This document shows positions 1 through 64,000 of a DNA stretch of 64,000 bases, piece after piece. The stretch lies in NCBI GenBank assembly GCA_026014745.1, contig JAOZHS010000002.1, forward strand, positions 558,001 through 622,000, given 5' to 3'. The notes beneath the pieces were generated by a model that saw only the letters and a list, made by a program, of their open reading frames with translations, did not search any database and was not told where the DNA came from. Source of the stretch: Candidatus Bathyarchaeota archaeon. GTDB taxonomy: Archaea > Thermoproteota > Bathyarchaeia > Bathyarchaeales > Bathycorpusculaceae. The position numbers and the translations under genes are program-made. Numbering within the stretch: position 1 is the first letter of the stretch; each line of letters begins with the position of its first letter.

Positions 1-2
1 CA

Positions 3-374
3 TCATTTTTCGCTAAAGACGCCTATTGGAAACTCTCCAAATGGGACTACCTCTTCGGAGTCCTCTCCGCTTTAGCCCTAATCCTGTGGTACCTAACCAA
101 CGACGCCAACATCGCTATATTATTTGCAATTGGAAGCGACGGATTCGCCGCCATACCAACCTTACGTAAAACGTGGACATATCCTGAGACAGAGTCAGTT
201 TGGCCCTATGCAGTAGGCATATTTAACGCCGCCAGCGTTTTTGCAGTTGCCCAGATTTGGAGTTTCTCAGAGATAGCATTTCCAGCCTACCTCATAGCAA
301 TCAACGCACTGATGCTGATATTTATATTCAACAAAAAAGTGATACCACAAAAACAAGTACCAAACAACATTTAA
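3..374 (+). CDS. C-terminal part of an uncharacterised multi-pass membrane protein (truncated by window edge)
   Basis: An open frame runs in from the left edge and ends at TAA 372-374, giving about 123 residues. I see four hydrophobic stretches with charged loops between them (LFGVLSALALILWYL, then IAILFAIGSDGFAAIPTL, a segment after WPYAVGIF, and a final AYLIAINALMLIFIF), so it is an integral membrane protein with at least four helices. The N-terminus and start lie outside the window. I do not recognise the family. It points away from the next gene, which is convergent. Confidence 0.6.
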   Translation, partial: SFFAKDAYWKLSKWDYLFGVLSALALILWYLTNDANIAILFAIGSDGFAAIPTLRKTWTYPETESVWPYAVGIFNAASVFAVAQIWSFSEIAFPAYLIAINALMLIFIFNKKVIPQKQVPNNI

Positions 375-415
375 TGCCAACTTAAAAGAAAAAAAGAAAA
401 GGAAAGAGGGCTTGG

Positions 416-3094
416 TTATGGGCGTTTTCTTATCAATAACAAAGCCAGCATCACGCCGATTATGATAACCACGACTATGATGCCAATCGACATAGGTATG
501 AAGTACATGTCAGCGATGGATTCTGCTTGTGCGGGCAAAGGAGTTGCTGTGGCAGATAGTTCAGAAACGTAGGTTGATGTTTCTGCGGCTGACCCATAGT
601 AGGCTTCGGAGCCTTGGAATGTGGCGGTTATGGTGTATTGTCCGGGTACGTTTGGTGTGAGCCATGCGTAGCCAAAGTTGCCGCTAACGTCGCTTGTGGT
701 GTCGCCGATGTGGATGTAGTTGCCGTTGGGGTCAACTGCGTCTATGGATACTGGTACGCCTGTTGCGTTTGTAGGCTTTGCCTGCTGTTGATAGAGATAT
801 TCCATCCAGCCTTTTTGGCTTTCGACGGATACTGCGGCGACGCCTGCGGAGAAGCCTTCTTGTTCAGCGATTTTTTTGGCTCCTGCACATTGGTCAGTTA
901 CGGTGCCTCGTATCATAGCGACGGATTCTGCGGGTATAGAGGTGTCTGGTGCAGTGACTGTTGTGGCGCTTGGGCCTTTGCCGAAGCAGTATATCTGGTT
1001 GTCGTAGATGTTGAGGGCAACTAGGTAGCCGTCTGAGATTGCGAAGTTGCTGCCGCTGGCGCCTCCGGGCAAGCTTACACCGAAAAGCGAAAATTTCCAG
1101 AGTTCTTCACCGTCGGATGCGTTGATGCAGCGGACGTATGAGCCGCGGAATAGGGGTTGGCCGGGTGAGTGTTCGCAGGTGCCTAGATAGATTTTGCCGT
1201 CAGCGATGCAGCCTATGCCTACAGGGTAGTTGCCGTAGGGGGATTCGAAGCCCTCGTTTGCTGCTGTGAATTTCCATGCGAGTTCGCCAGTTTTCATGTC
1301 GTAGGCGTATAGTTCTCCGCCATATCCGTAACTGAGAAGTTTGCCTTGGTAGATGTTGCTGCCGACTCCGTAGACGTTCATGGGGTTTTCGCTTTCGGTT
1401 GGGCCCCAGATTTGTTGTCCAGTTTCGAGGCTGTATCCCCACCATCGTCTGGTGACGCCTTCGTTGAGGACAAATACGCCGCTTTCGGGATCCACGGTGG
1501 GTCCGCTGATGCCTCTATAACCGATGACACCTGTATTAGCGGGCACCTCAGTTTTTGGCGTGGTATAGGTTATGTTCCAAAGAAGCGTACCGACAGCACC
1601 TTTGCTTCTGTCAAGGTTTAGCGCCCAAAGGTTACCTGGAAGAACTCCGCGGTCGTCGTTGTAGCCGAGTGTTCCGCCGATGACGTATTTGTCGTCGCGC
1701 ACGGCAAGGATGCTGCCCTGCACATCAGGTATTGAGACGTTGTAGAAGAAGCCGTGACTTCCGTCGTATGTCTTATTGAGGACGGGCCGCCAGTAGTAGT
1801 AGTTCTCCATTTGGAATACGCTTTCTTGGTTTTGCCATTGCTGCTGGGTACCTGGCCACCATATAGCTTGAGTAGTATTCCAGACGGTCAAACGTTTGTT
1901 TGCTCCTGAGCCTACGAGGTTAAAGTACAGTATGCTGCCGTCGTTGCCGTAGACTTGGGTGCCTGAGGTGGATACATTTGCTATGCTGCAGATGTAGTTG
2001 CCTGTGTAGGCGTCAAACATCATCATTGGACTCGCTGGACCTGTGGGTGGACCATACATGGGCGCTGGTACGCCTATGCTCCAGAGGTAGGGTATGCCGC
2101 CGTATTGGTCAAAGTTATTGTAGACGAGAATTTGACCGAATTTTAGAGATTCGCCATAGATTGTTCCTGCAACGGGGGGTCCCATTGGTTGGGTTACGGA
2201 GCCTGTGGTGTTGTGGAAGTATTCTTCTTCGCCAGTGTAGAGATTAAGGCAATGCCAACCGTATTGAGGGTTTGATTTGGTATTGTAGTAGAGATTTCCG
2301 TTGAGGATAATTGGGGGGTCAAAGAATAGGCCTTCGTAGTGTATACCGTTGTAGCCTTCGGTGCCAAAGCGTTCGTCCATGATGCCGCCAGCCCACATCG
2401 GGGTCGCCCACATGACATGAGCGCTTTCGGGACCGGGTCCATAGCCAAAGCCAGTGGTTGAGTTGACTTTTTGTGCGGCGCCTGCCAGCCAATTCCCTGC
2501 AAGGGTGTACCAGTTTCTATTCATGTTGTTGATTGGGCGAGTCCAGAACTCGGAGGGTAAAGGTGTTTCTGACCATTTCTGTATTGGGTCCTGCTGGACA
2601 GCAACATTTACGGGGTCGCTGGAGCTTGCTAAGAAAGTGTCATTCCAAAAGGCATAGCCAGATTGCTGCGGTATTGAGTAGAAGGGGTTTGTGGGTTGAC
2701 CAGTTATTTTGTGTTCAACCATCTTCGCGACGAAGGTGTAATTGCCAGTTTCGATGGGGGTGAAGTTTGTGTAACTGCCGCCTACGGGGTCAGATTCGAA
2801 GGGACCTAACGTTTTATTTTGGCCATTAGGCGAGATAACGTCAATCGTGAAGGTCCATTTGTCCCCGAAGGTACCTTGAGCGGTTGGAGGTACTGCATTG
2901 CTCCAAAAAACCAGCATGATTTCTTGGCCAACGCCTACGAGGTTAGCTGAAGCGACCAGGTAAGTCCATGTGGGAAAAGATTTTGGGGGGTCATGTGCGC
3001 CAGTTGAGGGGACCATCGTTAGTGAGACAAGCATTGAAATCGTTAGAAGAGAAATCGTCAAAATTGCTAATAATTTATGATTTATTCTTTTCAT
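416..3094 (-). CDS. Membrane-anchored cell-surface protein with PQQ-like beta-propeller and Ig-like domains
   Basis: An 892-residue protein with a Sec-type signal peptide (about residues 1-33, hydrophobic core LLAILTISLLTISMLVSL) and a C-terminal transmembrane helix followed by RKRP, so it is probably displayed outside the cell. The middle (about 200-720) has repeated blade-like segments ending in motifs such as LWALNLDRSKGAVGTLLWN and ELYAYDMKTGELAW, typical of PQQ-like quinoprotein propellers. The N-terminal 50-165 and the part after about 720 look like Ig/carboxypeptidase-regulatory-like modules. GGAAG stands 7 bases before the ATG. No enzymatic residues can be assigned; binding or a surface-layer role is an inference. 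Confidence 0.75.
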   Translation of the reverse strand: MKRINHKLLAILTISLLTISMLVSLTMVPSTGAHDPPKSFPTWTYLVASANLVGVGQEIMLVFWSNAVPPTAQGTFGDKWTFTIDVISPNGQNKTLGPFESDPVGGSYTNFTPIETGNYTFVAKMVEHKITGQPTNPFYSIPQQSGYAFWNDTFLASSSDPVNVAVQQDPIQKWSETPLPSEFWTRPINNMNRNWYTLAGNWLAGAAQKVNSTTGFGYGPGPESAHVMWATPMWAGGIMDERFGTEGYNGIHYEGLFFDPPIILNGNLYYNTKSNPQYGWHCLNLYTGEEEYFHNTTGSVTQPMGPPVAGTIYGESLKFGQILVYNNFDQYGGIPYLWSIGVPAPMYGPPTGPASPMMMFDAYTGNYICSIANVSTSGTQVYGNDGSILYFNLVGSGANKRLTVWNTTQAIWWPGTQQQWQNQESVFQMENYYYWRPVLNKTYDGSHGFFYNVSIPDVQGSILAVRDDKYVIGGTLGYNDDRGVLPGNLWALNLDRSKGAVGTLLWNITYTTPKTEVPANTGVIGYRGISGPTVDPESGVFVLNEGVTRRWWGYSLETGQQIWGPTESENPMNVYGVGSNIYQGKLLSYGYGGELYAYDMKTGELAWKFTAANEGFESPYGNYPVGIGCIADGKIYLGTCEHSPGQPLFRGSYVRCINASDGEELWKFSLFGVSLPGGASGSNFAISDGYLVALNIYDNQIYCFGKGPSATTVTAPDTSIPAESVAMIRGTVTDQCAGAKKIAEQEGFSAGVAAVSVESQKGWMEYLYQQQAKPTNATGVPVSIDAVDPNGNYIHIGDTTSDVSGNFGYAWLTPNVPGQYTITATFQGSEAYYGSAAETSTYVSELSATATPLPAQAESIADMYFIPMSIGIIVVVIIIGVMLALLLIRKRP

Positions 3095-3210
3095 TTTTAA
3101 TCTTCCTTTTTTAATGAAGAATAAGAAACGCTATACTAGCTACTTATCATGATGTGGAACAGGGTTTTGCGACAAAATGCACGAAAAATGGTGATGCCGT
3201 AGGCCATTTT

Positions 3211-4086
3211 TCAGGTTGACATCGGTGGAAGGGCTGTTTGGTCAGTTGTTTTTGCCCAGACAGCATCAAAATATGCTTGGCAAGGTTTGGTTAAAGCAGG
3301 ATTTACACTCCATAATTCGGGTCCGCGGGCAAGGCTGGTTTCCGGGCTAAAAGCGATAGCTACAGTCGCATGGTCAAAAATTGCAACCACCGCGGACAGC
3401 GACTGAAGCTGAAGCCTCAACTCAAAACGCCCCGAACCCAATAATGCGTCTTGCACCCATTTTGGCAACTGATGACTATACGGTTTCTCCGTCAAAACAC
3501 GCAAGGTCACACCTCTTGAGAGTGCCTTATTTAAGGGTACTTCAAGAAGACGACTTAGCTGCTTGAAACGTTTCCAACTGGTTATAATTTCTATGGTTTG
3601 GCGAGTTTGTTTTAGGGTTTTTACGTATTTTTTGCCTCGGTCGCCCTCAATCACTGTGCCAAAACAAGGCTTCACATCCACCGCTACAGGCAAAGACTGG
3701 CTTAACCGCTCGGTTAATTGCTTGGCTTTTTGACAAAGACCACTCCATTGAATCGTTTTCCTTTCCAAAAGCATAGCCACCGCCTCCGAAATAGGAGTTG
3801 CCTCAAAAGTTGAAGGCGCTGAAACATGGCGTTGAACCAAACCTAACTGCAACAAACCATCCAACAGACGATAAAGCTCCTGACGATTTACCCCCGAAGA
3901 CCCAGAGATATCTTGCACTTTAGCATCGCCAGTTTTAAGCAAAGCTAAATAGACATGCGCCTGTCGCACTGTGAGCCCCAATCCAACTAGAACGTCTACT
4001 TCATCCAAACCAGCCCCGGATAGCCCAGATTGGCTAAAGGTTTGCAGTGAAGTTGGCGATTTAGTTAGAGTTTTTTGCATTAGCAC
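3211..4086 (-). CDS. TrmB-like winged-helix transcriptional regulator
   Basis: A 291-residue protein. Residues about 30-105 form a TrmB-type winged helix (LGLTVRQAHVYLALLKTGDAKVQDISGSSGV is spread over two helices, followed by QELYRLLDGLLQLGLVQRH), the fold used by archaeal sugar and metabolic regulators. The rest (about 120-285) resembles the phospholipase-D-like effector half seen in some TrmB proteins, but I see no clear sugar-binding signature. It stands alone between the surface protein and the K+ channel, with an AT-rich promoter region upstream (4087-4200). The effector and target are unknown. Confidence 0.7.
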   Translation of the reverse strand: MLMQKTLTKSPTSLQTFSQSGLSGAGLDEVDVLVGLGLTVRQAHVYLALLKTGDAKVQDISGSSGVNRQELYRLLDGLLQLGLVQRHVSAPSTFEATPISEAVAMLLERKTIQWSGLCQKAKQLTERLSQSLPVAVDVKPCFGTVIEGDRGKKYVKTLKQTRQTIEIITSWKRFKQLSRLLEVPLNKALSRGVTLRVLTEKPYSHQLPKWVQDALLGSGRFELRLQLQSLSAVVAIFDHATVAIAFSPETSLARGPELWSVNPALTKPCQAYFDAVWAKTTDQTALPPMST

Positions 4087-4266
4087 TCAGGCTCATTTTT
4101 CGCTAAGCGAGTATTTAGTTATCTATTTGCGCAATGTTTTTAAAAAATTATGCATTACTTAGCACAAAATTACAAAAAATTAGCATAAACAAAAATATAA
4201 TAGACTAAAATTTTACCACACTGACTAAACCGCTGGGCAAGATGAAAGGTTTTGCTATTATTGTGG

Positions 4267-5379
4267 TTAGAGGGCGTAGGCTTGCTTCTCGATTTTGTAG
4301 AGGCACTCGGTTTCGCCCAGAATCAGCAGAGTGTCGTTTTCTGCCAAGGTAAACCCTGGGTCAAATAGGGAAGATACCACTTTACCATCGCGAATTACGC
4401 CGATTATGGAGCCGTACTTGGAGATTTCTTGCAGGCCTTTGCCGATGAGTGGGGAAGACCTAAAGATTGTGAATTCCGCGATTTCTTTTGCCCCAATTTT
4501 CTCTGAGAACACGATGCCAACTAAGCCTTTGGTTACGGCTGAGAGCGCTAGCAGATGCCCCACGGTGACGGAGTCGGGGATAACCATGCTTGCGCCTGCG
4601 GTTTTGGCAGTGTCAACTAAAGCGGGGTCATGCACTACAGAAATTATGCGAACGTCTTGCCGCAGTTTGCGAGCAGTCAGCAGAATAAGCATGTTCTCCG
4701 CGTCTTGTTCATGTGCGATAACCACCATCGAGGCTTGGTCGATGCCCGCTGTTTTGAGGGCTTCAATGGGTTGGGTTTCGTATTCAAGTACCACAAACAC
4801 ATCTCGTTTTAGCAGTTCATTATAGGTATTTGGGTCCTTGGTCATGATGACATAGTCGAAGCCTAACTCTTCGAGTTTCTCAGAAACATACTTACCCAAA
4901 TGGCTGTAACCGAACACTATTACGTGTTTTCTTAGCCGCTTCATGAGTTGCTTTTGGGCTTCGCTTTTTGCAAGTTGACCGTCAACTAACATGCTAACCA
5001 TACTCTGGACAATAGATGCTAACGCGCCAACCGATATAAGAATCAAGACTATTAAAAGCACTGCTTCGGTGGGGTCAATTGTGAAAAAGTTGCCGCCGTT
5101 TGGAATAAACATGCCAACTGTGGTTATCGTCGAGACCGAAGCCAAGAACGCGCTGATTGTGGGTAAATGGTCAAAGTAGTAATAGATGACCCCGCCAAAT
5201 AAGAACATCAAAGCAAGCACTATGACTTGACGGTAAACTGCTTTAAAGAAGGCTATTGGTCCGTAGAAGGCTTGATAGAAAACGAAACTGAATCTTCGGG
5301 TCTGTCTTCTGATGAGTCCTTTGCTTGGGCGCCCAAAAATCACTTCCTCCTCGTTCAATCCCTCAGTCTTCCGTTGCAT
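4267..5379 (-). CDS. Two-TM potassium channel with cytoplasmic RCK (TrkA-N/TrkA-C) domains
   Basis: 370 residues. Two membrane helices (about 48-68 and 100-128) flank a pore loop, and a TrkA-N Rossmann domain (from about 150, VIVFGYSHLGKYVSEKL) and a TrkA-C domain (from about 285) follow, the layout of MthK-like channels. The selectivity filter reads ITTVGMFIPNGG rather than the canonical TVGYGD, so Gly-Met-Phe replaces Gly-Tyr-Gly. The glycine loop reads GYSHLG instead of GxGxxG, so nucleotide binding may be weakened. It may act in K+ homeostasis together with the TrkH-like protein at 12.2 kb, but the two are not in one operon. Confidence 0.8.
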   Translation of the reverse strand: MQRKTEGLNEEEVIFGRPSKGLIRRQTRRFSFVFYQAFYGPIAFFKAVYRQVIVLALMFLFGGVIYYYFDHLPTISAFLASVSTITTVGMFIPNGGNFFTIDPTEAVLLIVLILISVGALASIVQSMVSMLVDGQLAKSEAQKQLMKRLRKHVIVFGYSHLGKYVSEKLEELGFDYVIMTKDPNTYNELLKRDVFVVLEYETQPIEALKTAGIDQASMVVIAHEQDAENMLILLTARKLRQDVRIISVVHDPALVDTAKTAGASMVIPDSVTVGHLLALSAVTKGLVGIVFSEKIGAKEIAEFTIFRSSPLIGKGLQEISKYGSIIGVIRDGKVVSSLFDPGFTLAENDTLLILGETECLYKIEKQAYAL

Positions 5380-5472
5380 TTGATGGCTTTTGGGTTTAAT
5401 TGATTACGCTATTAGATAACAATTCCTGTTTTTGAAGTTAAAATGCCACTTGTTTAACTTGGGGGGTAGGAG

Positions 5473-8400
5473 CTATTGCTTTTGGGATTTAATATAAATT
5501 GCAACATTAATCGGTGCAGCCGACTGACCCACAAAATCTGACAAGCTACCCGACCATTTGGGGGCCGAGTTCGCTGTGAACCCAACAGTTTCGGAGATGC
5601 CACGCCAGAGTAACGCTTTGTCGTAGTCGCGTGCGTCTTGGGGCATGAACTCAAAAATGCTGCGGCTCGCCACAATTACTAGCTTTTTCTTCATGCGGCT
5701 GATGGCGACGTTTACGCGGTTGAGGTTTAGGAGGAATTCGCTTTCGGTGCGGACATAGTCAGGGTCGCTTACAGTGCTGGAGATTATTATGAGGTCTGCC
5801 TCGCCGCCTTGATAACGCTCCACTGTGTCAACGCGTATGTTGCCAAAGCCGTCGGCAAGCATATTCTTGAGCAGCCCCTTCTGCGCGTTATGGGGAGTTA
5901 TGACGCCGACGCTCTCGGTTGGTGCATTGCGCACCAGCATCTGCACAATCGATGCCTCCACCAAGTTAGATTGAAAACTCTCCGCCTCATCATGCACAAC
6001 TAGGACAAACACGTTTTCAGGCTGCAAAACCACGCCTAACCCCTCCGTTTTAGGCTGGCAAGATGGCAACATCTGGTGCTGGTCAGAGCGGAAATCGATG
6101 CTGTCTTTTTCGTAGACCCATTCGCGCAGAAAGTCAGCGACGACGGCGTGGCATCGGTGGCTTTCGCAGAGGCGCTCAGCAGGGATGTTGGCGGGATGTG
6201 TGCATTTGATTCGTTCGATGCCAAGGTCCTCGTTACGTAGTAGACGGAGGAAGTCCATGGCTGAGAGGAAGGATGCCATTTCTTCGAGGGTTCGACGGTC
6301 TTCTTTTTCCCAGTTATGCGCCACAATCGGGGGGAGCTGGCGGTGGTCGCCTGCGACTAGGATTTGGCTGTTTTTGGAGAGAAAACTGCCTGACAAGATG
6401 AGTTCGGGAAGCCGCATCATGCTCGCTTCGTCCACGACTAGGAGGTCAAAGAAGCCTTCGCCCCAAGGCGGTTCGGAATCGCCGATTTTCTTCATCAAGC
6501 CATACAGGCTGGGGGGAGTCACGCATAAGATAAGCGGGTAGGCGCCCATTACCTCGCGGGTTAGGGTAGATTGGTTCATGAGGCAACCCGTGAGTTCCTC
6601 AACGGTTTCCTCGTCCTCGTTGTAGTTGAGGTATTTAACACCTTCAATCGGCGCCACAGAGGAAGAATTGCTGCTAAGGACACGGAAGATTTGGAGGTCT
6701 TTTAGGTCCTTGCCGCCTGCAACAGAGTATTCCTGCCAACACCGCGCCAGCTTAGCGACGAATTCTTGAATGGCTTTATGCGTGGGCGCAACCATCAAAA
6801 CCCTACACCGAGACGCCCGATGCGCCGCTACATGCGCCAAAACGGCTAGCTGCAACGTTTCGGTTTTGCCTGTGCCCGGTGGACCCTGCAACATAACAAT
6901 CGGCTCCGCACCAAACACACGCTCCACAAACCTCGCCTGCTCTGGTTTAGGTGGAAACTTTCGATGCTGCATCCAATCCAGAAATGGCTCCGCAGCAACC
7001 TTAGGCAAAGCCTTATGGGTGGACCCGCCAGTTTTGCCTGCTAAATACTCAGCCAAAAGGTGATAGAGTACGTTGTTGGCGGCGTAGTCGAGGCATTTGG
7101 CGGCGCGGTCGGAGATAATATCATCGGCTAATTCATCGAGGATGTAGACGCGTCCTTTTTCGAAGAGTTGCATGTACTTGTTTTGGGCTTTCTCGGGGTC
7201 AGTGGTGGGGAGGTTGTGCCATGCGCTGTATTTGCTGCCTCTACCTGTAGGCCACGTCACGACTTTAACTGCGATTTCGAGTTTGGCAACGTCAACTTTG
7301 TCGACGATGGCGCGGGCGGATTTCTCCACCTCAGAGGGGCTGCGTTTCTGGGCTTCCTCAAACTGCCCATTCGCGTTTCGCCGCAACTCGGTGATGACCA
7401 TCCAGTCGCCGCTGCTTGACCCGTCCGAACCTTTGATGCGGCATGCGTTTGCGACGCAGTCAGCTTTAGGCAACCCTATGTTTTCGTAGACAAGTTTGCC
7501 GCGGACAATGAACTCCAAGTCGGATTCGAACACGTTGGTGCATTCAAAAATCAGCGACCGCCCCGACGCAACCCGCTGATATGGCAACATTGCATAATGC
7601 TGATAGAGCTCTTGGCGCTTAGAGAAATACTCCAAATCCAAAAACTCTCGGCAACTACGCTCTAAGGTAGCGGTGCCCAAAGAGAATTCGGAGATTGTTG
7701 GGATGGGTATGGGTTTTTTGCCTAAGCGGCGGTTGCGGATGTTTAGTGACCGCTCGATGTGTTCGAGTATTAGGCAAAGGGTTTGCCCCATCAAGGTGAG
7801 TTCTTCGTCGCTGATGCGGCGTGTTTTTTGGTTGTAATCGCACCATTTGCGTTTTTCCAGCAAAATCTTAGACGGACCCTTGACTGGCTCAAAATTGTCC
7901 AATCGTCCCTTTGCGCCCCAGATGTATTCTATGGGCAGTTGGTCGCCGAAACGGGCACGGGCGGGATAGTAGCCGTCGTTGGGGCCTTCTTTTAGGAAGG
8001 TTATGGAGCCGTCGGGGTTACGGTGGAAAGGCAGAGAATAGTTGAATAAGCCATCACGGAAAACCAAGCTCAAGTCCACGGTGCTGCCGTCTTTGCGTTT
8101 GGTGGTCCATTGTTTGCGGTCAAAGTAGCCTGCTTGGTCCAGAATCGGCAGCAAACCTGAACTGTGAAATTTGAGGGCTTTTCTATGCACCACTTCGTCT
8201 TGGAGGATGGAGAACATGGGTTGGTCGATGGCTTGACGGAGCCCGAGGAGGTCGCGGACAGCGTGGGCGCTCATGAGCGAATTTTGGCGCGTGACAGCTT
8301 TCATTAAGATGTCGCGTTCTTGGCGGCTAAAAAAGTAGAGATGAATGGGGGCTTCGTCGGGGCTGCCTATGGCAACTGCGATTTTGTTGATAACGGCTGT

Positions 8401-9807
8401 GAGGTCAAAGAAGAATTTCTCAAGTAGCGAGCGTTCTGCGTCTAAGCCAGCTTGATGGTCATCTGGAAGAGAACCAATAACGTGGGAGACACTCAGGGGT
8501 TCACCTCGGTAGCGAGTGCAGCTGACCCGTGCACTAATCAAAGAGACGAGGTCAAGCATGTAGTCCCATTCGACGAAGAGATACACGCGGATCATGCAGT
8601 CGGGGTTCGCCATCAACGCGGCATCTGTGCCTAAAGCGGGGGCGTCTTCGGGTAGACTGCCATATCCCGTGCCGGTTAGCCAGGGCATCCAGCGGTTCTT
8701 GTTAGCAAACTGGCTATTGGGACGAATGCCGCCTAACATGTACTGGGCGCGTTCAATCAACCAGTCAAGTTTAGGTCCCACAATGGGGTCGGTTGAGAGA
8801 AGATGCACCTTTTGGGGGTCACGAGCGGGGAGGTTTTTGAAGTCATAGGGGCGCAAATCGTTGTTTTGCGGGACAAATTTGAGTTTTGCAAGGTCCTCAA
8901 GTTTGGAGATGCCGTAGTGGCTGAGCGCTTTTTGTTCGCCTCGACTTAAATTCAGCAGGGAGATGCTTTCGTTTTCTACGGAGCAGACGATGCAACACTC
9001 GTTGAAACCACAGTTGTCACATCTCCAACAGAGCTGATACTCCACGGTTTCGAGGGGAGTTTGTCGGATGCGGTTTAATTCGCCGTCTTTGGAGAGGAGG
9101 CGTTGAACATCTTGGATTAGGGGACTTAGTTTGAATTTGGGGAGGCTCTCAGCGTCAAGGCATGTGAGGTCGGTTTCGCGGTTGATTACGCCGCCTTCAA
9201 CCTCAACTTTTGAGGCTAAGCCGCCGAGTTCTCTTGAGAGGAGCAGCACATAGATGGCGACTTGGATACGATGGGCTGTCTGTTCCTTCCAAGAAGCCTT
9301 TAGCTCAAAAATGCGGACTTTGACTTTGCCGTTTTTTTGGGGCCAAATCGCAATCAAATCAGCGATGCCTTTGATGTCCCACACCCCGATGGCTCCTTTC
9401 ATGGGAACCTGATAGAGCAATATGGGACGGTTGTCAGCTTGTTCGCCTTTGGAAATCTGGGTTTCGATAACGTAGTGGAGGTAATTCATGGAGTCGGCAG
9501 CTTTTCCCCAGCCATACTTATGTGGGTCGTAGCGGTCAAAGTCGAAGTAGTCGGCGGCGTTTGCTTTGAGTTCTTCCACCTTTTTTTCTTCAAGGGCTTT
9601 GCCGACGCCGTAAAGTAGCGGGCTGATGGGTTTGAAGGCTTCGACCCATTTTCGGCGTTTGACTTCTTTGCCTTCAGATTTTAGTTTAAAGAATCGGGGG
9701 CAACAGTTGAAACGGATGTATTCGGCGATGCCTGACGCGGTTAGGGAACCGTCGGTTGACTCGTCATCTGAAACGTCTACGTTGATATCAATGCCGCCGT
9801 CACTCAC
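5473..9807 (-). CDS. RecB-like nuclease fused to UPF1/Dna2-type superfamily 1 helicase
   Basis: 1444 residues. The N-terminal part carries a PD-(D/E)xK-like nuclease signature (IADLIAIW about residue 150, then FELKASWKEQ about 165 and a following Gln), then a Cys cluster CWRCDNCGFNECC about 262-274 like those that hold an Fe-S cluster in Cas4/Dna2-type nucleases. The C-terminal 450 residues hold all SF1 motifs: Walker A GPPGTGKTE (about 976), Walker B VVDEAS (about 1122), GDHRQLPP (about 1152), VERYQGGEADL (about 1335) and NRVNVAISR (about 1365). The architecture matches the TM0106/RecB-family nuclease-helicase fusions, though this one is longer, with some 500 residues between nuclease and helicase. 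Start is GTG with GAGGG upstream. Role in DNA or RNA end-processing or in defence is inference. Confidence 0.8.
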   Translation of the reverse strand: MSDGGIDINVDVSDDESTDGSLTASGIAEYIRFNCCPRFFKLKSEGKEVKRRKWVEAFKPISPLLYGVGKALEEKKVEELKANAADYFDFDRYDPHKYGWGKAADSMNYLHYVIETQISKGEQADNRPILLYQVPMKGAIGVWDIKGIADLIAIWPQKNGKVKVRIFELKASWKEQTAHRIQVAIYVLLLSRELGGLASKVEVEGGVINRETDLTCLDAESLPKFKLSPLIQDVQRLLSKDGELNRIRQTPLETVEYQLCWRCDNCGFNECCIVCSVENESISLLNLSRGEQKALSHYGISKLEDLAKLKFVPQNNDLRPYDFKNLPARDPQKVHLLSTDPIVGPKLDWLIERAQYMLGGIRPNSQFANKNRWMPWLTGTGYGSLPEDAPALGTDAALMANPDCMIRVYLFVEWDYMLDLVSLISARVSCTRYRGEPLSVSHVIGSLPDDHQAGLDAERSLLEKFFFDLTAVINKIAVAIGSPDEAPIHLYFFSRQERDILMKAVTRQNSLMSAHAVRDLLGLRQAIDQPMFSILQDEVVHRKALKFHSSGLLPILDQAGYFDRKQWTTKRKDGSTVDLSLVFRDGLFNYSLPFHRNPDGSITFLKEGPNDGYYPARARFGDQLPIEYIWGAKGRLDNFEPVKGPSKILLEKRKWCDYNQKTRRISDEELTLMGQTLCLILEHIERSLNIRNRRLGKKPIPIPTISEFSLGTATLERSCREFLDLEYFSKRQELYQHYAMLPYQRVASGRSLIFECTNVFESDLEFIVRGKLVYENIGLPKADCVANACRIKGSDGSSSGDWMVITELRRNANGQFEEAQKRSPSEVEKSARAIVDKVDVAKLEIAVKVVTWPTGRGSKYSAWHNLPTTDPEKAQNKYMQLFEKGRVYILDELADDIISDRAAKCLDYAANNVLYHLLAEYLAGKTGGSTHKALPKVAAEPFLDWMQHRKFPPKPEQARFVERVFGAEPIVMLQGPPGTGKTETLQLAVLAHVAAHRASRCRVLMVAPTHKAIQEFVAKLARCWQEYSVAGGKDLKDLQIFRVLSSNSSSVAPIEGVKYLNYNEDEETVEELTGCLMNQSTLTREVMGAYPLILCVTPPSLYGLMKKIGDSEPPWGEGFFDLLVVDEASMMRLPELILSGSFLSKNSQILVAGDHRQLPPIVAHNWEKEDRRTLEEMASFLSAMDFLRLLRNEDLGIERIKCTHPANIPAERLCESHRCHAVVADFLREWVYEKDSIDFRSDQHQMLPSCQPKTEGLGVVLQPENVFVLVVHDEAESFQSNLVEASIVQMLVRNAPTESVGVITPHNAQKGLLKNMLADGFGNIRVDTVERYQGGEADLIIISSTVSDPDYVRTESEFLLNLNRVNVAISRMKKKLVIVASRSIFEFMPQDARDYDKALLWRGISETVGFTANSAPKWSGSLSDFVGQSAAPINVAIYIKSQKQ

Positions 9808-9975
9808 GCTTCTGCGCCCTCTGGTTACGTGTTGTCTTTAACTTATTTGGGCATTATTGTATTTACCGCCTAATCAACTGCAAACCCACCGAAACAGAAC
9901 CAAAGCAGCAGCCAGTTTAGAGAAAACTTATGTTGCGATACACCTAATGTATGGCATCGACAATTGTGAGCCGCG

Positions 9976-10557
9976 ATGCCCAAACACGACAATCCGCAAC
10001 CCAGCAAACAATCCACCCTTGATAGGTTACCCGACGCACGCCCCAAAGACGGCATCGACATCATAAAACAGCCCCCCGAAGAAGAAATCAACATCACCCA
10101 AATCAGTGCGCAACCCAAAGAGGATGACGAGTTAGCCCTCAAAATCGCGTTCAAGTTGCCCTCTCGAATGTCGTTTTCGCGGTTGAAGGCGGATTTGTGG
10201 TTTGACCGTGAACCCTGCGGTTCGGTGTTGATTCGAGTGTTGCAGGGTCCGTTGGCTACTGCTGAGTCAGAGTTTGGGATGGTTCTGGATATGCGAGGAA
10301 TCGCGGCAGGACGGCATATTGTGGGGGTTGAGATGTATGGGCTGTGGGGAGAAAACGAGAAACACTGCAAAACCATCCAAGAAACCACTGTGGATTATGT
10401 GCCAGTGAATCGTCAGGCGCGTCTTGTGCGGGTGCCAAGCGTGAGGAGTGTGGCAGGTGCAGATTTAGCGGTTGTGTCCAGTTCAGAGAACAACCTTTAC
10501 AGAGAGATTGAACAAACAATAAAGAAAGAGCACGCTAGCAAAAGAGATAATTGGTAA
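9976..10557 (+). CDS. Conserved-looking hypothetical protein, 193 aa
   Basis: No family recognised. The first 50 residues are polar and acidic, probably disordered; residues about 55-145 alternate hydrophobic and polar positions like a beta-sandwich (ALKIAFKLPSRMSFSRLKADLWF and VGVEMYGLWGENEKHCK lie here). The end is basic and helical. Chosen over the overlapping opposite-strand frame because its composition is protein-like and the helicase gene is divergent from it. No signal peptide or membrane helix is visible. It is probably a cytoplasmic accessory protein. Confidence 0.5.
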   Translation: MPKHDNPQPSKQSTLDRLPDARPKDGIDIIKQPPEEEINITQISAQPKEDDELALKIAFKLPSRMSFSRLKADLWFDREPCGSVLIRVLQGPLATAESEFGMVLDMRGIAAGRHIVGVEMYGLWGENEKHCKTIQETTVDYVPVNRQARLVRVPSVRSVAGADLAVVSSSENNLYREIEQTIKKEHASKRDNW

Positions 10558-10577
10558 TTCATTAAGGAAAGCCACGA

Positions 10578-10703
10578 TTAACGTTTTTGTCCTTTAGGAG
10601 GAAGATGAGACCGCATTTCTTTCTTTTTGGCTTCTTTTTCGCGTTCTTGCTTCTTTTTCTGTGCAATCTGGGTATTCTTGTTTTTCCGTTTCATGACACT
10701 CAT
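10578..10703 (-). CDS. Very small Lys/Arg-rich protein, 41 aa
   Basis: A 41-codon frame starting ATG-Ser-Val-Met-Lys-Arg and ending PPKGQKR. A strong Shine-Dalgarno GAGGTG lies 6 bases before the ATG. More than a third of the residues are Lys or Arg (a run such as QKKKQEREKEAKKKE), with no hydrophobic core. It may bind nucleic acid or ribosomes, or be unstructured. I call it mainly because of the ribosome-binding site and clean ends. Function unknown. Confidence 0.45.
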   Translation of the reverse strand: MSVMKRKNKNTQIAQKKKQEREKEAKKKEMRSHLPPKGQKR

Positions 10704-10900
10704 ATAGGCACCTCAGCTAGCACTCAAACGTCATCCGCTCTCTAAAACGTTCCCTTTTTAAGGGCATAAAAAAATCAAAAACGCATGCTTTTTCTGCATT
10801 TTTCTTTACTACGTTAAAAGAGAGAAACAAAAAAAGACACTTCTCCGTCAAGTTTAAGTGTAAAAAACACTACCCATAGTAGCGATTGGACAGGTCATTT

Positions 10901-11059
10901 TTGGCGAGAAAAACATTACTCTGCGGATGCATCTACGAAGAAAACGAATGGATGCTAATACGAGTCAAAGAGTGCGAACACCACTATAAGGAACGGCACC
11001 GAAAAGTCGAGTACCGCCCCAAAGCGGAATGCAACCGCAACGACACCCGAGGAGAATAG
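10901..11059 (+). CDS. Small Cys/His-containing protein, 52 aa (TTG start)
   Basis: A 52-codon frame starting at TTG with AGGTC a few bases upstream. The product starts MARKTLLCGCIYEENEW and has a CxC pair (residues 8 and 10), a further Cys with two adjacent His (C25, H27, H28) and Cys 44, which could hold a zinc ion. It is rich in charged residues. The codon choice fits neighbouring genes. No family recognised. Confidence 0.4.
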   Translation: MARKTLLCGCIYEENEWMLIRVKECEHHYKERHRKVEYRPKAECNRNDTRGE

Positions 11060-11260
11060 CACCTCGAAAACATTAACGAATGCCTAAGGGGGGTAGGTCG
11101 ATATTGGCTGAAAACAAGCGCATAAGCATGTTGAAAACTAGTAAATATTGTTCTGCCCAACTCTAAAAAAGGAAGCAGATACCCCTCAAAGGGTCACTAT
11201 GTGCCCAAAGTTGCGACGCTACATGTAAACCTCTTAAGCTGCAACTCTTAGTTTGTAGGT

Positions 11261-11707
11261 ATGAAAATTGTTAGTGCCTGCCTTCTGGGCGTCAACTGCA
11301 ATTTCGAGGGCAAAAACTGGTTAAGTTCTCAGCTACGAAAAGAGTTTGAACGGGGCGAATTGTTTGTGGTTTGCCCTGAAGTTTTCGGCGGTTTATCTGT
11401 TCCACGGGTGCCAGCGGAGATTGCAGGCGGTGACGGCAAGGACGTATTAGATGGTAAAGCCAGAGTGCTCAATATGGAAGGCGTCGATGTAACCGCCGAG
11501 TTTCTTAGAGGCGCCCAAGAAACCCTTCGTATTGCCAAATCAGTTGGCGCAACCGAAGCCCTGCTTACAGAGAAGAGCCCCTCTTGTGGCTGCGGAAAAA
11601 TCTTTGACGGCACTTTCACAGACAGATTCATCACTGGCGACGGCGTAACAGCTGCCCTGCTAAAGAGGAATGGCGTGAAGGTGACAACGGTTAGGGTTAC
11701 GTCTTAG
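11261..11707 (+). CDS. DUF523 family protein
   Basis: 148 residues, full length for the DUF523 family. It has the family's N-terminal ACLLGVNCNFEGKN, the CPEVFGGLSVPRVPAEI segment and a late SPSCGCGKIFDGTF motif. Conserved cysteines (C7, C13, the Cys of CPE and the CGCG pair) suggest metal or sulfur chemistry; the biochemical role of DUF523 is not settled to my knowledge. It converges on the Lrp-family gene and overlaps it by 4 bases at the 3' end. Confidence 0.85.
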   Translation: MKIVSACLLGVNCNFEGKNWLSSQLRKEFERGELFVVCPEVFGGLSVPRVPAEIAGGDGKDVLDGKARVLNMEGVDVTAEFLRGAQETLRIAKSVGATEALLTEKSPSCGCGKIFDGTFTDRFITGDGVTAALLKRNGVKVTTVRVTS

Positions 11708-12114
11708 ATGCTACGTAGCACAATCATCGTGTTGCTCTTCATGATGCCTTCGACGTGGCGGATTTTCTCGATGCATTCGTTAACTTCCATAACGTTCATG
11801 CCGCCTATAACGACGATTATGTCGTATTCGCCTGTGACTTCGTAGGTGGTTTCAACGTTGGGTATGACCTGGATTTTTTTGGAAACCTCTTGCGTTGGGT
11901 AGGCGGGGTTAATCGCAAGAAGCGTAATGGCTTCTGCGCCTTCGGTTACGCCGATTTTGACTGTGAACTTTTTGATGACGCCATCTTCGGTTAGGGTTTT
12001 GATGCGTTTACGTACGGCACCCTCGGATAAACCGATTTTACCACCTATATCAGCGTAGCCTGCGCGTCCATCATTTTTTAGAAGTTTGAGAATTTGTTTG
12101 TCTTTTTCATCCAT
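11704..12114 (-). CDS. Lrp/AsnC (LysM-like) transcriptional regulator
   Basis: About 136 residues from ATG 12114 (in-frame GTG 12123 and ATG 12120 are alternatives). The N-terminal HTH (MDEKDKQILKLLKNDGR, then YADIGGKIGLSEGAVRKRI) and C-terminal RAM/AL domain (YEVTGEYDIIVVIGG) define the Lrp family. In Sulfolobus the homologue LysM controls lysW; here the lys operon starts 2 kb away beyond trkH, so a LysM role is an inference from proximity. A perfect palindrome overlaps its own promoter, suggesting autoregulation. Confidence 0.85.
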   Translation of the reverse strand: MDEKDKQILKLLKNDGRAGYADIGGKIGLSEGAVRKRIKTLTEDGVIKKFTVKIGVTEGAEAITLLAINPAYPTQEVSKKIQVIPNVETTYEVTGEYDIIVVIGGMNVMEVNECIEKIRHVEGIMKSNTMIVLRSI

Positions 12115-12140
12115 TCCCATCACGGGCAGATGATATTTGG

Positions 12141-12156
12141 CGTTAAAAATTTAACG
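12141..12156. promoter_or_regulatory. 16-bp palindrome over the Lrp-family gene promoter
   Basis: Perfect inverted repeat CGTTAAA-AA-TTTAACG, centred about 25 bases upstream of the GTG/ATG cluster that starts the Lrp-family gene. It contains the only good TATA-like sequence there, so a bound dimer would block TBP. Lrp-family proteins typically bind such 13-17 bp palindromes and repress themselves. Confidence 0.55.
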
Positions 12157-12217
12157 TTTTCCATATTCAGCTCATTTTGACGGTACGTTTTTCGTTAACT
12201 TCGGCTTCAAGTTACGT

Positions 12218-13903
12218 CTAAGGCAGATGAGGTTCGGCTTCTGCTCGAGTCTCTGTGGGGGCTTCTGCGGGGGGTTCCGTAGGGGTTTCTTCTGATTGTG
12301 TGGAGGGCTCTATGGGTTCTGATTCTGGTTCGTCTGCTTGTTCTATTGGTTTTGGTTCTGATTCTTGTTCTTGCGCGGGTTCTGTGGGAGTTTCTACGGG
12401 TTCTGACACTTCGGGCTCTTTGGCGGGTTCTCCTGCAATCTTAGGTTTTGATTTTCTGCTCAAGATATTTCTGCGTGATTTTTTGCCATGGTTTGAGTTG
12501 TGGTTGGGGTGAGGCTCCTTGGTCCGCGAGAACATGACTAGGAAAGTGATGATTTCGACACGGCCTACAAGCATAAGGAACATGAATAACCATTTGAGGG
12601 GTAACGCCAATGTGGGAGTCACAATACCAACGCTTAGTCCCGTGGTAGCCATGGCGGAGGTTGTTTCAAACACCGCATCCACAGGGTGGTACCCATAGGT
12701 TGTAACGATAAATGAGGCAACGAATATGAGACCTAGTGTTAAGAATACAAAGATGCCTGTTTGTATAATCATTGGGTCATCGTAATCTTTGCCAAGCGCA
12801 CTAAGTTTAGTGTCCTTCTGGCTAATGGTGTCCACGATGGCTTTTTTGACGGATTTAAGCAAAACGATTATACGATAAATTTTCACACCGCCAGCAGTGG
12901 AAAGACTGGCGCCGCCAATAAACATCAAAGAAATCAAGTAAATTTTGAGGTTATCAGCAAAGGAGGATACGTCAAGGTAGCTATAGCCAGTGGTGGACAT
13001 GGTACTTAGAATTTGAAAGGTTGCATCATAGGCAGATAAACCAAAAAACGTTGTTACTCCAATGATGGAGACCACGGCGACGCCTATGAAGAAGCTGAAT
13101 TCGGACTTTAAGAATTCTTTGAATTTTTTGTTGAAAAGCTGGGCTACGAGTGCAAAGTTGGTTGCGCCTAAAACCATGCTTATGGGTATAATGACGTTTA
13201 GGGGCGCCGTCGTAAATGCAGGACCAACGTCGTTGACGGGAGATACACCGCCAGTGCCAAGCGCTGCAAAGATGAAGGACGCCAACTGTATGAGGTCATG
13301 GTAACCGAAGAGGTATCCTGAAACGATGGCGATAATTGTGTAGCTGCAGTAGATGGTTAGGATGAGGAAGAAGGTTTTTTTGATTTTTTGATTCTTGCCG
13401 TTGAACCCTAAGGTGCGGGAAAGTTCCTTTAATTTGATTTCAGGATAAAAGAAGGCTAACATAAGCAAAACGATGCCTATGCCACCGACAAACTGAGTTA
13501 TACCCCTGTAAAGAATCATTGATTGAGGAAGGATTGAAACGTCTTCTAGCACAGTGAAGCCAGTGGTGGTGAAACCCGAGGTGGATTCAAAGATACTGTC
13601 GGTTATTCTCTGTGGTAGAGGTCCTGAGGGGATACCGATGTAGAGGTAAGGGAGGGAGCCTACTAAACTGAGGACCAAGAATACAATGACCATCAGAGTG
13701 CAGGATTGCTTGAAGCTAAGTTCTTTTCTTTCACATAAAGCATTGAGAAAAAATCCCAATGCAAGAAAGGTGCTGGCGGCAATAAAGAGCCCAACTGTGG
13801 CTGCAGTTTCACCTAGAATAAGCGAAACCACTATGGGAATTAGAATAAAAATTCCCGCTATTTGCAGTACAAAGCCTAAGTTAGCCAACAGAGCGCTCTT
13901 CAT
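12218..13903 (-). CDS. trkH: TrkH/KtrB-type potassium transporter membrane subunit
   Basis: 561 residues. The first about 455 residues contain the four membrane-pore-membrane repeats of the TrkH/KtrB superfamily, with filter-like segments such as STSGFTTTGFTVLED, ALGTGGVSP, TMSTTGYSYLD and TSAMATTGLSVG. The last about 90 residues are an unusual hydrophilic tail made almost only of Glu, Pro, Thr, Ser and Ala (repeats like EPESEPIEP). It likely takes up K+ with a TrkA-type partner; none is adjacent, though the RCK protein at 4.3 kb could serve. Transcribed in the same direction as the Lrp-family gene. Confidence 0.85.
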   Translation of the reverse strand: MKSALLANLGFVLQIAGIFILIPIVVSLILGETAATVGLFIAASTFLALGFFLNALCERKELSFKQSCTLMVIVFLVLSLVGSLPYLYIGIPSGPLPQRITDSIFESTSGFTTTGFTVLEDVSILPQSMILYRGITQFVGGIGIVLLMLAFFYPEIKLKELSRTLGFNGKNQKIKKTFFLILTIYCSYTIIAIVSGYLFGYHDLIQLASFIFAALGTGGVSPVNDVGPAFTTAPLNVIIPISMVLGATNFALVAQLFNKKFKEFLKSEFSFFIGVAVVSIIGVTTFFGLSAYDATFQILSTMSTTGYSYLDVSSFADNLKIYLISLMFIGGASLSTAGGVKIYRIIVLLKSVKKAIVDTISQKDTKLSALGKDYDDPMIIQTGIFVFLTLGLIFVASFIVTTYGYHPVDAVFETTSAMATTGLSVGIVTPTLALPLKWLFMFLMLVGRVEIITFLVMFSRTKEPHPNHNSNHGKKSRRNILSRKSKPKIAGEPAKEPEVSEPVETPTEPAQEQESEPKPIEQADEPESEPIEPSTQSEETPTEPPAEAPTETRAEAEPHLP

Positions 13904-14028
13904 AATGGAAAAAAATAATTAACTTTACCGTTTTTATGTCTTTTCCATATTTGGCGCCTAATGGCTGTCTTGCTTAAATAATTACCCGCCTTTTTGGGGT
14001 GCACCAAATGGAACATTACGAGTCCAAG

Positions 14029-14048
14029 TTGTAACAAATTGGTCACAA
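14029..14048. promoter_or_regulatory. Inverted repeat upstream of the lysW promoter
   Basis: TTGTAAC-N6-GTCACAA, one mismatch from perfect, ends just before the TATA-like TTTAAAAA at 14050-14057 that would drive lysW. The position fits an operator for an Lrp/LysM-type regulator. A perfect version of the same motif occurs at 36388-36407. Confidence 0.5.
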
Positions 14049-14132
14049 TGTTTAAAAACTAAGGTGAATCTATCAGAAAGACATTTCCCAAAAAATCAAA
14101 GTGACGATAAGAAAATGATAAAACAAGCAAAT

Positions 14133-14333
14133 ATGAACCCCCAAGAAACAAAAGCCATCAACAAAGCTAAATGCCCTGACTGCGATGCAGAACTAGACGT
14201 TCCAGAAGACACTGAAGCGGGCGAAATTCTTAGCTGCCCCGGCTGCGGACTTGAATTAGAAGTCAAACAGATTAAAGGTGGCTGTGTAGACCTTCAAGAG
14301 CTAACCATTGAAGGCGAAGACTGGGGCGAATAA
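14133..14333 (+). CDS. lysW: Amino-group carrier protein LysW
   Basis: 66 residues from ATG 14133 (in-frame ATG 14115 and GTG 14064 would lengthen it). It has the two zinc-binding CxxC pairs (KCPDCDAELDV and SCPGCGLELEV), an acidic body and the diagnostic C-terminal EDWGE, whose last Glu carries the substrate. LysW holds alpha-aminoadipate (lysine route) or glutamate (ornithine route) during the LysX-Y-Z-J-K reactions. It is the first gene of the operon. No strong Shine-Dalgarno is visible, so the exact start is uncertain. Confidence 0.9.
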   Translation: MNPQETKAINKAKCPDCDAELDVPEDTEAGEILSCPGCGLELEVKQIKGGCVDLQELTIEGEDWGE

Positions 14334-14408
14334 ACAGTTTTCAAACAACCCCTTTATTGTGTTAAATCACCATTTTAAGAAAAATTTTAAACGGAGGCAC
14401 ACACAGCG

Positions 14409-15593
14409 ATGAGCATTGCACTTCTCTATGAGCGCTCCGAAAACGACGAAAACGGCATCAAGCTTACCGCGCAGCAACTCGGCATAGACTTAACCTACAT
14501 CCCATTCCGAAAAATCGCCCTGTCAATAGGCAAAAACGGGTTTTTAGCCAAAACCAAAGGCAAAGACTACACCTCAACCATCGATAACGTCCAAGTCGTG
14601 CTCAATCGGGCGCAGAGCAAAAACCGTCGCCTTCAAGCCTCCTACATAATGGAGATGCTGGGCAAACAAACCCTCAATACCAGCCAATCCGAGTTTGTCT
14701 GCTACAGTAAACTGCGCACACTTCTAAATTTCCACAAAGAGGGCCTGCCAATTCCCCAAACCGTTTTCGTACCCTGCGATGCAGTAGACACCATGAAGAA
14801 CGGGCGGGAAATCCACAACGAAAAAGACGTCGCAGACCTCTTTGAACAAAACCTCACCTTAGACAAAGGCATCGTAATCAAAGCTGACGCGGGTACCCAT
14901 GGCAAAATGATTATGCTCTCCAAAACCCGCGACCAACTCGAAGCCAACATCCTAGAAACCAAACCATCCATAATCAACCCCATCGGTATCGTAGCGCAAG
15001 AAGTCATCCAGAAATGGTTCTACGACCTACGCATAATCGTTTACCAAGCCAAAGGCAAAGCCCCCGTCTGCTACCCAGTCGCGATGGCACGTGCAGGCTT
15101 CAAAGATTTCCGCACCAACACATTCCTAGGAAACTTGGTGTTCCACGCCAAACTACCCCTAGAAATTCAAGAGTTAGCGGTAAAATGCGGCAAAACCCTT
15201 GGCGCAGAAAGCCCCGCATGGATTTTTGCGTTAGACGCCATGGTGAATGTGGGCGAAAACAAAAACGCAGACGAAACCACACTCAAAGCCGAACTCGACA
15301 AGGCAAACCAAGCGTTTGCGCCTGTGCAAAAAGTAAAGCAGGATGAAACCCGCCTAACCGACTTCGAAGGCTGGAACAACAAGCTTGAAGCCTCCTTTAA
15401 ACTCTACAAGGACTCAGCAGCTTACCAAGCGGTTAGCGGCATAATTGAGGAGAGTATAGATAAAAATAAGGGCGCGTTGGTGTTTCATGAGTCGAATTCT
15501 TGTCCAGAATTCTGGGAGAACACTCGGCTTGCAACGGGGCTAAACGTGGCGGTGCCCCTGCTGCAGAGCGCCCAGAGCCTAATTGACCATTAA
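14409..15593 (+). CDS. lysX: LysX-like ATP-grasp ligase (LysW aminoadipate/glutamate ligase), elongated
   Basis: 394 residues of RimK-type ATP-grasp protein. Members of the LysX/ArgX group join the amino group of aminoadipate or glutamate to the C-terminal Glu of LysW. Visible features: an N-terminal pre-ATP domain, the ATP-binding lysine segment GIVIKADAGTHGKMIML, AQEVIQKWFYDLRIIVY, and the metal-ligand end VFHESNSCPEFWENT. Usual LysX length is about 280; here about 100 extra residues sit between ALDAMVNVG and GALVFHESN (about 280-355), a charged helical insert. Next to lysW and lysY, so the role is well supported; which substrate it uses cannot be read. Confidence 0.8.
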   Translation: MSIALLYERSENDENGIKLTAQQLGIDLTYIPFRKIALSIGKNGFLAKTKGKDYTSTIDNVQVVLNRAQSKNRRLQASYIMEMLGKQTLNTSQSEFVCYSKLRTLLNFHKEGLPIPQTVFVPCDAVDTMKNGREIHNEKDVADLFEQNLTLDKGIVIKADAGTHGKMIMLSKTRDQLEANILETKPSIINPIGIVAQEVIQKWFYDLRIIVYQAKGKAPVCYPVAMARAGFKDFRTNTFLGNLVFHAKLPLEIQELAVKCGKTLGAESPAWIFALDAMVNVGENKNADETTLKAELDKANQAFAPVQKVKQDETRLTDFEGWNNKLEASFKLYKDSAAYQAVSGIIEESIDKNKGALVFHESNSCPEFWENTRLATGLNVAVPLLQSAQSLIDH

Positions 15594-15614
15594 TTAAGAG
15601 AGAGGAAAACAAAA

Positions 15615-16667
15615 ATGCGAATAGGTATAATCGGCGGTTCAGGATATGTAGGAAGCGAACTCCTACGCCTGTTATTACTCCACCCCCAAGTAGAAGTAAC
15701 TATGGTTACTTCGCGGCAAAGCGCAGGCGAATTCGTCTTCAACCTGCACCCTAACCTGCGAGGTTTAACCCAACTAAAATTTGTCCCCCAAGACATGGCT
15801 GAACTTCAAAAGAACTGCGACATAGTTTTCACTGCCACCCCACACGGCGGCTCAGTTAACTTGGTCCCTAAACTACTATCGGCAGGACTAAAAGTCATCG
15901 ACATGAGCGCCGACTTCCGCCTCAAAAACCCCGCGGACTACGATACCTATTACGGCTGGACACATGCACACCCCGAAATGCTCAAAGACGCCGCCTACGG
16001 CTTGCCTGAATTGCATCGGGAAGAAATCAAAAACGCTAAGCTTGTGGCTTGCGCTGGCTGTGAGGCTACAGCTGCGATTTTGGGCTTAGCACCCTTAGTC
16101 AAAGCGGGCTTAGTTGACAAAGACAAGATTGTTGTGGACTTGAAGGTGGGTTCCTCTGGCGGAGGCAGCAAACCCAACGTTGCCAGCCATCACCCTGAAC
16201 GCTTTAGCGGCGTGCGTCCCTACAAAGTAGTTGGTCACCGTCACATCGCCGAAGTTGAGCAAGAACTAAACGCGTTAGGCAGCGAACAAGTCAAAATATC
16301 GTTCACACCTCATGCTGTTAACATGGTTCGCGGCATCCTTGCCACCATCCACACCTTCCCCAAACAGCCCCTCGCCAACAAAGACCTATGGAAGGCACTC
16401 CGCGGCATGTACGGCAACGAACCCTTCATACGCATAGTAAAATACCTAAAAGGCCCCTACCAGCTACCCGACCCCAAAATCACCACGGGCACCAACTTCT
16501 GCGATGTCGGGTTTGAAATCGACGAACACGCCAACCGCCTCATAATGTTCTCTGCACTTGACAACATGGTTAAAGGCGCCGCAGGGCAAGGCGTTCAATG
16601 CCTAAACATTTTAATGGGTATCGATGAAACCACAGGGCTTAAGAGCACTGGGTTCCACCCCATCTAG
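15615..16667 (+). CDS. lysY: LysW-aminoadipyl/glutamyl phosphate reductase
   Basis: 350 residues, ArgC/LysY family. The N-terminal Rossmann motif is IIGGSGYVGSELLRLLL. The catalytic Cys lies in VACAGCEATAAIL, and the distal GHRHIAEVEQEL and FTPHAVNMVRGIL carry the conserved His residues. It reduces the LysW-bound acyl phosphate to the semialdehyde with NADPH. The Shine-Dalgarno GAGAGG is 9 bases before the ATG. It follows lysX by 21 bases and is followed at once by lysZ. Confidence 0.9.
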   Translation: MRIGIIGGSGYVGSELLRLLLLHPQVEVTMVTSRQSAGEFVFNLHPNLRGLTQLKFVPQDMAELQKNCDIVFTATPHGGSVNLVPKLLSAGLKVIDMSADFRLKNPADYDTYYGWTHAHPEMLKDAAYGLPELHREEIKNAKLVACAGCEATAAILGLAPLVKAGLVDKDKIVVDLKVGSSGGGSKPNVASHHPERFSGVRPYKVVGHRHIAEVEQELNALGSEQVKISFTPHAVNMVRGILATIHTFPKQPLANKDLWKALRGMYGNEPFIRIVKYLKGPYQLPDPKITTGTNFCDVGFEIDEHANRLIMFSALDNMVKGAAGQGVQCLNILMGIDETTGLKSTGFHPI

Positions 16668-16676
16668 GTGATGGCT

Positions 16677-17486
16677 ATGCTGCTCGTTATTAAGATGGGC
16701 GGAAGCATCCTCAAAGAAGGCGCCTCAGGCGACCTCATAAGTGACCTCAAAGAAGTCGCTCAGCAACATAAAATCGTCTTGGTTCATGGCGGCGGAGTTG
16801 AAGTTACTGAAATCGCCTCAAAGTTGGGTAAGGAACAGAAGTTCATAATGTCACCCGAAGGTTTCCGCAGCCGCTACACGGATAAAGAAACCATTGAAAT
16901 CTACACCATGGTTATGGCTGGCAAAATGAATAAGCAAATCGTCTTAGCACTTGAAGCTCAAGGCATAAACGCCGTCGGCTTAAGCGGACTTGACGCAGCG
17001 ACCCTCCAAGCTGAGCGTAAAACCAGACTTATCGTGGTGGATGAGCGGGGACGCAAAAAAGTCATCGATGGCGGCTACACGGGCAAGATTACCCAAGTCA
17101 ACACCGATCTCCTAAAGCTTCTTCTCGAAAAAGGCTACGTGCCGATTGTGACGCCGATAGCGTTAAGCCAAGACAATGAACCCCTAAACGTTGACGGCGA
17201 CCGCACCGCAGCCATACTCGCAGGGGCACTAAAAGCCGACAAACTCATCCTGCTAACCGACGTAGAAGGCTTAATGCTAAAAGGCGAACGCGTACCCAAA
17301 ATTGCAGCCACTGAAGTTAAAGAAGTCCTCTCAAGCATCGGCGGCGGCATGAGCACGAAGGTTCACGCGGGGCTGGAAGCGCTAAATCAAGGCGTCAAAG
17401 AAGTCCTCGTCACGTCAGGCACAGCAAAACAACCCATCACATCAGTTCTAAATCATCAGGTTGGTACAGTGATAACTAGTGAATGA
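16677..17486 (+). CDS. lysZ: LysW-aminoadipate/glutamate kinase
   Basis: Amino-acid kinase family (ArgB/LysZ), 269 residues from ATG 16677. That start is preferred because GGTG sits 6 bases before it and the product then begins MLLVIKMGGSIL; upstream in-frame GTG 16668 and ATG 16671 are possible. HGGGVEV, GLSGLDA and NVDGDRTAAILAG are the substrate and ATP-site motifs. It phosphorylates the side-chain carboxyl of LysW-bound aminoadipate or glutamate. Overlaps lysJ by 8 bases. Confidence 0.9.
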   Translation: MLLVIKMGGSILKEGASGDLISDLKEVAQQHKIVLVHGGGVEVTEIASKLGKEQKFIMSPEGFRSRYTDKETIEIYTMVMAGKMNKQIVLALEAQGINAVGLSGLDAATLQAERKTRLIVVDERGRKKVIDGGYTGKITQVNTDLLKLLLEKGYVPIVTPIALSQDNEPLNVDGDRTAAILAGALKADKLILLTDVEGLMLKGERVPKIAATEVKEVLSSIGGGMSTKVHAGLEALNQGVKEVLVTSGTAKQPITSVLNHQVGTVITSE

Positions 17487-18693
17487 AAAAGAAGTTATGG
17501 AAATTGAAGATTGCTTCTTAGCAAACGTATTCTCCAAAAAACCCGTCGTATTCACTAAAGGCAAAGGCGCCCTCTTATGGGACATAAACGGGAAAGAATA
17601 CCTTGATTGCTCAAGCAGCTACGGCGTAGCGTTACTGGGGCATTGTCACCCCAAAGTTGTAGCGGCTATTCACGCTCAAGCTGAACAACTCATAACCTGC
17701 CACGGCGCTTACTATAATGATAAACGAGCGGAATTCATGGAGAAATTAATCAAAATCACCCCCAAAGGCCTCACCAAAGCCTTCCTATCCAACAGCGGCG
17801 CCGAATCCGTTGAATGCGCCATAAAACTTGCTCGCAAAGCCACAGGCAAACCCGAAATCATCGCCCTAATGGGTGCCTACCACGGCAAAACCATGGGTGC
17901 CCTCTCGGCTACTTGGGATAAAAAATACCGTGACCCCTTCATGCCGCTGGTGCCAGACATTAAGCATGTTGCGCCAGACAACGCGGATAAAATCCGTGAA
18001 GCCATAACTGACAAAACCGCAGCCGTCCTAATGGAGCCAATCCGAGGTGAAGGCGGCATCCGCGTTCCCCCCAACGGTTACATCCAAGAGGTCCGTGAAA
18101 TATGCGACAAACGCGGTGTACTTTTAATTTTTGATGAAGTGCAAACCAGCTTTGGACGCACGGGCAAACTCTGGGGAGGCGAAAACTGGGGAGTCACCCC
18201 CGACATAATGTGCTTAGCGAAGCCGTTTGCGGGTGGGTTACCCATCGGAATAACCGTCGCCCGACATGACCTCATGGCCCAATTCAAACTCGGTGAACAT
18301 TCCACAACGTTTAGTGGTAGCCCCTTAGTTTGTGCCGCAGGATGCGCCGCCATCGACGCGTTATTTGAGGATAAGCTGGTTGAGAAAGCCGCTGCCAATG
18401 GTGCCTACCTTAAGTCGCAGTTAGAAGGGTTGGCTGCTAACCATAAAATGGTTAAAGAAGTCCGTGGCTTAGGTTTAATGCTGGGTATGGAACTCCGCCA
18501 TGAGGTTTTAGGAGTCATCCTAAAGACTTTGGAGCGGGGGGTTCTGGTGTTGGATGCCGGTCGAACCGTCATTCGTATGCTCCCACCGTTGGTTATCACT
18601 AAGCCGCAAATTGACCGCGCAATCAGCGCGTTAGACCAAGCATTGGAGAAAGAAGAAAATGAACGAGCAAACAGCGGTTCGGTTTCTAACTAA
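17479..18693 (+). CDS. lysJ: LysW-aminoadipate/glutamate semialdehyde transaminase
   Basis: 404 residues, class III PLP aminotransferase (ArgD/LysJ). The pyridoxal region is FLSNSGAESVECAIKLARKATGK, and the PLP aspartate and lysine lie in LIFDEVQTSFGRTGKLWGG and CLAKPFAGGLPIG. It puts an amino group on the LysW-bound semialdehyde. Start GTG 17479 overlaps lysZ; ATG 17497 is an alternative. The 3' end overlaps lysK by 35 bases, so translation is probably coupled. Confidence 0.9.
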   Translation: MNEKEVMEIEDCFLANVFSKKPVVFTKGKGALLWDINGKEYLDCSSSYGVALLGHCHPKVVAAIHAQAEQLITCHGAYYNDKRAEFMEKLIKITPKGLTKAFLSNSGAESVECAIKLARKATGKPEIIALMGAYHGKTMGALSATWDKKYRDPFMPLVPDIKHVAPDNADKIREAITDKTAAVLMEPIRGEGGIRVPPNGYIQEVREICDKRGVLLIFDEVQTSFGRTGKLWGGENWGVTPDIMCLAKPFAGGLPIGITVARHDLMAQFKLGEHSTTFSGSPLVCAAGCAAIDALFEDKLVEKAAANGAYLKSQLEGLAANHKMVKEVRGLGLMLGMELRHEVLGVILKTLERGVLVLDAGRTVIRMLPPLVITKPQIDRAISALDQALEKEENERANSGSVSN

Positions 18694-19789
18694 CGTCCTG
18701 GGCATATACAGCCCCTCAGGACAAGAACAGGATATAGCTAACTTTTTAGCGCAACGAATGAAGCAGATGGGCTTTGAGGTAGGCATAGACGCTATCGGCA
18801 ACGTCATCGGCGTGGTCGGGGAAGGGGACCCTGTTATTTTGCTATGTGGCCACATGGACACTGTTGCAGGTCACATGCCACTCCGCGTTGAAGAGGGAAA
18901 AATCTTTGCCCGCGGCGCCGTAGACGCCAAAGGACCCTTAGCGGCTATGATTATGGCGGCGATTGCAGCCTCAAAAGAACCCGACTTTAAAGGCAAAATT
19001 CTCATCGCCAGCGTTGTAGAAGAAGAAGCCACAAGCAAAGGTGTCCGTCACCTAATCACGCAAGGCATCAACGCAGACTACGCCATCTTCGGTGAACCCA
19101 GCGGCGTCGAAAACATAACCGTTGGCTACAAGGGACAAATTCAACTAAAAATCCAAGTCAAAACCGACACAGGTCACGCCTCTACTCCTTGGCTCTACGA
19201 TAACGCACTGGAGAAAGCCTACGAGTTATGGAGCCAAATTAAAGCCGCCTGCTCTTACCCATCAATGGATCCTCAAGAAACGCCCTTTACATCCATCACG
19301 GCTTGCTTAGTTAAGATGGAAGGGGGACAGGGTGACTCGGTTATTCCTTTTGAAGCCGAAATGATGATTGACGTGCGTGTACCTATCCAGTTTACCACCT
19401 CGCAGGTATACGATAAGATGGTTAAAATCATCGCTAATTATCAGGCAATGCACCCTAAAATCTCGGTTAAACCCAGTATCCAAGACACTGTAGAACCCTT
19501 TGAAGCTAACAAATCCTCGCCACTGGTTCATGTGCTGTCCTCGTCAGTACGCAAAGTCCTCAACAAACCCGCCACATTGCTACGCAAAACAGGAACAGGC
19601 GACATGAACCTCCTCGGTAAAGCCATGAACTTACCCATCGTCACCTATGGCCCCGGCGACTCCCACCTTGACCACACCGTAGATGAACACATAGGAATCC
19701 AAGAATACCTCGACTCCATCGCCGTCTACAAAGATGCCATCCTAAAACTCGCAAAAATCCACAACAAAACAGCCCAACAAAATCCCTAA
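18659..19789 (+). CDS. lysK: LysW-lysine/ornithine hydrolase (M20 family)
   Basis: 376 residues, zinc carboxypeptidase of the M20 family. Metal-site motifs are LCGHMDTVAG (His, Asp), ARGAVDAKGPLAAM (Asp), VVEEEATSKG (catalytic Glu and ligand Glu), FGEPSGVENITVGYKG and the late GPGDSHLDHTVDEH. It releases lysine or ornithine from LysW and so ends the pathway. Last gene of lysW-X-Y-Z-J-K; a C-rich run (CCGCCCCCCTCCC) follows about 20 bases after the stop. Confidence 0.9.
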   Translation: MNEQTAVRFLTNVLGIYSPSGQEQDIANFLAQRMKQMGFEVGIDAIGNVIGVVGEGDPVILLCGHMDTVAGHMPLRVEEGKIFARGAVDAKGPLAAMIMAAIAASKEPDFKGKILIASVVEEEATSKGVRHLITQGINADYAIFGEPSGVENITVGYKGQIQLKIQVKTDTGHASTPWLYDNALEKAYELWSQIKAACSYPSMDPQETPFTSITACLVKMEGGQGDSVIPFEAEMMIDVRVPIQFTTSQVYDKMVKIIANYQAMHPKISVKPSIQDTVEPFEANKSSPLVHVLSSSVRKVLNKPATLLRKTGTGDMNLLGKAMNLPIVTYGPGDSHLDHTVDEHIGIQEYLDSIAVYKDAILKLAKIHNKTAQQNP

Positions 19790-19892
19790 AATCAGACCCA
19801 TCAGCTCAGAGACCGCCCCCCTCCCTTATATTAATTGTAGTAAGAAGAAAGCGAGTCCGCAAGAAAGCCCCTAAAACGGCAAAAGGCTATTT

Positions 19893-21155
19893 TTACGCGT
19901 GTTTTCGTTTATGATAACCGAGCAGAGCAACAATTACCAACACTACACCTACTACTGCTAATGCTGCGGTAACTTGCAACCAAACATCGCCTCCTCTGCT
20001 ATAATCAGGAATATCCGTGGAGGATACCGCGGAAAGGTCAACAGGTTGGTTAAGGGGGTAGTGGTCAACATTGTTTTCGTCAATGCAGTAGATGCCTTCA
20101 CCAGTGTAGTCGCTCCAGTAATTGCCCACTAGACCGTTATCCCAAGCAATGCTGTCTGTGGCATTTATTGTTCCCGTATAATTGTATCTTGCTTGGAGTT
20201 CAGGGATGGATTCTGGAGGCCAATACTGGTATTCCACATTCGCGTTTTTTACATTACCGATAAAGTTGTTACTGTAAACCAAGTTATCTGAACCCGCGGG
20301 AAAAACTTTGAAACCTGAATCGTCAGGATGGACTAATAGATAATTTTCAATGTTTGTGCCGTTATTGTTTTTTTCAATATTGTTATCGTAAACGTTTGAG
20401 TTATTACAGTTTCGAAATGTTATTCCATATCCGAATTCATTAAGGCGTTGCCCTGCGTTATCGGTAATATTATTTTTACAGACGGTAACGTTTGAGGTTT
20501 GTTGAAGGGTTATTCCAAAAGTGTTGTTAAAAATATTATTGTAACTTACCAGTGCACCCTCAGACGCTGATAAACCCAGGGCTCCTGTATTTGCTGTGAT
20601 TTCATTCATGCATATTTCAGCATTTATCGAATCACTAAGACTAATTGCATTGCCGTTATTGTTGAAATAATTTTCCTTAATTGAACAGTTAAGAATTTGG
20701 CTCTCAGAAGAAATCCCTGAATGAGAGTTAATTATGTTATTTCCAGATATCGATATCCCAGAGAGCTGAATAGCGCCTCTAAATACAATAGCCATCTGGC
20801 AATTTGTGAAGGTAAATCCTGAAATCTGCACGTTTGAGGCGGCAACAGTGATTGCATACAAATTTGCTCGTCCATCAGGCGAAATGGATTTCTGATTTCC
20901 GTCTAGGATAGTACTGTCTGGGTCTTGACCAATTAATTTTAAGGGCTTGTTTATGCCCAACCATGCGGCGGCATAGGTTCCGCTCTTTACGAATACTGTA
21001 TCTCCGGCGCTGGCATTGCCTAGGGCTGCTTGTAGGGTTGGGTAATTGTCAGGCACTATGATTGTTTTGGGCTGTGTCAACTGCAAAGAGATAAACCCTG
21101 CGGTTATTGACACCGCTAAAACAGCGATTAAAAATGCAACCATGCGCCGTTTCAT
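19893..21155 (-). CDS. Exported right-handed beta-helix (NosD/PbH1-like) surface protein
   Basis: 420 residues with an N-terminal signal peptide (MKRRMVAFLIAVLAVSITAGF) and a C-terminal transmembrane helix plus KRKHA anchor. The start IIVPDNYPTLQAALGNASAGDTVFV, split over the first strands, is the usual opening of archaeal NosD/periplasmic copper-type repeats, followed by many Asn-rich PbH1 coils (NNIFNNT, NNIEKNN, SNNFIGN). Such proteins sit on the outer surface; the ligand is unknown. Convergent with lysK. Confidence 0.8.
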   Translation of the reverse strand: MKRRMVAFLIAVLAVSITAGFISLQLTQPKTIIVPDNYPTLQAALGNASAGDTVFVKSGTYAAAWLGINKPLKLIGQDPDSTILDGNQKSISPDGRANLYAITVAASNVQISGFTFTNCQMAIVFRGAIQLSGISISGNNIINSHSGISSESQILNCSIKENYFNNNGNAISLSDSINAEICMNEITANTGALGLSASEGALVSYNNIFNNTFGITLQQTSNVTVCKNNITDNAGQRLNEFGYGITFRNCNNSNVYDNNIEKNNNGTNIENYLLVHPDDSGFKVFPAGSDNLVYSNNFIGNVKNANVEYQYWPPESIPELQARYNYTGTINATDSIAWDNGLVGNYWSDYTGEGIYCIDENNVDHYPLNQPVDLSAVSSTDIPDYSRGGDVWLQVTAALAVVGVVLVIVALLGYHKRKHA

Positions 21156-21310
21156 GAGGTAGTGGTGGTTAGCGATTGATTAAAAGCCTTGCCATAAAAA
21201 GTCTCTTTGGCTAAAACAGAAAAACCGCACACACAGGCGTTGCTACGTCGGTTTTTGCGTAAATATTATATTGCTGGGCTGCCTTTTCGATTGGCGTTAG
21301 TGAATTCACT

Positions 21311-22825
21311 TTGTCTAACCCAGGCAGCACTCGAACGGTAGCAGAGATTAACGAGAAAATCCGCAAAGGCGACGCGCAGGTTTTGACAGCTGAAGAAATG
21401 AAGCGACTGGTTGAATCCAGCGGCGTTGAAGTGGCTTTTAAAGAAGTTGACGTCGTAACCACAGGCACCTTTGGCGCCATGTGCAGCAGCGGCGCCCTAA
21501 TTAATCTTGGCCACGCAGACCCACCCATCAAAATAGGGCACGCATGGCTAAATGACGTAGAAGTCTGCCACCCCGGAGCAGCAGTGGACATTTTTGTCGG
21601 CGCAACCAACATGTCAGAGAAGCAACCATTTGAATACGGAGGCGGACACGTAATCTCCGACCTAGTCGCAGGTAAAGAAGTGGAGCTCCGAGCAACATCC
21701 CACGGCACCGACTGCTACCCCCGCACCTCAGTTAAAACCACCCTCACCAAATACGACCTCAACCAATTCTATCTGCTCAACTTCCGAAACTGTTACCAAC
21801 GCTACAACTGCGCCGTCAACAGCAGCGACGAAACCATCTACACCTACATGAGCAAACTGCTGCCCAAATTCCGAAACGCAACGTTTAGCGGCGCAGGCGA
21901 ACTCAACCCACTGATGAATGACCCAGATTATGAAACCATCGGGTTAGGCACCCACATCTTTCTGGGCGGCGGAGACGGCTACGTCATCGGAGAAGGCACC
22001 CAACATAGCCCCAAAAACCAAGACGGCACATTGATGGTGAAAGGCGACGCAAAAAAAATGAGCCCCGAATTTCTGCAGGGCGCAGCTTTCACGCGGTACG
22101 GCACCTCGATGTATGTGGGTTTAGGCATCCCCATTCCCATCCTTAACCTTGGATTAGCAAAGAAAACAGCCATCCGTGACAGTGAAATCTTTACCGACAT
22201 CGTAGATTACAGTGTACCACGGCGTGACCGCCCCAAGTTTGGCAAAGTCAGCTACCAAGAACTAAAATCAGGCTCCATAACCGTAAACGGCAAAAAGGTC
22301 AGGGTAAGCTCGCTTTCCAGCCTTAAAATGGCTAATAAGGTTTCTGAGACGCTCAAGTCATGGATTGAAGAAGCCAACTTCTTCTTAACAGAGCCAGTTG
22401 AGCGGCTGCCCACCAACACGGTGTTTAAACCAATGCGGCAAACCGAGGAAATCCCCTTCGTCGTCACCGTCATGCATTCCGCCGTGACCTGCACTGAAGA
22501 CGAAGAAATCCGCGCCATAGCCGAACGCATAGTCACCAAATCCGTCAACCACATCGTCGTGGTAGATGACGCCTGCAGACTACGAGGCATCGTCACATCA
22601 TGGGACATAACCCGCGCCATGGCAGAAGGCAAAAAAGCCTTAGCCGACATTGAATCCCGCAATGTCATAACCGCTAAACCCGACGAGCCGCTGGAAATAG
22701 CTTCTAAACGCATGGCGCAACACAACATCTCCGCGTTACCTGTTATAGATGTGGACAAGAAGGTACTTGGTATAGTTACTTCTGAAGATGTGTCAAAACT
22801 GCTAGGACGGCGAAGAAATGACTAG
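21311..22825 (+). CDS. L-aspartate semialdehyde sulfurtransferase (DUF39) with CBS pair
   Basis: 504 residues. The first about 370 are a DUF39/HcyBio domain (GAMCSSGALINLGHADPPIKIG is split across its start; the conserved Cys-containing NFRNCYQRYNC and GLGTHIFLGGGDGYV follow), and the end (about 385-500) is two CBS domains. In methanogens the homologue MA1821 turns aspartate semialdehyde into homocysteine with a sulfide donor. The gene pairs with the NIL/ferredoxin and UPF0280 genes, the known partners. Start is TTG; ATATTATATT about 45 bases upstream is a good TATA box. Confidence 0.85.
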   Translation: MSNPGSTRTVAEINEKIRKGDAQVLTAEEMKRLVESSGVEVAFKEVDVVTTGTFGAMCSSGALINLGHADPPIKIGHAWLNDVEVCHPGAAVDIFVGATNMSEKQPFEYGGGHVISDLVAGKEVELRATSHGTDCYPRTSVKTTLTKYDLNQFYLLNFRNCYQRYNCAVNSSDETIYTYMSKLLPKFRNATFSGAGELNPLMNDPDYETIGLGTHIFLGGGDGYVIGEGTQHSPKNQDGTLMVKGDAKKMSPEFLQGAAFTRYGTSMYVGLGIPIPILNLGLAKKTAIRDSEIFTDIVDYSVPRRDRPKFGKVSYQELKSGSITVNGKKVRVSSLSSLKMANKVSETLKSWIEEANFFLTEPVERLPTNTVFKPMRQTEEIPFVVTVMHSAVTCTEDEEIRAIAERIVTKSVNHIVVVDDACRLRGIVTSWDITRAMAEGKKALADIESRNVITAKPDEPLEIASKRMAQHNISALPVIDVDKKVLGIVTSEDVSKLLGRRRND

Positions 22826-23243
22826 ACTACTCATCAGGTTTAGTGAAGAACAAGTTTCAGAACCCATCGCAGCCCAAATCATCATCGAACACAAAGTACC
22901 TATGGTTATTTTATCAGCGCATGTCAATTCGAAGGGCGGCGAAATCTTAGTTGAAGTCCCCGACGAGATGCAAGAAGAAGTCGTGAATGCTTTCCGTAAA
23001 CGCAAAATCGAAGTCACGGTGCCCAAACTCATCGAAGTTGACGCCGAAAAATGCTTCAGCTGCGGCAGCTGCGTAGCGCTTTGTCCAGTCGAAGCCATCA
23101 GCATCAAAGAAGACTACACCGTACAGTTCGACAAAGCCAAATGTGTAGGAAGCACCTGTAGCATCTGTGTGGATGTTTGTCCCGCCCGAGCTATAAAATC
23201 GGTGAAACAGAACAACAACGGAACACCCCGCAAGCAGAGTTAA
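22818..23243 (+). CDS. NIL-domain 4Fe-4S ferredoxin partner of the sulfurtransferase
   Basis: 141 residues. The N-terminal about 75 residues are a NIL domain; the rest has two [4Fe-4S] motifs, CFSCGSCVALCPVEAI and CVGSTCSICVDVCPARAI. The homologue MA1822 works with the DUF39 protein in homocysteine synthesis, probably passing electrons for sulfur transfer. Overlaps the previous gene by 8 bases, so the two are co-translated. The C-terminal tail is basic and disordered. Confidence 0.85.
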   Translation: MTRLLIRFSEEQVSEPIAAQIIIEHKVPMVILSAHVNSKGGEILVEVPDEMQEEVVNAFRKRKIEVTVPKLIEVDAEKCFSCGSCVALCPVEAISIKEDYTVQFDKAKCVGSTCSICVDVCPARAIKSVKQNNNGTPRKQS

Positions 23244-23249
23244 GAAAAA

Positions 23250-23951
23250 TTGACGGGCAACCTGCATAAGGAAAAGTTCGCGTTCAAAGAAGCCCAATGC
23301 ACCATAATTTCTGACACGCCCCTAGGAATTGAAAACGCAAAACAGTCTATCAGCCGCAACTATCAAGAACTCGAAGCCCACGTAGCGGCAAACCCCAAAT
23401 TTTCCTGGACTTTAACACCGATTTCGGTTCCTGAAAAGCCTCTTGTTGCAAAATTGATGGCGCAAGCCGCACAGAAAGCTGGAGTGGGACCAATGGCGGC
23501 TGTGGCGGGCGCAATCGCGGATTTAGCCGTCCAAGACATGCTACAGGCAGGTTGTAAAGTTGCAGTGGTGGAGGATGGTGGTGAAATCTCAGCCCAAGCT
23601 GACAGGCCCATCGACATTGCAGTTGCGGCAGGAGATGAACCCCTTTCTCGGCGTTTCGGTTTCCGATTAACTGAATTCCCAGTCGGCGTTGCGACCAGTT
23701 CAGGCAGATTCAGCCATGCCCTCAGTTTCGGCGATGCAGAGGCGGCAATTGTGTTTTGTAAAGATGCTACTTTAGCTGACGCCGCCGCTACTGCTGTTGG
23801 AAACGTCGTAAAAGGTGATGACGCCCAAGCAGTCATCCAAACGGCATTAGACAAGGGATTGGCGATTGAGGGCGTTGAGGGAGTGTTGATTGTCTATAAA
23901 GGCGAAGTAGGGACAACGGGGAAAATTCCGCCGATTATTAAAGTGACTTAG
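23250..23951 (+). CDS. UPF0280 family protein (thiamine-biosynthesis ApbE-like fold)
   Basis: 233 residues, COG2122/UPF0280. The GPMAAVAGAIADLAVQDML stretch and the VEDGGEI element match the family, which resembles ApbE flavin transferases. It travels with the DUF39 and NIL-ferredoxin genes in methanogens and is implicated in the same sulfide-to-homocysteine step. Start TTG, 6 bases after the ferredoxin stop. Its last 14 bases overlap, antisense, the end of the small gene on the other strand. Confidence 0.85.
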   Translation: MTGNLHKEKFAFKEAQCTIISDTPLGIENAKQSISRNYQELEAHVAANPKFSWTLTPISVPEKPLVAKLMAQAAQKAGVGPMAAVAGAIADLAVQDMLQAGCKVAVVEDGGEISAQADRPIDIAVAAGDEPLSRRFGFRLTEFPVGVATSSGRFSHALSFGDAEAAIVFCKDATLADAAATAVGNVVKGDDAQAVIQTALDKGLAIEGVEGVLIVYKGEVGTTGKIPPIIKVT

Positions 23952-24117
23952 CGGAGATTTTCTTTTTTATCGTGGGTGCAAAGAGCAAACCAAACGCTGC
24001 CCCCAAAGCGATGCCGAGCCCTATGTTGCCAAAGACGTTACCTATTATGGCGCCAAAAGCTGTACCAAACACTAAGCTTATGCCAGCTAAGGAGACGGAT
24101 TTTTGTTCTGTTTTCAT
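23938..24117 (-). CDS. 59-residue glycine-zipper membrane protein
   Basis: Begins MKTEQKSVSLAG and continues with alternating Gly/Ala-rich hydrophobic stretches (FGTAFGAIIGNVFGNIGLG, then IALGAAFGLLFAP), typical glycine-zipper helices, and ends KKKISAKSTL-like with Lys/Ser. A perfect Shine-Dalgarno GGAGGTGA lies inside the 3' end of the regulator gene, and the two overlap as ATGA. So it is translationally coupled to the regulator. It probably forms a hairpin in the membrane, perhaps with the regulator's own helices (inference). Confidence 0.7.
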   Translation of the reverse strand: MKTEQKSVSLAGISLVFGTAFGAIIGNVFGNIGLGIALGAAFGLLFAPTIKKKISAKSL

Positions 24118-24605
24118 GATTTCACCTCCTCAAAAAGTTGCCAAGTTGTTGTAGTAGCAATGAACGCCAAAAAAGGCATGACGATTGCCCAGAGTACCAC
24201 GTTGACTTCGAGGTATGCCGCAGCTGTTATGCCTATTGCCCACAATAGCAGGTTGCCCAATGTTGCGCCTAAGCGTTTTTTCTGGAACAACACTACTTTG
24301 TTGTAGCTGGCGGTTTTTAGTAGGAGGCTGTAGGCGTCTTTGCCCATAGGTGTGAGTTCGTATTTGCCGTTTTTTTGGGTTAGGAAGGGTGCGAGTTCGC
24401 GGAGATGATAGGATAGGGTTGGGCTGTCGGGGATTTTGTTGGTGTTTAGGATGTCAGTGAAGCTTATGGTTTTCTTTTCGCCGATGAGTCGAAGGATGTC
24501 TCGCCGTTTCTGGTTTTCTAACGCTTTAAAGACGTCTTGTTCGAGGTTATCGAATGCTTCAGTTTTTTCTGCCAATCTTTTCACACTCAATAGTGTGTAT
24601 AGCAT
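24114..24605 (-). CDS. Membrane-anchored ArsR-like winged-helix regulator
   Basis: 163 residues. The N-terminal half is an ArsR-type winged helix (VFKALENQKRRDILRLIGEK, TDILNTNKIPDSPTLSYHL and LAPFLTQKNGKYELT), the C-terminal half two hydrophobic helices (LGNLLLWAIGITAAAYLEV and VVLWAIVMPFLAFIATTT), so DNA binding is tethered to the membrane. The start may be ATG 24605 or GTG 24584. Three strong palindromes lie upstream, over the promoter and the start, which suggests tight autoregulation. Coupled to the glycine-zipper gene. Confidence 0.75.
   Translation of the reverse strand: MLYTLLSVKRLAEKTEAFDNLEQDVFKALENQKRRDILRLIGEKKTISFTDILNTNKIPDSPTLSYHLRELAPFLTQKNGKYELTPMGKDAYSLLLKTASYNKVVLFQKKRLGATLGNLLLWAIGITAAAYLEVNVVLWAIVMPFLAFIATTTTWQLFEEVKS
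24582..24597. promoter_or_regulatory. Palindrome at the start of the ArsR-like gene
   Basis: CACACT-CAAT-AGTGTG, a perfect 6-bp inverted repeat at the first codons of the regulator. If translation starts at GTG 24584 this lies in the leader. Confidence 0.4.
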
Positions 24606-24619
24606 AAGGTGGAAATAAG

Positions 24620-24635
24620 CTGCTACGTGTAGCAG
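24620..24635. promoter_or_regulatory. Palindrome at the inferred transcript start of the ArsR-like gene
   Basis: CTGCTAC-GT-GTAGCAG, perfect 7-bp arms, about 26 bases downstream (minus strand) of the TATA box held in the next palindrome. Confidence 0.5.
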
Positions 24636-24638
24636 AGT

Positions 24639-24660
24639 TTAGTAAAAAATATTTTACTAA
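24639..24660. promoter_or_regulatory. Palindrome containing the TATA box of the ArsR-like gene
   Basis: Perfect 9-bp arms TTAGTAAAA / TTTTACTAA with a 4-base centre. The centre forms an AAATATTTT TATA-like element read on the minus strand, so a repressor here would exclude TBP. Confidence 0.55.
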
Positions 24661-24739
24661 CTTTAGACGCAGCGATTGCGTAAAATTAGGCTGAAAAATC
24701 GTCAGGAAGCAAACAAACCCTTAACTCAAATCCGAAAGG

Positions 24740-24747
24740 CTTATATG
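24740..24747 (+). promoter_or_regulatory. TATA box of the aromatic operon leader
   Basis: CTTATATG preceded by a purine-rich CGAAAGG (BRE-like). A start about 26 bases downstream, near 24766-24770, would place the transcript end just before the leader peptide's ribosome-binding site. Confidence 0.55.
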
Positions 24748-24781
24748 TTGTTGGGATTGACTGATTTGGCAGGTTCGAAGC

Positions 24782-24871
24782 ATGACCAACGCCTCAAACA
24801 AAAAAACAGGCAACGCAGCACTGTTCCAGAGCTTCGACTACGTCTTTTATTGGTACGGTTATTTTCCTTAA
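24782..24871 (+). CDS. Aromatic-rich leader peptide upstream of the aspartokinase/shikimate operon
   Basis: A 29-codon frame, ATG 24782 to TAA 24869-24871. AGGT stands 8 bases before the ATG and a TATA box about 40 bases before it. The first 14 residues are ordinary (MTNASNKKTGNAAL); the last 15 are FQSFDYVFYWYGYFP, with four Phe, four Tyr and one Trp. Such end-loaded clusters of the pathway's own products are the mark of attenuator peptides like TrpL and PheL. The stop codon is immediately followed by a strong hairpin, then the aspartokinase gene 59 bases on. Homology is not expected for such a peptide. Attenuation as its function is inference. Confidence 0.7.
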   Translation: MTNASNKKTGNAALFQSFDYVFYWYGYFP

Positions 24872-24909
24872 GCCCAGAACTGCAAAATTTTTGGAAAACG
24901 GTTCTGGGC
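24872..24909 (+). promoter_or_regulatory. Attenuator-like hairpin before aspartokinase
   Basis: GCCCAGAAC (24872-24880) pairs perfectly with GTTCTGGGC (24901-24909); one wobble and one G-C pair extend it inward. The loop holds TTTTT (24887-24891). No U-run follows the stem, so this is not a bacterial-type terminator. Its 3' arm can instead pair with 24825-24833 inside the leader peptide frame (nine contiguous pairs, three of them wobbles), giving two exclusive structures. It ends 8 bases before the GGTG that precedes the aspartokinase ATG. Confidence 0.65.
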
Positions 24910-24930
24910 AGCAAATGGGTGTAACACAAG

Positions 24931-26172
24931 ATGAGTGAACTCTCTAAACGTAAAATTGTGGTTAAATTCGGCGGCAGCAGCCTAGCTGATCACGAGCGCC
25001 TCCTTAAAGCAGTCATGGCAGTGGTAACGGAAGCAAAAAAGGGCACCAAAATCGCCGTGGTCGTATCTGCCATGGGCAAAACCACCGACGTATTGATGAC
25101 CACAGCTAAAAACACTTCAAACGGTAAACTAACTAAACACGAGTTGGATGACATCCTCTCTATGGGGGAACGAACAAGCGTACGCATCTTCGCCGCGGCG
25201 CTCCGCAACAATGGTGCAGACGCCTGCTACTTTGACCCCATGGACAGCAAATGGCCCATCATAACAGATGAAGCATTCCAAAACGCTAATCCCCTGCTTA
25301 AGGAATGCAGCAAAAACATCAACGAAGGCGTCCTGCCCCTCGTAGAAGCAGGCACCATACCAGTCATCGCGGGTTTTGTGGGCAAAACCAAAGAGGGCAA
25401 AATCACCACGTTAGGCAGAGGCGGAAGCGACACCACCGCGTTCCTCTTAGCCGAAGGCATAGGCGCAGACCAAGTCGTACTGGTAACCGACGCTGAAGGA
25501 ATAATGTCTAGTGACCCCAAAATCATAGCCTCCCCCGAACTGTTACCAACCATAAACGTAAACACACTCGTTGGACTCGCCGACTCTGGCGCCAAATTCA
25601 TCCACAGCAAAGCCCTCAAATACAAACCCAAAGACATCGACGTCAAAGTCATCAGCAACCAGCATGGCGACCTAAGCAGACCCGGCACCATAATCACAGG
25701 TGCACTTGCCTGGGAACTTGACGCCGAAATCGCCAACGTCACACCCGTTGCGGAAATCACGGTGATTGGCGATGGCTTGTCAGCTAACCCCAAAGTCGTC
25801 ACCGAAATAATAGAGAAAGTCAGAGAACACACCATGCTTTTGGGCATGTCGATGAATACCAACAGCGTCATCGTCTATGTCGCCCAAGAAAACAACATAC
25901 ACGACCTCTTCAACGAAATCCACAAAATTACCGTCAACAACAAAGAAACCATCGCCATGGCAATCAAAAAAGACCTCGTCTTCATCAAAACCAGCGGTGT
26001 CGGACTCGAAGAAACCCAAGGGCTCATCGGCAAAATCAGCGAGGACCTCCGCGTTGCCGGAATAAACATCAGCGGAATCCTCACCATAACTTCAAGTATC
26101 TTGCTGTTTGTAGATTGGAATGAGCGCGAGAAGGCGCTAAAGTTAATTAAAAACTCGCTTAAAACACACTAG
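24931..26172 (+). CDS. Aspartokinase
   Basis: 413 residues: amino-acid kinase domain with KFGGSSLADHERL at the start, SMGERTSVRIFAAAL, and LGRGGSDTTAFLLAEG near 170, then two ACT domains from about 275 (VIGDGLSANPKVVTEI and KTSGVGLEETQGLIGKIS). It makes aspartyl phosphate, the route to aspartate semialdehyde. As the first gene of the shikimate operon it supplies the semialdehyde needed by the next gene, ADTH synthase. The ACT pair suggests feedback by an end product such as threonine or lysine; which one cannot be read. Confidence 0.9.
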   Translation: MSELSKRKIVVKFGGSSLADHERLLKAVMAVVTEAKKGTKIAVVVSAMGKTTDVLMTTAKNTSNGKLTKHELDDILSMGERTSVRIFAAALRNNGADACYFDPMDSKWPIITDEAFQNANPLLKECSKNINEGVLPLVEAGTIPVIAGFVGKTKEGKITTLGRGGSDTTAFLLAEGIGADQVVLVTDAEGIMSSDPKIIASPELLPTINVNTLVGLADSGAKFIHSKALKYKPKDIDVKVISNQHGDLSRPGTIITGALAWELDAEIANVTPVAEITVIGDGLSANPKVVTEIIEKVREHTMLLGMSMNTNSVIVYVAQENNIHDLFNEIHKITVNNKETIAMAIKKDLVFIKTSGVGLEETQGLIGKISEDLRVAGINISGILTITSSILLFVDWNEREKALKLIKNSLKTH

Positions 26173-26184
26173 AGGCAAAAGAAA

Positions 26185-26976
26185 ATGAACGTTGGGAAAA
26201 CACGCAGATTAAAGCGCATCACGCAATCCGATAACCGCACCGTAATCGTACCCATGGACCACGGCGTCACCGTTGGACCCATAGAGGGCATCATCAACAT
26301 GCAAGAAATCACAAACAAACTCGTCCGCGGCAACGCCGACGCCATCCTTGTCCATAAAGGCATAGCCAAACGCATCGACACAGGCAACGCAGGTCTAATT
26401 GTTATGCTCTCAGGCGTCTCTAACCTTAGCCCTAATCCCAACGGCAAAGTCCAAGTTTGCAGCGTAGGAGAAGCCCTTCGCCTCGGCGCTGATGCCGTCA
26501 GCGTACATGTTAACATAGGCGCCCAAGATGAAGACAAAATGTTGGCTAACATGGGTAAAGTCAGCGAAGAATGCGAACACTACGGGTTACCCCTCTTAGC
26601 AATGATGTATCCGCGGGGACCCCGAATCCCAAACGAACACGACGTATCCGTCGTCGCCCACGCAGCCCGCATCGGAGCCGAACTTGGCGCAGACATCATA
26701 AAAACCAATTACACAGGAAGCATTGAAAGCTTCAAAACGGTAACGGAAAGCTGCCCAGCCCCAGTCGTCATCGCTGGCGGCCCCAAATGCAAATCCCTCG
26801 ACGAGGTACTCCAAACAACAGCGGATGCTATTTCAGGAGGAGCCGCGGGACTCTCCATTGGACGCAACGTGTTCCAATGTGAAGACCCCACAAAGATTAC
26901 CCAGGCGCTATCCGCCATCGTGCACAAGAATGTGTCGGTAGAGCAGGCACGCAGAATTTTAGGTGAGAAAACGTGA
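26185..26976 (+). CDS. 2-amino-3,7-dideoxy-D-threo-hept-6-ulosonate (ADTH) synthase
   Basis: 263 residues, class I aldolase of the DeoC/FbaB family. Motifs IVPMDHGVTVGP and IIKTNYTGSIESF (Schiff-base lysine) are clear. In archaea that lack DAHP synthase it joins aspartate semialdehyde to a 6-deoxy-5-ketofructose phosphate-derived unit, replacing the first shikimate step. A plain fructose-bisphosphate aldolase role is the alternative, but the position between aspartokinase and dehydroquinate synthase II argues for ADTH synthase. Confidence 0.88.
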   Translation: MNVGKTRRLKRITQSDNRTVIVPMDHGVTVGPIEGIINMQEITNKLVRGNADAILVHKGIAKRIDTGNAGLIVMLSGVSNLSPNPNGKVQVCSVGEALRLGADAVSVHVNIGAQDEDKMLANMGKVSEECEHYGLPLLAMMYPRGPRIPNEHDVSVVAHAARIGAELGADIIKTNYTGSIESFKTVTESCPAPVVIAGGPKCKSLDEVLQTTADAISGGAAGLSIGRNVFQCEDPTKITQALSAIVHKNVSVEQARRILGEKT

Positions 26977-27980
26977 AGGAACTCTGGATAGAAACCCAGA
27001 AAAAAGAAGCTCTATCTAACCTGATTAACCAATACTGCGATGTCGCTGTTGTAGGCGACCAAGCGTCTTTTGTGGCAACCAAACAAACCCTCACAATAGC
27101 GGCACCCAAAACCGAAGCAGACCTCACCAAACCGCAAAAAGTTATCCGCATTTGCATAAGCGACAAAACCACTGAAAACCTCACCGTAAAAGCGGCGGAG
27201 GCAGGAGCCGCCTACATCATCATTGACACTGCTAACTGGCGTGTCATTCCACTGGAAAACCTTATCGCCCGTACGAAGGGCAAAAGCAAACTAATCGCCG
27301 AAGTCGCAAACGCCGAAGAAGCCAAAGTGGCGTTGGAGACGCTTGAGTTAGGCACCGACGGCGTACTGCTGAAAACCTCTGACTCTGAGGAGTTGCTAAA
27401 AACCATAGCTATCGTCAAACCCGAAGCCCTAAAACTTGAAATGGCAACTGCAAAAATCACCGCGACCAAACCCATAAGCAACGGCGCCCGAGTCTGCGTA
27501 GACACCTGCGACCTTATGAAAACAGGTGAAGGCATGCTGGTCGGTAGCCAAAGCGCAGGATTATTCCTAATCGAAGCCGAAGTCAACGAGAACCCATACG
27601 TGGCATCGCGACCTTTCCGCGTCAACGCAGGCTCATGCTCCATGTACACGTTGGGCAACCTACAGACGACACGTTACCTCCAAGAGTTCAAAGCAGGCGA
27701 CGAAGTCATCCTCGTAGACCGAGAAGGCAAAACTCGCAAAGCCAATGTGGGACGCATAAAAATCGAAATCCGACCGCTTATCCTCGTCGAAGCCGAAGTG
27801 CAAGGCAAAATAATTAAGACCATACTGCAAAATGCAGAAACCATCCGCGTCGTCACCCCCAAAGCTTCCAAACCCGTCACCGAACTCAAAGCAGGCGACG
27901 AAGTCGTGGTGCACTTAGCGGCAAAGGGCGGTCGGCACTTCGGCGTTTCGGTACCTGACGAAACGGTGATTGAGAAATGA
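26973..27980 (+). CDS. 3-dehydroquinate synthase II (AroB')
   Basis: 335 residues. The family features are the N-terminal KELWIETQ stretch, VCVDTCDLMKTGEGMLVGSQSAGLFLIEAE split around its core, and NPYVASRPFRVNAGSCSMY. It deaminates and cyclises the ADTH product to 3-dehydroquinate with NAD+. It overlaps the preceding gene by 4 bases and the next by 4, so the three are translated together. Start is GTG. Confidence 0.9.
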   Translation: MKELWIETQKKEALSNLINQYCDVAVVGDQASFVATKQTLTIAAPKTEADLTKPQKVIRICISDKTTENLTVKAAEAGAAYIIIDTANWRVIPLENLIARTKGKSKLIAEVANAEEAKVALETLELGTDGVLLKTSDSEELLKTIAIVKPEALKLEMATAKITATKPISNGARVCVDTCDLMKTGEGMLVGSQSAGLFLIEAEVNENPYVASRPFRVNAGSCSMYTLGNLQTTRYLQEFKAGDEVILVDREGKTRKANVGRIKIEIRPLILVEAEVQGKIIKTILQNAETIRVVTPKASKPVTELKAGDEVVVHLAAKGGRHFGVSVPDETVIEK

Positions 27981-28657
27981 CCCCCAAAATCTGCGTTTCA
28001 ATTCTCCCCAAAAACACAGCCGAAGCACTAAAACTAATCGGGCAAGCAGAACAAAACCAAGCTGACCTCATTGAAGTGCGACTTGATTGCCTTGAGGAAA
28101 CCCGTAGCCTAACTGAACTTACCAGATGCACTAAGCTGTCAATGATTGCCACCAATAAGCTGCAAACTGAGAATGGCTTCTTTGAGGGCAACGAAACAGA
28201 GCGGCAACATACCCTCTACAATGCGGCTCAAAGCGGATTTACATACGTCGATGTCGATTTTTCAAGCAGCAAACGGGATGAAACGCTTAGCCAACTCAAA
28301 GCCTTAGGCGTTAAACCCGTAGTGTCCTTTCACAAATTCGACGGCGTCCTTAGTCCTTCAGCTATGGAGAAGATTCTGGATGAAGAAATCGCCAGCGGAG
28401 CCGCCATATGCAAAATCATAACAACCGCCAAACACGTCGAAGATAACTTGGCGCTGCTGAGCTTTGTGACGTTTGCCTCTGCAAAAGCCAAACTGGTATG
28501 TTTCTGTATGGGGGAGCAGGGTAAGATTTCACGGTTACTTTCGCCTCTTTTTGGCGCCTTCTTTACTTTTGCCAGCTTAGAGAAGGCAAGCCAGACGGCG
28601 GTGGGACAGATGAGTATAAGTGAGTTAAAGTCTGCTTATACTCTATTGGGGATTTAG
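27977..28657 (+). CDS. aroD: 3-dehydroquinate dehydratase, type I
   Basis: 226 residues. Type I features: EVRLDCLEE near residue 33, the His region VVSFHKFDG, the Schiff-base lysine in AICKIITTAK, and the end region CFCMGEQGKISRLLSPLFG. It turns dehydroquinate into dehydroshikimate. ATGA overlap with the previous gene; aroE starts 3 bases after the stop. Confidence 0.9.
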   Translation: MTPKICVSILPKNTAEALKLIGQAEQNQADLIEVRLDCLEETRSLTELTRCTKLSMIATNKLQTENGFFEGNETERQHTLYNAAQSGFTYVDVDFSSSKRDETLSQLKALGVKPVVSFHKFDGVLSPSAMEKILDEEIASGAAICKIITTAKHVEDNLALLSFVTFASAKAKLVCFCMGEQGKISRLLSPLFGAFFTFASLEKASQTAVGQMSISELKSAYTLLGI

Positions 28658-28660
28658 TAA

Positions 28661-29518
28661 ATGGCTATATCGGGCAAAACACGGGTCTGCGGAGTTATAG
28701 GTGAACCCATCGAACACAGCCTAAGCCCCATAATGCATAACGCAGCGTTTCAAGCCCTTAACTTGGACTATGTGTTTTTGGCGTTTAGAGTAAAACCAGC
28801 CCAGATAGAAGACGCCGTAAACGGCATGCGTGCTCTAAACATCCGTGGCTTAAACGTCACCATGCCCCACAAAACCAGCGTCATAAAACACCTCGACCGC
28901 GTCGACTTATCTGCACAAATCGTAAATTCCGTCAACACCATCCTAAACAAGGAAAATCTACTCTTCGGCTTCAACACCGACGGCATAGGCGCTCTCAAAG
29001 CATTACGTGAAAACGGCGTGGAACTCAAAGGCCGAAAAATCCTCTTACTCGGCGCAGGAGGAGCAGCCAGAGCCATCGCGTATACGTTAGCTAAAGAGGC
29101 GGATGAACTCACCGTGCTCAACCGCACCGCTAAAGATGCACAGGCACTTGCTAAGCAACTGGGAAAGGCACTTAACAAAAAAATAACTGCTGGGTCACTT
29201 TCTCCAAGTGACATTCAGCTTAATCTTCAGGACTCAGACATACTCATCAACGCTACCTCCGTAGGCATGAAGCCTAAACCCGACGAGAGCCCAGTTGACC
29301 CCAAATTGCTCCGGTCCAACTTGGCAGTTATGGACATCGTCTACAACCCCCTTGAGACCGAGCTGGCACGGGACGCTAAAGCCGTCGGCGCCAAAGTGGT
29401 AAGCGGTGTGGAGATGCTGATTTATCAGGGAGCAGCCTCATTTGAGATTTGGACGGGGAAATCGGCTCCCGTAGAAGTTATGAGGCAGGCAGCACTAACT
29501 CACTTACAGAGGGTCTAA
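28661..29518 (+). CDS. aroE: Shikimate dehydrogenase
   Basis: 285 residues. Substrate motif EHSLSPIMHNAAF, catalytic lysine in NVTMPHKTSVIKHLD, nucleotide-binding ILLLGAGGAARAIAYTL with the NRT motif of NADP-dependent enzymes, and closing LIYQGAASFEIWTG. It reduces dehydroshikimate to shikimate. Full length for AroE. Confidence 0.93.
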   Translation: MAISGKTRVCGVIGEPIEHSLSPIMHNAAFQALNLDYVFLAFRVKPAQIEDAVNGMRALNIRGLNVTMPHKTSVIKHLDRVDLSAQIVNSVNTILNKENLLFGFNTDGIGALKALRENGVELKGRKILLLGAGGAARAIAYTLAKEADELTVLNRTAKDAQALAKQLGKALNKKITAGSLSPSDIQLNLQDSDILINATSVGMKPKPDESPVDPKLLRSNLAVMDIVYNPLETELARDAKAVGAKVVSGVEMLIYQGAASFEIWTGKSAPVEVMRQAALTHLQRV

Positions 29519-29520
29519 CT

Positions 29521-30393
29521 GTGACAAGAAAAGCAACCGCAGTGGCACATGGCGCCGCAACAATAGTAAACGCCATAGCCCTTGGCAAAGGAGCAGCATT
29601 CGGCGTAGACCTCTGGACCAAAGCAAAAGTCGAATTAACCGAAAAACCCAGCGTTATAGAAGCCGAAATCGCCTCTGACCCCAAAGAAAGCACCCTACTA
29701 ATCGAGAGAACAGCGCTACGAGTTTTGCAGCATTTTCAGTTAGAGAAGTGTTTCGGTGCCAAAATAAAAACTGACTCAAACATCCCCATCGCGCGGGGAC
29801 TGAAAAGCAGCAGCACCGCCGCCAACGCTACCGCGCTTGCCATGGTTGCCGCGTTAGAGAAAAGTCTTGATGATTTGGAGATTGTAAAGATTGGTGTGGA
29901 AGCTGCCTTTGACGCGAAAGTCACTGTTACTGGCGCCTTTGATGATGCATGTGCATCCTACTTCGGCGGCGCAGTAATTACAAATAACAAGAACAGAGAA
30001 CTGCTAAAACAGCTGGCTCTGCCCAGCGATTATACAGTGCTGTTTCATGTTCCGCCCCAGAAAGCCTACACCATCAACTCAGACGTGGAGCGGCTACGCA
30101 CGGTTAAGCCGCTGGTGGAAGTCGCATTCCAACAAGCCCTAGAAGGCAGAATCTGGGAAGCCCTCACCCTCAACGGGTTGATTTATTCGACTGCCCAAAA
30201 ACTCAACACCACCATCGCCATCGACGCGTTGGCTGCAGGCGCCGTCGCGGCTGGGTTATGCGGCAAAGGACCCGCCACAACCGCAGTAACCCCAAACGAC
30301 AAAGTCGACAAAGTCAAAGCTGCCCTGCAAGCTTACGAAGGCGAAATCCTCACATCCCACATTAACCAACAGAAAGCCAAGGTGATAAAATGA
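29521..30393 (+). CDS. aroK: Archaeal shikimate kinase (GHMP family)
   Basis: 290 residues from GTG 29521, chosen because GAGGG lies upstream, the frame begins just after aroE's stop, and the product then starts TRKATAVAHGAATIVNAIALGKG as in archaeal enzymes. The ATP motif is PIARGLKSSSTAANATALAM and the late GHMP motif is AGLCGKGPATTAV. It phosphorylates shikimate and is unrelated to bacterial AroK. Overlaps aroA by 4 bases. Confidence 0.92.
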   Translation: MTRKATAVAHGAATIVNAIALGKGAAFGVDLWTKAKVELTEKPSVIEAEIASDPKESTLLIERTALRVLQHFQLEKCFGAKIKTDSNIPIARGLKSSSTAANATALAMVAALEKSLDDLEIVKIGVEAAFDAKVTVTGAFDDACASYFGGAVITNNKNRELLKQLALPSDYTVLFHVPPQKAYTINSDVERLRTVKPLVEVAFQQALEGRIWEALTLNGLIYSTAQKLNTTIAIDALAAGAVAAGLCGKGPATTAVTPNDKVDKVKAALQAYEGEILTSHINQQKAKVIK

Positions 30394-31685
30394 CGGAGAT
30401 AACCGTCAAAAACACCCCCCAACTCAACGGCGCGGTCTGTGCGCCAGCCTCAAAATCCTACACCCAACGCATGCTCATAGCAGCAGCCCTATCCAATGGA
30501 ATTTCAAGGATATCTAATCCGCTTCTCTCTGAAGACACCGAAGCAGCTCTCCGCGCAGTAACCGCATTAGGCGCCACATTCAAAGCTGAAGACACCTGCT
30601 GGACAATCGCGGGGGCATCACCTCTCCGAGGAGCAGTGGAGCCGATTGATTGCGGAGAGTCGGGAGCGACGCTACGGTTTATGGTTCCTGTGGCTGCGCT
30701 TGCGGAGACTTCTTCGATTTTGGTGTTCCGGGGATCTATTGAGCGGCGCCCCATCGAACCGCTGCTTACAAGCCTCAAAGAATTAGGCGCAGAAGCCCAC
30801 GTAGGCAAGTTTGAGGGAAAAGACGCTGTATTCGTGGAAGGCGGCGGCATACGAGGGGGCAAAACCAGCATCCCCGGCGACGTAAGCTCCCAATTCATCT
30901 CAGGCTTAATGTTCGCGTGTCCCATGGCAAAAACAGCCACCGAAATCACCCTAACCACACCCTTAGAGTCGGCGGATTACGTGAAAATGACTGAATCCGT
31001 GCTTGCCATGCACTCCGTAGGGGTAGACGTTAAGGAGAACTGCCTCGCGATACCCGCTAATCAGACGTTCAAGGCTGTTGACGGTACCGTACCCGGAGAC
31101 TTCTCGTCCGCGGCGTTTCTGCTTTCAGCGGCAGCCATAACTAAAAGCAAAGTTGTGGTAAACAATCTCAATTATGAGTCTGTGCAGGGCGACAAAGCCA
31201 TCCTCACTGTGCTCAGAAAAATGGGCGTCAACGGGAAAGTCTGCGCAGATAGCATCGAAATCGAAGGCACCAGCAACCCGCTAAAACCCGTGGAGGTTGA
31301 CGCCAAAAACATCCCCGACCTCGTCCCAGTCATCGCGGTGCTGGCGTGTTTTGCGAAAGGAACTTCACATATTTCTGGTGCGCGTAGATTGAGGCTAAAA
31401 GAATCGGACCGCTTAGCGTCGGTTTCGTCTGAGTTGTCTAAGATGGGCGCAGAAATCAAGGTAGACGCTGACGGCTTAACCATAAAAGGCAAAAAACTGC
31501 ATGGTGCAGTCATAGACCCCCATAATGACCATCGAATCGCCATGTCCTGCGCGGTTGCTGCTTTGAGTACTGAGGGGGAAACTGTTATTACGGATGCGGA
31601 GTGTGTCAGAAAGTCTTATCCGCAGTTCTTTGTACATCTTAAAGCGTTAGGAGCAAATGCAGTTGGCGGGAAACTCGATAGGTAA
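30390..31685 (+). CDS. aroA: 5-enolpyruvylshikimate-3-phosphate synthase
   Basis: 431 residues. Diagnostic segments are PASKSYTQRMLIAAALS, DCGESGATLRFMVPVAAL, PGDVSSQFISGLMFACP and PHNDHRIAMSCAVAAL. It joins phosphoenolpyruvate to shikimate 3-phosphate. The last 29 bases overlap the start of aroC. Confidence 0.95.
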   Translation: MTEITVKNTPQLNGAVCAPASKSYTQRMLIAAALSNGISRISNPLLSEDTEAALRAVTALGATFKAEDTCWTIAGASPLRGAVEPIDCGESGATLRFMVPVAALAETSSILVFRGSIERRPIEPLLTSLKELGAEAHVGKFEGKDAVFVEGGGIRGGKTSIPGDVSSQFISGLMFACPMAKTATEITLTTPLESADYVKMTESVLAMHSVGVDVKENCLAIPANQTFKAVDGTVPGDFSSAAFLLSAAAITKSKVVVNNLNYESVQGDKAILTVLRKMGVNGKVCADSIEIEGTSNPLKPVEVDAKNIPDLVPVIAVLACFAKGTSHISGARRLRLKESDRLASVSSELSKMGAEIKVDADGLTIKGKKLHGAVIDPHNDHRIAMSCAVAALSTEGETVITDAECVRKSYPQFFVHLKALGANAVGGKLDR

Positions 31686-32766
31686 AGAATTCACAGTCAC
31701 CAGCTTTGGAGAAAGCCACGGCAGCGTCATAGGCGTCGTCGTGGACGGTTGCCCAGCGGGGTTGCCGCTCTCGGAAGCTGATTTTCAAGAGGAACTGGAC
31801 AGGCGAATCCCAGCGGACACTCGAATTGTTTCGGCACGCAGAGAAAAAGACACCGCCAAAATCCTAAGCGGCGTCTTCGGCGGCTTCACCACAGGCGCCC
31901 CCATCACCGTCACCGTTGAGAACCGCGAGACCCAATCCAGCGACTACGACGCCCTCAAAACCCTGCCGCGCCCCAGCCACTCCGACTACCCTGCGCATAT
32001 CCGATACGGCGGCTTTAATGACTACCGAGGCGGCGGACGCTTCTCGGGTCGAGTTACCGTGTCGCTCATCATGGCAGGCACCATAGCCAAGAAGCTACTG
32101 GGCAGATACGACATCGACGTCTTAGCCTACACGCTTGCCATTGGACAAATCAAAACCGACAAGCAATTCAGTACGGCTGAAATCCGCAAAAACCGCTATG
32201 CAGCAGCTACCCGTTGCCCCGATTTAGCGTGTTCAGAGAAGATGGAGCAAGCCATCATCGCGGCTAAAGCGGAAGGAGACAGCCTTGGCGGCGTCGTGGA
32301 ATGCGTTGCGCTAAACATGCCCAGCGGCGTTGGGGAACCATTATTTGACACGTTGGACGGCGATTTAGCTAAGGCGCTGTTCTGTGTTCCCGCCGTGAAA
32401 GGCGTGGAGTTCGGTGTGGGCTTTAAAGCTGCAGAGCTTAAGGGCAGCCAAAACAATGACGCTTTCTTGGTGAAGGGCGGCAAAGTTGTTACAGCCACTG
32501 AGAATGCAGGCGGCATTTTAGGCGGCTTATCCAGCGGCATGCCAATCGTCACCAGAGTTGCCATTAAACCTACACCCTCGATTGGTAAGGAGCAGCAGAC
32601 TGTTAATCTCTCAGCTATGGAAGACGCCTCTTTGTGTGTGAAGGGTCGGCATGACCCCTGTGTGGTTCCTAAAGCGGTACCCGCCGTGGAAGCCGCAGTC
32701 GCAATCACTCTGGTTGATCATCTCATCCGCGCCGGCGTCATACCTAAAGTCCTCAAGGAGCACTAA
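31657..32766 (+). CDS. aroC: Chorismate synthase
   Basis: 369 residues. SFGESHGSVIGVVVDGCPAG, RPSHSDYPAHIRYGGF and GGRFSGRVTVSLIMAGTIA are the FMN and phosphate-site motifs, and GRHDPCVVPKAVPAVEAA is the closing one. It converts EPSP to chorismate with reduced FMN. ATG 31657 is used, but TTG 31663 would begin M-A-G-N-S-I-G like many AroC proteins and has GGAG at better spacing. Confidence 0.95.
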   Translation: MQLAGNSIGKEFTVTSFGESHGSVIGVVVDGCPAGLPLSEADFQEELDRRIPADTRIVSARREKDTAKILSGVFGGFTTGAPITVTVENRETQSSDYDALKTLPRPSHSDYPAHIRYGGFNDYRGGGRFSGRVTVSLIMAGTIAKKLLGRYDIDVLAYTLAIGQIKTDKQFSTAEIRKNRYAAATRCPDLACSEKMEQAIIAAKAEGDSLGGVVECVALNMPSGVGEPLFDTLDGDLAKALFCVPAVKGVEFGVGFKAAELKGSQNNDAFLVKGGKVVTATENAGGILGGLSSGMPIVTRVAIKPTPSIGKEQQTVNLSAMEDASLCVKGRHDPCVVPKAVPAVEAAVAITLVDHLIRAGVIPKVLKEH

Positions 32767-32770
32767 CCTT

Positions 32771-33031
32771 ATGGCAGACATATCGGAACATCGCAAAAAG
32801 ATAGATGCAATCGACGACCAAATCCTCGCCGCCCTATGCGAACGTATCAAAGTCTGCAAAGCCATCGGCGAGGAAAAAAAGAAACAAAACATACCCATAC
32901 GTGACGCCTCAAGAGAAAACGCACTCTATCGCCGCATCAAAACTAAGGCTGCAAAGTTGGGTTTAGATGCGGGGCAAGTTGAGGCGGTGTACCGCGAAAT
33001 AGTTAATATGTGCAGTGCCGTTCAGGAGTAA
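32771..33031 (+). CDS. Chorismate mutase, AroQ class
   Basis: 86 residues from ATG 32771. The all-helical AroQ fold is seen from HRKKIDAIDDQILAALCERI, KVCKAIGEEKKK and NALYRRIKTKAAKLGLD, with the active-site Arg and Lys residues in place. It makes prephenate for the next two genes. Stand-alone, not fused to prephenate dehydratase, which is at 36.4 kb. Confidence 0.92.
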   Translation: MADISEHRKKIDAIDDQILAALCERIKVCKAIGEEKKKQNIPIRDASRENALYRRIKTKAAKLGLDAGQVEAVYREIVNMCSAVQE

Positions 33032-33049
33032 GGAACTCTTAACGGAGAG

Positions 33050-34138
33050 TTGCAACCTATGCTGTATGAGATAAATGAGAAAGCCCTCAAACTGGAAAGT
33101 GAAGGAAAAAAAATCATCCGACTAAACCTCGGCGACCCAGACATGGCTACGCCCCCCGAAATTGTCGAAGCCGCCTATGCATCTATGAAAGCAGGGAAAA
33201 CCAAGTATTCTTCTTCTTATGGTGAACTTCGGCTTCGGCAGAAAATTGCAGAAGTCCACGGCGTTAAAGCAGAAAACGTCGTCATTACCCCCGGCTCTAA
33301 GTGGGGAATATTTGCCAGCATGTTTTTGACACTCAAAAGCGGCGGCAACGTCATCATCCCAACCCCCTATTGGACCGCTTACGATTTAATCGCTAAAAGC
33401 TTCGGTGCCAAAGTGAAACTGCTCAAAACCACCTTAGAGAGCGGTTGGAAAGTTGACTTAAACCAACTTCACGACTTAATCGACGACGAAACAAAAATGA
33501 TTATCCTAAACAACCCTAACAACCCCACCAGCAAAGTGATGGATACCAAAACTCTCGACGGCGTAGTTGACATAGCCAACGACCACGGTGTCACTGTGCT
33601 CTCTGACGAGGTGTATGGTGCAATCAGCTTTAACCCCACCAAAAGCATCCTCGAATACGGCGCCGACTCCAAACACATTCTATCCAACGGCTTTAGCAAA
33701 ACATTCACCATGACAGGCTGGCGCATAGGATACCTTGTCGCCAACAAAATGTTCATCGACAACGTCACCAAACTTAACCAAATCACCGTAAACAACGTCC
33801 CCGTCTTCATCCAAGATGCTGCATTAAAAGGCTTAGAACTCCACAAACAAATCGCGGAATCCATCAAAGCCAAATACAAACAACGCGCAGACCTTGCCAG
33901 CGCAAAACTTGCAGCGTCAGGCTTCAAATTTACAAAACCCGACGCACCCTTCTACGTGTTCCCCAAACGCGACGGCTTAGACGGTGAAAAATTCACCCTT
34001 GACCTCCTCGACCGCGGCGTAGCAGTTGCACCCGGAACCTCCTTTGGAGACTACCGCGAACACTTCCGTATCAGCCTAACCGCACCTGATGACCAAATCG
34101 AAGTTGCATTAAATAAAATCTGCGAGGCGCCTCGATGA
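33050..34138 (+). CDS. Class I/II aminotransferase (aromatic/aspartate type)
   Basis: 362 residues with PLP motifs: NNPNNPTSKVMD, SDEVYGAISF, the lysine in SNGFSKTFTMTGWRIGYL and the late FRISL arginine. In this operon it probably transaminates prephenate or the aromatic keto acids. Start TTG 33050 or ATG 33059; an in-frame stop lies just upstream. The N-terminal tail is shorter than in most AspC-like proteins. Confidence 0.85.
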   Translation: MQPMLYEINEKALKLESEGKKIIRLNLGDPDMATPPEIVEAAYASMKAGKTKYSSSYGELRLRQKIAEVHGVKAENVVITPGSKWGIFASMFLTLKSGGNVIIPTPYWTAYDLIAKSFGAKVKLLKTTLESGWKVDLNQLHDLIDDETKMIILNNPNNPTSKVMDTKTLDGVVDIANDHGVTVLSDEVYGAISFNPTKSILEYGADSKHILSNGFSKTFTMTGWRIGYLVANKMFIDNVTKLNQITVNNVPVFIQDAALKGLELHKQIAESIKAKYKQRADLASAKLAASGFKFTKPDAPFYVFPKRDGLDGEKFTLDLLDRGVAVAPGTSFGDYREHFRISLTAPDDQIEVALNKICEAPR

Positions 34139-35007
34139 GGACAGCCGTTCTCGGCGCGGGCAAAATGGGCGTTTGGTTCGCTAAATTCTGCAAGGAAAAA
34201 GGCGACACCGTAGTCCTCGCTGACCGCAAAGCTGAGAAACTGGCAAACCTCAAAAAAGAGTTAAACGTAGAAACCGCAGATTTCGCAGATGCCGTACGTG
34301 GCGCAGACCGTGTACTCATCTGCACCTCCATCTCTTCTTTTGAAGAAATCATAAAACAAATCGCGCCTGCTACTCATAAAGGGCAAGCAATCATGGATAT
34401 CTGCTCAATCAAAGAATACCCCGTCAACATCATGCACCAATATATAAAAGACGCCTTGGTGTTGGGAACTCACCCAGTTTTTGGTCCAGGCAGCAATGGC
34501 GTGGCACACAAAGCCTATGTCTTAACCCCCACAAACCCAGAGGAAGAGGCATACGCCGAGAAGTTCAAGGCATGGCTGGAGACAGAGGAAGCCCACGTCT
34601 TCATCATGACCCCGCAGAAGCATGACGAGTTAATGTCGATTGTTCTGGGGTTTGCGCATTTTGTGGGTTTAGCCGCCTGCGAAACGTTGCTTGAACAACC
34701 AAGCTTCACGGAATCAAAGAAACTCGCGGGCACTACATATCGTATGTTGTTCACTTTAGCTGAAGCTGTAGCCCAAGAGACCCCTGACTTATACGCCAAC
34801 ATCCAGACCAAACTCGCTGGAATAGGAAAAATCGAGGAAACCTTCATCGCCAACGCCCAAGAATGGGTTGAGTTAATGAAAAACAAAGACACCACCGCCA
34901 TCATGAAACGTATGGACCAACTGCGCAGCAAGCTTTCCAAGGTGGACGGTGAATACGGCAAAAGCTATGAAGTAATGTATAAGATGCTACAATCAACAGA
35001 GGAATAA
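34135..35007 (+). CDS. tyrA: Prephenate dehydrogenase (TyrA-like)
   Basis: 290 residues: Rossmann motif AVLGAGKMGVWFAKF, then SIKEYP and LGTHPVFGPG (catalytic His in THPVFGP), and a C-terminal helical domain. It makes 4-hydroxyphenylpyruvate for tyrosine. ATGA overlap with the aminotransferase. Arogenate use is possible and cannot be told apart here. Confidence 0.88.
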   Translation: MRTAVLGAGKMGVWFAKFCKEKGDTVVLADRKAEKLANLKKELNVETADFADAVRGADRVLICTSISSFEEIIKQIAPATHKGQAIMDICSIKEYPVNIMHQYIKDALVLGTHPVFGPGSNGVAHKAYVLTPTNPEEEAYAEKFKAWLETEEAHVFIMTPQKHDELMSIVLGFAHFVGLAACETLLEQPSFTESKKLAGTTYRMLFTLAEAVAQETPDLYANIQTKLAGIGKIEETFIANAQEWVELMKNKDTTAIMKRMDQLRSKLSKVDGEYGKSYEVMYKMLQSTEE

Positions 35008-35012
35008 ACACC

Positions 35013-35642
35013 ATGAAAACACTATTAGTCAACTGCTACTTGGATGGCACCAAAATCCACGAATTAAATGACGTGCTAAATAGGTTCACCGCCTGTGTAA
35101 CTGTTCCTTACACGAAAATCCAAAAAGATTACCAGATTAGCGAAGGCATAGGCGCCGTAGTGATTAGCGGCTCAGAGGCGCACATAAATAAACCCGAGGA
35201 TAAGGCAAAATTCGACGGCGTCATGCACCTAATCCAAAACTGCAGCGTTCCACTTTTAGGCATATGTTTTGGGCACCAACTCCTATGCTCAACTTTCGGA
35301 GCCAAAACAGGCACTCTAACTCAACCAGTTATCGACAAATTTGAACAGGTAAACGTCATCCAAACAGGGGATATTTTGAGCCGATTCAGAAGAGGCCAAA
35401 CGGTTCCGCTGGCACAGAACCACAATGACTATGTCCTTAAAGACAGCCTCGACTCAGCGGGCTTAAACCTCTTAGCGGACTCAGCTAGCTGCGAAGTGGA
35501 AGCCGTCAAACACAAAAACAGACTATTCTTCGGCGTACAATTCCACCCAGAACGAGTCACAATAAACGGCGAAACACATCTGGAAGGCCACAAAATCATA
35601 GACAACTTTTACGCAAACAACGTAAAACGTCTCGGAATCTAA
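35013..35642 (+). CDS. Stand-alone class I glutamine amidotransferase
   Basis: 209 residues. Nucleophile motif LLGICFGHQLL and the His-Glu pair in FGVQFHPERVT complete the catalytic triad, so it should release ammonia from glutamine. It resembles GuaA/TrpG glutaminase subunits, but no synthase partner is next to it. It is the last gene of the aromatic operon, 5 bases after tyrA. A TrpG role, with TrpE elsewhere, is a guess from context. Confidence 0.75.
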   Translation: MKTLLVNCYLDGTKIHELNDVLNRFTACVTVPYTKIQKDYQISEGIGAVVISGSEAHINKPEDKAKFDGVMHLIQNCSVPLLGICFGHQLLCSTFGAKTGTLTQPVIDKFEQVNVIQTGDILSRFRRGQTVPLAQNHNDYVLKDSLDSAGLNLLADSASCEVEAVKHKNRLFFGVQFHPERVTINGETHLEGHKIIDNFYANNVKRLGI

Positions 35643-35645
35643 CCA

Positions 35646-35671
35646 GCTGCCTCCTCTTGCAGCCCTCTTTT
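35646..35671 (+). terminator. Terminator-like hairpin at the end of the aromatic operon
   Basis: GCTGC-N8-GCAGC followed by CCTCTTTTAAT, three bases after the amidotransferase stop codon. Confidence 0.5.
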
Positions 35672-35733
35672 AATGTGTTTAACGCAAAATCTAATTACTG
35701 CCAACGCCAAGCAATAGGCAAACGTGACCTCTA

Positions 35734-36186
35734 ATGGAAAACTGCGCAAGATGCGGCAAACCACTTGCTTGGAACGAAGAGCGAATGGTGTTCTGGAATA
35801 AGCAGCTCAAAAAAGGGTACATGCGATGGTTCGTCGTGGGTTCGATGCAGATGGGGAAACGCAAAGAATTCCCAGAGTACAAAGGCAAGAAGCTCTGCCA
35901 ACTCTGCGCACATGAAGTCTTTCTCTCAGCCCCAGATTCTTACAATAGTCCACAGGTCACCCCACAAGCCACAGCCTCAGTAAGCGCCGAAGATGCAGCC
36001 GCCGACTTCGCATCATTGCGGGCTTTTCTTACCCAAAACGGCGTGGTAGCTTCCGCGTTTAACTGCCCCAAATGTAACAATATGGTCGACATCCCCGAGG
36101 CAGGGAAACTGTTAATCTGTAAACACTGCGGCAACCCAATAAAAGCAGCAGACATCTACGAAAAAATCAAAGCCCTAATAGAATAG
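35734..36186 (+). CDS. Double zinc-ribbon protein, 150 aa
   Basis: Two zinc-binding regions: an N-terminal CARCGKPL paired with CQLCAHEV, and a C-terminal CPKCNNMVDIPEAGKLLICKHC (written here as two halves of one ribbon). A disordered Ala/Ser/Gln linker joins them. The second ribbon resembles LysW-like or TFIIB-like ribbons but lacks the EDWGE tail. Follows the aromatic operon by about 90 bases, with its own leader. Function unknown. Confidence 0.65.
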   Translation: MENCARCGKPLAWNEERMVFWNKQLKKGYMRWFVVGSMQMGKRKEFPEYKGKKLCQLCAHEVFLSAPDSYNSPQVTPQATASVSAEDAAADFASLRAFLTQNGVVASAFNCPKCNNMVDIPEAGKLLICKHCGNPIKAADIYEKIKALIE

Positions 36187-36322
36187 CCTGTCGCTTTTTC
36201 TCTTTGTGTGGGTGTAGCGTTTTTTGGAGTGCCACATGTCTGCTTAAGAATCGGGTTCTGTTTGGCGTCTGCAACGGTTTTGTGCGTCTGTTTCGGTGTG
36301 GGTAGACGGTTTTCTGCACACG

Positions 36323-36344
36323 TCCAACATAGCTCTATGTTGGA
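36323..36344. repeat. Strong inverted repeat between convergent genes
   Basis: Perfect 10-bp arms TCCAACATAG / CTATGTTGGA with a 2-base centre, in the 244-base gap between the zinc-ribbon gene and pheA. No U-run follows on either strand, so operator or RNA element is as likely as a terminator. Confidence 0.5.
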
Positions 36345-36387
36345 GCCGCAAGGTTGTGGTTGTGGAAGCATGTTGTTATTGTTCCAT

Positions 36388-36407
36388 TTGTAACATTAAC
36401 GTTACAA
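36388..36407. promoter_or_regulatory. Perfect TTGTAAC-N6-GTTACAA inverted repeat
   Basis: Same motif and spacing as the element before lysW (14029-14048). It lies downstream of both flanking genes, so its target is unclear. Confidence 0.4.
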
Positions 36408-36430
36408 GAAAAAGGAGAAACCGATAATTT

Positions 36431-37243
36431 TTAGATGACTCGGGGATAGGACCCCAGAATCTTGACGAAAGTCGCATACTTCTCCAGTGCCGCTAACGCT
36501 TCGGCGCATCGCTTCTCTGTTCGGTGTCCCTCGAAGTCTAGGTAGAAGTTGTATTGCCAGGCGGTGGTTTTGGTGGGGCGGGATTCGATACGGGTGAGGT
36601 TGATGTTTCTTGATGCGAATTCGCCGAGTGCATGGTAGAGGCTGCCGGGGGCGTGTTTGGCGCTAAAGATGATGCTGGTTTTGTCATCTCCCGTGGGGGA
36701 TGAGTCTTCGTGGGCTAAGACGAGGAAGCGGGTGTAGTTGGAGGGGTTGTCGGCTATGTCTCGGGCGATGATTTTCATGCCATAGAGGTCAGCGGCTTTT
36801 TCGCTAGCAATCGCCGCGGCTGTGAGCAGACCTTGTTCTTTGACGAGTTTTACGCTACCTGCAGTGTCATAGGCGGGAACGATTTCCCAGTTGTGCTTCT
36901 CGAGGTAGTGGCGGCACTGCGCGAGCGCTTGGGGATGGGAATAGACGGTTTTTATGTCTTCGAATTTTGCTTTGGGGTCAGCGATAAGCACATGAGCCAG
37001 TTTTACGGCGACTTCGCCGCAGACTTTCAGGTCATAGGCTAGGAAGAGGTCGTAGTTTTGGTTGACGCTGCCTTCAATCGAGTTCTCGATAGGCACCACC
37101 CCGTTTGGGACGGTGCTTGTTTTTACGGATTCAAACACTTCGCGGAAATCCTTACAGGGGACGGGCTCTACGGTTCGGCCGAAAAACTTGTAGACTGCCA
37201 TTTCACTATAGGCGCCTGTTTCTCCCTGATAGGTTACTTTCAC
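36431..37243 (-). CDS. pheA: Prephenate dehydratase with ACT domain
   Basis: 270 residues. The catalytic domain has the N-terminal GETGAYSEMAVYKFFG, VPIENSIEGSVNQNYDLF, and the Thr-Arg-Phe signature NYTRFLVLAHE near 190. The ACT domain (about 198-270) contains GSLYHALGEF and ESRP, the phenylalanine-binding elements, so the enzyme should be inhibited by Phe. It makes phenylpyruvate. Unexpectedly it is the last gene of the leucine operon, overlapping leuA by 4 bases, rather than in the aromatic operon. Confidence 0.92.
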   Translation of the reverse strand: MKVTYQGETGAYSEMAVYKFFGRTVEPVPCKDFREVFESVKTSTVPNGVVPIENSIEGSVNQNYDLFLAYDLKVCGEVAVKLAHVLIADPKAKFEDIKTVYSHPQALAQCRHYLEKHNWEIVPAYDTAGSVKLVKEQGLLTAAAIASEKAADLYGMKIIARDIADNPSNYTRFLVLAHEDSSPTGDDKTSIIFSAKHAPGSLYHALGEFASRNINLTRIESRPTKTTAWQYNFYLDFEGHRTEKRCAEALAALEKYATFVKILGSYPRVI

Positions 37244-38757
37244 GGTTTAGGTCCCTGCTTACGATTCTTTAGGAGCAGCTTGTTTATACCGTTTATCATT
37301 GCTTCAACCGAGGCCATGACGATGTCTTCTCGTGCGGCACGTGCTGAGACGAGGTTGCCTTTTTCGTCTTCAACTTTTATGACGACTTCAGCGACTGCGT
37401 TGCTTCCTCCAGTGATTGCTTCTAATCTGTATTCGCTTAGGCGGATTTTTTCCATGTTGCTGGTGAGCTTCTGGATGGCTTTTAGCACTGCATCTACGGG
37501 TCCAACGCCGGTTTCGGCTGCAACGTATTCTTTGCCATCTAAGGTGAGGCGCACGGACGCGGTCGGGATGACTTTGATGCCAGTGACAACTGCCATGTCG
37601 CAGAGGTCCACGATTTTTTGTTCCCCAACCACTTCACCCATAACAGCAGAAGTCAACGCGATTAAGTCAGCGTCGGTGACCATTTTGCCTTTGTCGCCTA
37701 GTTCTTTGACGCGTTTGACGATTTCGCCAAGTTGTGCTTCGGTTGGGTGGATACCGATTTCGGCTAGTTCAGCTTGGATGCCATGGGTGCCTGCCAGTTT
37801 GCCTGCGACGAGTTTGCGGGTTCGACCGACCAGTTCGGGGCTAATCGGTTCAAAGGTCAGGGGTTGCTCGGTGACGCCACGAGTGTGGATGCCGGATTCG
37901 TGGGCAAACGCGTTTTCGCCGACGATGGCTTTGTTGACTTGCACCGCTACACCTGTTAAAGAGGAGACCATGCGGCTGGTGCTGTAGAGTAAGCGTGTGT
38001 TTATGTTTGTGTTGTAGCCGTAGACCACGTGTAGGGTGGTGACTACTTCTTCTAGGGCTGCGTTTCCTGCGCGTTCGCCTAAGCCGTTAACTGCTGTGTG
38101 AACTTGGTCTGCGCCTGCTTCAACTGCGGCTAAGCTGTTAGCGACTGCCAAGCCGAAGTCGTTGTGGCAGTGAGCGCTGATTGGGACTTTTATGTAGGAT
38201 TTTATTTCTTTGAAGAATTCATAGGTGGTTTTCGGTATCATGCAGCCTACGGTGTCGGGAACGTTTAGGCTATCAATACCTGCGTCTTGGGCGGCTGTAC
38301 AGATTTTTTTCAGAAAGGGCAACTCGGTGCGGGTGGCATCCATCGGGGAGAATTCGCATGGTACGCCATGCTTCTTGACGTACTGGATGGATTCTATTGC
38401 GGAAGTCAATACCTGCTCAGGTGTCATGTTTACGGCGTGTTTCATCTGCACTGGAGAAGTTGGGATGAATATGTGGATTAAGTCAACGTCGCAGTCTAAT
38501 GCTGCGTCTATGTCTTTTTTGGTGCATCGAGATAACGCGCAGATTTTTGAGGTTAAGCCGAGTTTAGCGATTTCTCGGACGACTTTGCGTTCGCCGTCTG
38601 AACTGCTTGGAAAACCAGCCTCGATAATGTCTACGCCTAATTTGCTTAGTTGCTGTGCAATCTCAATTTTGTCTTCGGCGGTTAAAGAAACGCCGGGGGT
38701 TTGTTCCCCATCGCGCAAAGTTGTATCCAAAATACGGATAGTTCTTGACTCATTCAT
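37240..38757 (-). CDS. leuA: 2-isopropylmalate synthase (LeuA family)
   Basis: 505 residues from ATG 38757; the frame is open further upstream, but only this start fits the leuB stop 11 bases before it and the N-terminus RTIRILDTTLRDGEQTPGV. Metal and substrate motifs are DTTLRDGEQ, HCHNDFGLAVANSLAA and the NGLGERAGN loop; the C-terminal regulatory LeuA dimer domain covers about 385-505. Its place with leuC, leuD and leuB supports isopropylmalate synthesis. The LeuA-like protein at 50.9 kb is a paralogue. Confidence 0.88.
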   Translation of the reverse strand: MNESRTIRILDTTLRDGEQTPGVSLTAEDKIEIAQQLSKLGVDIIEAGFPSSSDGERKVVREIAKLGLTSKICALSRCTKKDIDAALDCDVDLIHIFIPTSPVQMKHAVNMTPEQVLTSAIESIQYVKKHGVPCEFSPMDATRTELPFLKKICTAAQDAGIDSLNVPDTVGCMIPKTTYEFFKEIKSYIKVPISAHCHNDFGLAVANSLAAVEAGADQVHTAVNGLGERAGNAALEEVVTTLHVVYGYNTNINTRLLYSTSRMVSSLTGVAVQVNKAIVGENAFAHESGIHTRGVTEQPLTFEPISPELVGRTRKLVAGKLAGTHGIQAELAEIGIHPTEAQLGEIVKRVKELGDKGKMVTDADLIALTSAVMGEVVGEQKIVDLCDMAVVTGIKVIPTASVRLTLDGKEYVAAETGVGPVDAVLKAIQKLTSNMEKIRLSEYRLEAITGGSNAVAEVVIKVEDEKGNLVSARAAREDIVMASVEAMINGINKLLLKNRKQGPKP

Positions 38758-38768
38758 TACAGACACGA

Positions 38769-39800
38769 CTATTTTTCTGGCATTGCTGCAGCTATAGCCT
38801 CGGCCATTCCGACAGTCGTGGTTTTTCCGCCTAAGTCTGGAACAGATTGATGATTTTCCAGTGCGTAGACCACGCCTTTTTCGATGGCTGCTGCGGCCTT
38901 TATGCATTTGGGGTCATTGTATTTTTCGCCTAGCCAATCCAGCATCAGTTCAGCTGATAGGATCATGGATAGGGGATTTGCGGTATGTTTACCTACTCTG
39001 TTAGGTGCAGAACCGTGGATGGGTTCGAATAAGCCGAAGTTGTCACCTACGTTTGCGCCTGGAGCCATACCTAAGCCTCCGACTAGTTGAGCTGCTTCAT
39101 CACTTAAGATGTCGCCGAACATGTTACAGGTACACAATACGTCGAAGGTTTCGGGTTCTTTGATGAGGCGCATGGAGGCTGCGTCAACGTATAATTCGTT
39201 GAATGCAATGTCAGGGTAGCCTTTTGCTACTTCGCGACATACATCGCGGAATAAGCCGTCGGTGATGCGCATGACGTTAGCTTTGTGGATGGCAGTGACC
39301 TTCTTTTTGTCGTTGCGTAGGCGTGCCATTTCAAAGGCCTTCTTGGCGATACGGGTGCAGTTTCCTCGTGTGATAGTACGTAAACAGAGGGTAGTGTCGT
39401 TGCCTATGGTGAATTCTTGGCCTTTGTAGACGTCTTCGGTGTTTTCGCGAACAAACATCATGTCGATGTTGGGTCGTGCTGCTTCTACTGCGGGGTAGGT
39501 TTTGATTGGGCGTAGGTTTGCGTAGAGGTCGAAAATGTAGCGGAGTTTAACGATGACGTCTGCTGCGGATTCGCCGACGGGGCCTTTCATGCAGGCGTGG
39601 CTGTTTTTGATTTTCTCCACGGTGTCTGCTGGGAGGGCAACGCCGAGCGTCTCAAGAGCAATGTCCCCTGCTGGGACTTCAATAACCTTTAGCTTTAAAC
39701 CGAATTTCTTTTCGGAAGCTTCTAGGACTTTTAGTGTGGCTTCGGATAGTTCCGGTCCGATACCGTCTCCTGGGATGAGAGATATTTTATATTCTGTCAT
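38769..39800 (-). CDS. leuB: 3-isopropylmalate dehydrogenase
   Basis: 343 residues of the isocitrate/isopropylmalate dehydrogenase family: ISLIPGDGIGPELSEA, VRENTEDVYKGQEF, the Tyr/Lys catalytic region HKANVMRITDGLF, and NMFGDILSDEAAQLVGGLG with GSAPNRVGKHTANP. Archaeal members often also use homoisocitrate, so it could serve the lysine route too; that is inference. Overlaps leuD by 4 bases. Confidence 0.9.
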   Translation of the reverse strand: MTEYKISLIPGDGIGPELSEATLKVLEASEKKFGLKLKVIEVPAGDIALETLGVALPADTVEKIKNSHACMKGPVGESAADVIVKLRYIFDLYANLRPIKTYPAVEAARPNIDMMFVRENTEDVYKGQEFTIGNDTTLCLRTITRGNCTRIAKKAFEMARLRNDKKKVTAIHKANVMRITDGLFRDVCREVAKGYPDIAFNELYVDAASMRLIKEPETFDVLCTCNMFGDILSDEAAQLVGGLGMAPGANVGDNFGLFEPIHGSAPNRVGKHTANPLSMILSAELMLDWLGEKYNDPKCIKAAAAIEKGVVYALENHQSVPDLGGKTTTVGMAEAIAAAMPEK

Positions 39801-40294
39801 TTTTTCTTCCTCCGTAAATTCTCGATTAATCCGCCGTCCGCCAAAATCTCTAAGATGAAAGGCGGCAGCTTTTCGACTTGGAATTTTTTGCCGTTAGATA
39901 GGTTGTCTATCTTGCCAGCTTCAAAGTCTACGGTCAATTTATCGCCAGTTTCAACCGCAGTTGATATGCCTTTGCACTCAATTACGGGTAAACCGATGTT
40001 GATTGCGTTGCGGAAGAAAATCCTTGCGAAGGATTCGGCGATGACGCATTTTACACCCGAGTACTTTAAAGCTAAGGGTGCCTGTTCGCGGCTGCTACCG
40101 CAACCAAAGTTTTTGCCTCCAACCACGATGACGCCGTCTTTGGCTTTGTTGACGAATTCGGTGTCTAAGCTTTCCAGTGCATGTTTGCCTAACTCGTAGG
40201 GGTCTACTAAGATTAGGTATTTGCCGGGTAAGATGACGTCGGTGTCGATGTTGTTGCCGAATTTTATGGCTTTAGCGGTTATTTTGCTGTTCAT
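39797..40294 (-). CDS. leuD: 3-isopropylmalate dehydratase small subunit
   Basis: 165 residues, aconitase-swivel domain: NIDTDVILPGKYL, GGKNFGCGSSREQAPLAL, FARIFFRNAINIGLPVIE. The pattern matches the LeuD/HacB subunits of archaea. It pairs with the large subunit directly upstream (4-base ATGA overlap). In archaea some such pairs act as homoaconitase; specificity cannot be read here. Confidence 0.92.
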   Translation of the reverse strand: MNSKITAKAIKFGNNIDTDVILPGKYLILVDPYELGKHALESLDTEFVNKAKDGVIVVGGKNFGCGSSREQAPLALKYSGVKCVIAESFARIFFRNAINIGLPVIECKGISTAVETGDKLTVDFEAGKIDNLSNGKKFQVEKLPPFILEILADGGLIENLRRKKK

Positions 40295-41559
40295 GCTTTT
40301 GCCTCCAGAGTGGTTGGGTCAGTTATTTTTCCTGTTACCGCAGACGCTGCTACAGTTGCGGGCGACGCTAAGTAGACGTTGGCTTTGGTGCTGCCCATGC
40401 GTCCGATGAAGTTGCGGTTGCTGCTGGATATGCAGGTTTCTTCTGCTGCCAATAAGCCGATGTGACCGCCTAAGCAGGGTCCACAAGCTGGGCCACAGAC
40501 GATTGCGCCTGATGCTGTGAAGATGTCTAATAGCCCTTCTTTTAGAGCGTCTCTCCAGACAACCTGTGACGCGGGGATTACCAATGCGCGGACGCCGTCT
40601 TTGACTTTTTTGCCCTTTAGGACTTGGGCGGCTATGCGTAGGTCTTCTAGTCTGCCGTTGGTGCAGGAGCCAATGAATACTTGGTCTACGGGTACGTCGC
40701 CGACTTCAGAGATAGGTTTAACGTTATCTACGGATGATGGGCAGGCGACTTGGGGCTCCATGTTTGATACGTCGAATTCGACTGTGCGTTCGTATTCTGC
40801 GTCTTTGTCACTTTGCAGGGCTTTGAAGTCAGGCATGACTGGGATTTTGCCTTGTAGGAATTCTTGGGTGATTTTGTCGGGGGAGATTATGCCGTTTTTG
40901 GCGCCCATTTCCACTGCCATGTTGCATACGGTCATTCTGCCAGCTATGCTCATGGATTGGATTGTGGGTCCAGTGAATTCTGCGCTTTTGTATATGGCGC
41001 CGTCTACGCTTAGTTTGCCGATGATGTTTAGGATTAGGTCTTTTGGTGTGACGTATTTTTTGAATTTGCCTGTGACGGGGATTTTTATGGCTGAGGGAAC
41101 TTTTAGCCAGATTTTTCCTGTTGCCATGACGGCTGCTGCTTCAGTTGAGCCGATGCCTGTGGCGAATGCTCCGAATGCGCCGTAGGTGCAGGTGTGGCTG
41201 TCGGCGCCTAAGATGACGGTTCCGGGGGTTACGTGTCCCTGTTCGGGCATGACTTGGTGACAGACGCCTCCGCGTCCTACGTCGTAGAAGGGGAGGTTTT
41301 GTGTTTGCGCGAAGTTGCGCATGGTTTTGTGTAGTTCTGCGGCTTTAACGGATTCCGCTGGAACTTGGTGGTCTAGGATGACCACTACTTTTTTGTTATC
41401 CCAAACTTTTGGGGTGCCTATTTTTTTGAAGGCTTCTACAGCTAAAGGTCCTGTTAAGTCATGTATCATGACGACGTCGACGTTGGCGTCAACGATTTCG
41501 CCAGAATGCACAACTTTTTTGCCAGAGGCTTTAGCTAAGATTTTTTCTGTAATATTCAT
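40291..41559 (-). CDS. leuC: 3-isopropylmalate dehydratase large subunit
   Basis: 422 residues with the Fe-S cysteines in VFIGSCTNGRLEDL and CGPACGPCLGGHIGLL, and ADSHTCTYGAFGAFATGIGS. It is the aconitase-type subunit of isopropylmalate isomerase. First gene of the second transcription unit: a TATA-like TTCTTAAAAAATTG (about 41598-41611, minus strand) sits in the 89-base gap after ilvN. AGGT precedes the ATG. Confidence 0.92.
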   Translation of the reverse strand: MNITEKILAKASGKKVVHSGEIVDANVDVVMIHDLTGPLAVEAFKKIGTPKVWDNKKVVVILDHQVPAESVKAAELHKTMRNFAQTQNLPFYDVGRGGVCHQVMPEQGHVTPGTVILGADSHTCTYGAFGAFATGIGSTEAAAVMATGKIWLKVPSAIKIPVTGKFKKYVTPKDLILNIIGKLSVDGAIYKSAEFTGPTIQSMSIAGRMTVCNMAVEMGAKNGIISPDKITQEFLQGKIPVMPDFKALQSDKDAEYERTVEFDVSNMEPQVACPSSVDNVKPISEVGDVPVDQVFIGSCTNGRLEDLRIAAQVLKGKKVKDGVRALVIPASQVVWRDALKEGLLDIFTASGAIVCGPACGPCLGGHIGLLAAEETCISSSNRNFIGRMGSTKANVYLASPATVAASAVTGKITDPTTLEAKA

Positions 41560-41648
41560 TGTTCATACCTTTGTTAAGCTCAGTTCCACTTAGTTATGGC
41601 AATTTTTTAAGAACAGACAATTAAGTATTTCCACCATGTAATTGGGGT

Positions 41649-42161
41649 TTATTCGTCGATTCTTATTGATTTTGCTCCTCGGGCCAATGCAGTGATACCT
41701 GTGCGTGCAAGTTCAAGTACACCGAAGGTTTTCATCAAATTCATAAACGCATCGATTTTATCTGGTCCACCAGTGATTTCCACAGTTAAGCTGTCGGTTG
41801 AAACGTCAATGATTCTGCCACGAAAGACATCCACGAAGTTGATGACGTCACTGCGTTCTTTAGAGTCGCCGATCTTCACTTTTATCAAAGCCAACTCGCG
41901 CATAACAAAGTTTCCCTGCTCCAACTCACCGACTTTTAGCACGTCGATTTGTTTAGCGACTTGTTTAACGACTTGGTCAACTGTTTTTTCGTCCTCGTTG
42001 ATGGTTATGGTCATGCGTGCGATGTCAGCGTTTTCGGTGGGTCCCACAGTGATGCTTTCGATGTTAAAGTTCCGACGACGGAACAAATTCGAAATCATAT
42101 GTAGAACACCGGGTTTGTTCTCCACTAACACAGATATGACTTTGGTTCTTTCAGCTTCCAT
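41649..42161 (-). CDS. ilvN: Acetolactate synthase small (regulatory) subunit
   Basis: 170 residues: ACT domain at the N-terminus (VISVLVENKPGVLHMISNLF, RRRNFNIESITVG) and the C-terminal ALS_ss domain ending near GITALARGAKSIRIDE. It activates IlvB and carries valine feedback in the family. TAATG overlap of one base with ilvB. Confidence 0.93.
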   Translation of the reverse strand: MEAERTKVISVLVENKPGVLHMISNLFRRRNFNIESITVGPTENADIARMTITINEDEKTVDQVVKQVAKQIDVLKVGELEQGNFVMRELALIKVKIGDSKERSDVINFVDVFRGRIIDVSTDSLTVEITGGPDKIDAFMNLMKTFGVLELARTGITALARGAKSIRIDE

Positions 42162-43867
42162 TAATAGTCACCTCTCTGTTGGGGTAATCCACAGCCCGGC
42201 GGCACAAACGGAACCACGTCGGTTTCGGAGCCGATAGGCACATCGATTACCGTTGTAACCTTACTGGTTAGTGCTGTCTTAACTGCTTTGTGGAACTCAT
42301 CCATGCTGCCCACGCGGAAACCCTGCGCTCCGTAAGCTTCCGCTAACTTGACAAAGTCAGGGGTTTTACCCAAATTGACTGCCATGTAGCGGCGGTTGTA
42401 TAGGGTGCGTTGCCACTGCGCCACCATGCCTAAAACACTGTTGTTCAGCACGATAACGGTGACAGGGATGTCTTCTGTGACGCTGCAGGCTAATTCCTGC
42501 TCAGACATGATGAAGCTTCCGTCTCCTGCAATGTCCACGACTGGTCGGTCGGGGCAAGCGACTTTGGCGCCTATGGCTGCGGGGAAACCGAAGCCCATGG
42601 TTCCAAGCCCGCCTGAACTGATGAAAGTGCGGGGCTTTAACGCCTTAAAGTACAGCGCTGACCACATCTGGTTCTGACCCACCTCTGTAGTCATAATGCC
42701 ATTCTCAGGCAACAGAGTCCGTAACGCCATCAGAATGTTTTTGGGCAAAACGTCCCGTGGTAAATCCCTCAGCAAGGGGCTTAGCTGCTCTTTGGCTTCT
42801 TTAACGCGTTTAGTCCAAGCGGTGCCTTCGCCTTTTTGCAGCTTCTGGGAGGTTGCAGCGATTAATTGTTTGAGGGCGATTTTGGCGTCGGCAACTATGG
42901 GCACGTCGACTTCGATGTTTTTGTTGATTTCCGCATTGTCGATTTCAATATGAATCTTCTTGGCTTCTGGCGCGAAGGTGTCAAGGTTGGCGGTTGCGCG
43001 GTCGCTAAATCGTGTGCCAACTGCTAAGAGCACGTCGCATTCACCCATCAATCGGTTGGCTGCGGGGTTGCCGTGCATTCCGATGCTGCCCACGGATAAG
43101 GGGTGAGTTTCTGGGAAGGCTCCTTTGCCCATGAAGGTTGTTGCAACGGGTGCCATCAGCAAATCGGATAGTTGCATGATTTCATCTGAGGCGCCTGAGG
43201 TGATGGCTCCGCCGCCGACTAAGAGCAGGGGACGCTCAGCTTTGGCTAGTAATTCGCTGGCTTGGCTGATTTTGGCTGGGGCTGGCTGGGTGATTAGTTT
43301 GTAGCCGCGGATATGGACTTTGTTGGTGAATTCCACATCTGCGATTCCTGACTGGATGTTTTTAGGTAAATCAATCAGCACTGGTCCGGGCCTGCCGGTG
43401 GTTGCCAAGTAGAATGCGTTGTTGACCATAAGAGGGATTTCTGAGACAGCACGGGGTTGATAGCTGTATTTGGTGACTGCAGTGGCTATGCCGATTATGT
43501 CTGCCTCTTGGAATGCGTCTTTACCAATCATGTAGCTGGTGTTGACGCCTGCAGACGGCACCTGCCCTGTGAGAGCTATCATGGGCGAAGAATCCATGTA
43601 GGCATTAGCGATGCCTGTGACGAGGTTTGTGGCGCCTGGGCCGCTGGTTGCCATACATACGCCTGCGCGTCCGCTGGCTCGTGCGTATCCTTCGGCTTCG
43701 TGAGCTGCACATTGTTCGTGGCGTGCCAAGATGTGGCGTATCTTCTTGTTGCCGCATAAGGTGTCGTATACTGGGAGGATAGCGCCGCCTAAGATGCCGA
43801 AGATTGTATCAACGTTTTGTTTTTCAAGGGATTCTAAGAGTGCTTGTGCACCAGACATTTTAGTCAT
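42161..43867 (-). CDS. ilvB: Acetolactate synthase large subunit
   Basis: 568 residues, ThDP enzyme. FAD and substrate loop regions are ARHEQCAAHEAEGYARASG (with the activating Glu) and GMHGNPAANRLMGECD; the ThDP motif is VDIAGDGSFIMSEQELACSV with VIVLNN. It condenses pyruvate with pyruvate or 2-ketobutyrate. Start ATG 43867 or ATG 43858. CAGGAGAC about 16 bases upstream is the best ribosome-binding site. Heads ilvB-ilvN, with leuC on its own promoter beyond. Confidence 0.93.
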   Translation of the reverse strand: MTKMSGAQALLESLEKQNVDTIFGILGGAILPVYDTLCGNKKIRHILARHEQCAAHEAEGYARASGRAGVCMATSGPGATNLVTGIANAYMDSSPMIALTGQVPSAGVNTSYMIGKDAFQEADIIGIATAVTKYSYQPRAVSEIPLMVNNAFYLATTGRPGPVLIDLPKNIQSGIADVEFTNKVHIRGYKLITQPAPAKISQASELLAKAERPLLLVGGGAITSGASDEIMQLSDLLMAPVATTFMGKGAFPETHPLSVGSIGMHGNPAANRLMGECDVLLAVGTRFSDRATANLDTFAPEAKKIHIEIDNAEINKNIEVDVPIVADAKIALKQLIAATSQKLQKGEGTAWTKRVKEAKEQLSPLLRDLPRDVLPKNILMALRTLLPENGIMTTEVGQNQMWSALYFKALKPRTFISSGGLGTMGFGFPAAIGAKVACPDRPVVDIAGDGSFIMSEQELACSVTEDIPVTVIVLNNSVLGMVAQWQRTLYNRRYMAVNLGKTPDFVKLAEAYGAQGFRVGSMDEFHKAVKTALTSKVTTVIDVPIGSETDVVPFVPPGCGLPQQRGDY

Positions 43868-43941
43868 GTTCCAATCTGTCTCCTGTATTTGTTTTAAGAA
43901 TTATACTGTCGTCTCGGAAAAATTGTTGCTGAAAGGCTGTG

Positions 43942-43963
43942 AAATATTTAGAGGTTAACCTGG
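43942..43963 (-). promoter_or_regulatory. ilvB promoter with adjoining palindrome
   Basis: On the minus strand CTAAATATTTCAC forms a TATA box about 80 bases before the ilvB ATG, giving a leader near 55 bases. The 10-bp perfect palindrome AGGTTAACCT (43952-43961) abuts it upstream, where a regulator would meet TFB. Confidence 0.5.
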
Positions 43964-43985
43964 GCATGTTAGAAGAAGTATACCC

Positions 43986-44015
43986 GACGATCCCAGCTAT
44001 GGAGGTGACGATCCC
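43986..44015. repeat. Two GACGATCCC direct repeats 21 bp apart upstream of ilvB
   Basis: GACGATCCC at 43986-43994 and 44007-44015, spaced exactly two helical turns, about 40-65 bases before the ilvB TATA box. Confidence 0.4.
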
Positions 44016-44207
44016 TCATTTTTCTTGCCTCTTTAATAGTCCACTTTCTTTTTACCGTAGACCTCTATTCAAATAAAAAGCTTGCGGTGCCACTAAAGCT
44101 TTGGGGCACTCGAAGACTCAGTTTAGATAGCGCCGTATGCTCCGAACCTTTATTTTTCTATACCTGCATAGTGTAGGTGTAGCTTAATTTTTAGAGAAGT
44201 AACCGAT

Positions 44208-45248
44208 ATGGTAGACGAGGTTTTTACTGACACCATCATAAACGTGGTGATTATTGCGGTAGCGTTTGTTGTCCTAAACTACGCCAGCAACCTTGCCATC
44301 CACAACGCCGTCAAAGTCGCAAACATCACGCGGCTAGGCAAAACAGCCATAGGCTTTTCGCTGATTGCGTTCTCCACTTCGCTGCCCGAGTTGGCGGTGG
44401 CAGTTACAGCTGCCCTCTCAGGTGGGGCGCCGCTTTCAATTGGCAACGCGTTGGGTTCAAACATTTTTAACATCTGTGTTGTGGTGGGTTTAGCGGGGTT
44501 GTTGCTTCACTTTCATCATGTGCGACAAAAACGTCGTCACCCCAAAGAACCCGCTAAGCACCCCAATCCCAACATCGTGTTTTCCTTGGCTAAATCGGAG
44601 TTAAATAGCATCTACTTTGGCTTATTCATCTCCTCCGTCATACCCATCATTTTAATCTTCATCTCCACCGCCACCTGGATAGTTGGCTTAGTGTTAATCG
44701 GCATATTCATCGGTTACATGTACCAACTCACAAAAGTCCGAATCCCCACCGAAGACGCAGAACCCGTAAAACCAGAAGAGAAACGCAGAATCAAAAGAAT
44801 CATCGCCCTCACCCTTGCAGGCACCCTAGGTGTGGTAGCAAGCGCGTATTTTCTGGTGGAATCCGCTGTCAGCATTGCAGAAACCGCGGGGCTATCTGAG
44901 CAGGTAATCGGCGCCACCATCATCGCGCTTGGAACCAGCCTCCCCGAATTAACGTTGGATTTGAAGGCGCTAATGAAGGGACACTCAGGTTTAGCGTTTG
45001 GCGACATCGTGGGCAGCAGCTTCGTAAACATCACTCTTATTTTGGGAGTGTCGCTTTTTCTACCCGCACTGCTAGGCACCCCCATAGTTATGTCAGTAAG
45101 TGTCTTCCAGAACCTTGTGCTGTTCTCGATTGTGGCAAACCTGTTCTTCTGGTACTTCCTATCCAGAGGACATATAGGCTACAAAGAAAGCCTCGTATTC
45201 CTATTCATCTACGTGCTATTTTTAGTGACAACCATAAGTGCACTCTAA
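44208..45248 (+). CDS. Sodium/calcium exchanger family membrane protein (CaCA, YrbG-like)
   Basis: 346 residues with about ten membrane helices and both inverted alpha repeats: LIAFSTSLPELAVAV with GNALGSNIFNICVVVG, and IIALGTSLPELTLDL with GDIVGSSFVNITLILGV. The Ser/Glu pairs bind Na+ and Ca2+. A short cytoplasmic stretch (KRRHPKEPAKHPNP and later EPVKPEEKRR) separates the halves. It should export Ca2+ against Na+. Divergent from ilvB. Confidence 0.9.
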   Translation: MVDEVFTDTIINVVIIAVAFVVLNYASNLAIHNAVKVANITRLGKTAIGFSLIAFSTSLPELAVAVTAALSGGAPLSIGNALGSNIFNICVVVGLAGLLLHFHHVRQKRRHPKEPAKHPNPNIVFSLAKSELNSIYFGLFISSVIPIILIFISTATWIVGLVLIGIFIGYMYQLTKVRIPTEDAEPVKPEEKRRIKRIIALTLAGTLGVVASAYFLVESAVSIAETAGLSEQVIGATIIALGTSLPELTLDLKALMKGHSGLAFGDIVGSSFVNITLILGVSLFLPALLGTPIVMSVSVFQNLVLFSIVANLFFWYFLSRGHIGYKESLVFLFIYVLFLVTTISAL

Positions 45249-45266
45249 CACTCAACCCACCTAAAT

Positions 45267-46619
45267 TTAGAAGCCCATATTTGGAGCGTGGATAGGGATT
45301 TTGGTTGCTTTAAGCGCAGCAAACACCACTCCCACAACAAGAACTGCGCAAATTATCCAAATAGGCAACTCGGGCACAGGCGTGGGTGTTGGTTGGTTTG
45401 TTGAACCGATGGCGTAGACTTTGCCGTCGTTTGAACCGACATAAACTATGCCGTAGGCGACTGCTGGAGAAGAATAGACCTCGCCATCTGTGGTGTAAGT
45501 CCAGATTGTCGCGCCAGTTTTGCTATCTATTGCATAGACTGCGTGTCCCCTTGGATTATCATGGGTCAAAATAGAGTTTTCGTCAGAACCAACGAACACT
45601 AATCCCTCAGCAACCGCGGGGGAAGAATACCGAATCGAGCCGATTGTATGATTCCACAGCAACGCACCAGTTGTTACATCTATTGCCGTGATGCCTCCAG
45701 GTTGAATAATTGCTCCGCCGATACCTGTGGAAACGTAAACTACCTCATTGGCAATTGCTGGCGTAGAGTGAGAGACAGCGCCCACGGTATTGCCCGACCA
45801 GACAAATGCGCCACTAGAAGCGTCCCATGCCTGAAGTTCCTGAGGTTCCATGCCTATAAGAACCAAGCCGTCACCGATTGAAAAAGAAGAATGCCCATTA
45901 TAATTTGAGCCCCTATGACTCCAAGATTGCTCTCCTGACGTTGCGTTTAAAGCCGCAATGTCTCCTGCGGAACCTCCAATGTAAACCAGCCCATTATAAA
46001 CGGCAGGAGAAGCCCAGGTCCTGAAGGAAGGGATATACTGCCACGTGAGATTACCTGTTGAGGCATTAAAGGCATAAAGCCGACCACGGTAATCGGGCGT
46101 ATTAGCAACCGTAACGTAGACTAAACCATCGGCGACGGCTGTTGCAGAAATCTCATCAGGGTACCCTGAGTCGGTAGGGCTTTGCCAAATTAAATCGCCT
46201 GAAGAAGCATCCAACGCGAATACCGCATGACCATGATACCCTCCGACGTAAACAACCCCGTCAACTACTGCGGGCGAAGACTGCACGGGACCAAAAGTGT
46301 TGTATTTCCAAAGCAGGGAACCATCAGAAGCGGCTAAAGCATAGACGTAGCCGTCGTCTGAACCCACATAAACTACTCCATCCACAACAGCAGGTGAAGC
46401 TTTAACCGCGCCACCTGTGCTAAATGTCCAAAGGGTTTGGTTGGTTCGGGGCGCCATCGATTTGGAGTACCCTGTGTGGGTCAGGTCATGGTTGAACATT
46501 GGCCAATCATCAGCTTCGGCGGCGTTTACTGGCAACCCAGCGGGAAAAATGCTGACAAATAGAAAAAGCACCAGCGTTGTCAGGGCAAGTTTAATCCAGC
46601 TTGGCTTCTTTGAGGCCAT
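45267..46619 (-). CDS. Membrane-anchored PQQ-type beta-propeller surface protein
   Basis: 450 residues from ATG 46619, chosen because the TATA-like TGTATAAC lies about 22 bases upstream, which would give a nearly leaderless transcript; longer in-frame starts reach 46664. A signal peptide (IKLALTTLVLFLFVSIFPAGLP region) precedes seven to eight propeller blades of the form VVYVGSDDGYVYALAASDG, ending in a transmembrane helix (IICAVLVVGVVFAALKA). It resembles BamB/PQQ quinoproteins but no cofactor residues can be assigned. Convergent with the exchanger gene. Confidence 0.8.
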   Translation of the reverse strand: MASKKPSWIKLALTTLVLFLFVSIFPAGLPVNAAEADDWPMFNHDLTHTGYSKSMAPRTNQTLWTFSTGGAVKASPAVVDGVVYVGSDDGYVYALAASDGSLLWKYNTFGPVQSSPAVVDGVVYVGGYHGHAVFALDASSGDLIWQSPTDSGYPDEISATAVADGLVYVTVANTPDYRGRLYAFNASTGNLTWQYIPSFRTWASPAVYNGLVYIGGSAGDIAALNATSGEQSWSHRGSNYNGHSSFSIGDGLVLIGMEPQELQAWDASSGAFVWSGNTVGAVSHSTPAIANEVVYVSTGIGGAIIQPGGITAIDVTTGALLWNHTIGSIRYSSPAVAEGLVFVGSDENSILTHDNPRGHAVYAIDSKTGATIWTYTTDGEVYSSPAVAYGIVYVGSNDGKVYAIGSTNQPTPTPVPELPIWIICAVLVVGVVFAALKATKIPIHAPNMGF

Positions 46620-46889
46620 AATACTGTTTTGAGTTCTGGAGTTATACATTTTTGCATAATTCAACTCGAAAAGTCGGAAATTGGGTTAGTCAGGGAATGC
46701 CTATTTATACTTTAATTAAGGGAGGGAGTGGTTCTGGTGCATTTGGGGGTGATGCCATGAAAAAATCTTCATGGTGCGCATCGGGTCACAACATAATTTT
46801 TGAAACAAAGCGGCAAGTATCTTGTTGTGTGTTACATACAGCGGCAGTCTTTTATTTGTACCAAGAAATATATCGCTCTGGGACACAGA

Positions 46890-47756
46890 ATGGACGAAGT
46901 CAGCAAAAGAAACCTCTTTTGGCTAGTGGGAATCTTTTACAACAGTTTGACTGGTTACATTTTTTGGAGATTTTTAGACGAGGTAGCAGCCATGTTTGAA
47001 ACATGGATGTTAAATTTGGAAGGGTTATTTGCTGTTTCCATGTTCGTGAGTGGCTTAGCACTTATTGGTGTTTTAATAGGATTATGGAAAAAGACCCCAC
47101 ACTTATACACAGATTTATCCTTTGTAACAATACACTTTATCCAACGAAACGGTACACCAGACGAACCTACTAACCCTACATACATTTTGGATAGTAGGGC
47201 CGATAAAAGAATAGCTTATTCTGTAATATCTTTACCTAGTTGGTTAGTGCATAGTGTAACAAATGGGAAATTTGTCTGCGTGCCACATGATAGTGAAACA
47301 GCACTTAAAGCCGAATTTATTCAACAGGGGATTACTATCGAGGAAAAACAAGAACCAACCCCTCGAATGTTAGGTATAAGGTGTAGGACAAATAACTCGC
47401 TTTTTATACACGAAAAGCCGCTAGATGAAAAACAATTATCCGTTTTGAAAAGCAAAAAAATTGATAATATTAAAATTGTATATTTGCATCCTTGGTTGCG
47501 AAAAGAGGTTTCTCCTCCAGCTAAAAGACTACTTATAAAACAATGTTCGCCAACACAATATGAGGTTTATGAAGGAATCGCCCATGATTTAGAATTAACA
47601 GATAATGAGATTCTTGGTTTCCAAAGTTATTCGATTTTTCCTTGGGAATTTTCTATTCGATTTTGGTGTTGGCGTTATCCACATTTATCGTTTCACCGTC
47701 ATGCGAAATACATTAAATGGCATTATTCATTAAGTCAGTTAGAAAAAGATTATTGA
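46890..47756 (+). CDS. Orphan protein with two membrane helices, 288 aa
   Basis: Start ATG 46890 (MDEVSKRNLFW) with GGGA 8 bases upstream; the frame is open further to 46800. Residues about 5-25 and 40-65 are hydrophobic helices (VSMFVSGLALIGVLIGLW), and the remaining 200 residues form a cytoplasmic domain I do not recognise. Base composition is clearly more AT-rich than the biosynthetic genes, and codons favour AAA, ATT and TTA, as in the rest of 46.7-50.8 kb, which suggests transfer. Confidence 0.5.
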   Translation: MDEVSKRNLFWLVGIFYNSLTGYIFWRFLDEVAAMFETWMLNLEGLFAVSMFVSGLALIGVLIGLWKKTPHLYTDLSFVTIHFIQRNGTPDEPTNPTYILDSRADKRIAYSVISLPSWLVHSVTNGKFVCVPHDSETALKAEFIQQGITIEEKQEPTPRMLGIRCRTNNSLFIHEKPLDEKQLSVLKSKKIDNIKIVYLHPWLRKEVSPPAKRLLIKQCSPTQYEVYEGIAHDLELTDNEILGFQSYSIFPWEFSIRFWCWRYPHLSFHRHAKYIKWHYSLSQLEKDY

Positions 47757-47849
47757 GACTTTTCTTGGTTCTATCAAGTCTGCGGTATTCAAAAATAAGA
47801 AATTAATATAGAAAAATAGAGAAGGCAAACAAGTCAATGGGCTGGTAAA

Positions 47850-48056
47850 TTATCCAAAAGTAACGTAAATTCTTTTTGAATTTGTCTCGTCAACAATAGA
47901 CGCTATTGGCACACTTCTTTTAACTGCCGCTATACCGTCTTCGCAAGATTGCTTTGTTGTATATGTCTCGCTTGTAGCTATTATTTCATTGTTATCGGCT
48001 TTTAAAACCCAATAGAATTGTTTATTGCTTGAGTCTTTTATTGCAAATTTTGCCAG
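47850..48056 (-). CDS. DUF1508 (YegP-like) protein with apparent CTG start
   Basis: 68 residues ending at TAA 47850-47852. The sequence AKFAIKDSSNKQFYWVLKAD, ATSETYTTKQSCEDGI and VDET follows the DUF1508 pattern from its usual second residue onward, so the start codon must be CTG 48056. A strong GAGGTGA lies 6 bases before it, and an in-frame TGA excludes anything longer. It is about one DUF1508 repeat long. Family members are stress-linked or of unknown role. Confidence 0.75.
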   Translation of the reverse strand: MAKFAIKDSSNKQFYWVLKADNNEIIATSETYTTKQSCEDGIAAVKRSVPIASIVDETNSKRIYVTFG

Positions 48057-48106
48057 TTTTTGTCACCTCAAGCAATTAAGTGTAGTTTTGGGGGTTAAAA
48101 AGCGTT

Positions 48107-48120
48107 AACATAAATATGTT
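48107..48120. promoter_or_regulatory. Palindromic promoter element of the DUF1508 gene
   Basis: AACATA-AA-TATGTT, perfect arms, includes the TATA-like CATATTTATG read on the minus strand about 55 bases before the CTG start. Confidence 0.4.
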
Positions 48121-48167
48121 ATCAGATGCAGGGGAGGTGAGTGAAACTGAAATGTTTGTTAAAACGG

Positions 48168-48383
48168 CTAGCGTAAATTTTTATTTAAAATGGAAGTAGC
48201 TTTCAAGTCCACGATGTAAACGGTTTTGAAGTAGGGGCTGTTAAGCAAATCAGACATTACCTCAGGGTGATTATCGCCATAATAGGCTTTCACAACCGTT
48301 AGCAGGTCATCCTCGCTTACTTGCTGTCCGTCCTTTAAGCCTAAGTCTTGGATTACGGCTAGGGCTTTCTTGTCATTTTCCAT
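48168..48383 (-). CDS. Small hypothetical protein, 71 aa
   Basis: A soluble, mostly helical 71-residue protein: MENDKKALAVIQDLGLKDG, then QQVSEDDLLTVVKAYYG and a short beta-prone end. No family recognised. Composition matches the AT-rich island. It lies between the DUF1508 and NYN genes on the same strand. Confidence 0.5.
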   Translation of the reverse strand: MENDKKALAVIQDLGLKDGQQVSEDDLLTVVKAYYGDNHPEVMSDLLNSPYFKTVYIVDLKATSILNKNLR

Positions 48384-48425
48384 AATAATCCATCTTGGAA
48401 TTTCATTGAGTGCCCTACCAAATAG

Positions 48426-49019
48426 TTAGGATAATAATTTGGACGATGGTGTTTTTCGCACTCGTTCTAATAGGACTTTTGTAATTTCTGACCTTTCGGA
48501 ACAAGCTAGACGTAACTCGTCGTGTATCCTAGTATTACCAATGTTTGAATACCAAACATGGGTTAATATTTGAGCACGATTGGCTTCATCAATTGCGGGC
48601 ATAAAGTCGCTATCGCCTGTAACTAAAATGGCTTTGTTAATATTGTCCTTCCATATAGCCCTAGTTAAGTCAACTGTTAGTAAATTATCAACTCTTTTCT
48701 GTTTGTATTTAGTAACTCTATCTCCACAATTAACACATTGAGTATCAATGCGGCTAAGTTTACCCAGTCTTACTTGAAATCGGGGATAAAGTTTCAAATT
48801 GTACATAAACTTATCAAATGTTGCCTTTTTTGTTTTTTCGATAGTCGTTGGTATTGCACTTTGAAATGGCGGAGCGTCATAGTAAAATGTAAAAAGGCGT
48901 TCATAGTTGCCACAAAGTAAATCTGAAAACTTACAAAAATCAACATCATAAACGCCGAGATTTTCTCTTACTTTAGCAAAATAACCGCCATCTATGAAAA
49001 CAGCTGCTTTATCAGCCAT
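48426..49019 (-). CDS. NYN-domain (LabA/DUF88-like) putative ribonuclease
   Basis: 197 residues, PIN-like NYN fold: AVFIDGGYFAKVRE (first Asp), FYYDAPPF, QKRVDNLLTVDLTRAIW (Lys/Asp) and LVTGDSDFMPAI (acidic pair), which together form a metal-dependent nuclease site. A CxxC (QCVNCGDRVT) lies in the middle and could bind zinc. Promoter TTTTATATAC lies about 35 bases upstream. Such proteins cleave RNA and are common next to mobile elements and defence genes; the role here is inference. Confidence 0.8.
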   Translation of the reverse strand: MADKAAVFIDGGYFAKVRENLGVYDVDFCKFSDLLCGNYERLFTFYYDAPPFQSAIPTTIEKTKKATFDKFMYNLKLYPRFQVRLGKLSRIDTQCVNCGDRVTKYKQKRVDNLLTVDLTRAIWKDNINKAILVTGDSDFMPAIDEANRAQILTHVWYSNIGNTRIHDELRLACSERSEITKVLLERVRKTPSSKLLS

Positions 49020-49091
49020 ATAGTTACCTCTCTCCCTACTTGTCGGTAACTAGTATATAAAACAAGATTATCACTAAATACATACGACTGC

Positions 49092-49114
49092 CTGCCGTCC
49101 TCGACGAACGGCAG
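49092..49114 (-). terminator. GC-rich hairpin downstream of the transposase
   Basis: CTGCCGT-N9-ACGGCAG, perfect 7-bp arms in an AT-rich context between the transposase stop and the NYN promoter. Could also mark the element's left end. Confidence 0.35.
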
Positions 49115-49156
49115 CGAAAACAACATGGATTCAATTGGACAGATTTACTTATAAAT

Positions 49157-50269
49157 TTATTGGCTTGCTTTTTTTGCATTCTGAATTAGGGTTATCCACT
49201 TGTTTTTGCCTTCGATGGTTATTCCACATGCATCTGCGGGGGTTTTTCCGTTTAGAGCTTCGTGTGGTCGGATGTAGTTGTGGTAAAGTTGGTAGCCTTG
49301 TAGGATTGGTGTTTGTTTCTTTTTGAGTCCACGCATTGTTTTTTCGCGGTCTCGGATTTCTCCGTTCATGCGTTCCATTTTGTTGTTATTGTGACATTTG
49401 CCGTCAAAGGTTATTTTTCGGGTGTGGACTGATTGGGGAAAAATATCTTTGGCTGACACTGCATAGGTTGGTAGTCCGTCGGTGATTATGGTTTGGGGTT
49501 GCTTTTTGGCGATGCGTCGGGCTTGCATGAATAACTGTTTTGCGTCGTGTTTGTCTTTGCTGTCGGCTACTTCTTGGGCTATCCAGAAGCGTGTTTCGTC
49601 GTCCATCATGGCAAAGAGGTATTTGAGGTTGCCTTTGACTTTGATGTATACTTCGTCTGCTCTCCAAGTGTTTGACACGTTGGGCTTTATCTTTTCGAGG
49701 TAGGTGTTCATTAGTGTAACATATTTTTTGACCCATCTTAGTATGGTTGAGTGGTCTACGTTTATGCCTTGGAGTTTTAGGAATTTTTGGACGTTGCGGA
49801 AGGATTCTCCTGTGAAGTAGAGTTGCATGGCTGAGGTTACGATTTGGGGTGTGGCTTTTAGTTTTTGGAAGCCTAAGTTGATTGAGAAGCGTTTGCCGCA
49901 GGTTTTGCATAGGTATCTTTGTATGTCGCCGTTTTGGTTGTGTCGGATTGCGTTTTTGACTATGTTTTCTGAGTTGCAGTATTGACAGGTGTGTACGTTG
50001 ACTTCTGGGATTACTCGGTTAACTTTGACTTCTGCTCGGATGGTTAATGAGAATTTGACGGCGTGAATGTGTTTGCACGTGGTGTGTCGGTAGGTGTTAT
50101 CTGGGCAGTCACAGAACCATTCACCGTCTATCTTGTTAATGGTGTATTCACCGTTGCCGCTTTGAGATTTTACGATGTATAGAAGTTCATCTATGCGTGT
50201 TACTTGTCCGTTTGTGTTTGCGATTGTTTGTCCGCGTTCTTCTCTGGTTGTAGTGTGTTGGGCTAACAT
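49157..50269 (-). CDS. DDE transposase with SWIM zinc finger (IS6-like group)
   Basis: 370 residues. An N-terminal SWIM finger (WFCDCPDNTYRHTTCKHIHA, C-x-C...C-x-H) is followed by an InsA-type zinc ribbon (CQYCNSENIV and CKTCGKRF), an HTH (SFRNVQKFLKLQGINVDHST) and a DDE catalytic core: Asp in WRADEVYIKVKG (about 206), Asp in IITDGLPTY (about 262) and Glu in KMERMNGEIRDRE (about 300). It looks intact. I could not find convincing terminal inverted repeats, so the element limits are unknown. Confidence 0.85.
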   Translation of the reverse strand: MLAQHTTTREERGQTIANTNGQVTRIDELLYIVKSQSGNGEYTINKIDGEWFCDCPDNTYRHTTCKHIHAVKFSLTIRAEVKVNRVIPEVNVHTCQYCNSENIVKNAIRHNQNGDIQRYLCKTCGKRFSINLGFQKLKATPQIVTSAMQLYFTGESFRNVQKFLKLQGINVDHSTILRWVKKYVTLMNTYLEKIKPNVSNTWRADEVYIKVKGNLKYLFAMMDDETRFWIAQEVADSKDKHDAKQLFMQARRIAKKQPQTIITDGLPTYAVSAKDIFPQSVHTRKITFDGKCHNNNKMERMNGEIRDREKTMRGLKKKQTPILQGYQLYHNYIRPHEALNGKTPADACGITIEGKNKWITLIQNAKKASQ

Positions 50270-50272
50270 GCT

Positions 50273-50379
50273 TATACCTACACGTATACCTAAGCAATAG
50301 GTTACTTAAAAGCTTTTAGGTATAAACATAGGTATATTAAAATACTGCTCAGGGCTAAATTATACCTAACCGAGGTATA
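50273..50379. promoter_or_regulatory. Cluster of TATACCTA sites between transposase and AbrB genes
   Basis: Exact TATACCTA at 50273-50280, 50285-50292 and 50361-50368, its complement TAGGTATA at 50317-50324 and 50329-50336, and a one-mismatch GAGGTATA at 50372-50379. The first two and the two complements are each spaced 12 bp and face each other; the last two face each other just before the AbrB ATG. The array covers the promoters of both divergent genes. Confidence 0.65.
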
Positions 50380-50382
50380 ACA

Positions 50383-50565
50383 ATGGGAGAAATAACATAC
50401 CTAAACAAAGCCTCACCCAAAACAGAATCACTCAGAACAACCGTACCACGAAGCATCATAGCCCAATTTGGGCTAACCGAATACGACAAATTAGAATGGA
50501 TTTTAAAGGCTGAAGGGGGCGAGCTAATCATTCAAGTTAAGCCACAAAAAGGAGAGATTCGCTAA
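50383..50565 (+). CDS. AbrB/MazE-type DNA-binding protein
   Basis: 60 residues with the SpoVT/AbrB swapped-hairpin pattern: SLRTTVPRSIIAQFGLTEYDKLEWILKAE, ending in a strand and IIQVKPQK. As an AbrB dimer it would bind repeated short sites, and the TATACCTA array immediately upstream is an obvious candidate for autoregulation. It may be an antitoxin-like or transposon-linked regulator. Followed after one base by a small membrane protein. Confidence 0.75.
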   Translation: MGEITYLNKASPKTESLRTTVPRSIIAQFGLTEYDKLEWILKAEGGELIIQVKPQKGEIR

Positions 50566-50566
50566 C

Positions 50567-50797
50567 ATGATTCCATTAGCAAATATTCTAACAATTACGG
50601 GCATACTTATACAGACGGGAGTCATATTTTGGACGGTAAGGAGTATTTTTTACAGTAAACAAAAATATCAAAATCAAGAAAAAAATGAATGGTTTGCTGG
50701 TAACGTACAACAAAATAGGGAGCGGCGAGAACAAATTCCCGTCATGATTGCCCTCGTATTTGCATCTATTCTTCAAATCGGGGGGTTGTTGCTTTAA
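50567..50797 (+). CDS. Small two-helix membrane protein, 76 aa
   Basis: Hydrophobic helices at about 4-30 and 58-76 flank a charged loop (SKQKYQNQEKNEWF, QNRERREQ). GGAGAG lies 6 bases before the ATG, and the gene directly follows the AbrB-like gene, so the two form an operon. Family unknown. A toxin role beside an AbrB antitoxin is possible but untested. Confidence 0.55.
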   Translation: MIPLANILTITGILIQTGVIFWTVRSIFYSKQKYQNQEKNEWFAGNVQQNRERREQIPVMIALVFASILQIGGLLL

Positions 50798-50941
50798 TAC
50801 GCACATCACCCGCCATGCACCAGAGAGAAGAAATTTTTAGCGCACCCGAAGATGCACCAGAACCGAGGGAGTAGATCCTCAAAGGTAGCTGAGGCTGCAT
50901 GAATCCAAAAATGGAGAAACTGCAGAAAGAAATTCTGCTGT

Positions 50942-52444
50942 TTAGGCTTTGTTGGCGCCGTTGCCGCTTTTGCCGTTATAATCGGTTGAGAGCACGTTCA
51001 TGGCGCTTATGACGGCTTCCATGCTGGCTTTAACGATGTCTTCACGGACGCCCATAGCGGTTACGGTTCGGTTGCCTCTGCGCATGTGCACAACGACTTC
51101 GACCATGGCGTCGGTTCCACCTGTGATGGCTTTGACGTTGTATTGCTCCAATATGATAGGTTCGGATTCGCGTATGGCATTCTTAACCGCGTTTATCGTT
51201 GCATCTACAGGACCCACACCGACAGCGGTGCCCCAAGCGTCTTTACCGTTAACTTTCAGCCGCACAGAAGCGGTAGAAGTTACTTTGTCACCGCCAACGA
51301 ACGTCATTTCCTCAAGCTGAATCGGCCTAACGCCGCCTAAGCCCATAACGTTTTCTGCAATGGCGAGAACATCTGCGTCCATGACTGTTTTGCCTTTGTC
51401 GCCGACTTCTTTTATGCGTTGCATGATTTCTTTGAATTGCTGCTCAGTGGGTTGTAAGCCGAGGTTGGCGAGGTCGTTTTTGATTGCGTTGCTACCGCTG
51501 TGTTTGCCCGGTGCGATGCGACGTGTGCATCCGACCAGTTCGGGAGCGATGGGTTCGTAGGTAAGTGGGTTTGCAAGCACACCTTGGGTGTGTATGCCAG
51601 ATTCGTGGGTGAATGCGTTTTCTCCGACTACGGCTTTGTTGGGTTGGGTGTGGATGCCTGTTAGGCGGCTAACCAACTGCGAGGTGCTGTATAGGAGTTC
51701 GGTTTTTATGTTTAGGTCCGCATGGTAGAAGGTGCGCAGTGCAACAACGATTTCCTCAAGCGCAGCATTGCCTGCTCGCTCGCCCAAACCGTTTATGGTT
51801 GCGTGGCACCACTCGACGCCTACGCCTAACGCGGCGATAGAGTTTGCGACTGCCATTCCAAAGTCGTTGTGGCAGTGCACACCCATTGGGACTTTGATGT
51901 TTTCTTTGAGTTTAGTAAAATATTCGATTGTGCGTTCTGGTGTAAGGTACCCAACGGTGTCACAAGGTGTAACTCGGTCTACTCCAGCGTCAACTGCGAC
52001 CTCGAATACTTTTGTCAGGTAAGCTAAATCGCTGCGTGTTGCGTCTTCGGCAAGCAACTCAACGATTAAGCCGTGGTCCTTAGCGTACTGCACACTCTCC
52101 TCGGTTAGCTGGAGCACTTGCTCACGGGTCTTGCGAAGTTTACACTCGATATGCAAATCCGAGGTAGGTATAATCATGCTCATGGTGGAGGCGCCGCTCT
52201 TGATTACGGCGTCGATGTCTCCTTTGGTACCTCTGCCAGCGCTACTGACTTCAGCGCGCAAACCCTGCTTAGCGATTGCACTAATGGATTTGAGTTCGCC
52301 TTCAGAGACTGCCGCGAATCCGGCTTCGATAACGTCTACACCGAGTTCGTCTAGCCGCTGGGCTATACGCAGTTTGTTTTCAGGAACCAAGGATACTCCG
52401 GGTGTTTGTTCACCATCACGCAGGGTGGTGTCTAAAAATTTCAC
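50942..52444 (-). CDS. LeuA-family acyltransferase (isopropylmalate, citramalate or homocitrate synthase)
   Basis: 500 residues: KFLDTTLRDGEQTPGVSLVPE, HCHNDFGMAVANSIAALG, NGLGERAGNAALEEI and a C-terminal LeuA regulatory domain (about 375-500). It is a paralogue of leuA at 37.2 kb and stands alone. Citramalate synthase (isoleucine) or homocitrate synthase (lysine with LysW) would each fill a gap. The start is GTG 52444; upstream in-frame codons read IALFNRFPKP with no ATG, GTG or TTG and an in-frame TGA beyond. TATA-like ATTTAAAT is about 40 bases upstream. Confidence 0.8.
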   Translation of the reverse strand: MKFLDTTLRDGEQTPGVSLVPENKLRIAQRLDELGVDVIEAGFAAVSEGELKSISAIAKQGLRAEVSSAGRGTKGDIDAVIKSGASTMSMIIPTSDLHIECKLRKTREQVLQLTEESVQYAKDHGLIVELLAEDATRSDLAYLTKVFEVAVDAGVDRVTPCDTVGYLTPERTIEYFTKLKENIKVPMGVHCHNDFGMAVANSIAALGVGVEWCHATINGLGERAGNAALEEIVVALRTFYHADLNIKTELLYSTSQLVSRLTGIHTQPNKAVVGENAFTHESGIHTQGVLANPLTYEPIAPELVGCTRRIAPGKHSGSNAIKNDLANLGLQPTEQQFKEIMQRIKEVGDKGKTVMDADVLAIAENVMGLGGVRPIQLEEMTFVGGDKVTSTASVRLKVNGKDAWGTAVGVGPVDATINAVKNAIRESEPIILEQYNVKAITGGTDAMVEVVVHMRRGNRTVTAMGVREDIVKASMEAVISAMNVLSTDYNGKSGNGANKA

Positions 52445-52543
52445 GGGTTTAGGGAAGCGGTTGAATAAAGCAATACCCCATTTAAATCACATCTCTCTTT
52501 TCAGGGTGAAGCGGCAATATAAAAATTATGGTTAGTTTCACCG

Positions 52544-52864
52544 TCAAGCTGTTTGGGGGAGCTTAATTACAAGGAACCTAAACACTCCCGTCCCAGTGTT
52601 TTTTAGCAAATGCGCAATCCCCTTTGGACTATCAATAACTGTGTCTTTTTCTACTTCGTGGGTTTCGGTGCCGATTTCTACAATGCCTTTGCCTTCCAGA
52701 ATATAGAAAAACACATCCACGGGTGTAGTGTGACGCTTTAGTGCCTGACCCGGCGCTAGAGCCATGTGAATCACTTCGGCGTCGGGGGTTTGGTAGATTT
52801 TTCTTGCATCTACGCCATGGGGGTTTTGGAAGGGGTTTGTTTCTTGAACCTTAACGATTTTCAT
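52544..52864 (-). CDS. Small cupin-domain protein
   Basis: 106 residues (in-frame ATG at 52873 adds three). The cupin barrel shows ALAPGQALKRHTTPVDVFFYILEGKG (metal-ligand His and neighbouring Glu) and the second motif near SPKGIAHLLKNTG (His). Likely binds one metal ion; substrate unknown. It stands alone between the LeuA-like gene and a long AT-rich gap. Confidence 0.8.
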   Translation of the reverse strand: MKIVKVQETNPFQNPHGVDARKIYQTPDAEVIHMALAPGQALKRHTTPVDVFFYILEGKGIVEIGTETHEVEKDTVIDSPKGIAHLLKNTGTGVFRFLVIKLPQTA

Positions 52865-53353
52865 AAGTAACATATGGGGGGCGTGAATAGTTTAGAGTTG
52901 CCCCTAAAATTTACGGGTTTCTTGATGCGTATGATTTAAATTATAAAAGAAGCAATACATACAAATTCACTCCAAAAGGCACATACGCACATAACAAAAC
53001 TAGCGAAAAATATTCCATTTCTCCACATATTATAGTTTACAAACGTTAAATATTTATACCTGAAAATACCAAAAAACGTAACGATAGTTGCCTAATTGGG
53101 CAATTGAGGGATAAACTCGGCATAACTGACTCATTCAGAGCCACTTCAGCCTTTTATCTCCGCCCTGACCGGCTTGCCCAGCTTTAGGCACCTATCATTT
53201 TAGCCTTCAATCCACCAATTAAATATTTAAAAATTATTAACACGAATCTGGCTAGCCTGCTTGGTCAATTTGCACCCCCAAAAAGGGCACAAACAATCAA
53301 AAATGATAGCAAAAACGCAATAGAACCAATATTATTTGTAAGGTTAGAAGAGG
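52865..53353. other. AT-rich intergenic region holding one GC-richer structured block
   Basis: No protein gene is supported here. Most of the region is AT-rich with several TATA-like stretches. The exception is 53085-53195, which is much richer in G and C and folds into nested helices (listed separately). Confidence 0.6.
53085..53195 (+). ncRNA. Candidate structured non-coding RNA
   Basis: A block of about 110 bases with nested pairing: TGCCTAA (53089-53095) with TTAGGCA (53184-53190), GGGCAA (53098-53103) with TTGCCC (53174-53179), GGGATAAA (53108-53115) with TTTATCTC (53153-53160), GGC/GCC (53119-53121, 53140-53142) and CTGA/TCAG (53126-53129, 53135-53138). TTAAATATTTATACC about 30 bases upstream is a TATA box for the plus strand and TTTT follows. 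It does not match tRNA, 5S, SRP or RNase P RNA as I know them. The minus strand also has a TATA box and a hairpin plus T6, so strand is uncertain. Confidence 0.45.
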
Positions 53354-53473
53354 TGTTGCCAGCTTTCCCAGGTTCACGTGGCCTAAGACCACACTACAGC
53401 TGGAAACGGAACACGGTTTAACTTCTGAGTTCGGTATGGGATCAGGTGGAACCCGTGCCCTTTGGCCGGCAAA
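53354..53473 (-). rRNA. 5S ribosomal RNA
   Basis: On the minus strand the sequence has the conserved 5S core CCATACCGAACTCAGAAG followed by TTAAAC, and the two ends pair (TTGCCGGC with GCTGGCAA). Length about 120 bases; ends are approximate. CTTATAAG about 26 bases upstream (53499-53506) is a strong TATA box. No 16S or 23S gene is near, so the gene is independently transcribed. Confidence 0.9.
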
Positions 53474-53802
53474 CCTGCACTTACACGTGTTTGATGCTTA
53501 TAAGGGTTGTTTTCGCGTACACCCAAAAAAGCCGCAGACAAAGCAACCCGTGTAATTCCAACTCGTTGGCAACACTATTTGGGGTCTATTTGGTTGCTAA
53601 TATTCAAGGTATACAGAAAAGATAGAGGGGGAGGGCGAAGCGGGCATATTTGGATCCTATTAGTGGTTCTATGCAGAAACCTAAGAGGGGGGTAGGTCAC
53701 TATTGACGAAAAAACAACCCATAACGATGTTGCGAACCTTTAGAAATCCCCGCTTCAAATAAGGGAGGGGTCAGTAGGAAACAAAAGCAAGATTCTGCAA
53801 AG
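53474..53802. other. Intergenic region with a G-run repeat
   Basis: Carries the 5S promoter at its left end and a copy of the G6-TAGGTC repeat at about 53680-53740. A second G-rich string, AAGGGAGGGG, is at about 53762. No gene is supported. Confidence 0.5.
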
Positions 53803-54390
53803 CTATTCTTTTTGTTGGAGCCAATCGGCGAGGGTGACTTGGTTAGTGTTACCAGTTTTTTCTAAGCTGACGATGCCGCGTTCCGATAGGCGGGCGATGA
53901 TTCGGTGTGTTTGGAGACGGCTTAGACCTGTTTCGGCTTTGAGGTATTTTTGAAGGTATCGGCCGTTGTGGGTTTGGAGGGTGTCGATGATTTTGCGTTC
54001 GTCTGGGGTGAGGGTTTTTGAGATTGAGTCGTAGGCGGCAACTGGGCTGGCGGCGGGTTGGTTTAGGTTTAATGGTGTGGGTGCTGGTGAGGGGCTTGTT
54101 CGGATTTGGGGGTAGATGAGGTAGTAGGCTAATCCTATGATTCCTATTACGGTTAGGGCGATGAGGACTATGTAGAGGGCGCCGAAGAAGGGCAGCCATG
54201 ATTCAGAAGAGGCTTGTACGGTGGCGCCGTTCATCATGCCGCCCATTTGTCCATGTTCGTTCCACATTTCGTTCATCCAACTGTAGGGGTATTGGGGTGT
54301 GGAGAAGATGCTGAAAGCGGCTATGGTGGTGGCTATTAGGGCGGCTATGGCGACTGTTAGGGTGATGAGGAAGAGGTTGACTCTTTTCAT
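53803..54390 (-). CDS. Membrane-anchored winged-helix regulator with Met/His-rich outer loop
   Basis: 195 residues. Two membrane helices (about 5-30 and 68-93) enclose an outer loop containing WMNEMWNEHGQMGGMMNG, rich in Met with a His, which looks able to bind copper(I) or another soft metal. The cytoplasmic end (about 125-195) is a winged helix (TPDERKIIDTLQTHNG, AETGLSRLQTHRIIARL, GIVSLEKTGNTNQVTL). Sensing outside and DNA binding inside would be joined in one chain. Divergent from the Cys-rich exported protein gene. Metal sensing is inference. Confidence 0.75.
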   Translation of the reverse strand: MKRVNLFLITLTVAIAALIATTIAAFSIFSTPQYPYSWMNEMWNEHGQMGGMMNGATVQASSESWLPFFGALYIVLIALTVIGIIGLAYYLIYPQIRTSPSPAPTPLNLNQPAASPVAAYDSISKTLTPDERKIIDTLQTHNGRYLQKYLKAETGLSRLQTHRIIARLSERGIVSLEKTGNTNQVTLADWLQQKE

Positions 54391-54460
54391 GTTATATCTA
54401 AATTAGACTTATCAGCCGTGGATTTAAGCATTTATCAAACCAAACCCACTTCCCCAAGCA

Positions 54461-54496
54461 GAAACCGTTTCAAAAAACTGTTTCAAAACCGTTTCA
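54461..54496. promoter_or_regulatory. GTTTCA repeats between the membrane regulator and the Cys-rich protein
   Basis: GTTTCA at 54467-54472, 54480-54485 and 54491-54496; the first is also the right arm of the palindrome GAAAC-C-GTTTC (54461-54471). The array lies just upstream of the Cys-rich gene, which has a strong Shine-Dalgarno but no clear TATA box. Confidence 0.5.
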
Positions 54497-54544
54497 GCCA
54501 ACATCCAAACCACACGCACCCCAATAGATAAGTGAGGTGAAAAA

Positions 54545-54907
54545 ATGAAAGCAAAACTAATCCTCGCAACCGTCGCCATAGCACTCGTCGCAACAGTCCT
54601 CGTCGGCGTCGCCGCGGCTCAACTGCAAGGCATCCAAACCCAAGCAACCACCGCCTATCAAACCAACCTCCGAGGCATCAACCCAGAGACCAATCAACCT
54701 TACTGCACTAACAACGGCACCTGCACAAACACCTACTGCAATGAAACATGCGCAGGTTACTGTTGGAATAGCACAGACACATGCGCCTGCCAAAACCAAA
54801 ACGGCAACTGCTACGGCTATGGCTGCGCAGAACAAACACAAAACCAGTACCAATGTGGCGCTGGCTTCATGGAAAGAAACAGTTTCGGACGAGGCTGCTC
54901 CAGATAA
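54545..54907 (+). CDS. Small exported Cys-rich protein
   Basis: 120 residues with a clean signal peptide (MKAKLILATVAIALVATVL to AAAQ). The mature part holds about twelve cysteines in short spacings (CTNNGTCTNTYCNETCAGYC, CACQNQNGNCYGYGC), plus many Asn, Thr and Gln, so it is probably disulfide-linked or metal-binding outside the cell. GAGGTGA stands 6 bases before the ATG. Divergent from the membrane-anchored regulator, which probably controls it. Family unknown. Confidence 0.7.
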   Translation: MKAKLILATVAIALVATVLVGVAAAQLQGIQTQATTAYQTNLRGINPETNQPYCTNNGTCTNTYCNETCAGYCWNSTDTCACQNQNGNCYGYGCAEQTQNQYQCGAGFMERNSFGRGCSR

Positions 54908-54932
54908 AGAGCACCACCACCGCCTCTTTTTT
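54906..54932 (+). terminator. Terminator-like hairpin after the Cys-rich gene
   Basis: AAAGAG-N12-CTCTTT running into T6, at the stop codon of the Cys-rich gene and the convergent end of ilvD. Confidence 0.5.
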
Positions 54933-56559
54933 ATTCGATTGATGTGGGCTTGTATCTAGAAAGAATGCCCTTGCTGAATTTTGGCGCTCTAGGCTTCCAC
55001 TCCTTTAGGCGTGCTTGTAGTTCTGCCTCGGAGATTTCGACCTTGAGGATTCGGTTGGGGATGTCGATGGTTATGGTGTCACCGTCTTTGAGGGCTGCTA
55101 TGGGTCCGCCGTCAAAGGCTTCAGGAGCAACATGACCAATGCTACCGCCTCGGGTAGCGCCACTAAAACGACCATCAGTTATCAGCGCAACGGATTCAGC
55201 TAAACCCATACCGGCAATAGTAGCGGTTGGGAACAACATCTCCGGCATACCCGGTCCACCTCGTGGTCCCTCGTAACGTATGACGACAACGTCTCCAGCT
55301 TTGACTTGTTTGCCACGTATGGCGGTTAGGGCTTCCTGCTCAGAATCATAGACTTTGGCTGGGCCAGTGTGCTTCATCATGCTTGGGCTAACGCCTGCGG
55401 ATTTAATGACGGATCCTTTGGGAGCAAGGTTGCCTGTGAGGATGGCTATGCCACCTTCTTTGTGCACAGGATCACTAAGTGGTCGAATGACGTTTCGGTC
55501 TTGAACTTGGGCGGTTTGAATGTTTTCGCCGACCGATTTGCCACTAACGGTAGGCAACTCCAAATGTAGCAGACTTTTGAGTTCTGCCATGACTGCGGGG
55601 ACACCTCCGGCAGCGTCAAGGTCTTCCATAGCGTAAACGCCGCTTGGAATCATACTGCAGATGTGTGGTGTCTTGCGACCGATAGCATCGAAGGTGGCTA
55701 AGGGCAAAGTGAGGCCTGCTTCTTTTGCGATGGCGGGCAAATGCAGGGTCGTGTTGGTTGAACCGCCCAGAGCCATGTCGACTGTGATGGCGTTTTCGAA
55801 AGCTTCTTTGGTTAGGATTTGTGAGGGTTTGAGGTCCGCTTCGACGAGTTTCATGACTTGTTTGCCTGTGGCTCGTGCAAGGCGGATTTTGAGTGCGCTC
55901 GTGGCTAGGGTGGTTGCGCATCCGGGTAAAGACATACCGAGGGCTTCGGTCATGCAAGCCATGGTGTTGGCAGTGAACATTCCGCTGCATGAACCGCATC
56001 CGGGACAGGCGTTGGTTTCAAGCTCAAGAAGTTCGGATTCGCTGAGTTTGCCAGCGGCGACTTGACCAACTGCTTCAGGCATGCTTGAGTAGCTAACTTT
56101 TTTGCCGTGATGTCGACCCGCTGCCATGGCGCCTCCAGTAACCATGATTGATGGGACATCGAGGCGTGCGGCTGCCATCAGCATACCGGGGGTAATCTTG
56201 TCACAGTTGCTAATCATAACTAACCCGTCGAGGCTGTGGGCGCTCATCATTATTTCCACGCTGTCCGCTATAATCTCGCGGGACGGCAACGAGTAACGCA
56301 TGCCTAAGTGTCCCATAGCGATTCCGTCGCATACGGCGATGGTGCTGAATTCAAAGGGGATGCCGCCGGCGGATAGGATGCCTTCTTTGACGGCTTCGCC
56401 GATGTTGCGAAGGTGGATGTGTCCGGGAACGATGTTGGTGTAGCTGTTGGCTACGCCGATGAGGGGTTTTGCAATATCGTCGTCTTGTAACCCAAGCGAT
56501 TTAAGCAGGGCGCGGTGGGGCGCTTTTTCGATTCCGGTTTTGATGGTGTCACTTCTCAA
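54931..56559 (-). CDS. ilvD: Dihydroxyacid dehydratase
   Basis: 542 residues. Fe-S ligand Cys residues lie in [16 protein letters not shown] and [21 protein letters not shown]; the late [19 protein letters not shown] loop is the substrate-site signature. It makes the keto acids for valine and isoleucine. Start TTG with GAGGT 7 bases upstream. It is apart from the ilvBN-leu block and has its own palindromic promoter. Confidence 0.95.
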
Positions 56560-56610
56560 CTTAATTACCTCGAAACAAATAACTGGTGATGACTATTTGT
56601 GTGTGTTGCT

Positions 56611-56634
56611 GTTAAATTTTTGTGTAACACAAAA
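56611..56634 (-). promoter_or_regulatory. ilvD promoter with 17-bp palindrome
   Basis: TTTTGTGTAACACAAAA (56618-56634), 7-bp arms and a 3-base centre, immediately upstream of and overlapping the minus-strand TATA box AAAATTTAAC (56611-56620). The shape is typical of Lrp-family operators. Confidence 0.55.
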
Positions 56635-56740
56635 CCTTTTCCGCCAACCAGCATAACTGGAAACCTCTGAAGTACCCCCTCGCCTATTAAAAGTACATAC
56701 AGCAAGACAACTCTGGGTTTCAACAGATTGGCTTTTTTAT

Positions 56741-57535
56741 TTAGGCGCTTATTTTTGGTGGTGGACGCACCTTTTTTCTGCCGAGTTTGACCCGTAGGGC
56801 GACACGGTAGAGTTTACGCAGTGACTTTACAAGTTGCTCAACGGTTGGTGCAGTAGAGAAGATTAGGGGGATTTGTTCGTATTCGGCGATGCGTAGGGCT
56901 TCTTCGTCGGGGCTGGTTTTGTGGAAGACGACGATGCGGGGTTTTAGGCTACTAACGCGCACAATCATCATTGGTAAAGCCCCTGCGTCTACATTGGTGA
57001 AAATAAGCGCTCGGTCAGTGGTTGCGCCGAATAGTTGAGCGTATTCTGCGCCAGAGTAGGCTTCAACTGCCTTTCGGCTGTCAACTACGGTGTAGCCGTT
57101 GACTTCTTTGATGTACTTATCCTTGCAGGCGACCACTTCGCCGTTGATGGCTCGGCAGAGGTATTCGACTCGGACGGGTATGGGAAACTCGCGGAGGTCT
57201 ACGACTGCCATGCTAGGGGAGCTCGTTAGTTTGGCGAATTCGCGGATGAAACGGCTACCTTTAGCTTCGTCCAATTGAAGAAGCGCGAGTACGAAGCGAC
57301 GAATAAATTTAGCTCCGGGACTTTTGCGACGTCCACTCTCGTAGTCACTCACTACAGAGGAAGAGAGCTTCATGGCTTCGGAGAGGTTAATCTGTGAGAC
57401 GGCGAAGAGTTCACGCCATTTCCGCATCGTAGCACCGGGTCTGCCTGAGAGGATAATTTCTCCGGCGATTCTTCGAGCTAAAACTTCTCTAAGACTAGGC
57501 GACACAGACATTAAACAGACGCTTCCTGCTTGCAC
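56741..57535 (-). CDS. XRE-type HTH regulator of the COG1709 archaeal family
   Basis: 264 residues. An HTH of the Cro/CI type is at about 42-72 (WRELFAVSQINLSEAMKLSS, VVSDYESGRRKSPGAKFI split into recognition helix and wing). The C-terminal about 150 residues are the COG1709 domain (VVDLREFPIPVRVEYL, RALIFTNVDAGALPMMIVR). Regulators of this group are known by genome comparison only. Probable start may be ATG 57508 inside the frame; the end, KKVRPPPKISA, is basic. Target unknown. Confidence 0.75.
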   Translation of the reverse strand: MQAGSVCLMSVSPSLREVLARRIAGEIILSGRPGATMRKWRELFAVSQINLSEAMKLSSSVVSDYESGRRKSPGAKFIRRFVLALLQLDEAKGSRFIREFAKLTSSPSMAVVDLREFPIPVRVEYLCRAINGEVVACKDKYIKEVNGYTVVDSRKAVEAYSGAEYAQLFGATTDRALIFTNVDAGALPMMIVRVSSLKPRIVVFHKTSPDEEALRIAEYEQIPLIFSTAPTVEQLVKSLRKLYRVALRVKLGRKKVRPPPKISA

Positions 57536-57601
57536 TCTCCTTCAATCTTGAGATATATAAAACTATAACGTTTTTTCTAGGACAACTCCAAGTTCCCGAA
57601 G

Positions 57602-58501
57602 TTAAACGATGAAAATTAGAACTATCCCTGCCACAACCGCCACAGCCCCCAAAATATTACGCAGGGAAACTTTTTCTTGGAAAAATAAAAACCCAGCTAA
57701 AGCCGCAAACAGAGGAGAAGTCGAAGATATCGGAACAGCTTGAGTTTCGGGGATGTTTAGAAAGCTATAGTTCATCAGTAGCCAGCCTAAACCATTGGCT
57801 ATTAATCCACCTATACAAAGCAGCACCACTGTTCGTCGACTAATCTTTAGAAAACCATGGTCTCTATCCAGAAGCGGAGCCAAAGCTAAAAGAACCAAGG
57901 CCATTGCAGCAATCCGCACAGTAACCAAGGCATAATTTGCTGACAAACCACTCACCGTCTGGGGAGTAACAGCAACATCCATAAGCGTCAAACTAACCGA
58001 CCAAGCCACCGCAGTAGCCAAACCCGCCGCAACCCCCAACCACATTGATGTGCGCTTGACTCCCGAGGCTGCACCATTTTTCTCCATACTCAACAACCAT
58101 ATACCCAGCAAAATAACGGCTGCACCTACAAGAGCCGCCGCCGATAAAGGTTGACCCAGCAGAAACACCGCCCAAACCAAACTAAACAGGGGATAGGAGG
58201 TTGCAAGAGGTACCGCCCGCGAGACGCCTATCGTCTTTAAGGCAACCATGTAGAGGGTGTCACCGATGCCTAAGCCGACTAAGCCACTTATTATAACCAT
58301 AACTATGACCCAGAGGGGCAAATTCGCTAAGACATCTGCCTGCCCCAGCAACAAAAATACAGCGACCAGCACGCCAGCGTTTGTGGCACAACGCACAATG
58401 TTTGCAGAGAACGGCTTAGTACTAGATAGTGCTTTGCGGTATAGTAGGGGCGCAATTGCCCAGCTTATAGCTGCGCCAAGAGCTGCTAACTCGCCAATCA
58501 T
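57602..58501 (-). CDS. EamA/DMT-superfamily transporter
   Basis: 299 residues with ten predicted membrane helices in two EamA repeats (first about 3-135, second about 150-298). The second ends EKVSLRNILGAVAVVAGIVLIFIV, as in RhaT/YdcZ-type permeases. Substrate unknown; many such proteins export amino acids or metabolites, which would fit the neighbourhood. Stop codon is followed by no obvious terminator. Confidence 0.85.
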   Translation of the reverse strand: MIGELAALGAAISWAIAPLLYRKALSSTKPFSANIVRCATNAGVLVAVFLLLGQADVLANLPLWVIVMVIISGLVGLGIGDTLYMVALKTIGVSRAVPLATSYPLFSLVWAVFLLGQPLSAAALVGAAVILLGIWLLSMEKNGAASGVKRTSMWLGVAAGLATAVAWSVSLTLMDVAVTPQTVSGLSANYALVTVRIAAMALVLLALAPLLDRDHGFLKISRRTVVLLCIGGLIANGLGWLLMNYSFLNIPETQAVPISSTSPLFAALAGFLFFQEKVSLRNILGAVAVVAGIVLIFIV

Positions 58502-58571
58502 CCATTCACTTAACCGTTCTTTGATCTAGAATAAAATCTTATTTATAAGGAAGTTTTGCGTACTAGGCTTT

Positions 58572-58615
58572 AACGTTCGCCGTCTCTTGGCAAAAAACAA
58601 AGGCGAGTGAACGTT
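58572..58615 (+). promoter_or_regulatory. Hairpin in the alba mRNA leader
   Basis: AACGTTC-GCC (58572-58581) pairs with GGC-GAGT-GAACGTT (58602-58615), 7 bp plus 3 bp across a 4-base bulge. The promoter TTTATAAG (58542-58549) puts the transcript start near 58572, giving an unusually long leader of about 85 bases for an archaeal gene. Confidence 0.45.
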
Positions 58616-58657
58616 TCGTCCGTTGCGAAAACAACTAAAAAAAGGAGTGAAAAGAAA

Positions 58658-58948
58658 ATGTCTGAAAAAGCTAACGACGTAATCTTCGTTGGAAACAAAC
58701 CCCCCATGAGTTATGTGCTCGCCATAATAACGGCATTCTCTTCCGGAGCCCAAAAAGAAATCACCCTCAAAGCACGAGGCCAAGCCATCACCACCGCAGT
58801 CGACGTTGCAGAAATCACCAGAAGCCGCTTCATCAAAGACCTCAAAGTCAACAAAATCGCTATCGGTACTGCCGAGATGCCACCCAGAGAAGGCGAAAAC
58901 AGGTCACGTATGGTTTCCACGATAGAGATAACTCTATTGAAGGCATAA
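58658..58948 (+). CDS. albA: DNA/RNA-binding protein Alba
   Basis: 96 residues from ATG 58658, chosen over the longer frame because GGAGTGA lies 8 bases upstream and the product then begins MSEKANDVIFVGNKPPMSYV, with the lysine that is acetylated in Sulfolobus. VLAIITAFSSGAQKEITLKARG and the tail GTAEMPPREGENRSRMVSTIEI cover the fold. It coats DNA and structured RNA. Its long, folded leader may allow control at the RNA level. Confidence 0.93.
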   Translation: MSEKANDVIFVGNKPPMSYVLAIITAFSSGAQKEITLKARGQAITTAVDVAEITRSRFIKDLKVNKIAIGTAEMPPREGENRSRMVSTIEITLLKA

Positions 58949-58964
58949 CCATAATTGACTAAAA

Positions 58965-58993
58965 AGAGAGTTTTTAGCTCTCTAACTCTTTTT
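58965..58993 (+). terminator. Terminator-like hairpin after alba
   Basis: AGAGAG-N7-CTCTCT followed by AACTCTTTTT, between alba and the convergent Mrp gene. Confidence 0.5.
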
Positions 58994-58997
58994 ACTG

Positions 58998-59849
58998 CTA
59001 CTTTTTAGATATGTAGTCGTTGACTTTTGTCACTATGCCGCTGAAGGCTTTTGCCGCCACAGAATCAGGGTGCGCAACAACAAAGGGTGTGCCATTGTCG
59101 GTATCAACGCCTACTTCGGGGTCAATGGGAATGCTGCCAAGGAAACGGACGCCCGCTTCAGCAGACATCTTTTCGCCGCCGCCAGAACCGAAAATCTCAG
59201 TTTTCGTTCCACAATGAGGACAAACAAACCCACTCATGTTCTCCACCACACCGATGATGAACATGTTTAGGCGTTCAGCGAAGGTGATTGCTTTCTTAAC
59301 CACCGCACTTGACAATCCAGTGGGCATGGTTACGATGACGACGCCGTCAAGGTCAGGAAGCAATTGAGCTACACTAAGAGGCTCGTCACCCGTGCCAGGA
59401 GGCAAATCGATAAACAGGTAATCCAGTTCGCCCCAGACAATATCAGAGAGAAACTGTTTGATGGCACGCATCTTTAGCGGACCACGCCAAATAGTGGGCA
59501 TCTCAGCGCCTAAAAAGAAGTCTATGGACATTACTTTCATGCCTAAGGGTCCGTTGACGGGGAAAATTCCGGGGGGACCACTCTTTGCTTGCTGACCGTC
59601 CAGACCCAAGAGTCGAGGCACGCTGGGTCCATGGATATCAGCGTCTAGAACGCCGACTTTGTTGCCTGCTTTGGCGAATGCAGCTGCAAGATTAACTGTG
59701 ACAGTGCTTTTGCCGACGCCGCCTTTGCCGCTTATAATTGCGATTTTATGTTTAATTTTACTCATGCGGTCTTTGAGTTGTTGCTGTTCCTGTTCTTGTT
59801 GTTCACGGTAAGCTTGAAGTTGAGCCATATTTCTCTCTAAGGACGCCAT
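58998..59849 (-). CDS. Mrp/ApbC-type Fe-S carrier P-loop ATPase
   Basis: 283 residues with the deviant Walker A IISGKGGVGKSTVTVNLA, SIDFFLGAEMPTIWRGP and DYLFIDLPPGTGDEPLSV. The CxxC of FVCPHCGTKTE near 220 would bridge an Fe-S cluster in a dimer. It assembles and hands over Fe-S clusters, needed by IlvD, LeuCD and the ferredoxin in this window. The first 28 residues form a Gln/Glu-rich coiled coil. Confidence 0.92.
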   Translation of the reverse strand: MASLERNMAQLQAYREQQEQEQQQLKDRMSKIKHKIAIISGKGGVGKSTVTVNLAAAFAKAGNKVGVLDADIHGPSVPRLLGLDGQQAKSGPPGIFPVNGPLGMKVMSIDFFLGAEMPTIWRGPLKMRAIKQFLSDIVWGELDYLFIDLPPGTGDEPLSVAQLLPDLDGVVIVTMPTGLSSAVVKKAITFAERLNMFIIGVVENMSGFVCPHCGTKTEIFGSGGGEKMSAEAGVRFLGSIPIDPEVGVDTDNGTPFVVAHPDSVAAKAFSGIVTKVNDYISKK

Positions 59850-59916
59850 GAAAACACCATACTATACGATTGGCTAGGTTGATTCTTAGGAAAACTAAAA
59901 AAGGTTATGGCAGCAA

Positions 59917-60402
59917 TTAGCCGAGTTTATAGCCGATTTTACGCAGAAAACCACGCCGCGCCGCGATATCAACATCATCTTCAATTCCTTTGCTTTTGAA
60001 GCCATCCACAACGCCCATGATTCCTCGACCATGCTCAGTCTCAGCAACCAACACCTCCAACGGATTAGCCGTAGCAGCATACACCATGCACACTTCAGGC
60101 ACCTGCCTGATTTTGTCAAGGACATTTAGCGGGTAGGCGTTTTTGAGGAAGATTACAAAGCTATGTCCACAGGCAATTTCAAGGGCGGTTTCTGCTGCCA
60201 GCCGCCTCAGTTGGGGGTCGTTGCCTTCATGGCGCACAAGACAGGGTCCAGAAGCTTCACAAAAGCCGACGCCGAACTGGATGTTAGGCACAGAGTTTAT
60301 GAGGGCTTCGTAGAGGTCTTCAGCGGTTTTTATGAAATGCGCCATACCCAAAATGACGTTGCAGTCTGCAGGTACAGAGACTTTTACGGTTTTTAGATCC
60401 AC
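59917..60402 (-). CDS. Adenosine-specific kinase family protein (PF04008)
   Basis: 161 residues from GTG 60402, chosen because GGAGG is 7 bases upstream and the length then matches the family; the frame is open to 60474. The body VKVSVPADCNVILGMAHFIKTAEDLYEALI and GVGFCEASGPCLVRHEGND, together with the late RGIMGVVDGFKSKG, follows the family pattern. The Pyrobaculum homologue binds adenosine and ATP, but the physiological role remains unclear. Confidence 0.88.
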   Translation of the reverse strand: MDLKTVKVSVPADCNVILGMAHFIKTAEDLYEALINSVPNIQFGVGFCEASGPCLVRHEGNDPQLRRLAAETALEIACGHSFVIFLKNAYPLNVLDKIRQVPEVCMVYAATANPLEVLVAETEHGRGIMGVVDGFKSKGIEDDVDIAARRGFLRKIGYKLG

Positions 60403-60552
60403 AGGTTTTCCTCCAAGAAGTAGTTGGTGTTTTAGGATATAACGTTTAAAGATCGATTGTGGTGTGTATGACAAATCTTATATCCATCGTCATGCTGCAT
60501 AGACAATTATGCAATAGGCGGTTGCATAAACCATTGAGGAGTTGAAAGTAGA

Positions 60553-60699
60553 GTGTCAGATAAACAAATGTTCAAGGCAACCTGTTCTGAATGTGGTCAA
60601 GAATGTGAAGTTCCATTCAAACCAGACCCCAACAGGCCAGTTTACTGCCGTGAATGCTGGGCGAAGAAAAGGCCCCCACGTGCACCCCGACGATATTAA
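60553..60699 (+). CDS. Small CxxC-CxxC zinc-binding protein, 48 aa
   Basis: Starts at GTG 60553 with GAGGAG about 10 bases upstream. The two zinc pairs are ATCSECGQECEVPFKPD and VYCRECWAKKR, the pattern of the 'CxxC-x17-CxxC' small archaeal proteins, followed by a basic tail (RPPRAPRRY). Possibly binds RNA or is ribosome-associated; no direct evidence. It precedes the tRNA gene by 130 bases. Confidence 0.7.
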   Translation: MSDKQMFKATCSECGQECEVPFKPDPNRPVYCRECWAKKRPPRAPRRY

Positions 60700-60828
60700 A
60701 GGGTTCCAATCACAGTTTATTCTTTCTATTTTTTCAATTTCTCGATGGATTTGGAGAGGGTTTTTGTTGGGATTGGCAAAACCTAAATATCATTGAACCG
60801 CTACACATTCGGAGAAGAGCCACCTTGT

Positions 60829-60902
60829 GGGCTGGTAGTTCAGCTGGTATGAACGCTTGACTTGCACTCAAGAGGTCGGGGGTTCAAATCCCCCCCAGTC
60901 CA
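60829..60902 (+). tRNA. tRNA-Ala (anticodon TGC)
   Basis: 74 bases forming a full cloverleaf: acceptor GGGCTGG/CCAGTCC, D-stem GTTC/GAAC, anticodon stem CTTGA/TCAAG with loop CTTGCAC (anticodon TGC), T-stem GGGGG/CCCCC with TTCAAAT, discriminator A. No CCA is encoded and no intron is present. CTAAATATC about 40 bases upstream can be its TATA box. Confidence 0.95.
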
Positions 60903-61000
60903 CTCGTCGAAACTTTTGGATATGTTACAGAACTCATTTAACCGGCTAGAAGTAGGATTCAGCGTAGTCTAAGTCAAAAAGGTCTCAGTAAAAAGTAAAC

Positions 61001-61708
61001 TTATGAGACTTGTTTGAGAAATTCATTGGCAGTTCCACGGTAAACGTCGCTGCTGTCCGGTCCATAGTCATTGGTAGCGTCCATCAACACTGCTACAGCT
61101 TGTGTTTCGGATTTGTCTATCTTCGCCAAAGCGCCAGCTGAATTCAAACGAACCCATTTGTTCTCGTCACTTAGCGATCTTCTAAGGGGTTCGATTGCCC
61201 TTCTGTCCGAAATAGCGAATAGCGCTAGGGCAGCTCCCATACGCGCTTCAGCGCTTGGGTCTGTAAGCACTTGAATTAGGGGCTCAACCGCTGGTTTACC
61301 GATTCTTGCCAGAGTCGTACTAGCTATTCCGCGGATATTTGCATCAGGGTCTGAGAACAACTTTATGAGCGGATCGATGGCTGGTTCACCTATAGAGCTT
61401 AGCGCTACTATAGCGTTTAATTGAAGAGCAGCGTTTTTCTCCTTGATTGCTGCGATTAAGGGTTCAATGGCGGGAGCGCCTATTTTGGTTAGGGCTTCGT
61501 TGAGGTAGCTGATTTCTACGACGCCCGTGGGTGGAACTTGACGGAGGTCATTTATTATAGGGACAATTGCGTCGGGACCGATTCTTGCTAATGCATCCAA
61601 TGCTGGTTGCCGAAGACCTTTGTCATTTGTCTTGACAAGTCTTATAAGTTCTTTGAAATCGCGTTGTTGTTCCAATTTTTGAATGTCAGGTTTTCCAAAA
61701 AAAGGCAT
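61001..61708 (-). CDS. HEAT-repeat protein
   Basis: 235 residues consisting of about six HEAT/PBS-lyase-like repeats of roughly 31-34 residues (ALDALARIGPDAIVPIINDL, AIVALSSIGEPAIDPLIKLF, ASTTLARIGKPAVEPLIQVL, ALALFAISDRRAIEPLRRSL). It should be an alpha-solenoid scaffold for protein binding; no active site. It is transcribed in the same direction as the kinase gene upstream of it (185 bases apart) and could be a partner or substrate of that kinase. Confidence 0.85.
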   Translation of the reverse strand: MPFFGKPDIQKLEQQRDFKELIRLVKTNDKGLRQPALDALARIGPDAIVPIINDLRQVPPTGVVEISYLNEALTKIGAPAIEPLIAAIKEKNAALQLNAIVALSSIGEPAIDPLIKLFSDPDANIRGIASTTLARIGKPAVEPLIQVLTDPSAEARMGAALALFAISDRRAIEPLRRSLSDENKWVRLNSAGALAKIDKSETQAVAVLMDATNDYGPDSSDVYRGTANEFLKQVS

Positions 61709-61893
61709 AATTGCACCACAAAAAAAACCCCATTATTGAATTATAAAGCTATTGGCATAACTTCGTTTGTATTGTTTGAGTCAGACCTGAGCCTTCTGAT
61801 GGGGAGAGAGGCGAATCCTACGACCGCAAAGGTTAAGGCGCAGATATTTTGCAACCCACTATGCATAGGTCTTTAGAGCAGAAAAGCTATACC

Positions 61894-63999
61894 TCAGGCA
61901 GTGGTCCGGTTAGAGCCAACTTGATTTTGAGCCGTTGATTTATTTAAGTAAGCTCCAGAGTGGTGGGGATTGAGTTCCAAGGTTTTTTCATAGCACTTTA
62001 TTGCCTGTTCAGGACGCCCTGTCTTGATGTAGTAGTTTCCTTTGTTGTACCAAGCGTCTGCGTATTGAGGGTTGATTTCTATCGCTTTATTGTAGTATGC
62101 CAAGGCTTCGTCAAAATGGCCCAATTTTATTAGGCTGACGCCTTTGTTGTTTAATGCTGCCGCATTTAGCGGGTCAATTTCCAGAGCCTTATCATGGCAG
62201 TATATCGATTCATGAAAGCGACCCAACCGGCGCAGGCTTGTTCCTTTGTTTATCCAAGCGTTTATTTTTTTAGGATCAATTTCCAGAGCCTTATCACAGC
62301 ATTGTAGGCCTTCATCAAAGCGCCCTAAACCAGCAAGACTTATCGCTTTATTACTCCAAGCGTCTGTACTTTGCGGGTTGATTTCCAAAACCTTGTCATA
62401 GCATTCGATCGCTTCATTGAAACGTGCCAGTTCTTGAAGAGCAACGCCTTTGTCGTTCCAACCTCTTGGATTTTTTGGGTTTATTTCTATGGCTTTGTCG
62501 TGACATTTTATGGCTTCATCAAAACGTCCAAGTCTGCCTAGAGCGTTTCCTTTATTAAACCATGGTTCCGGGTAGTTAGCATTCATCTGTAAAGCTTTAT
62601 CATAGCATTGTATTGCTTCTTCATAACGACCCACCCTTTCAAGGCTAGCACCCTTGTTGTTCCATTCCCAAAATTCGAACTCCGTTACCAATGGAAGTCC
62701 CACTGTTTCGCCCGTTAGTCCTTTAAGAAGCGATTCCAAGTCTACCCTCAACTCCTTAAAGCTTTGATATCTTCTCTGAGGCTCTTTCTCTAAACACCGT
62801 TGAACAACTGAGAAAAGGGGCGAGTTAAACCGTGGAACTGGAGCGTGACTGTGTAAACGAGACATTTCATTGTGAAACCGTGTCTGCTCTTCATAAGACT
62901 CATCTTTTGGCCAAGTTGTTAAAAAAGGGAGAGCGCCGCCTGCTGCCATCTGGTATAGAACAATTCCAAACGCGTAAACATCGCTCCTTTCGTCACAAAC
63001 CTTTGCATTAATGAAATGCTCGGGTGACATGTATGGAGGCGTACCATAATTACTCTTAATCGAATCTAAACCGCTGGCTAAACCGAAATCGGTTATTTTC
63101 ACTACACTATTTGAAGTAATCATTATATTTTCGGGTTTTATGTCACGATGGGATTTTATTCCTTTTGAGTATGCGAATTCAATGCCATGGCAGAATTGAA
63201 TTGCCCATTTTATGCTCTGGGATAAATCAGGTGGCTGTTGCTTTAGATAGCCAGCTAGTGAATTCAAGCCCATCTCGTTTGGAGTGATGTATTCCATGCC
63301 AATATAGAGGCGTCCGCCCACTTCATCAACAAAGTAGGCACGAACAATGTATGGATGACGTTCTATTTCGGTCCAGGTGTAGGCTTCTTTTCGGAATAGC
63401 TCCCTTGCCTCAGCATCGAAGAGGCACTTTTCGTTGAAGGTTTTGAGGGCATAAACCTCTCTTGTTTCATGTGAGTAAACTAAGTAGACTACGCCGAATC
63501 CGCCGTGCCCCACTTCTCTAATAACTTCGTATTTCTCGCCTATGAAATTGCCTTTTTCACTCGCTACGAATCTGTGTATAGCATCGATTGCTTGATTTGT
63601 TAAACCTATGCCTTGATCTGCTTTCTCATATGCAAGTTGAACTCTAGCGGCGTCAACCTGTCGGCCTAGTGCTTGGTACATGTGCATGAGGTGCATTGGC
63701 GCTTCGTACTGGTTAGGATTAGTTGCGAGCGCCATTTCAAAATAGTGTAATGCATTGTCAACCTTTCCCGTGTAATCAAAAACGCATAATTCTCCGAGCA
63801 TCAAAAAAAGGTAATAGCCTAATGCATTTTGCTTAATTTTGTCCTCGCCCAAGGCGGATATGGCTTGTTGGAGTGTGTTCCAAGCGCCTTGAGGGTCTTT
63901 GACCCTTTGTTTTTGTATTCTTGCTTTCCAGGTGTAGGCGTCAACTAACTGGGGATCCAACTTTATTGCGCTATCTAAATTTTTTAATCCGCTTTCCAC
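61894..63999 (-). CDS. TPR-containing Ser/Thr protein kinase (truncated by window edge)
   Basis: At least 701 residues; the frame reaches the window edge at a GTG, and a TPR-like N-terminal segment suggests the true start lies outside. A Hanks-type kinase covers about 150-440: glycine loop VGHGGFGVVYLV, VAL-lysine ALKTF, catalytic SHRDIKPENIM, metal DFG in ITDFGLASG, and GTPPYMSPEH. About eight to nine TPR units of 34 residues follow (each like AIECYDKVLEINPQSTDAW), ending at SNRTTA. All catalytic residues look intact. A signalling scaffold function is inference. Confidence 0.85.
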   Translation of the reverse strand: MESGLKNLDSAIKLDPQLVDAYTWKARIQKQRVKDPQGAWNTLQQAISALGEDKIKQNALGYYLFLMLGELCVFDYTGKVDNALHYFEMALATNPNQYEAPMHLMHMYQALGRQVDAARVQLAYEKADQGIGLTNQAIDAIHRFVASEKGNFIGEKYEVIREVGHGGFGVVYLVYSHETREVYALKTFNEKCLFDAEARELFRKEAYTWTEIERHPYIVRAYFVDEVGGRLYIGMEYITPNEMGLNSLAGYLKQQPPDLSQSIKWAIQFCHGIEFAYSKGIKSHRDIKPENIMITSNSVVKITDFGLASGLDSIKSNYGTPPYMSPEHFINAKVCDERSDVYAFGIVLYQMAAGGALPFLTTWPKDESYEEQTRFHNEMSRLHSHAPVPRFNSPLFSVVQRCLEKEPQRRYQSFKELRVDLESLLKGLTGETVGLPLVTEFEFWEWNNKGASLERVGRYEEAIQCYDKALQMNANYPEPWFNKGNALGRLGRFDEAIKCHDKAIEINPKNPRGWNDKGVALQELARFNEAIECYDKVLEINPQSTDAWSNKAISLAGLGRFDEGLQCCDKALEIDPKKINAWINKGTSLRRLGRFHESIYCHDKALEIDPLNAAALNNKGVSLIKLGHFDEALAYYNKAIEINPQYADAWYNKGNYYIKTGRPEQAIKCYEKTLELNPHHSGAYLNKSTAQNQVGSNRTTA

Positions 64000-64000
64000 A

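Follow-up and report, generated by a model that had tools for sequence, protein, structure and literature searches.

An array of putative operators between the transposase and AbrB-type genes of a Bathyarchaeota IS6-like transposon, part of an apparently exchangeable regulator cassette

Temperate phages (the lambdoid phages, or Mu with its c repressor) carry divergent promoters and repeated operators, and their repressors and operators are exchanged as modules. For transposons, the nearest published idea to the one developed here is, by analogy, that of the toxin-antitoxin pairs in the Tn3 transposition module (PMC7157771). In the Tn3 family, small DNA-binding proteins (AbrB, RHH and others) adjoin the transposition genes; elements gained them on repeated occasions, in part through recombination with other elements. 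The pairs were proposed to control the transposition genes; 39 of 190 elements had such pairs, always with a toxin and near res sites (PMC7157771). The IS6 review mentions one member with a passenger gene (ISDsp3) and describes transposase control as little known (PMC7986276). In a survey of thaumarchaeal mobile elements, IS-like transposons consisted of one or two genes (PMC6563490).

The elements described here, called SWIM-IS6 elements after a SWIM-like domain of the transposase, resemble the Tn3 family in having small DNA-binding-type proteins of several families beside the transposition genes. They differ in that the regulator stands alone opposite the transposase in nearly all of them and has intergenic sites of its own, and in that no toxin recurs. 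With phage immunity regions they share divergent promoters, repeated putative operators and modular exchange between otherwise similar elements; unlike phages, they are small archaeal DDE transposons in which unrelated folds replace one another. The initial annotation expected element-borne control of the transposase to be new for this IS group, and no description was found in the open-licence IS6 literature; one could exist elsewhere.

The window (the whole 64-kb stretch of DNA that was analysed, from a Candidatus Bathyarchaeota archaeon) contains one element with the following features.

46722-46729, no strand: left copy of the 8-bp target site duplication GAGGGAGT, identical to 50865-50872
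46730-46749, + strand: left terminal inverted repeat GGTTCTGGTGCAT..., 17/20 bp matching the right end
46890-47756, + strand: cargo ORF, 288 aa, membrane-type, without assigned function
48168-48383, - strand: possible small cargo ORF, 71 aa, coding status uncertain, without family match
48426-49019, - strand: cargo gene for a 197-aa NYN-domain protein (PIN-like nuclease fold; PF01936, E 3.8e-10, above cut-off)
49157-50269, - strand: IS6-type transposase, 370 aa, with SWIM-like and zinc-binding N-terminal domains
50383-50565, + strand: AbrB/MazE-type regulator, 60 aa
50567-50797, + strand: cargo ORF, 76 aa, with hydrophobic stretches, directly 3' of the AbrB gene, without reliable family match
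50815-50824, + strand: ATGCACCAGA, a subterminal repeat of the right end, 37 bp inward
50845-50864, - strand: right terminal inverted repeat ...ATGCACCAGAACC
50865-50872, no strand: right copy of the target site duplication GAGGGAGT

The end motif was obtained by k-mer enrichment 3' of the transposase gene. The words TAACAGAACC and TGACAGAACC were strongly enriched in relatives and their mirror images were found beyond the upstream genes, so they were taken as element ends. The window ends have diverged from these words to ATGCACCAGAACC. The 13-mer mirror image predicted from the right end, GGTTCTGGTGCAT, had one exact match on the left, at 46730, with GAGGGAGT before it. Since the left end matched and GAGGGAGT stood on both outer sides, the element was delimited to 46730-50864 (4135 bp), with IS6-like ends GGTTCTGGTGCAT...ATGCACCAGAACC and an exact 8-bp target duplication. 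These borders enclose the AbrB gene and the array, which therefore belong to the element, and a host-borne regulator outside it is ruled out; a position outside would have refuted the initial annotation. The initial annotation had proposed to map the ends by comparison with empty sites. No empty site was seen in 29 congener loci, where homology stopped at or just past a leuA-like gene, short of the junction; the ends come instead from the inverted repeats and the duplication. Two other delimitations were rejected. An inverted-repeat search up to 500 bp downstream gave no shared ends closing around the transposase alone, and neither a right end to match it nor a duplication was found for an internal GGTTCTATCAA at 47767, tried as left end. 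At 47767-47777, GGTTCTATCAA with GTCTGCGG after it looks like the left ends of related elements and is perhaps an older end within the present one.

The transposase passed the NCBIfam model NF033587 (transpos_IS6) with 138.5 bits for a cut-off of 125 and matched Pfam DDE_Tnp_IS240; its SWIM match (18.7 bits) was just under the cut-off of 19.6. Inverted repeats starting with GG and having CTG inside, together with an 8-bp duplication, were found in the window and in 47 other elements, and the GG..CTG end consensus is that given for the IS6 family (PMC7986276). The locus is thus like IS6/IS26 in its DDE transposase, its ends and its target duplication. It is unlike typical members, which are short single-gene elements with transposases mostly of 220-250 aa: here the transposase has 370 aa and a SWIM-like domain, and the 4.1-kb element carries several other genes, among them cargo and a divergent regulator. 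Longer zinc-finger clades exist within IS6 (PMC7986276), and it was argued that the archaeal and long zinc-finger members do not belong in the family (PMC6807381). C-terminal-only fragments of the transposase (about residues 257, 278 or 310 to 368) recur in many genomes, in loci L099-L104 and in viral contigs L189-L195; several start near residue 278, with about 65-75% identity. They may stem from elements with internal deletions, or represent a domain that has been reused.

The start codons of transposase and AbrB are separated by a 113-bp region with the following sites.

50273-50280, + strand: site A1, TATACCTA, adjoining the transposase start codon
50285-50292, + strand: site A2, TATACCTA
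50317-50324, - strand: site B1, TATACCTA, central pair
50329-50336, - strand: site B2, TATACCTA, central pair
50361-50368, + strand: site C1, TATACCTA, at the predicted position of the AbrB TATA box
50372-50379, - strand: site C2, near copy TATACCTC, overlapping the GAGGT that adjoins the AbrB start

A site count agreed with the initial annotation on five exact copies and one near copy at 50273-50379. The layout given there was likewise recovered: two tandem pairs oriented toward each other, and a further pair, inverted, where AbrB starts. Pairs A and C lie 4-23 bp ahead of the two start codons. Elsewhere in the 64 kb only three further copies of TATACCTA occur (0.73 expected). The best 8-mer of the intergenic region occurs there five times exactly, without overlap. 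When the region was shuffled 20,000 times with dinucleotides preserved, the best count was 3 (104 times) and at least 4 was never reached; other 113-bp stretches of the window, overlapping ones aside, had 3 copies at most. The exact tandem pair TATACCTA-N4-TATACCTA, with a step of 12 bp, occurs twice here and nowhere else in the 2.7-Mb genome.

The 60-aa AbrB protein matched Pfam MazE_antitoxin with E 3.4e-4 and 21.0 bits, under the curated cut-off of 24.7. Its predicted model is strand-helix-strand-strand (beta-alpha-beta-beta; pLDDT 74). The best PDB matches of the model were weak and none was significant: the AbrB-type proteins C56 (pSSVi) and C68 (pSSVx), then, among the others listed, EcMazE and AbrB. 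A sequence search found no AbrB relatives among solved structures. A plasmid collection gave a single distant match (28%). Homologues 54-87% identical lie divergent to relatives of the window transposase in three other genomes, with arrays arranged in broadly the same way. In L089 (about 3900-4104), an AbrB gene (59% identical) lies about 1 kb from a distant IS6-type transposase with a TTACCT/AGGTAA row upstream; AbrB with such sites thus extends beyond this clade. L065 3390-3858 (own genome, C3:177389-177866) is a decayed relic, in which a partial AbrB gene with a stop codon lies beside a C-terminal transposase fragment on the same strand. For the 76-aa ORF behind the AbrB gene, family searches gave no toxin match; the PIN-like NYN gene is elsewhere in the element. 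The 288-aa ORF had no match in Pfam, NCBIfam or PHROG, and its homologue (28%, E 1e-16) is cargo of another AbrB-carrying element (L114).

Eighty-four loci were compared: the window and 83 with a usable transposase, from 80 archaeal-genome and four viral-contig relatives. Many come from metagenome bins; L131 and L153 are labelled bacterial and may be mis-binned. The branch covers Bathyarchaeota, Thaumarchaeota, Methanoperedens, Methanoregula and one Asgard archaeon. Ends with an 8-bp duplication were found systematically in 48 of the 84 loci, whereas combining the left end of one locus with the right end of another gave 4 of 1655; the span, window aside, was 1970-5663 bp (median 3260). A small divergent gene with a DNA-binding-type fold faced the transposase inside the borders in 44 of the 48 delimited elements, and no regulator was recognised in the other four (L111, L169, L180, L186). 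Clustering with phmmer gave RHH of two kinds, zinc ribbon, several AbrB-like kinds and winged helix as regulator classes; the fold names were given by the analyst from the sequences, and the singletons L113, L121, L127, L129, L139 and L173 were placed by eye. Pfam agreed for many regulators at modest scores, with RHH_1 and zinc-ribbon models among the matches, and 17 of the 28 AbrB-like regulators matched MazE_antitoxin at E 0.1 or better (best 5.2e-9). DNA binding by the zinc-ribbon class is assumed from its fold. One regulator of the compared set matched Pfam DUF2080 (PF09853, 'Putative transposon-encoded protein') with E 1.4e-8; it is likely the 47-aa AbrB-like protein as in L121, and the family name suggests that a transposon association was noticed before. 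The open-licence literature yielded no paper on DUF2080 function, element borders or operators.

The AbrB of the window is element-borne, as the initial annotation allowed, but in most relatives a regulator of another fold, with other sites, takes its place, so AbrB is one partner among several. The general feature is therefore an exchangeable regulator cassette and not an AbrB cap. The four transposase relatives L053-L056 (31-35%) had no clear divergent regulator, while L052 (37%) and L095 (46%) had one, so this trait may belong to one clade only. Cargo behind the regulator varies freely, but the regulator itself always faces the transposase. Across L105, L142, L134, L115 and others, the cargo includes type I restriction-modification genes (DNA methylase, specificity), GmrSD-type, HNH and ParB genes, and four proteasome-subunit-like proteins. 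The element cargo showed no recurrent toxin family. In L107 and L109, just 3' of the transposase, a conserved stretch has complementary ends (GGTTAGCGG...CCGCTATCC and GGGTAGCGG...CCGCTACCC) around a shared core, possibly a structured RNA or a recombination site. At L145 (Nitrosotalea t3.48), the outer flanking bases are inverted copies, CGATTAAA / TTTAATCG, and not a direct duplication.

Paired TACCT sites with 12-bp spacing and a similar layout were present in the window and in L112, L114 and L119, all of the AbrB class (p 0.01-0.02 each, 100 shuffles); in the distant AbrB members L161 and L182 repeated sites fell short of significance. Repeated sites reached p 0.05 in 26 of 75 intergenic regions (combined p 5e-13 over the 75), so a clear array is not universal. 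Intergenic 6-mer similarity was greater within a regulator class whatever the transposase identity (partial Mantel r 0.295, p 0.0005), a similarity that may come partly from shared descent of the cassettes and not from binding. The nearest intergenic neighbour shared the regulator class in 77% of cases, versus 15% by chance, and still in 71% when neighbours were limited to those with transposases less than 60% identical. The nearest transposase relative shared it in 15%.

On the transposase tree, regulator class changed 47 times (46 without one long branch), close to the 50 for shuffled labels; at fold level the figures were 34 and 33.9. Between the window and L119, the AbrB proteins are 87% identical and the transposases 58%. 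In sister elements the transposase is kept up to about its start codon and the remainder differs; in several sister pairs, the last 52-61 bp at each end are also kept. Two pairs of orthologous insertions have the same site, ends and transposase and different regulators. In the first, L151 of Nitrosotalea devanaterra (zinc ribbon) and L162 of a related genome (RHH) occupy the same chromosomal site, with flanks 83% identical on the left and 95% on the right and 7 of the 8 duplicated bases in common; their near-identical transposases adjoin unrelated intergenic regions. In the second, L147 (AbrB type) and L179 (RHH) have flanks of 72% and 84%, and the left end of L179 was not found. Different regulators at one site mean either that the cassette was replaced inside a standing insertion or that the element was replaced there by another. 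Recombination between elements is the simpler reading.

We consider, with a probability of roughly 0.7, that the array consists of the operators of a transposon-borne repressor, placed over both promoters and exchanged with it as a cassette. Sequence comparison establishes the borders, the position of gene and array, the generality of the arrangement, the correspondence between sites and regulator class, and exchange. The regulator would bind the sites, repress both promoters and so limit transposition. In archaea, repressors commonly work by occupying TATA/BRE or start sites. In the window, the 60-aa AbrB/MazE-type protein would be made from the right-hand promoter and would bind paired TATACCTA half-sites that cover each start region and the space between. 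Bound AbrB would then hold down its own operon (AbrB and the 76-aa ORF) and the transposase. Pair B could add cooperativity or looping; looping by an AbrB dimer or tetramer, which the initial annotation suggested, is no more than possible. Between elements, the SWIM-type IS6-like core that is kept would be the transposase and about 55-60 bp at each end. A cassette would comprise the small divergent regulator, matching operators and cargo, and whole cassettes would swap, most simply by recombination at the conserved blocks.

The regulator might instead serve the cargo, as an antitoxin- or controller-like protein for the gene behind it (the 76-aa ORF here, restriction-modification genes or genes without assigned function elsewhere), with the transposase promoter merely adjacent. 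The regulator and the next ORF are codirectional and almost touch, its folds are common among antitoxins and some of the cargo is restriction-modification. However, the sites come as close as 4 bp to the transposase start codon and are placed symmetrically with respect to both genes, the regulator keeps facing the transposase while the cargo changes, and no toxin family recurs; we regard this explanation as unlikely. It is much less probable still that the array is bound by the transposase, in a regulatory or synaptic role, and that the small protein is an unrelated passenger. The array does abut the transposase gene, and the protein has extra zinc-binding and SWIM-like domains, but the intergenic motifs track regulator class and not transposase kinship, as in L151 and L162.

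The copies might also be mostly promoter and ribosome-binding sequence (TATA, GAGGT), resembling one another in an A+T-rich region. The copies adjoining both start codons, A1 and C2, read (T/G)AGGTATAA..ATG on the strand of their gene and overlap Shine-Dalgarno-like AGGT/GAGGT, and the first G of GAGGT is precisely where C2 departs from the consensus. A1 and C2 may thus in part be ribosome-binding sequence. C1 is placed as expected for a TATA box if the gene is leaderless. A ribosome-binding role is not possible for the other four copies, and the central pair B fits neither role. Five exact 8-mers were never approached in the shuffles, and the layout recurs with AbrB homologues while other regulator classes have other motifs. 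Of all the explanations, this one appears the least credible.

If the array is the operator set of a transposon-borne repressor, SWIM-IS6 transposons might form immunity groups like those of phages. A resident repressor would silence newcomers with the same operators, and selection would favour replacement of the whole repressor-operator cassette, even by an unrelated fold, with transposase and ends kept. We put this forward tentatively and hold it to be somewhat doubtful. Avoidance of same-class elements within one genome was not seen (3 of 21 pairs of the same class versus about 12% expected, a comparison of low power), and there was no enrichment either.

Several consequences follow for this group of elements. 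Tens of small archaeal regulators are now paired with likely operators. Elements can be found and delimited by a rule, a regulator cassette between conserved ends and the transposase, and the cargo so delimited includes restriction-modification genes. In a widespread archaeal branch, a dedicated regulator-type gene is almost always present, with its fold and sites exchanged as if drawn randomly. Competition between small transposons over repressor specificity, as in phages, becomes directly testable.
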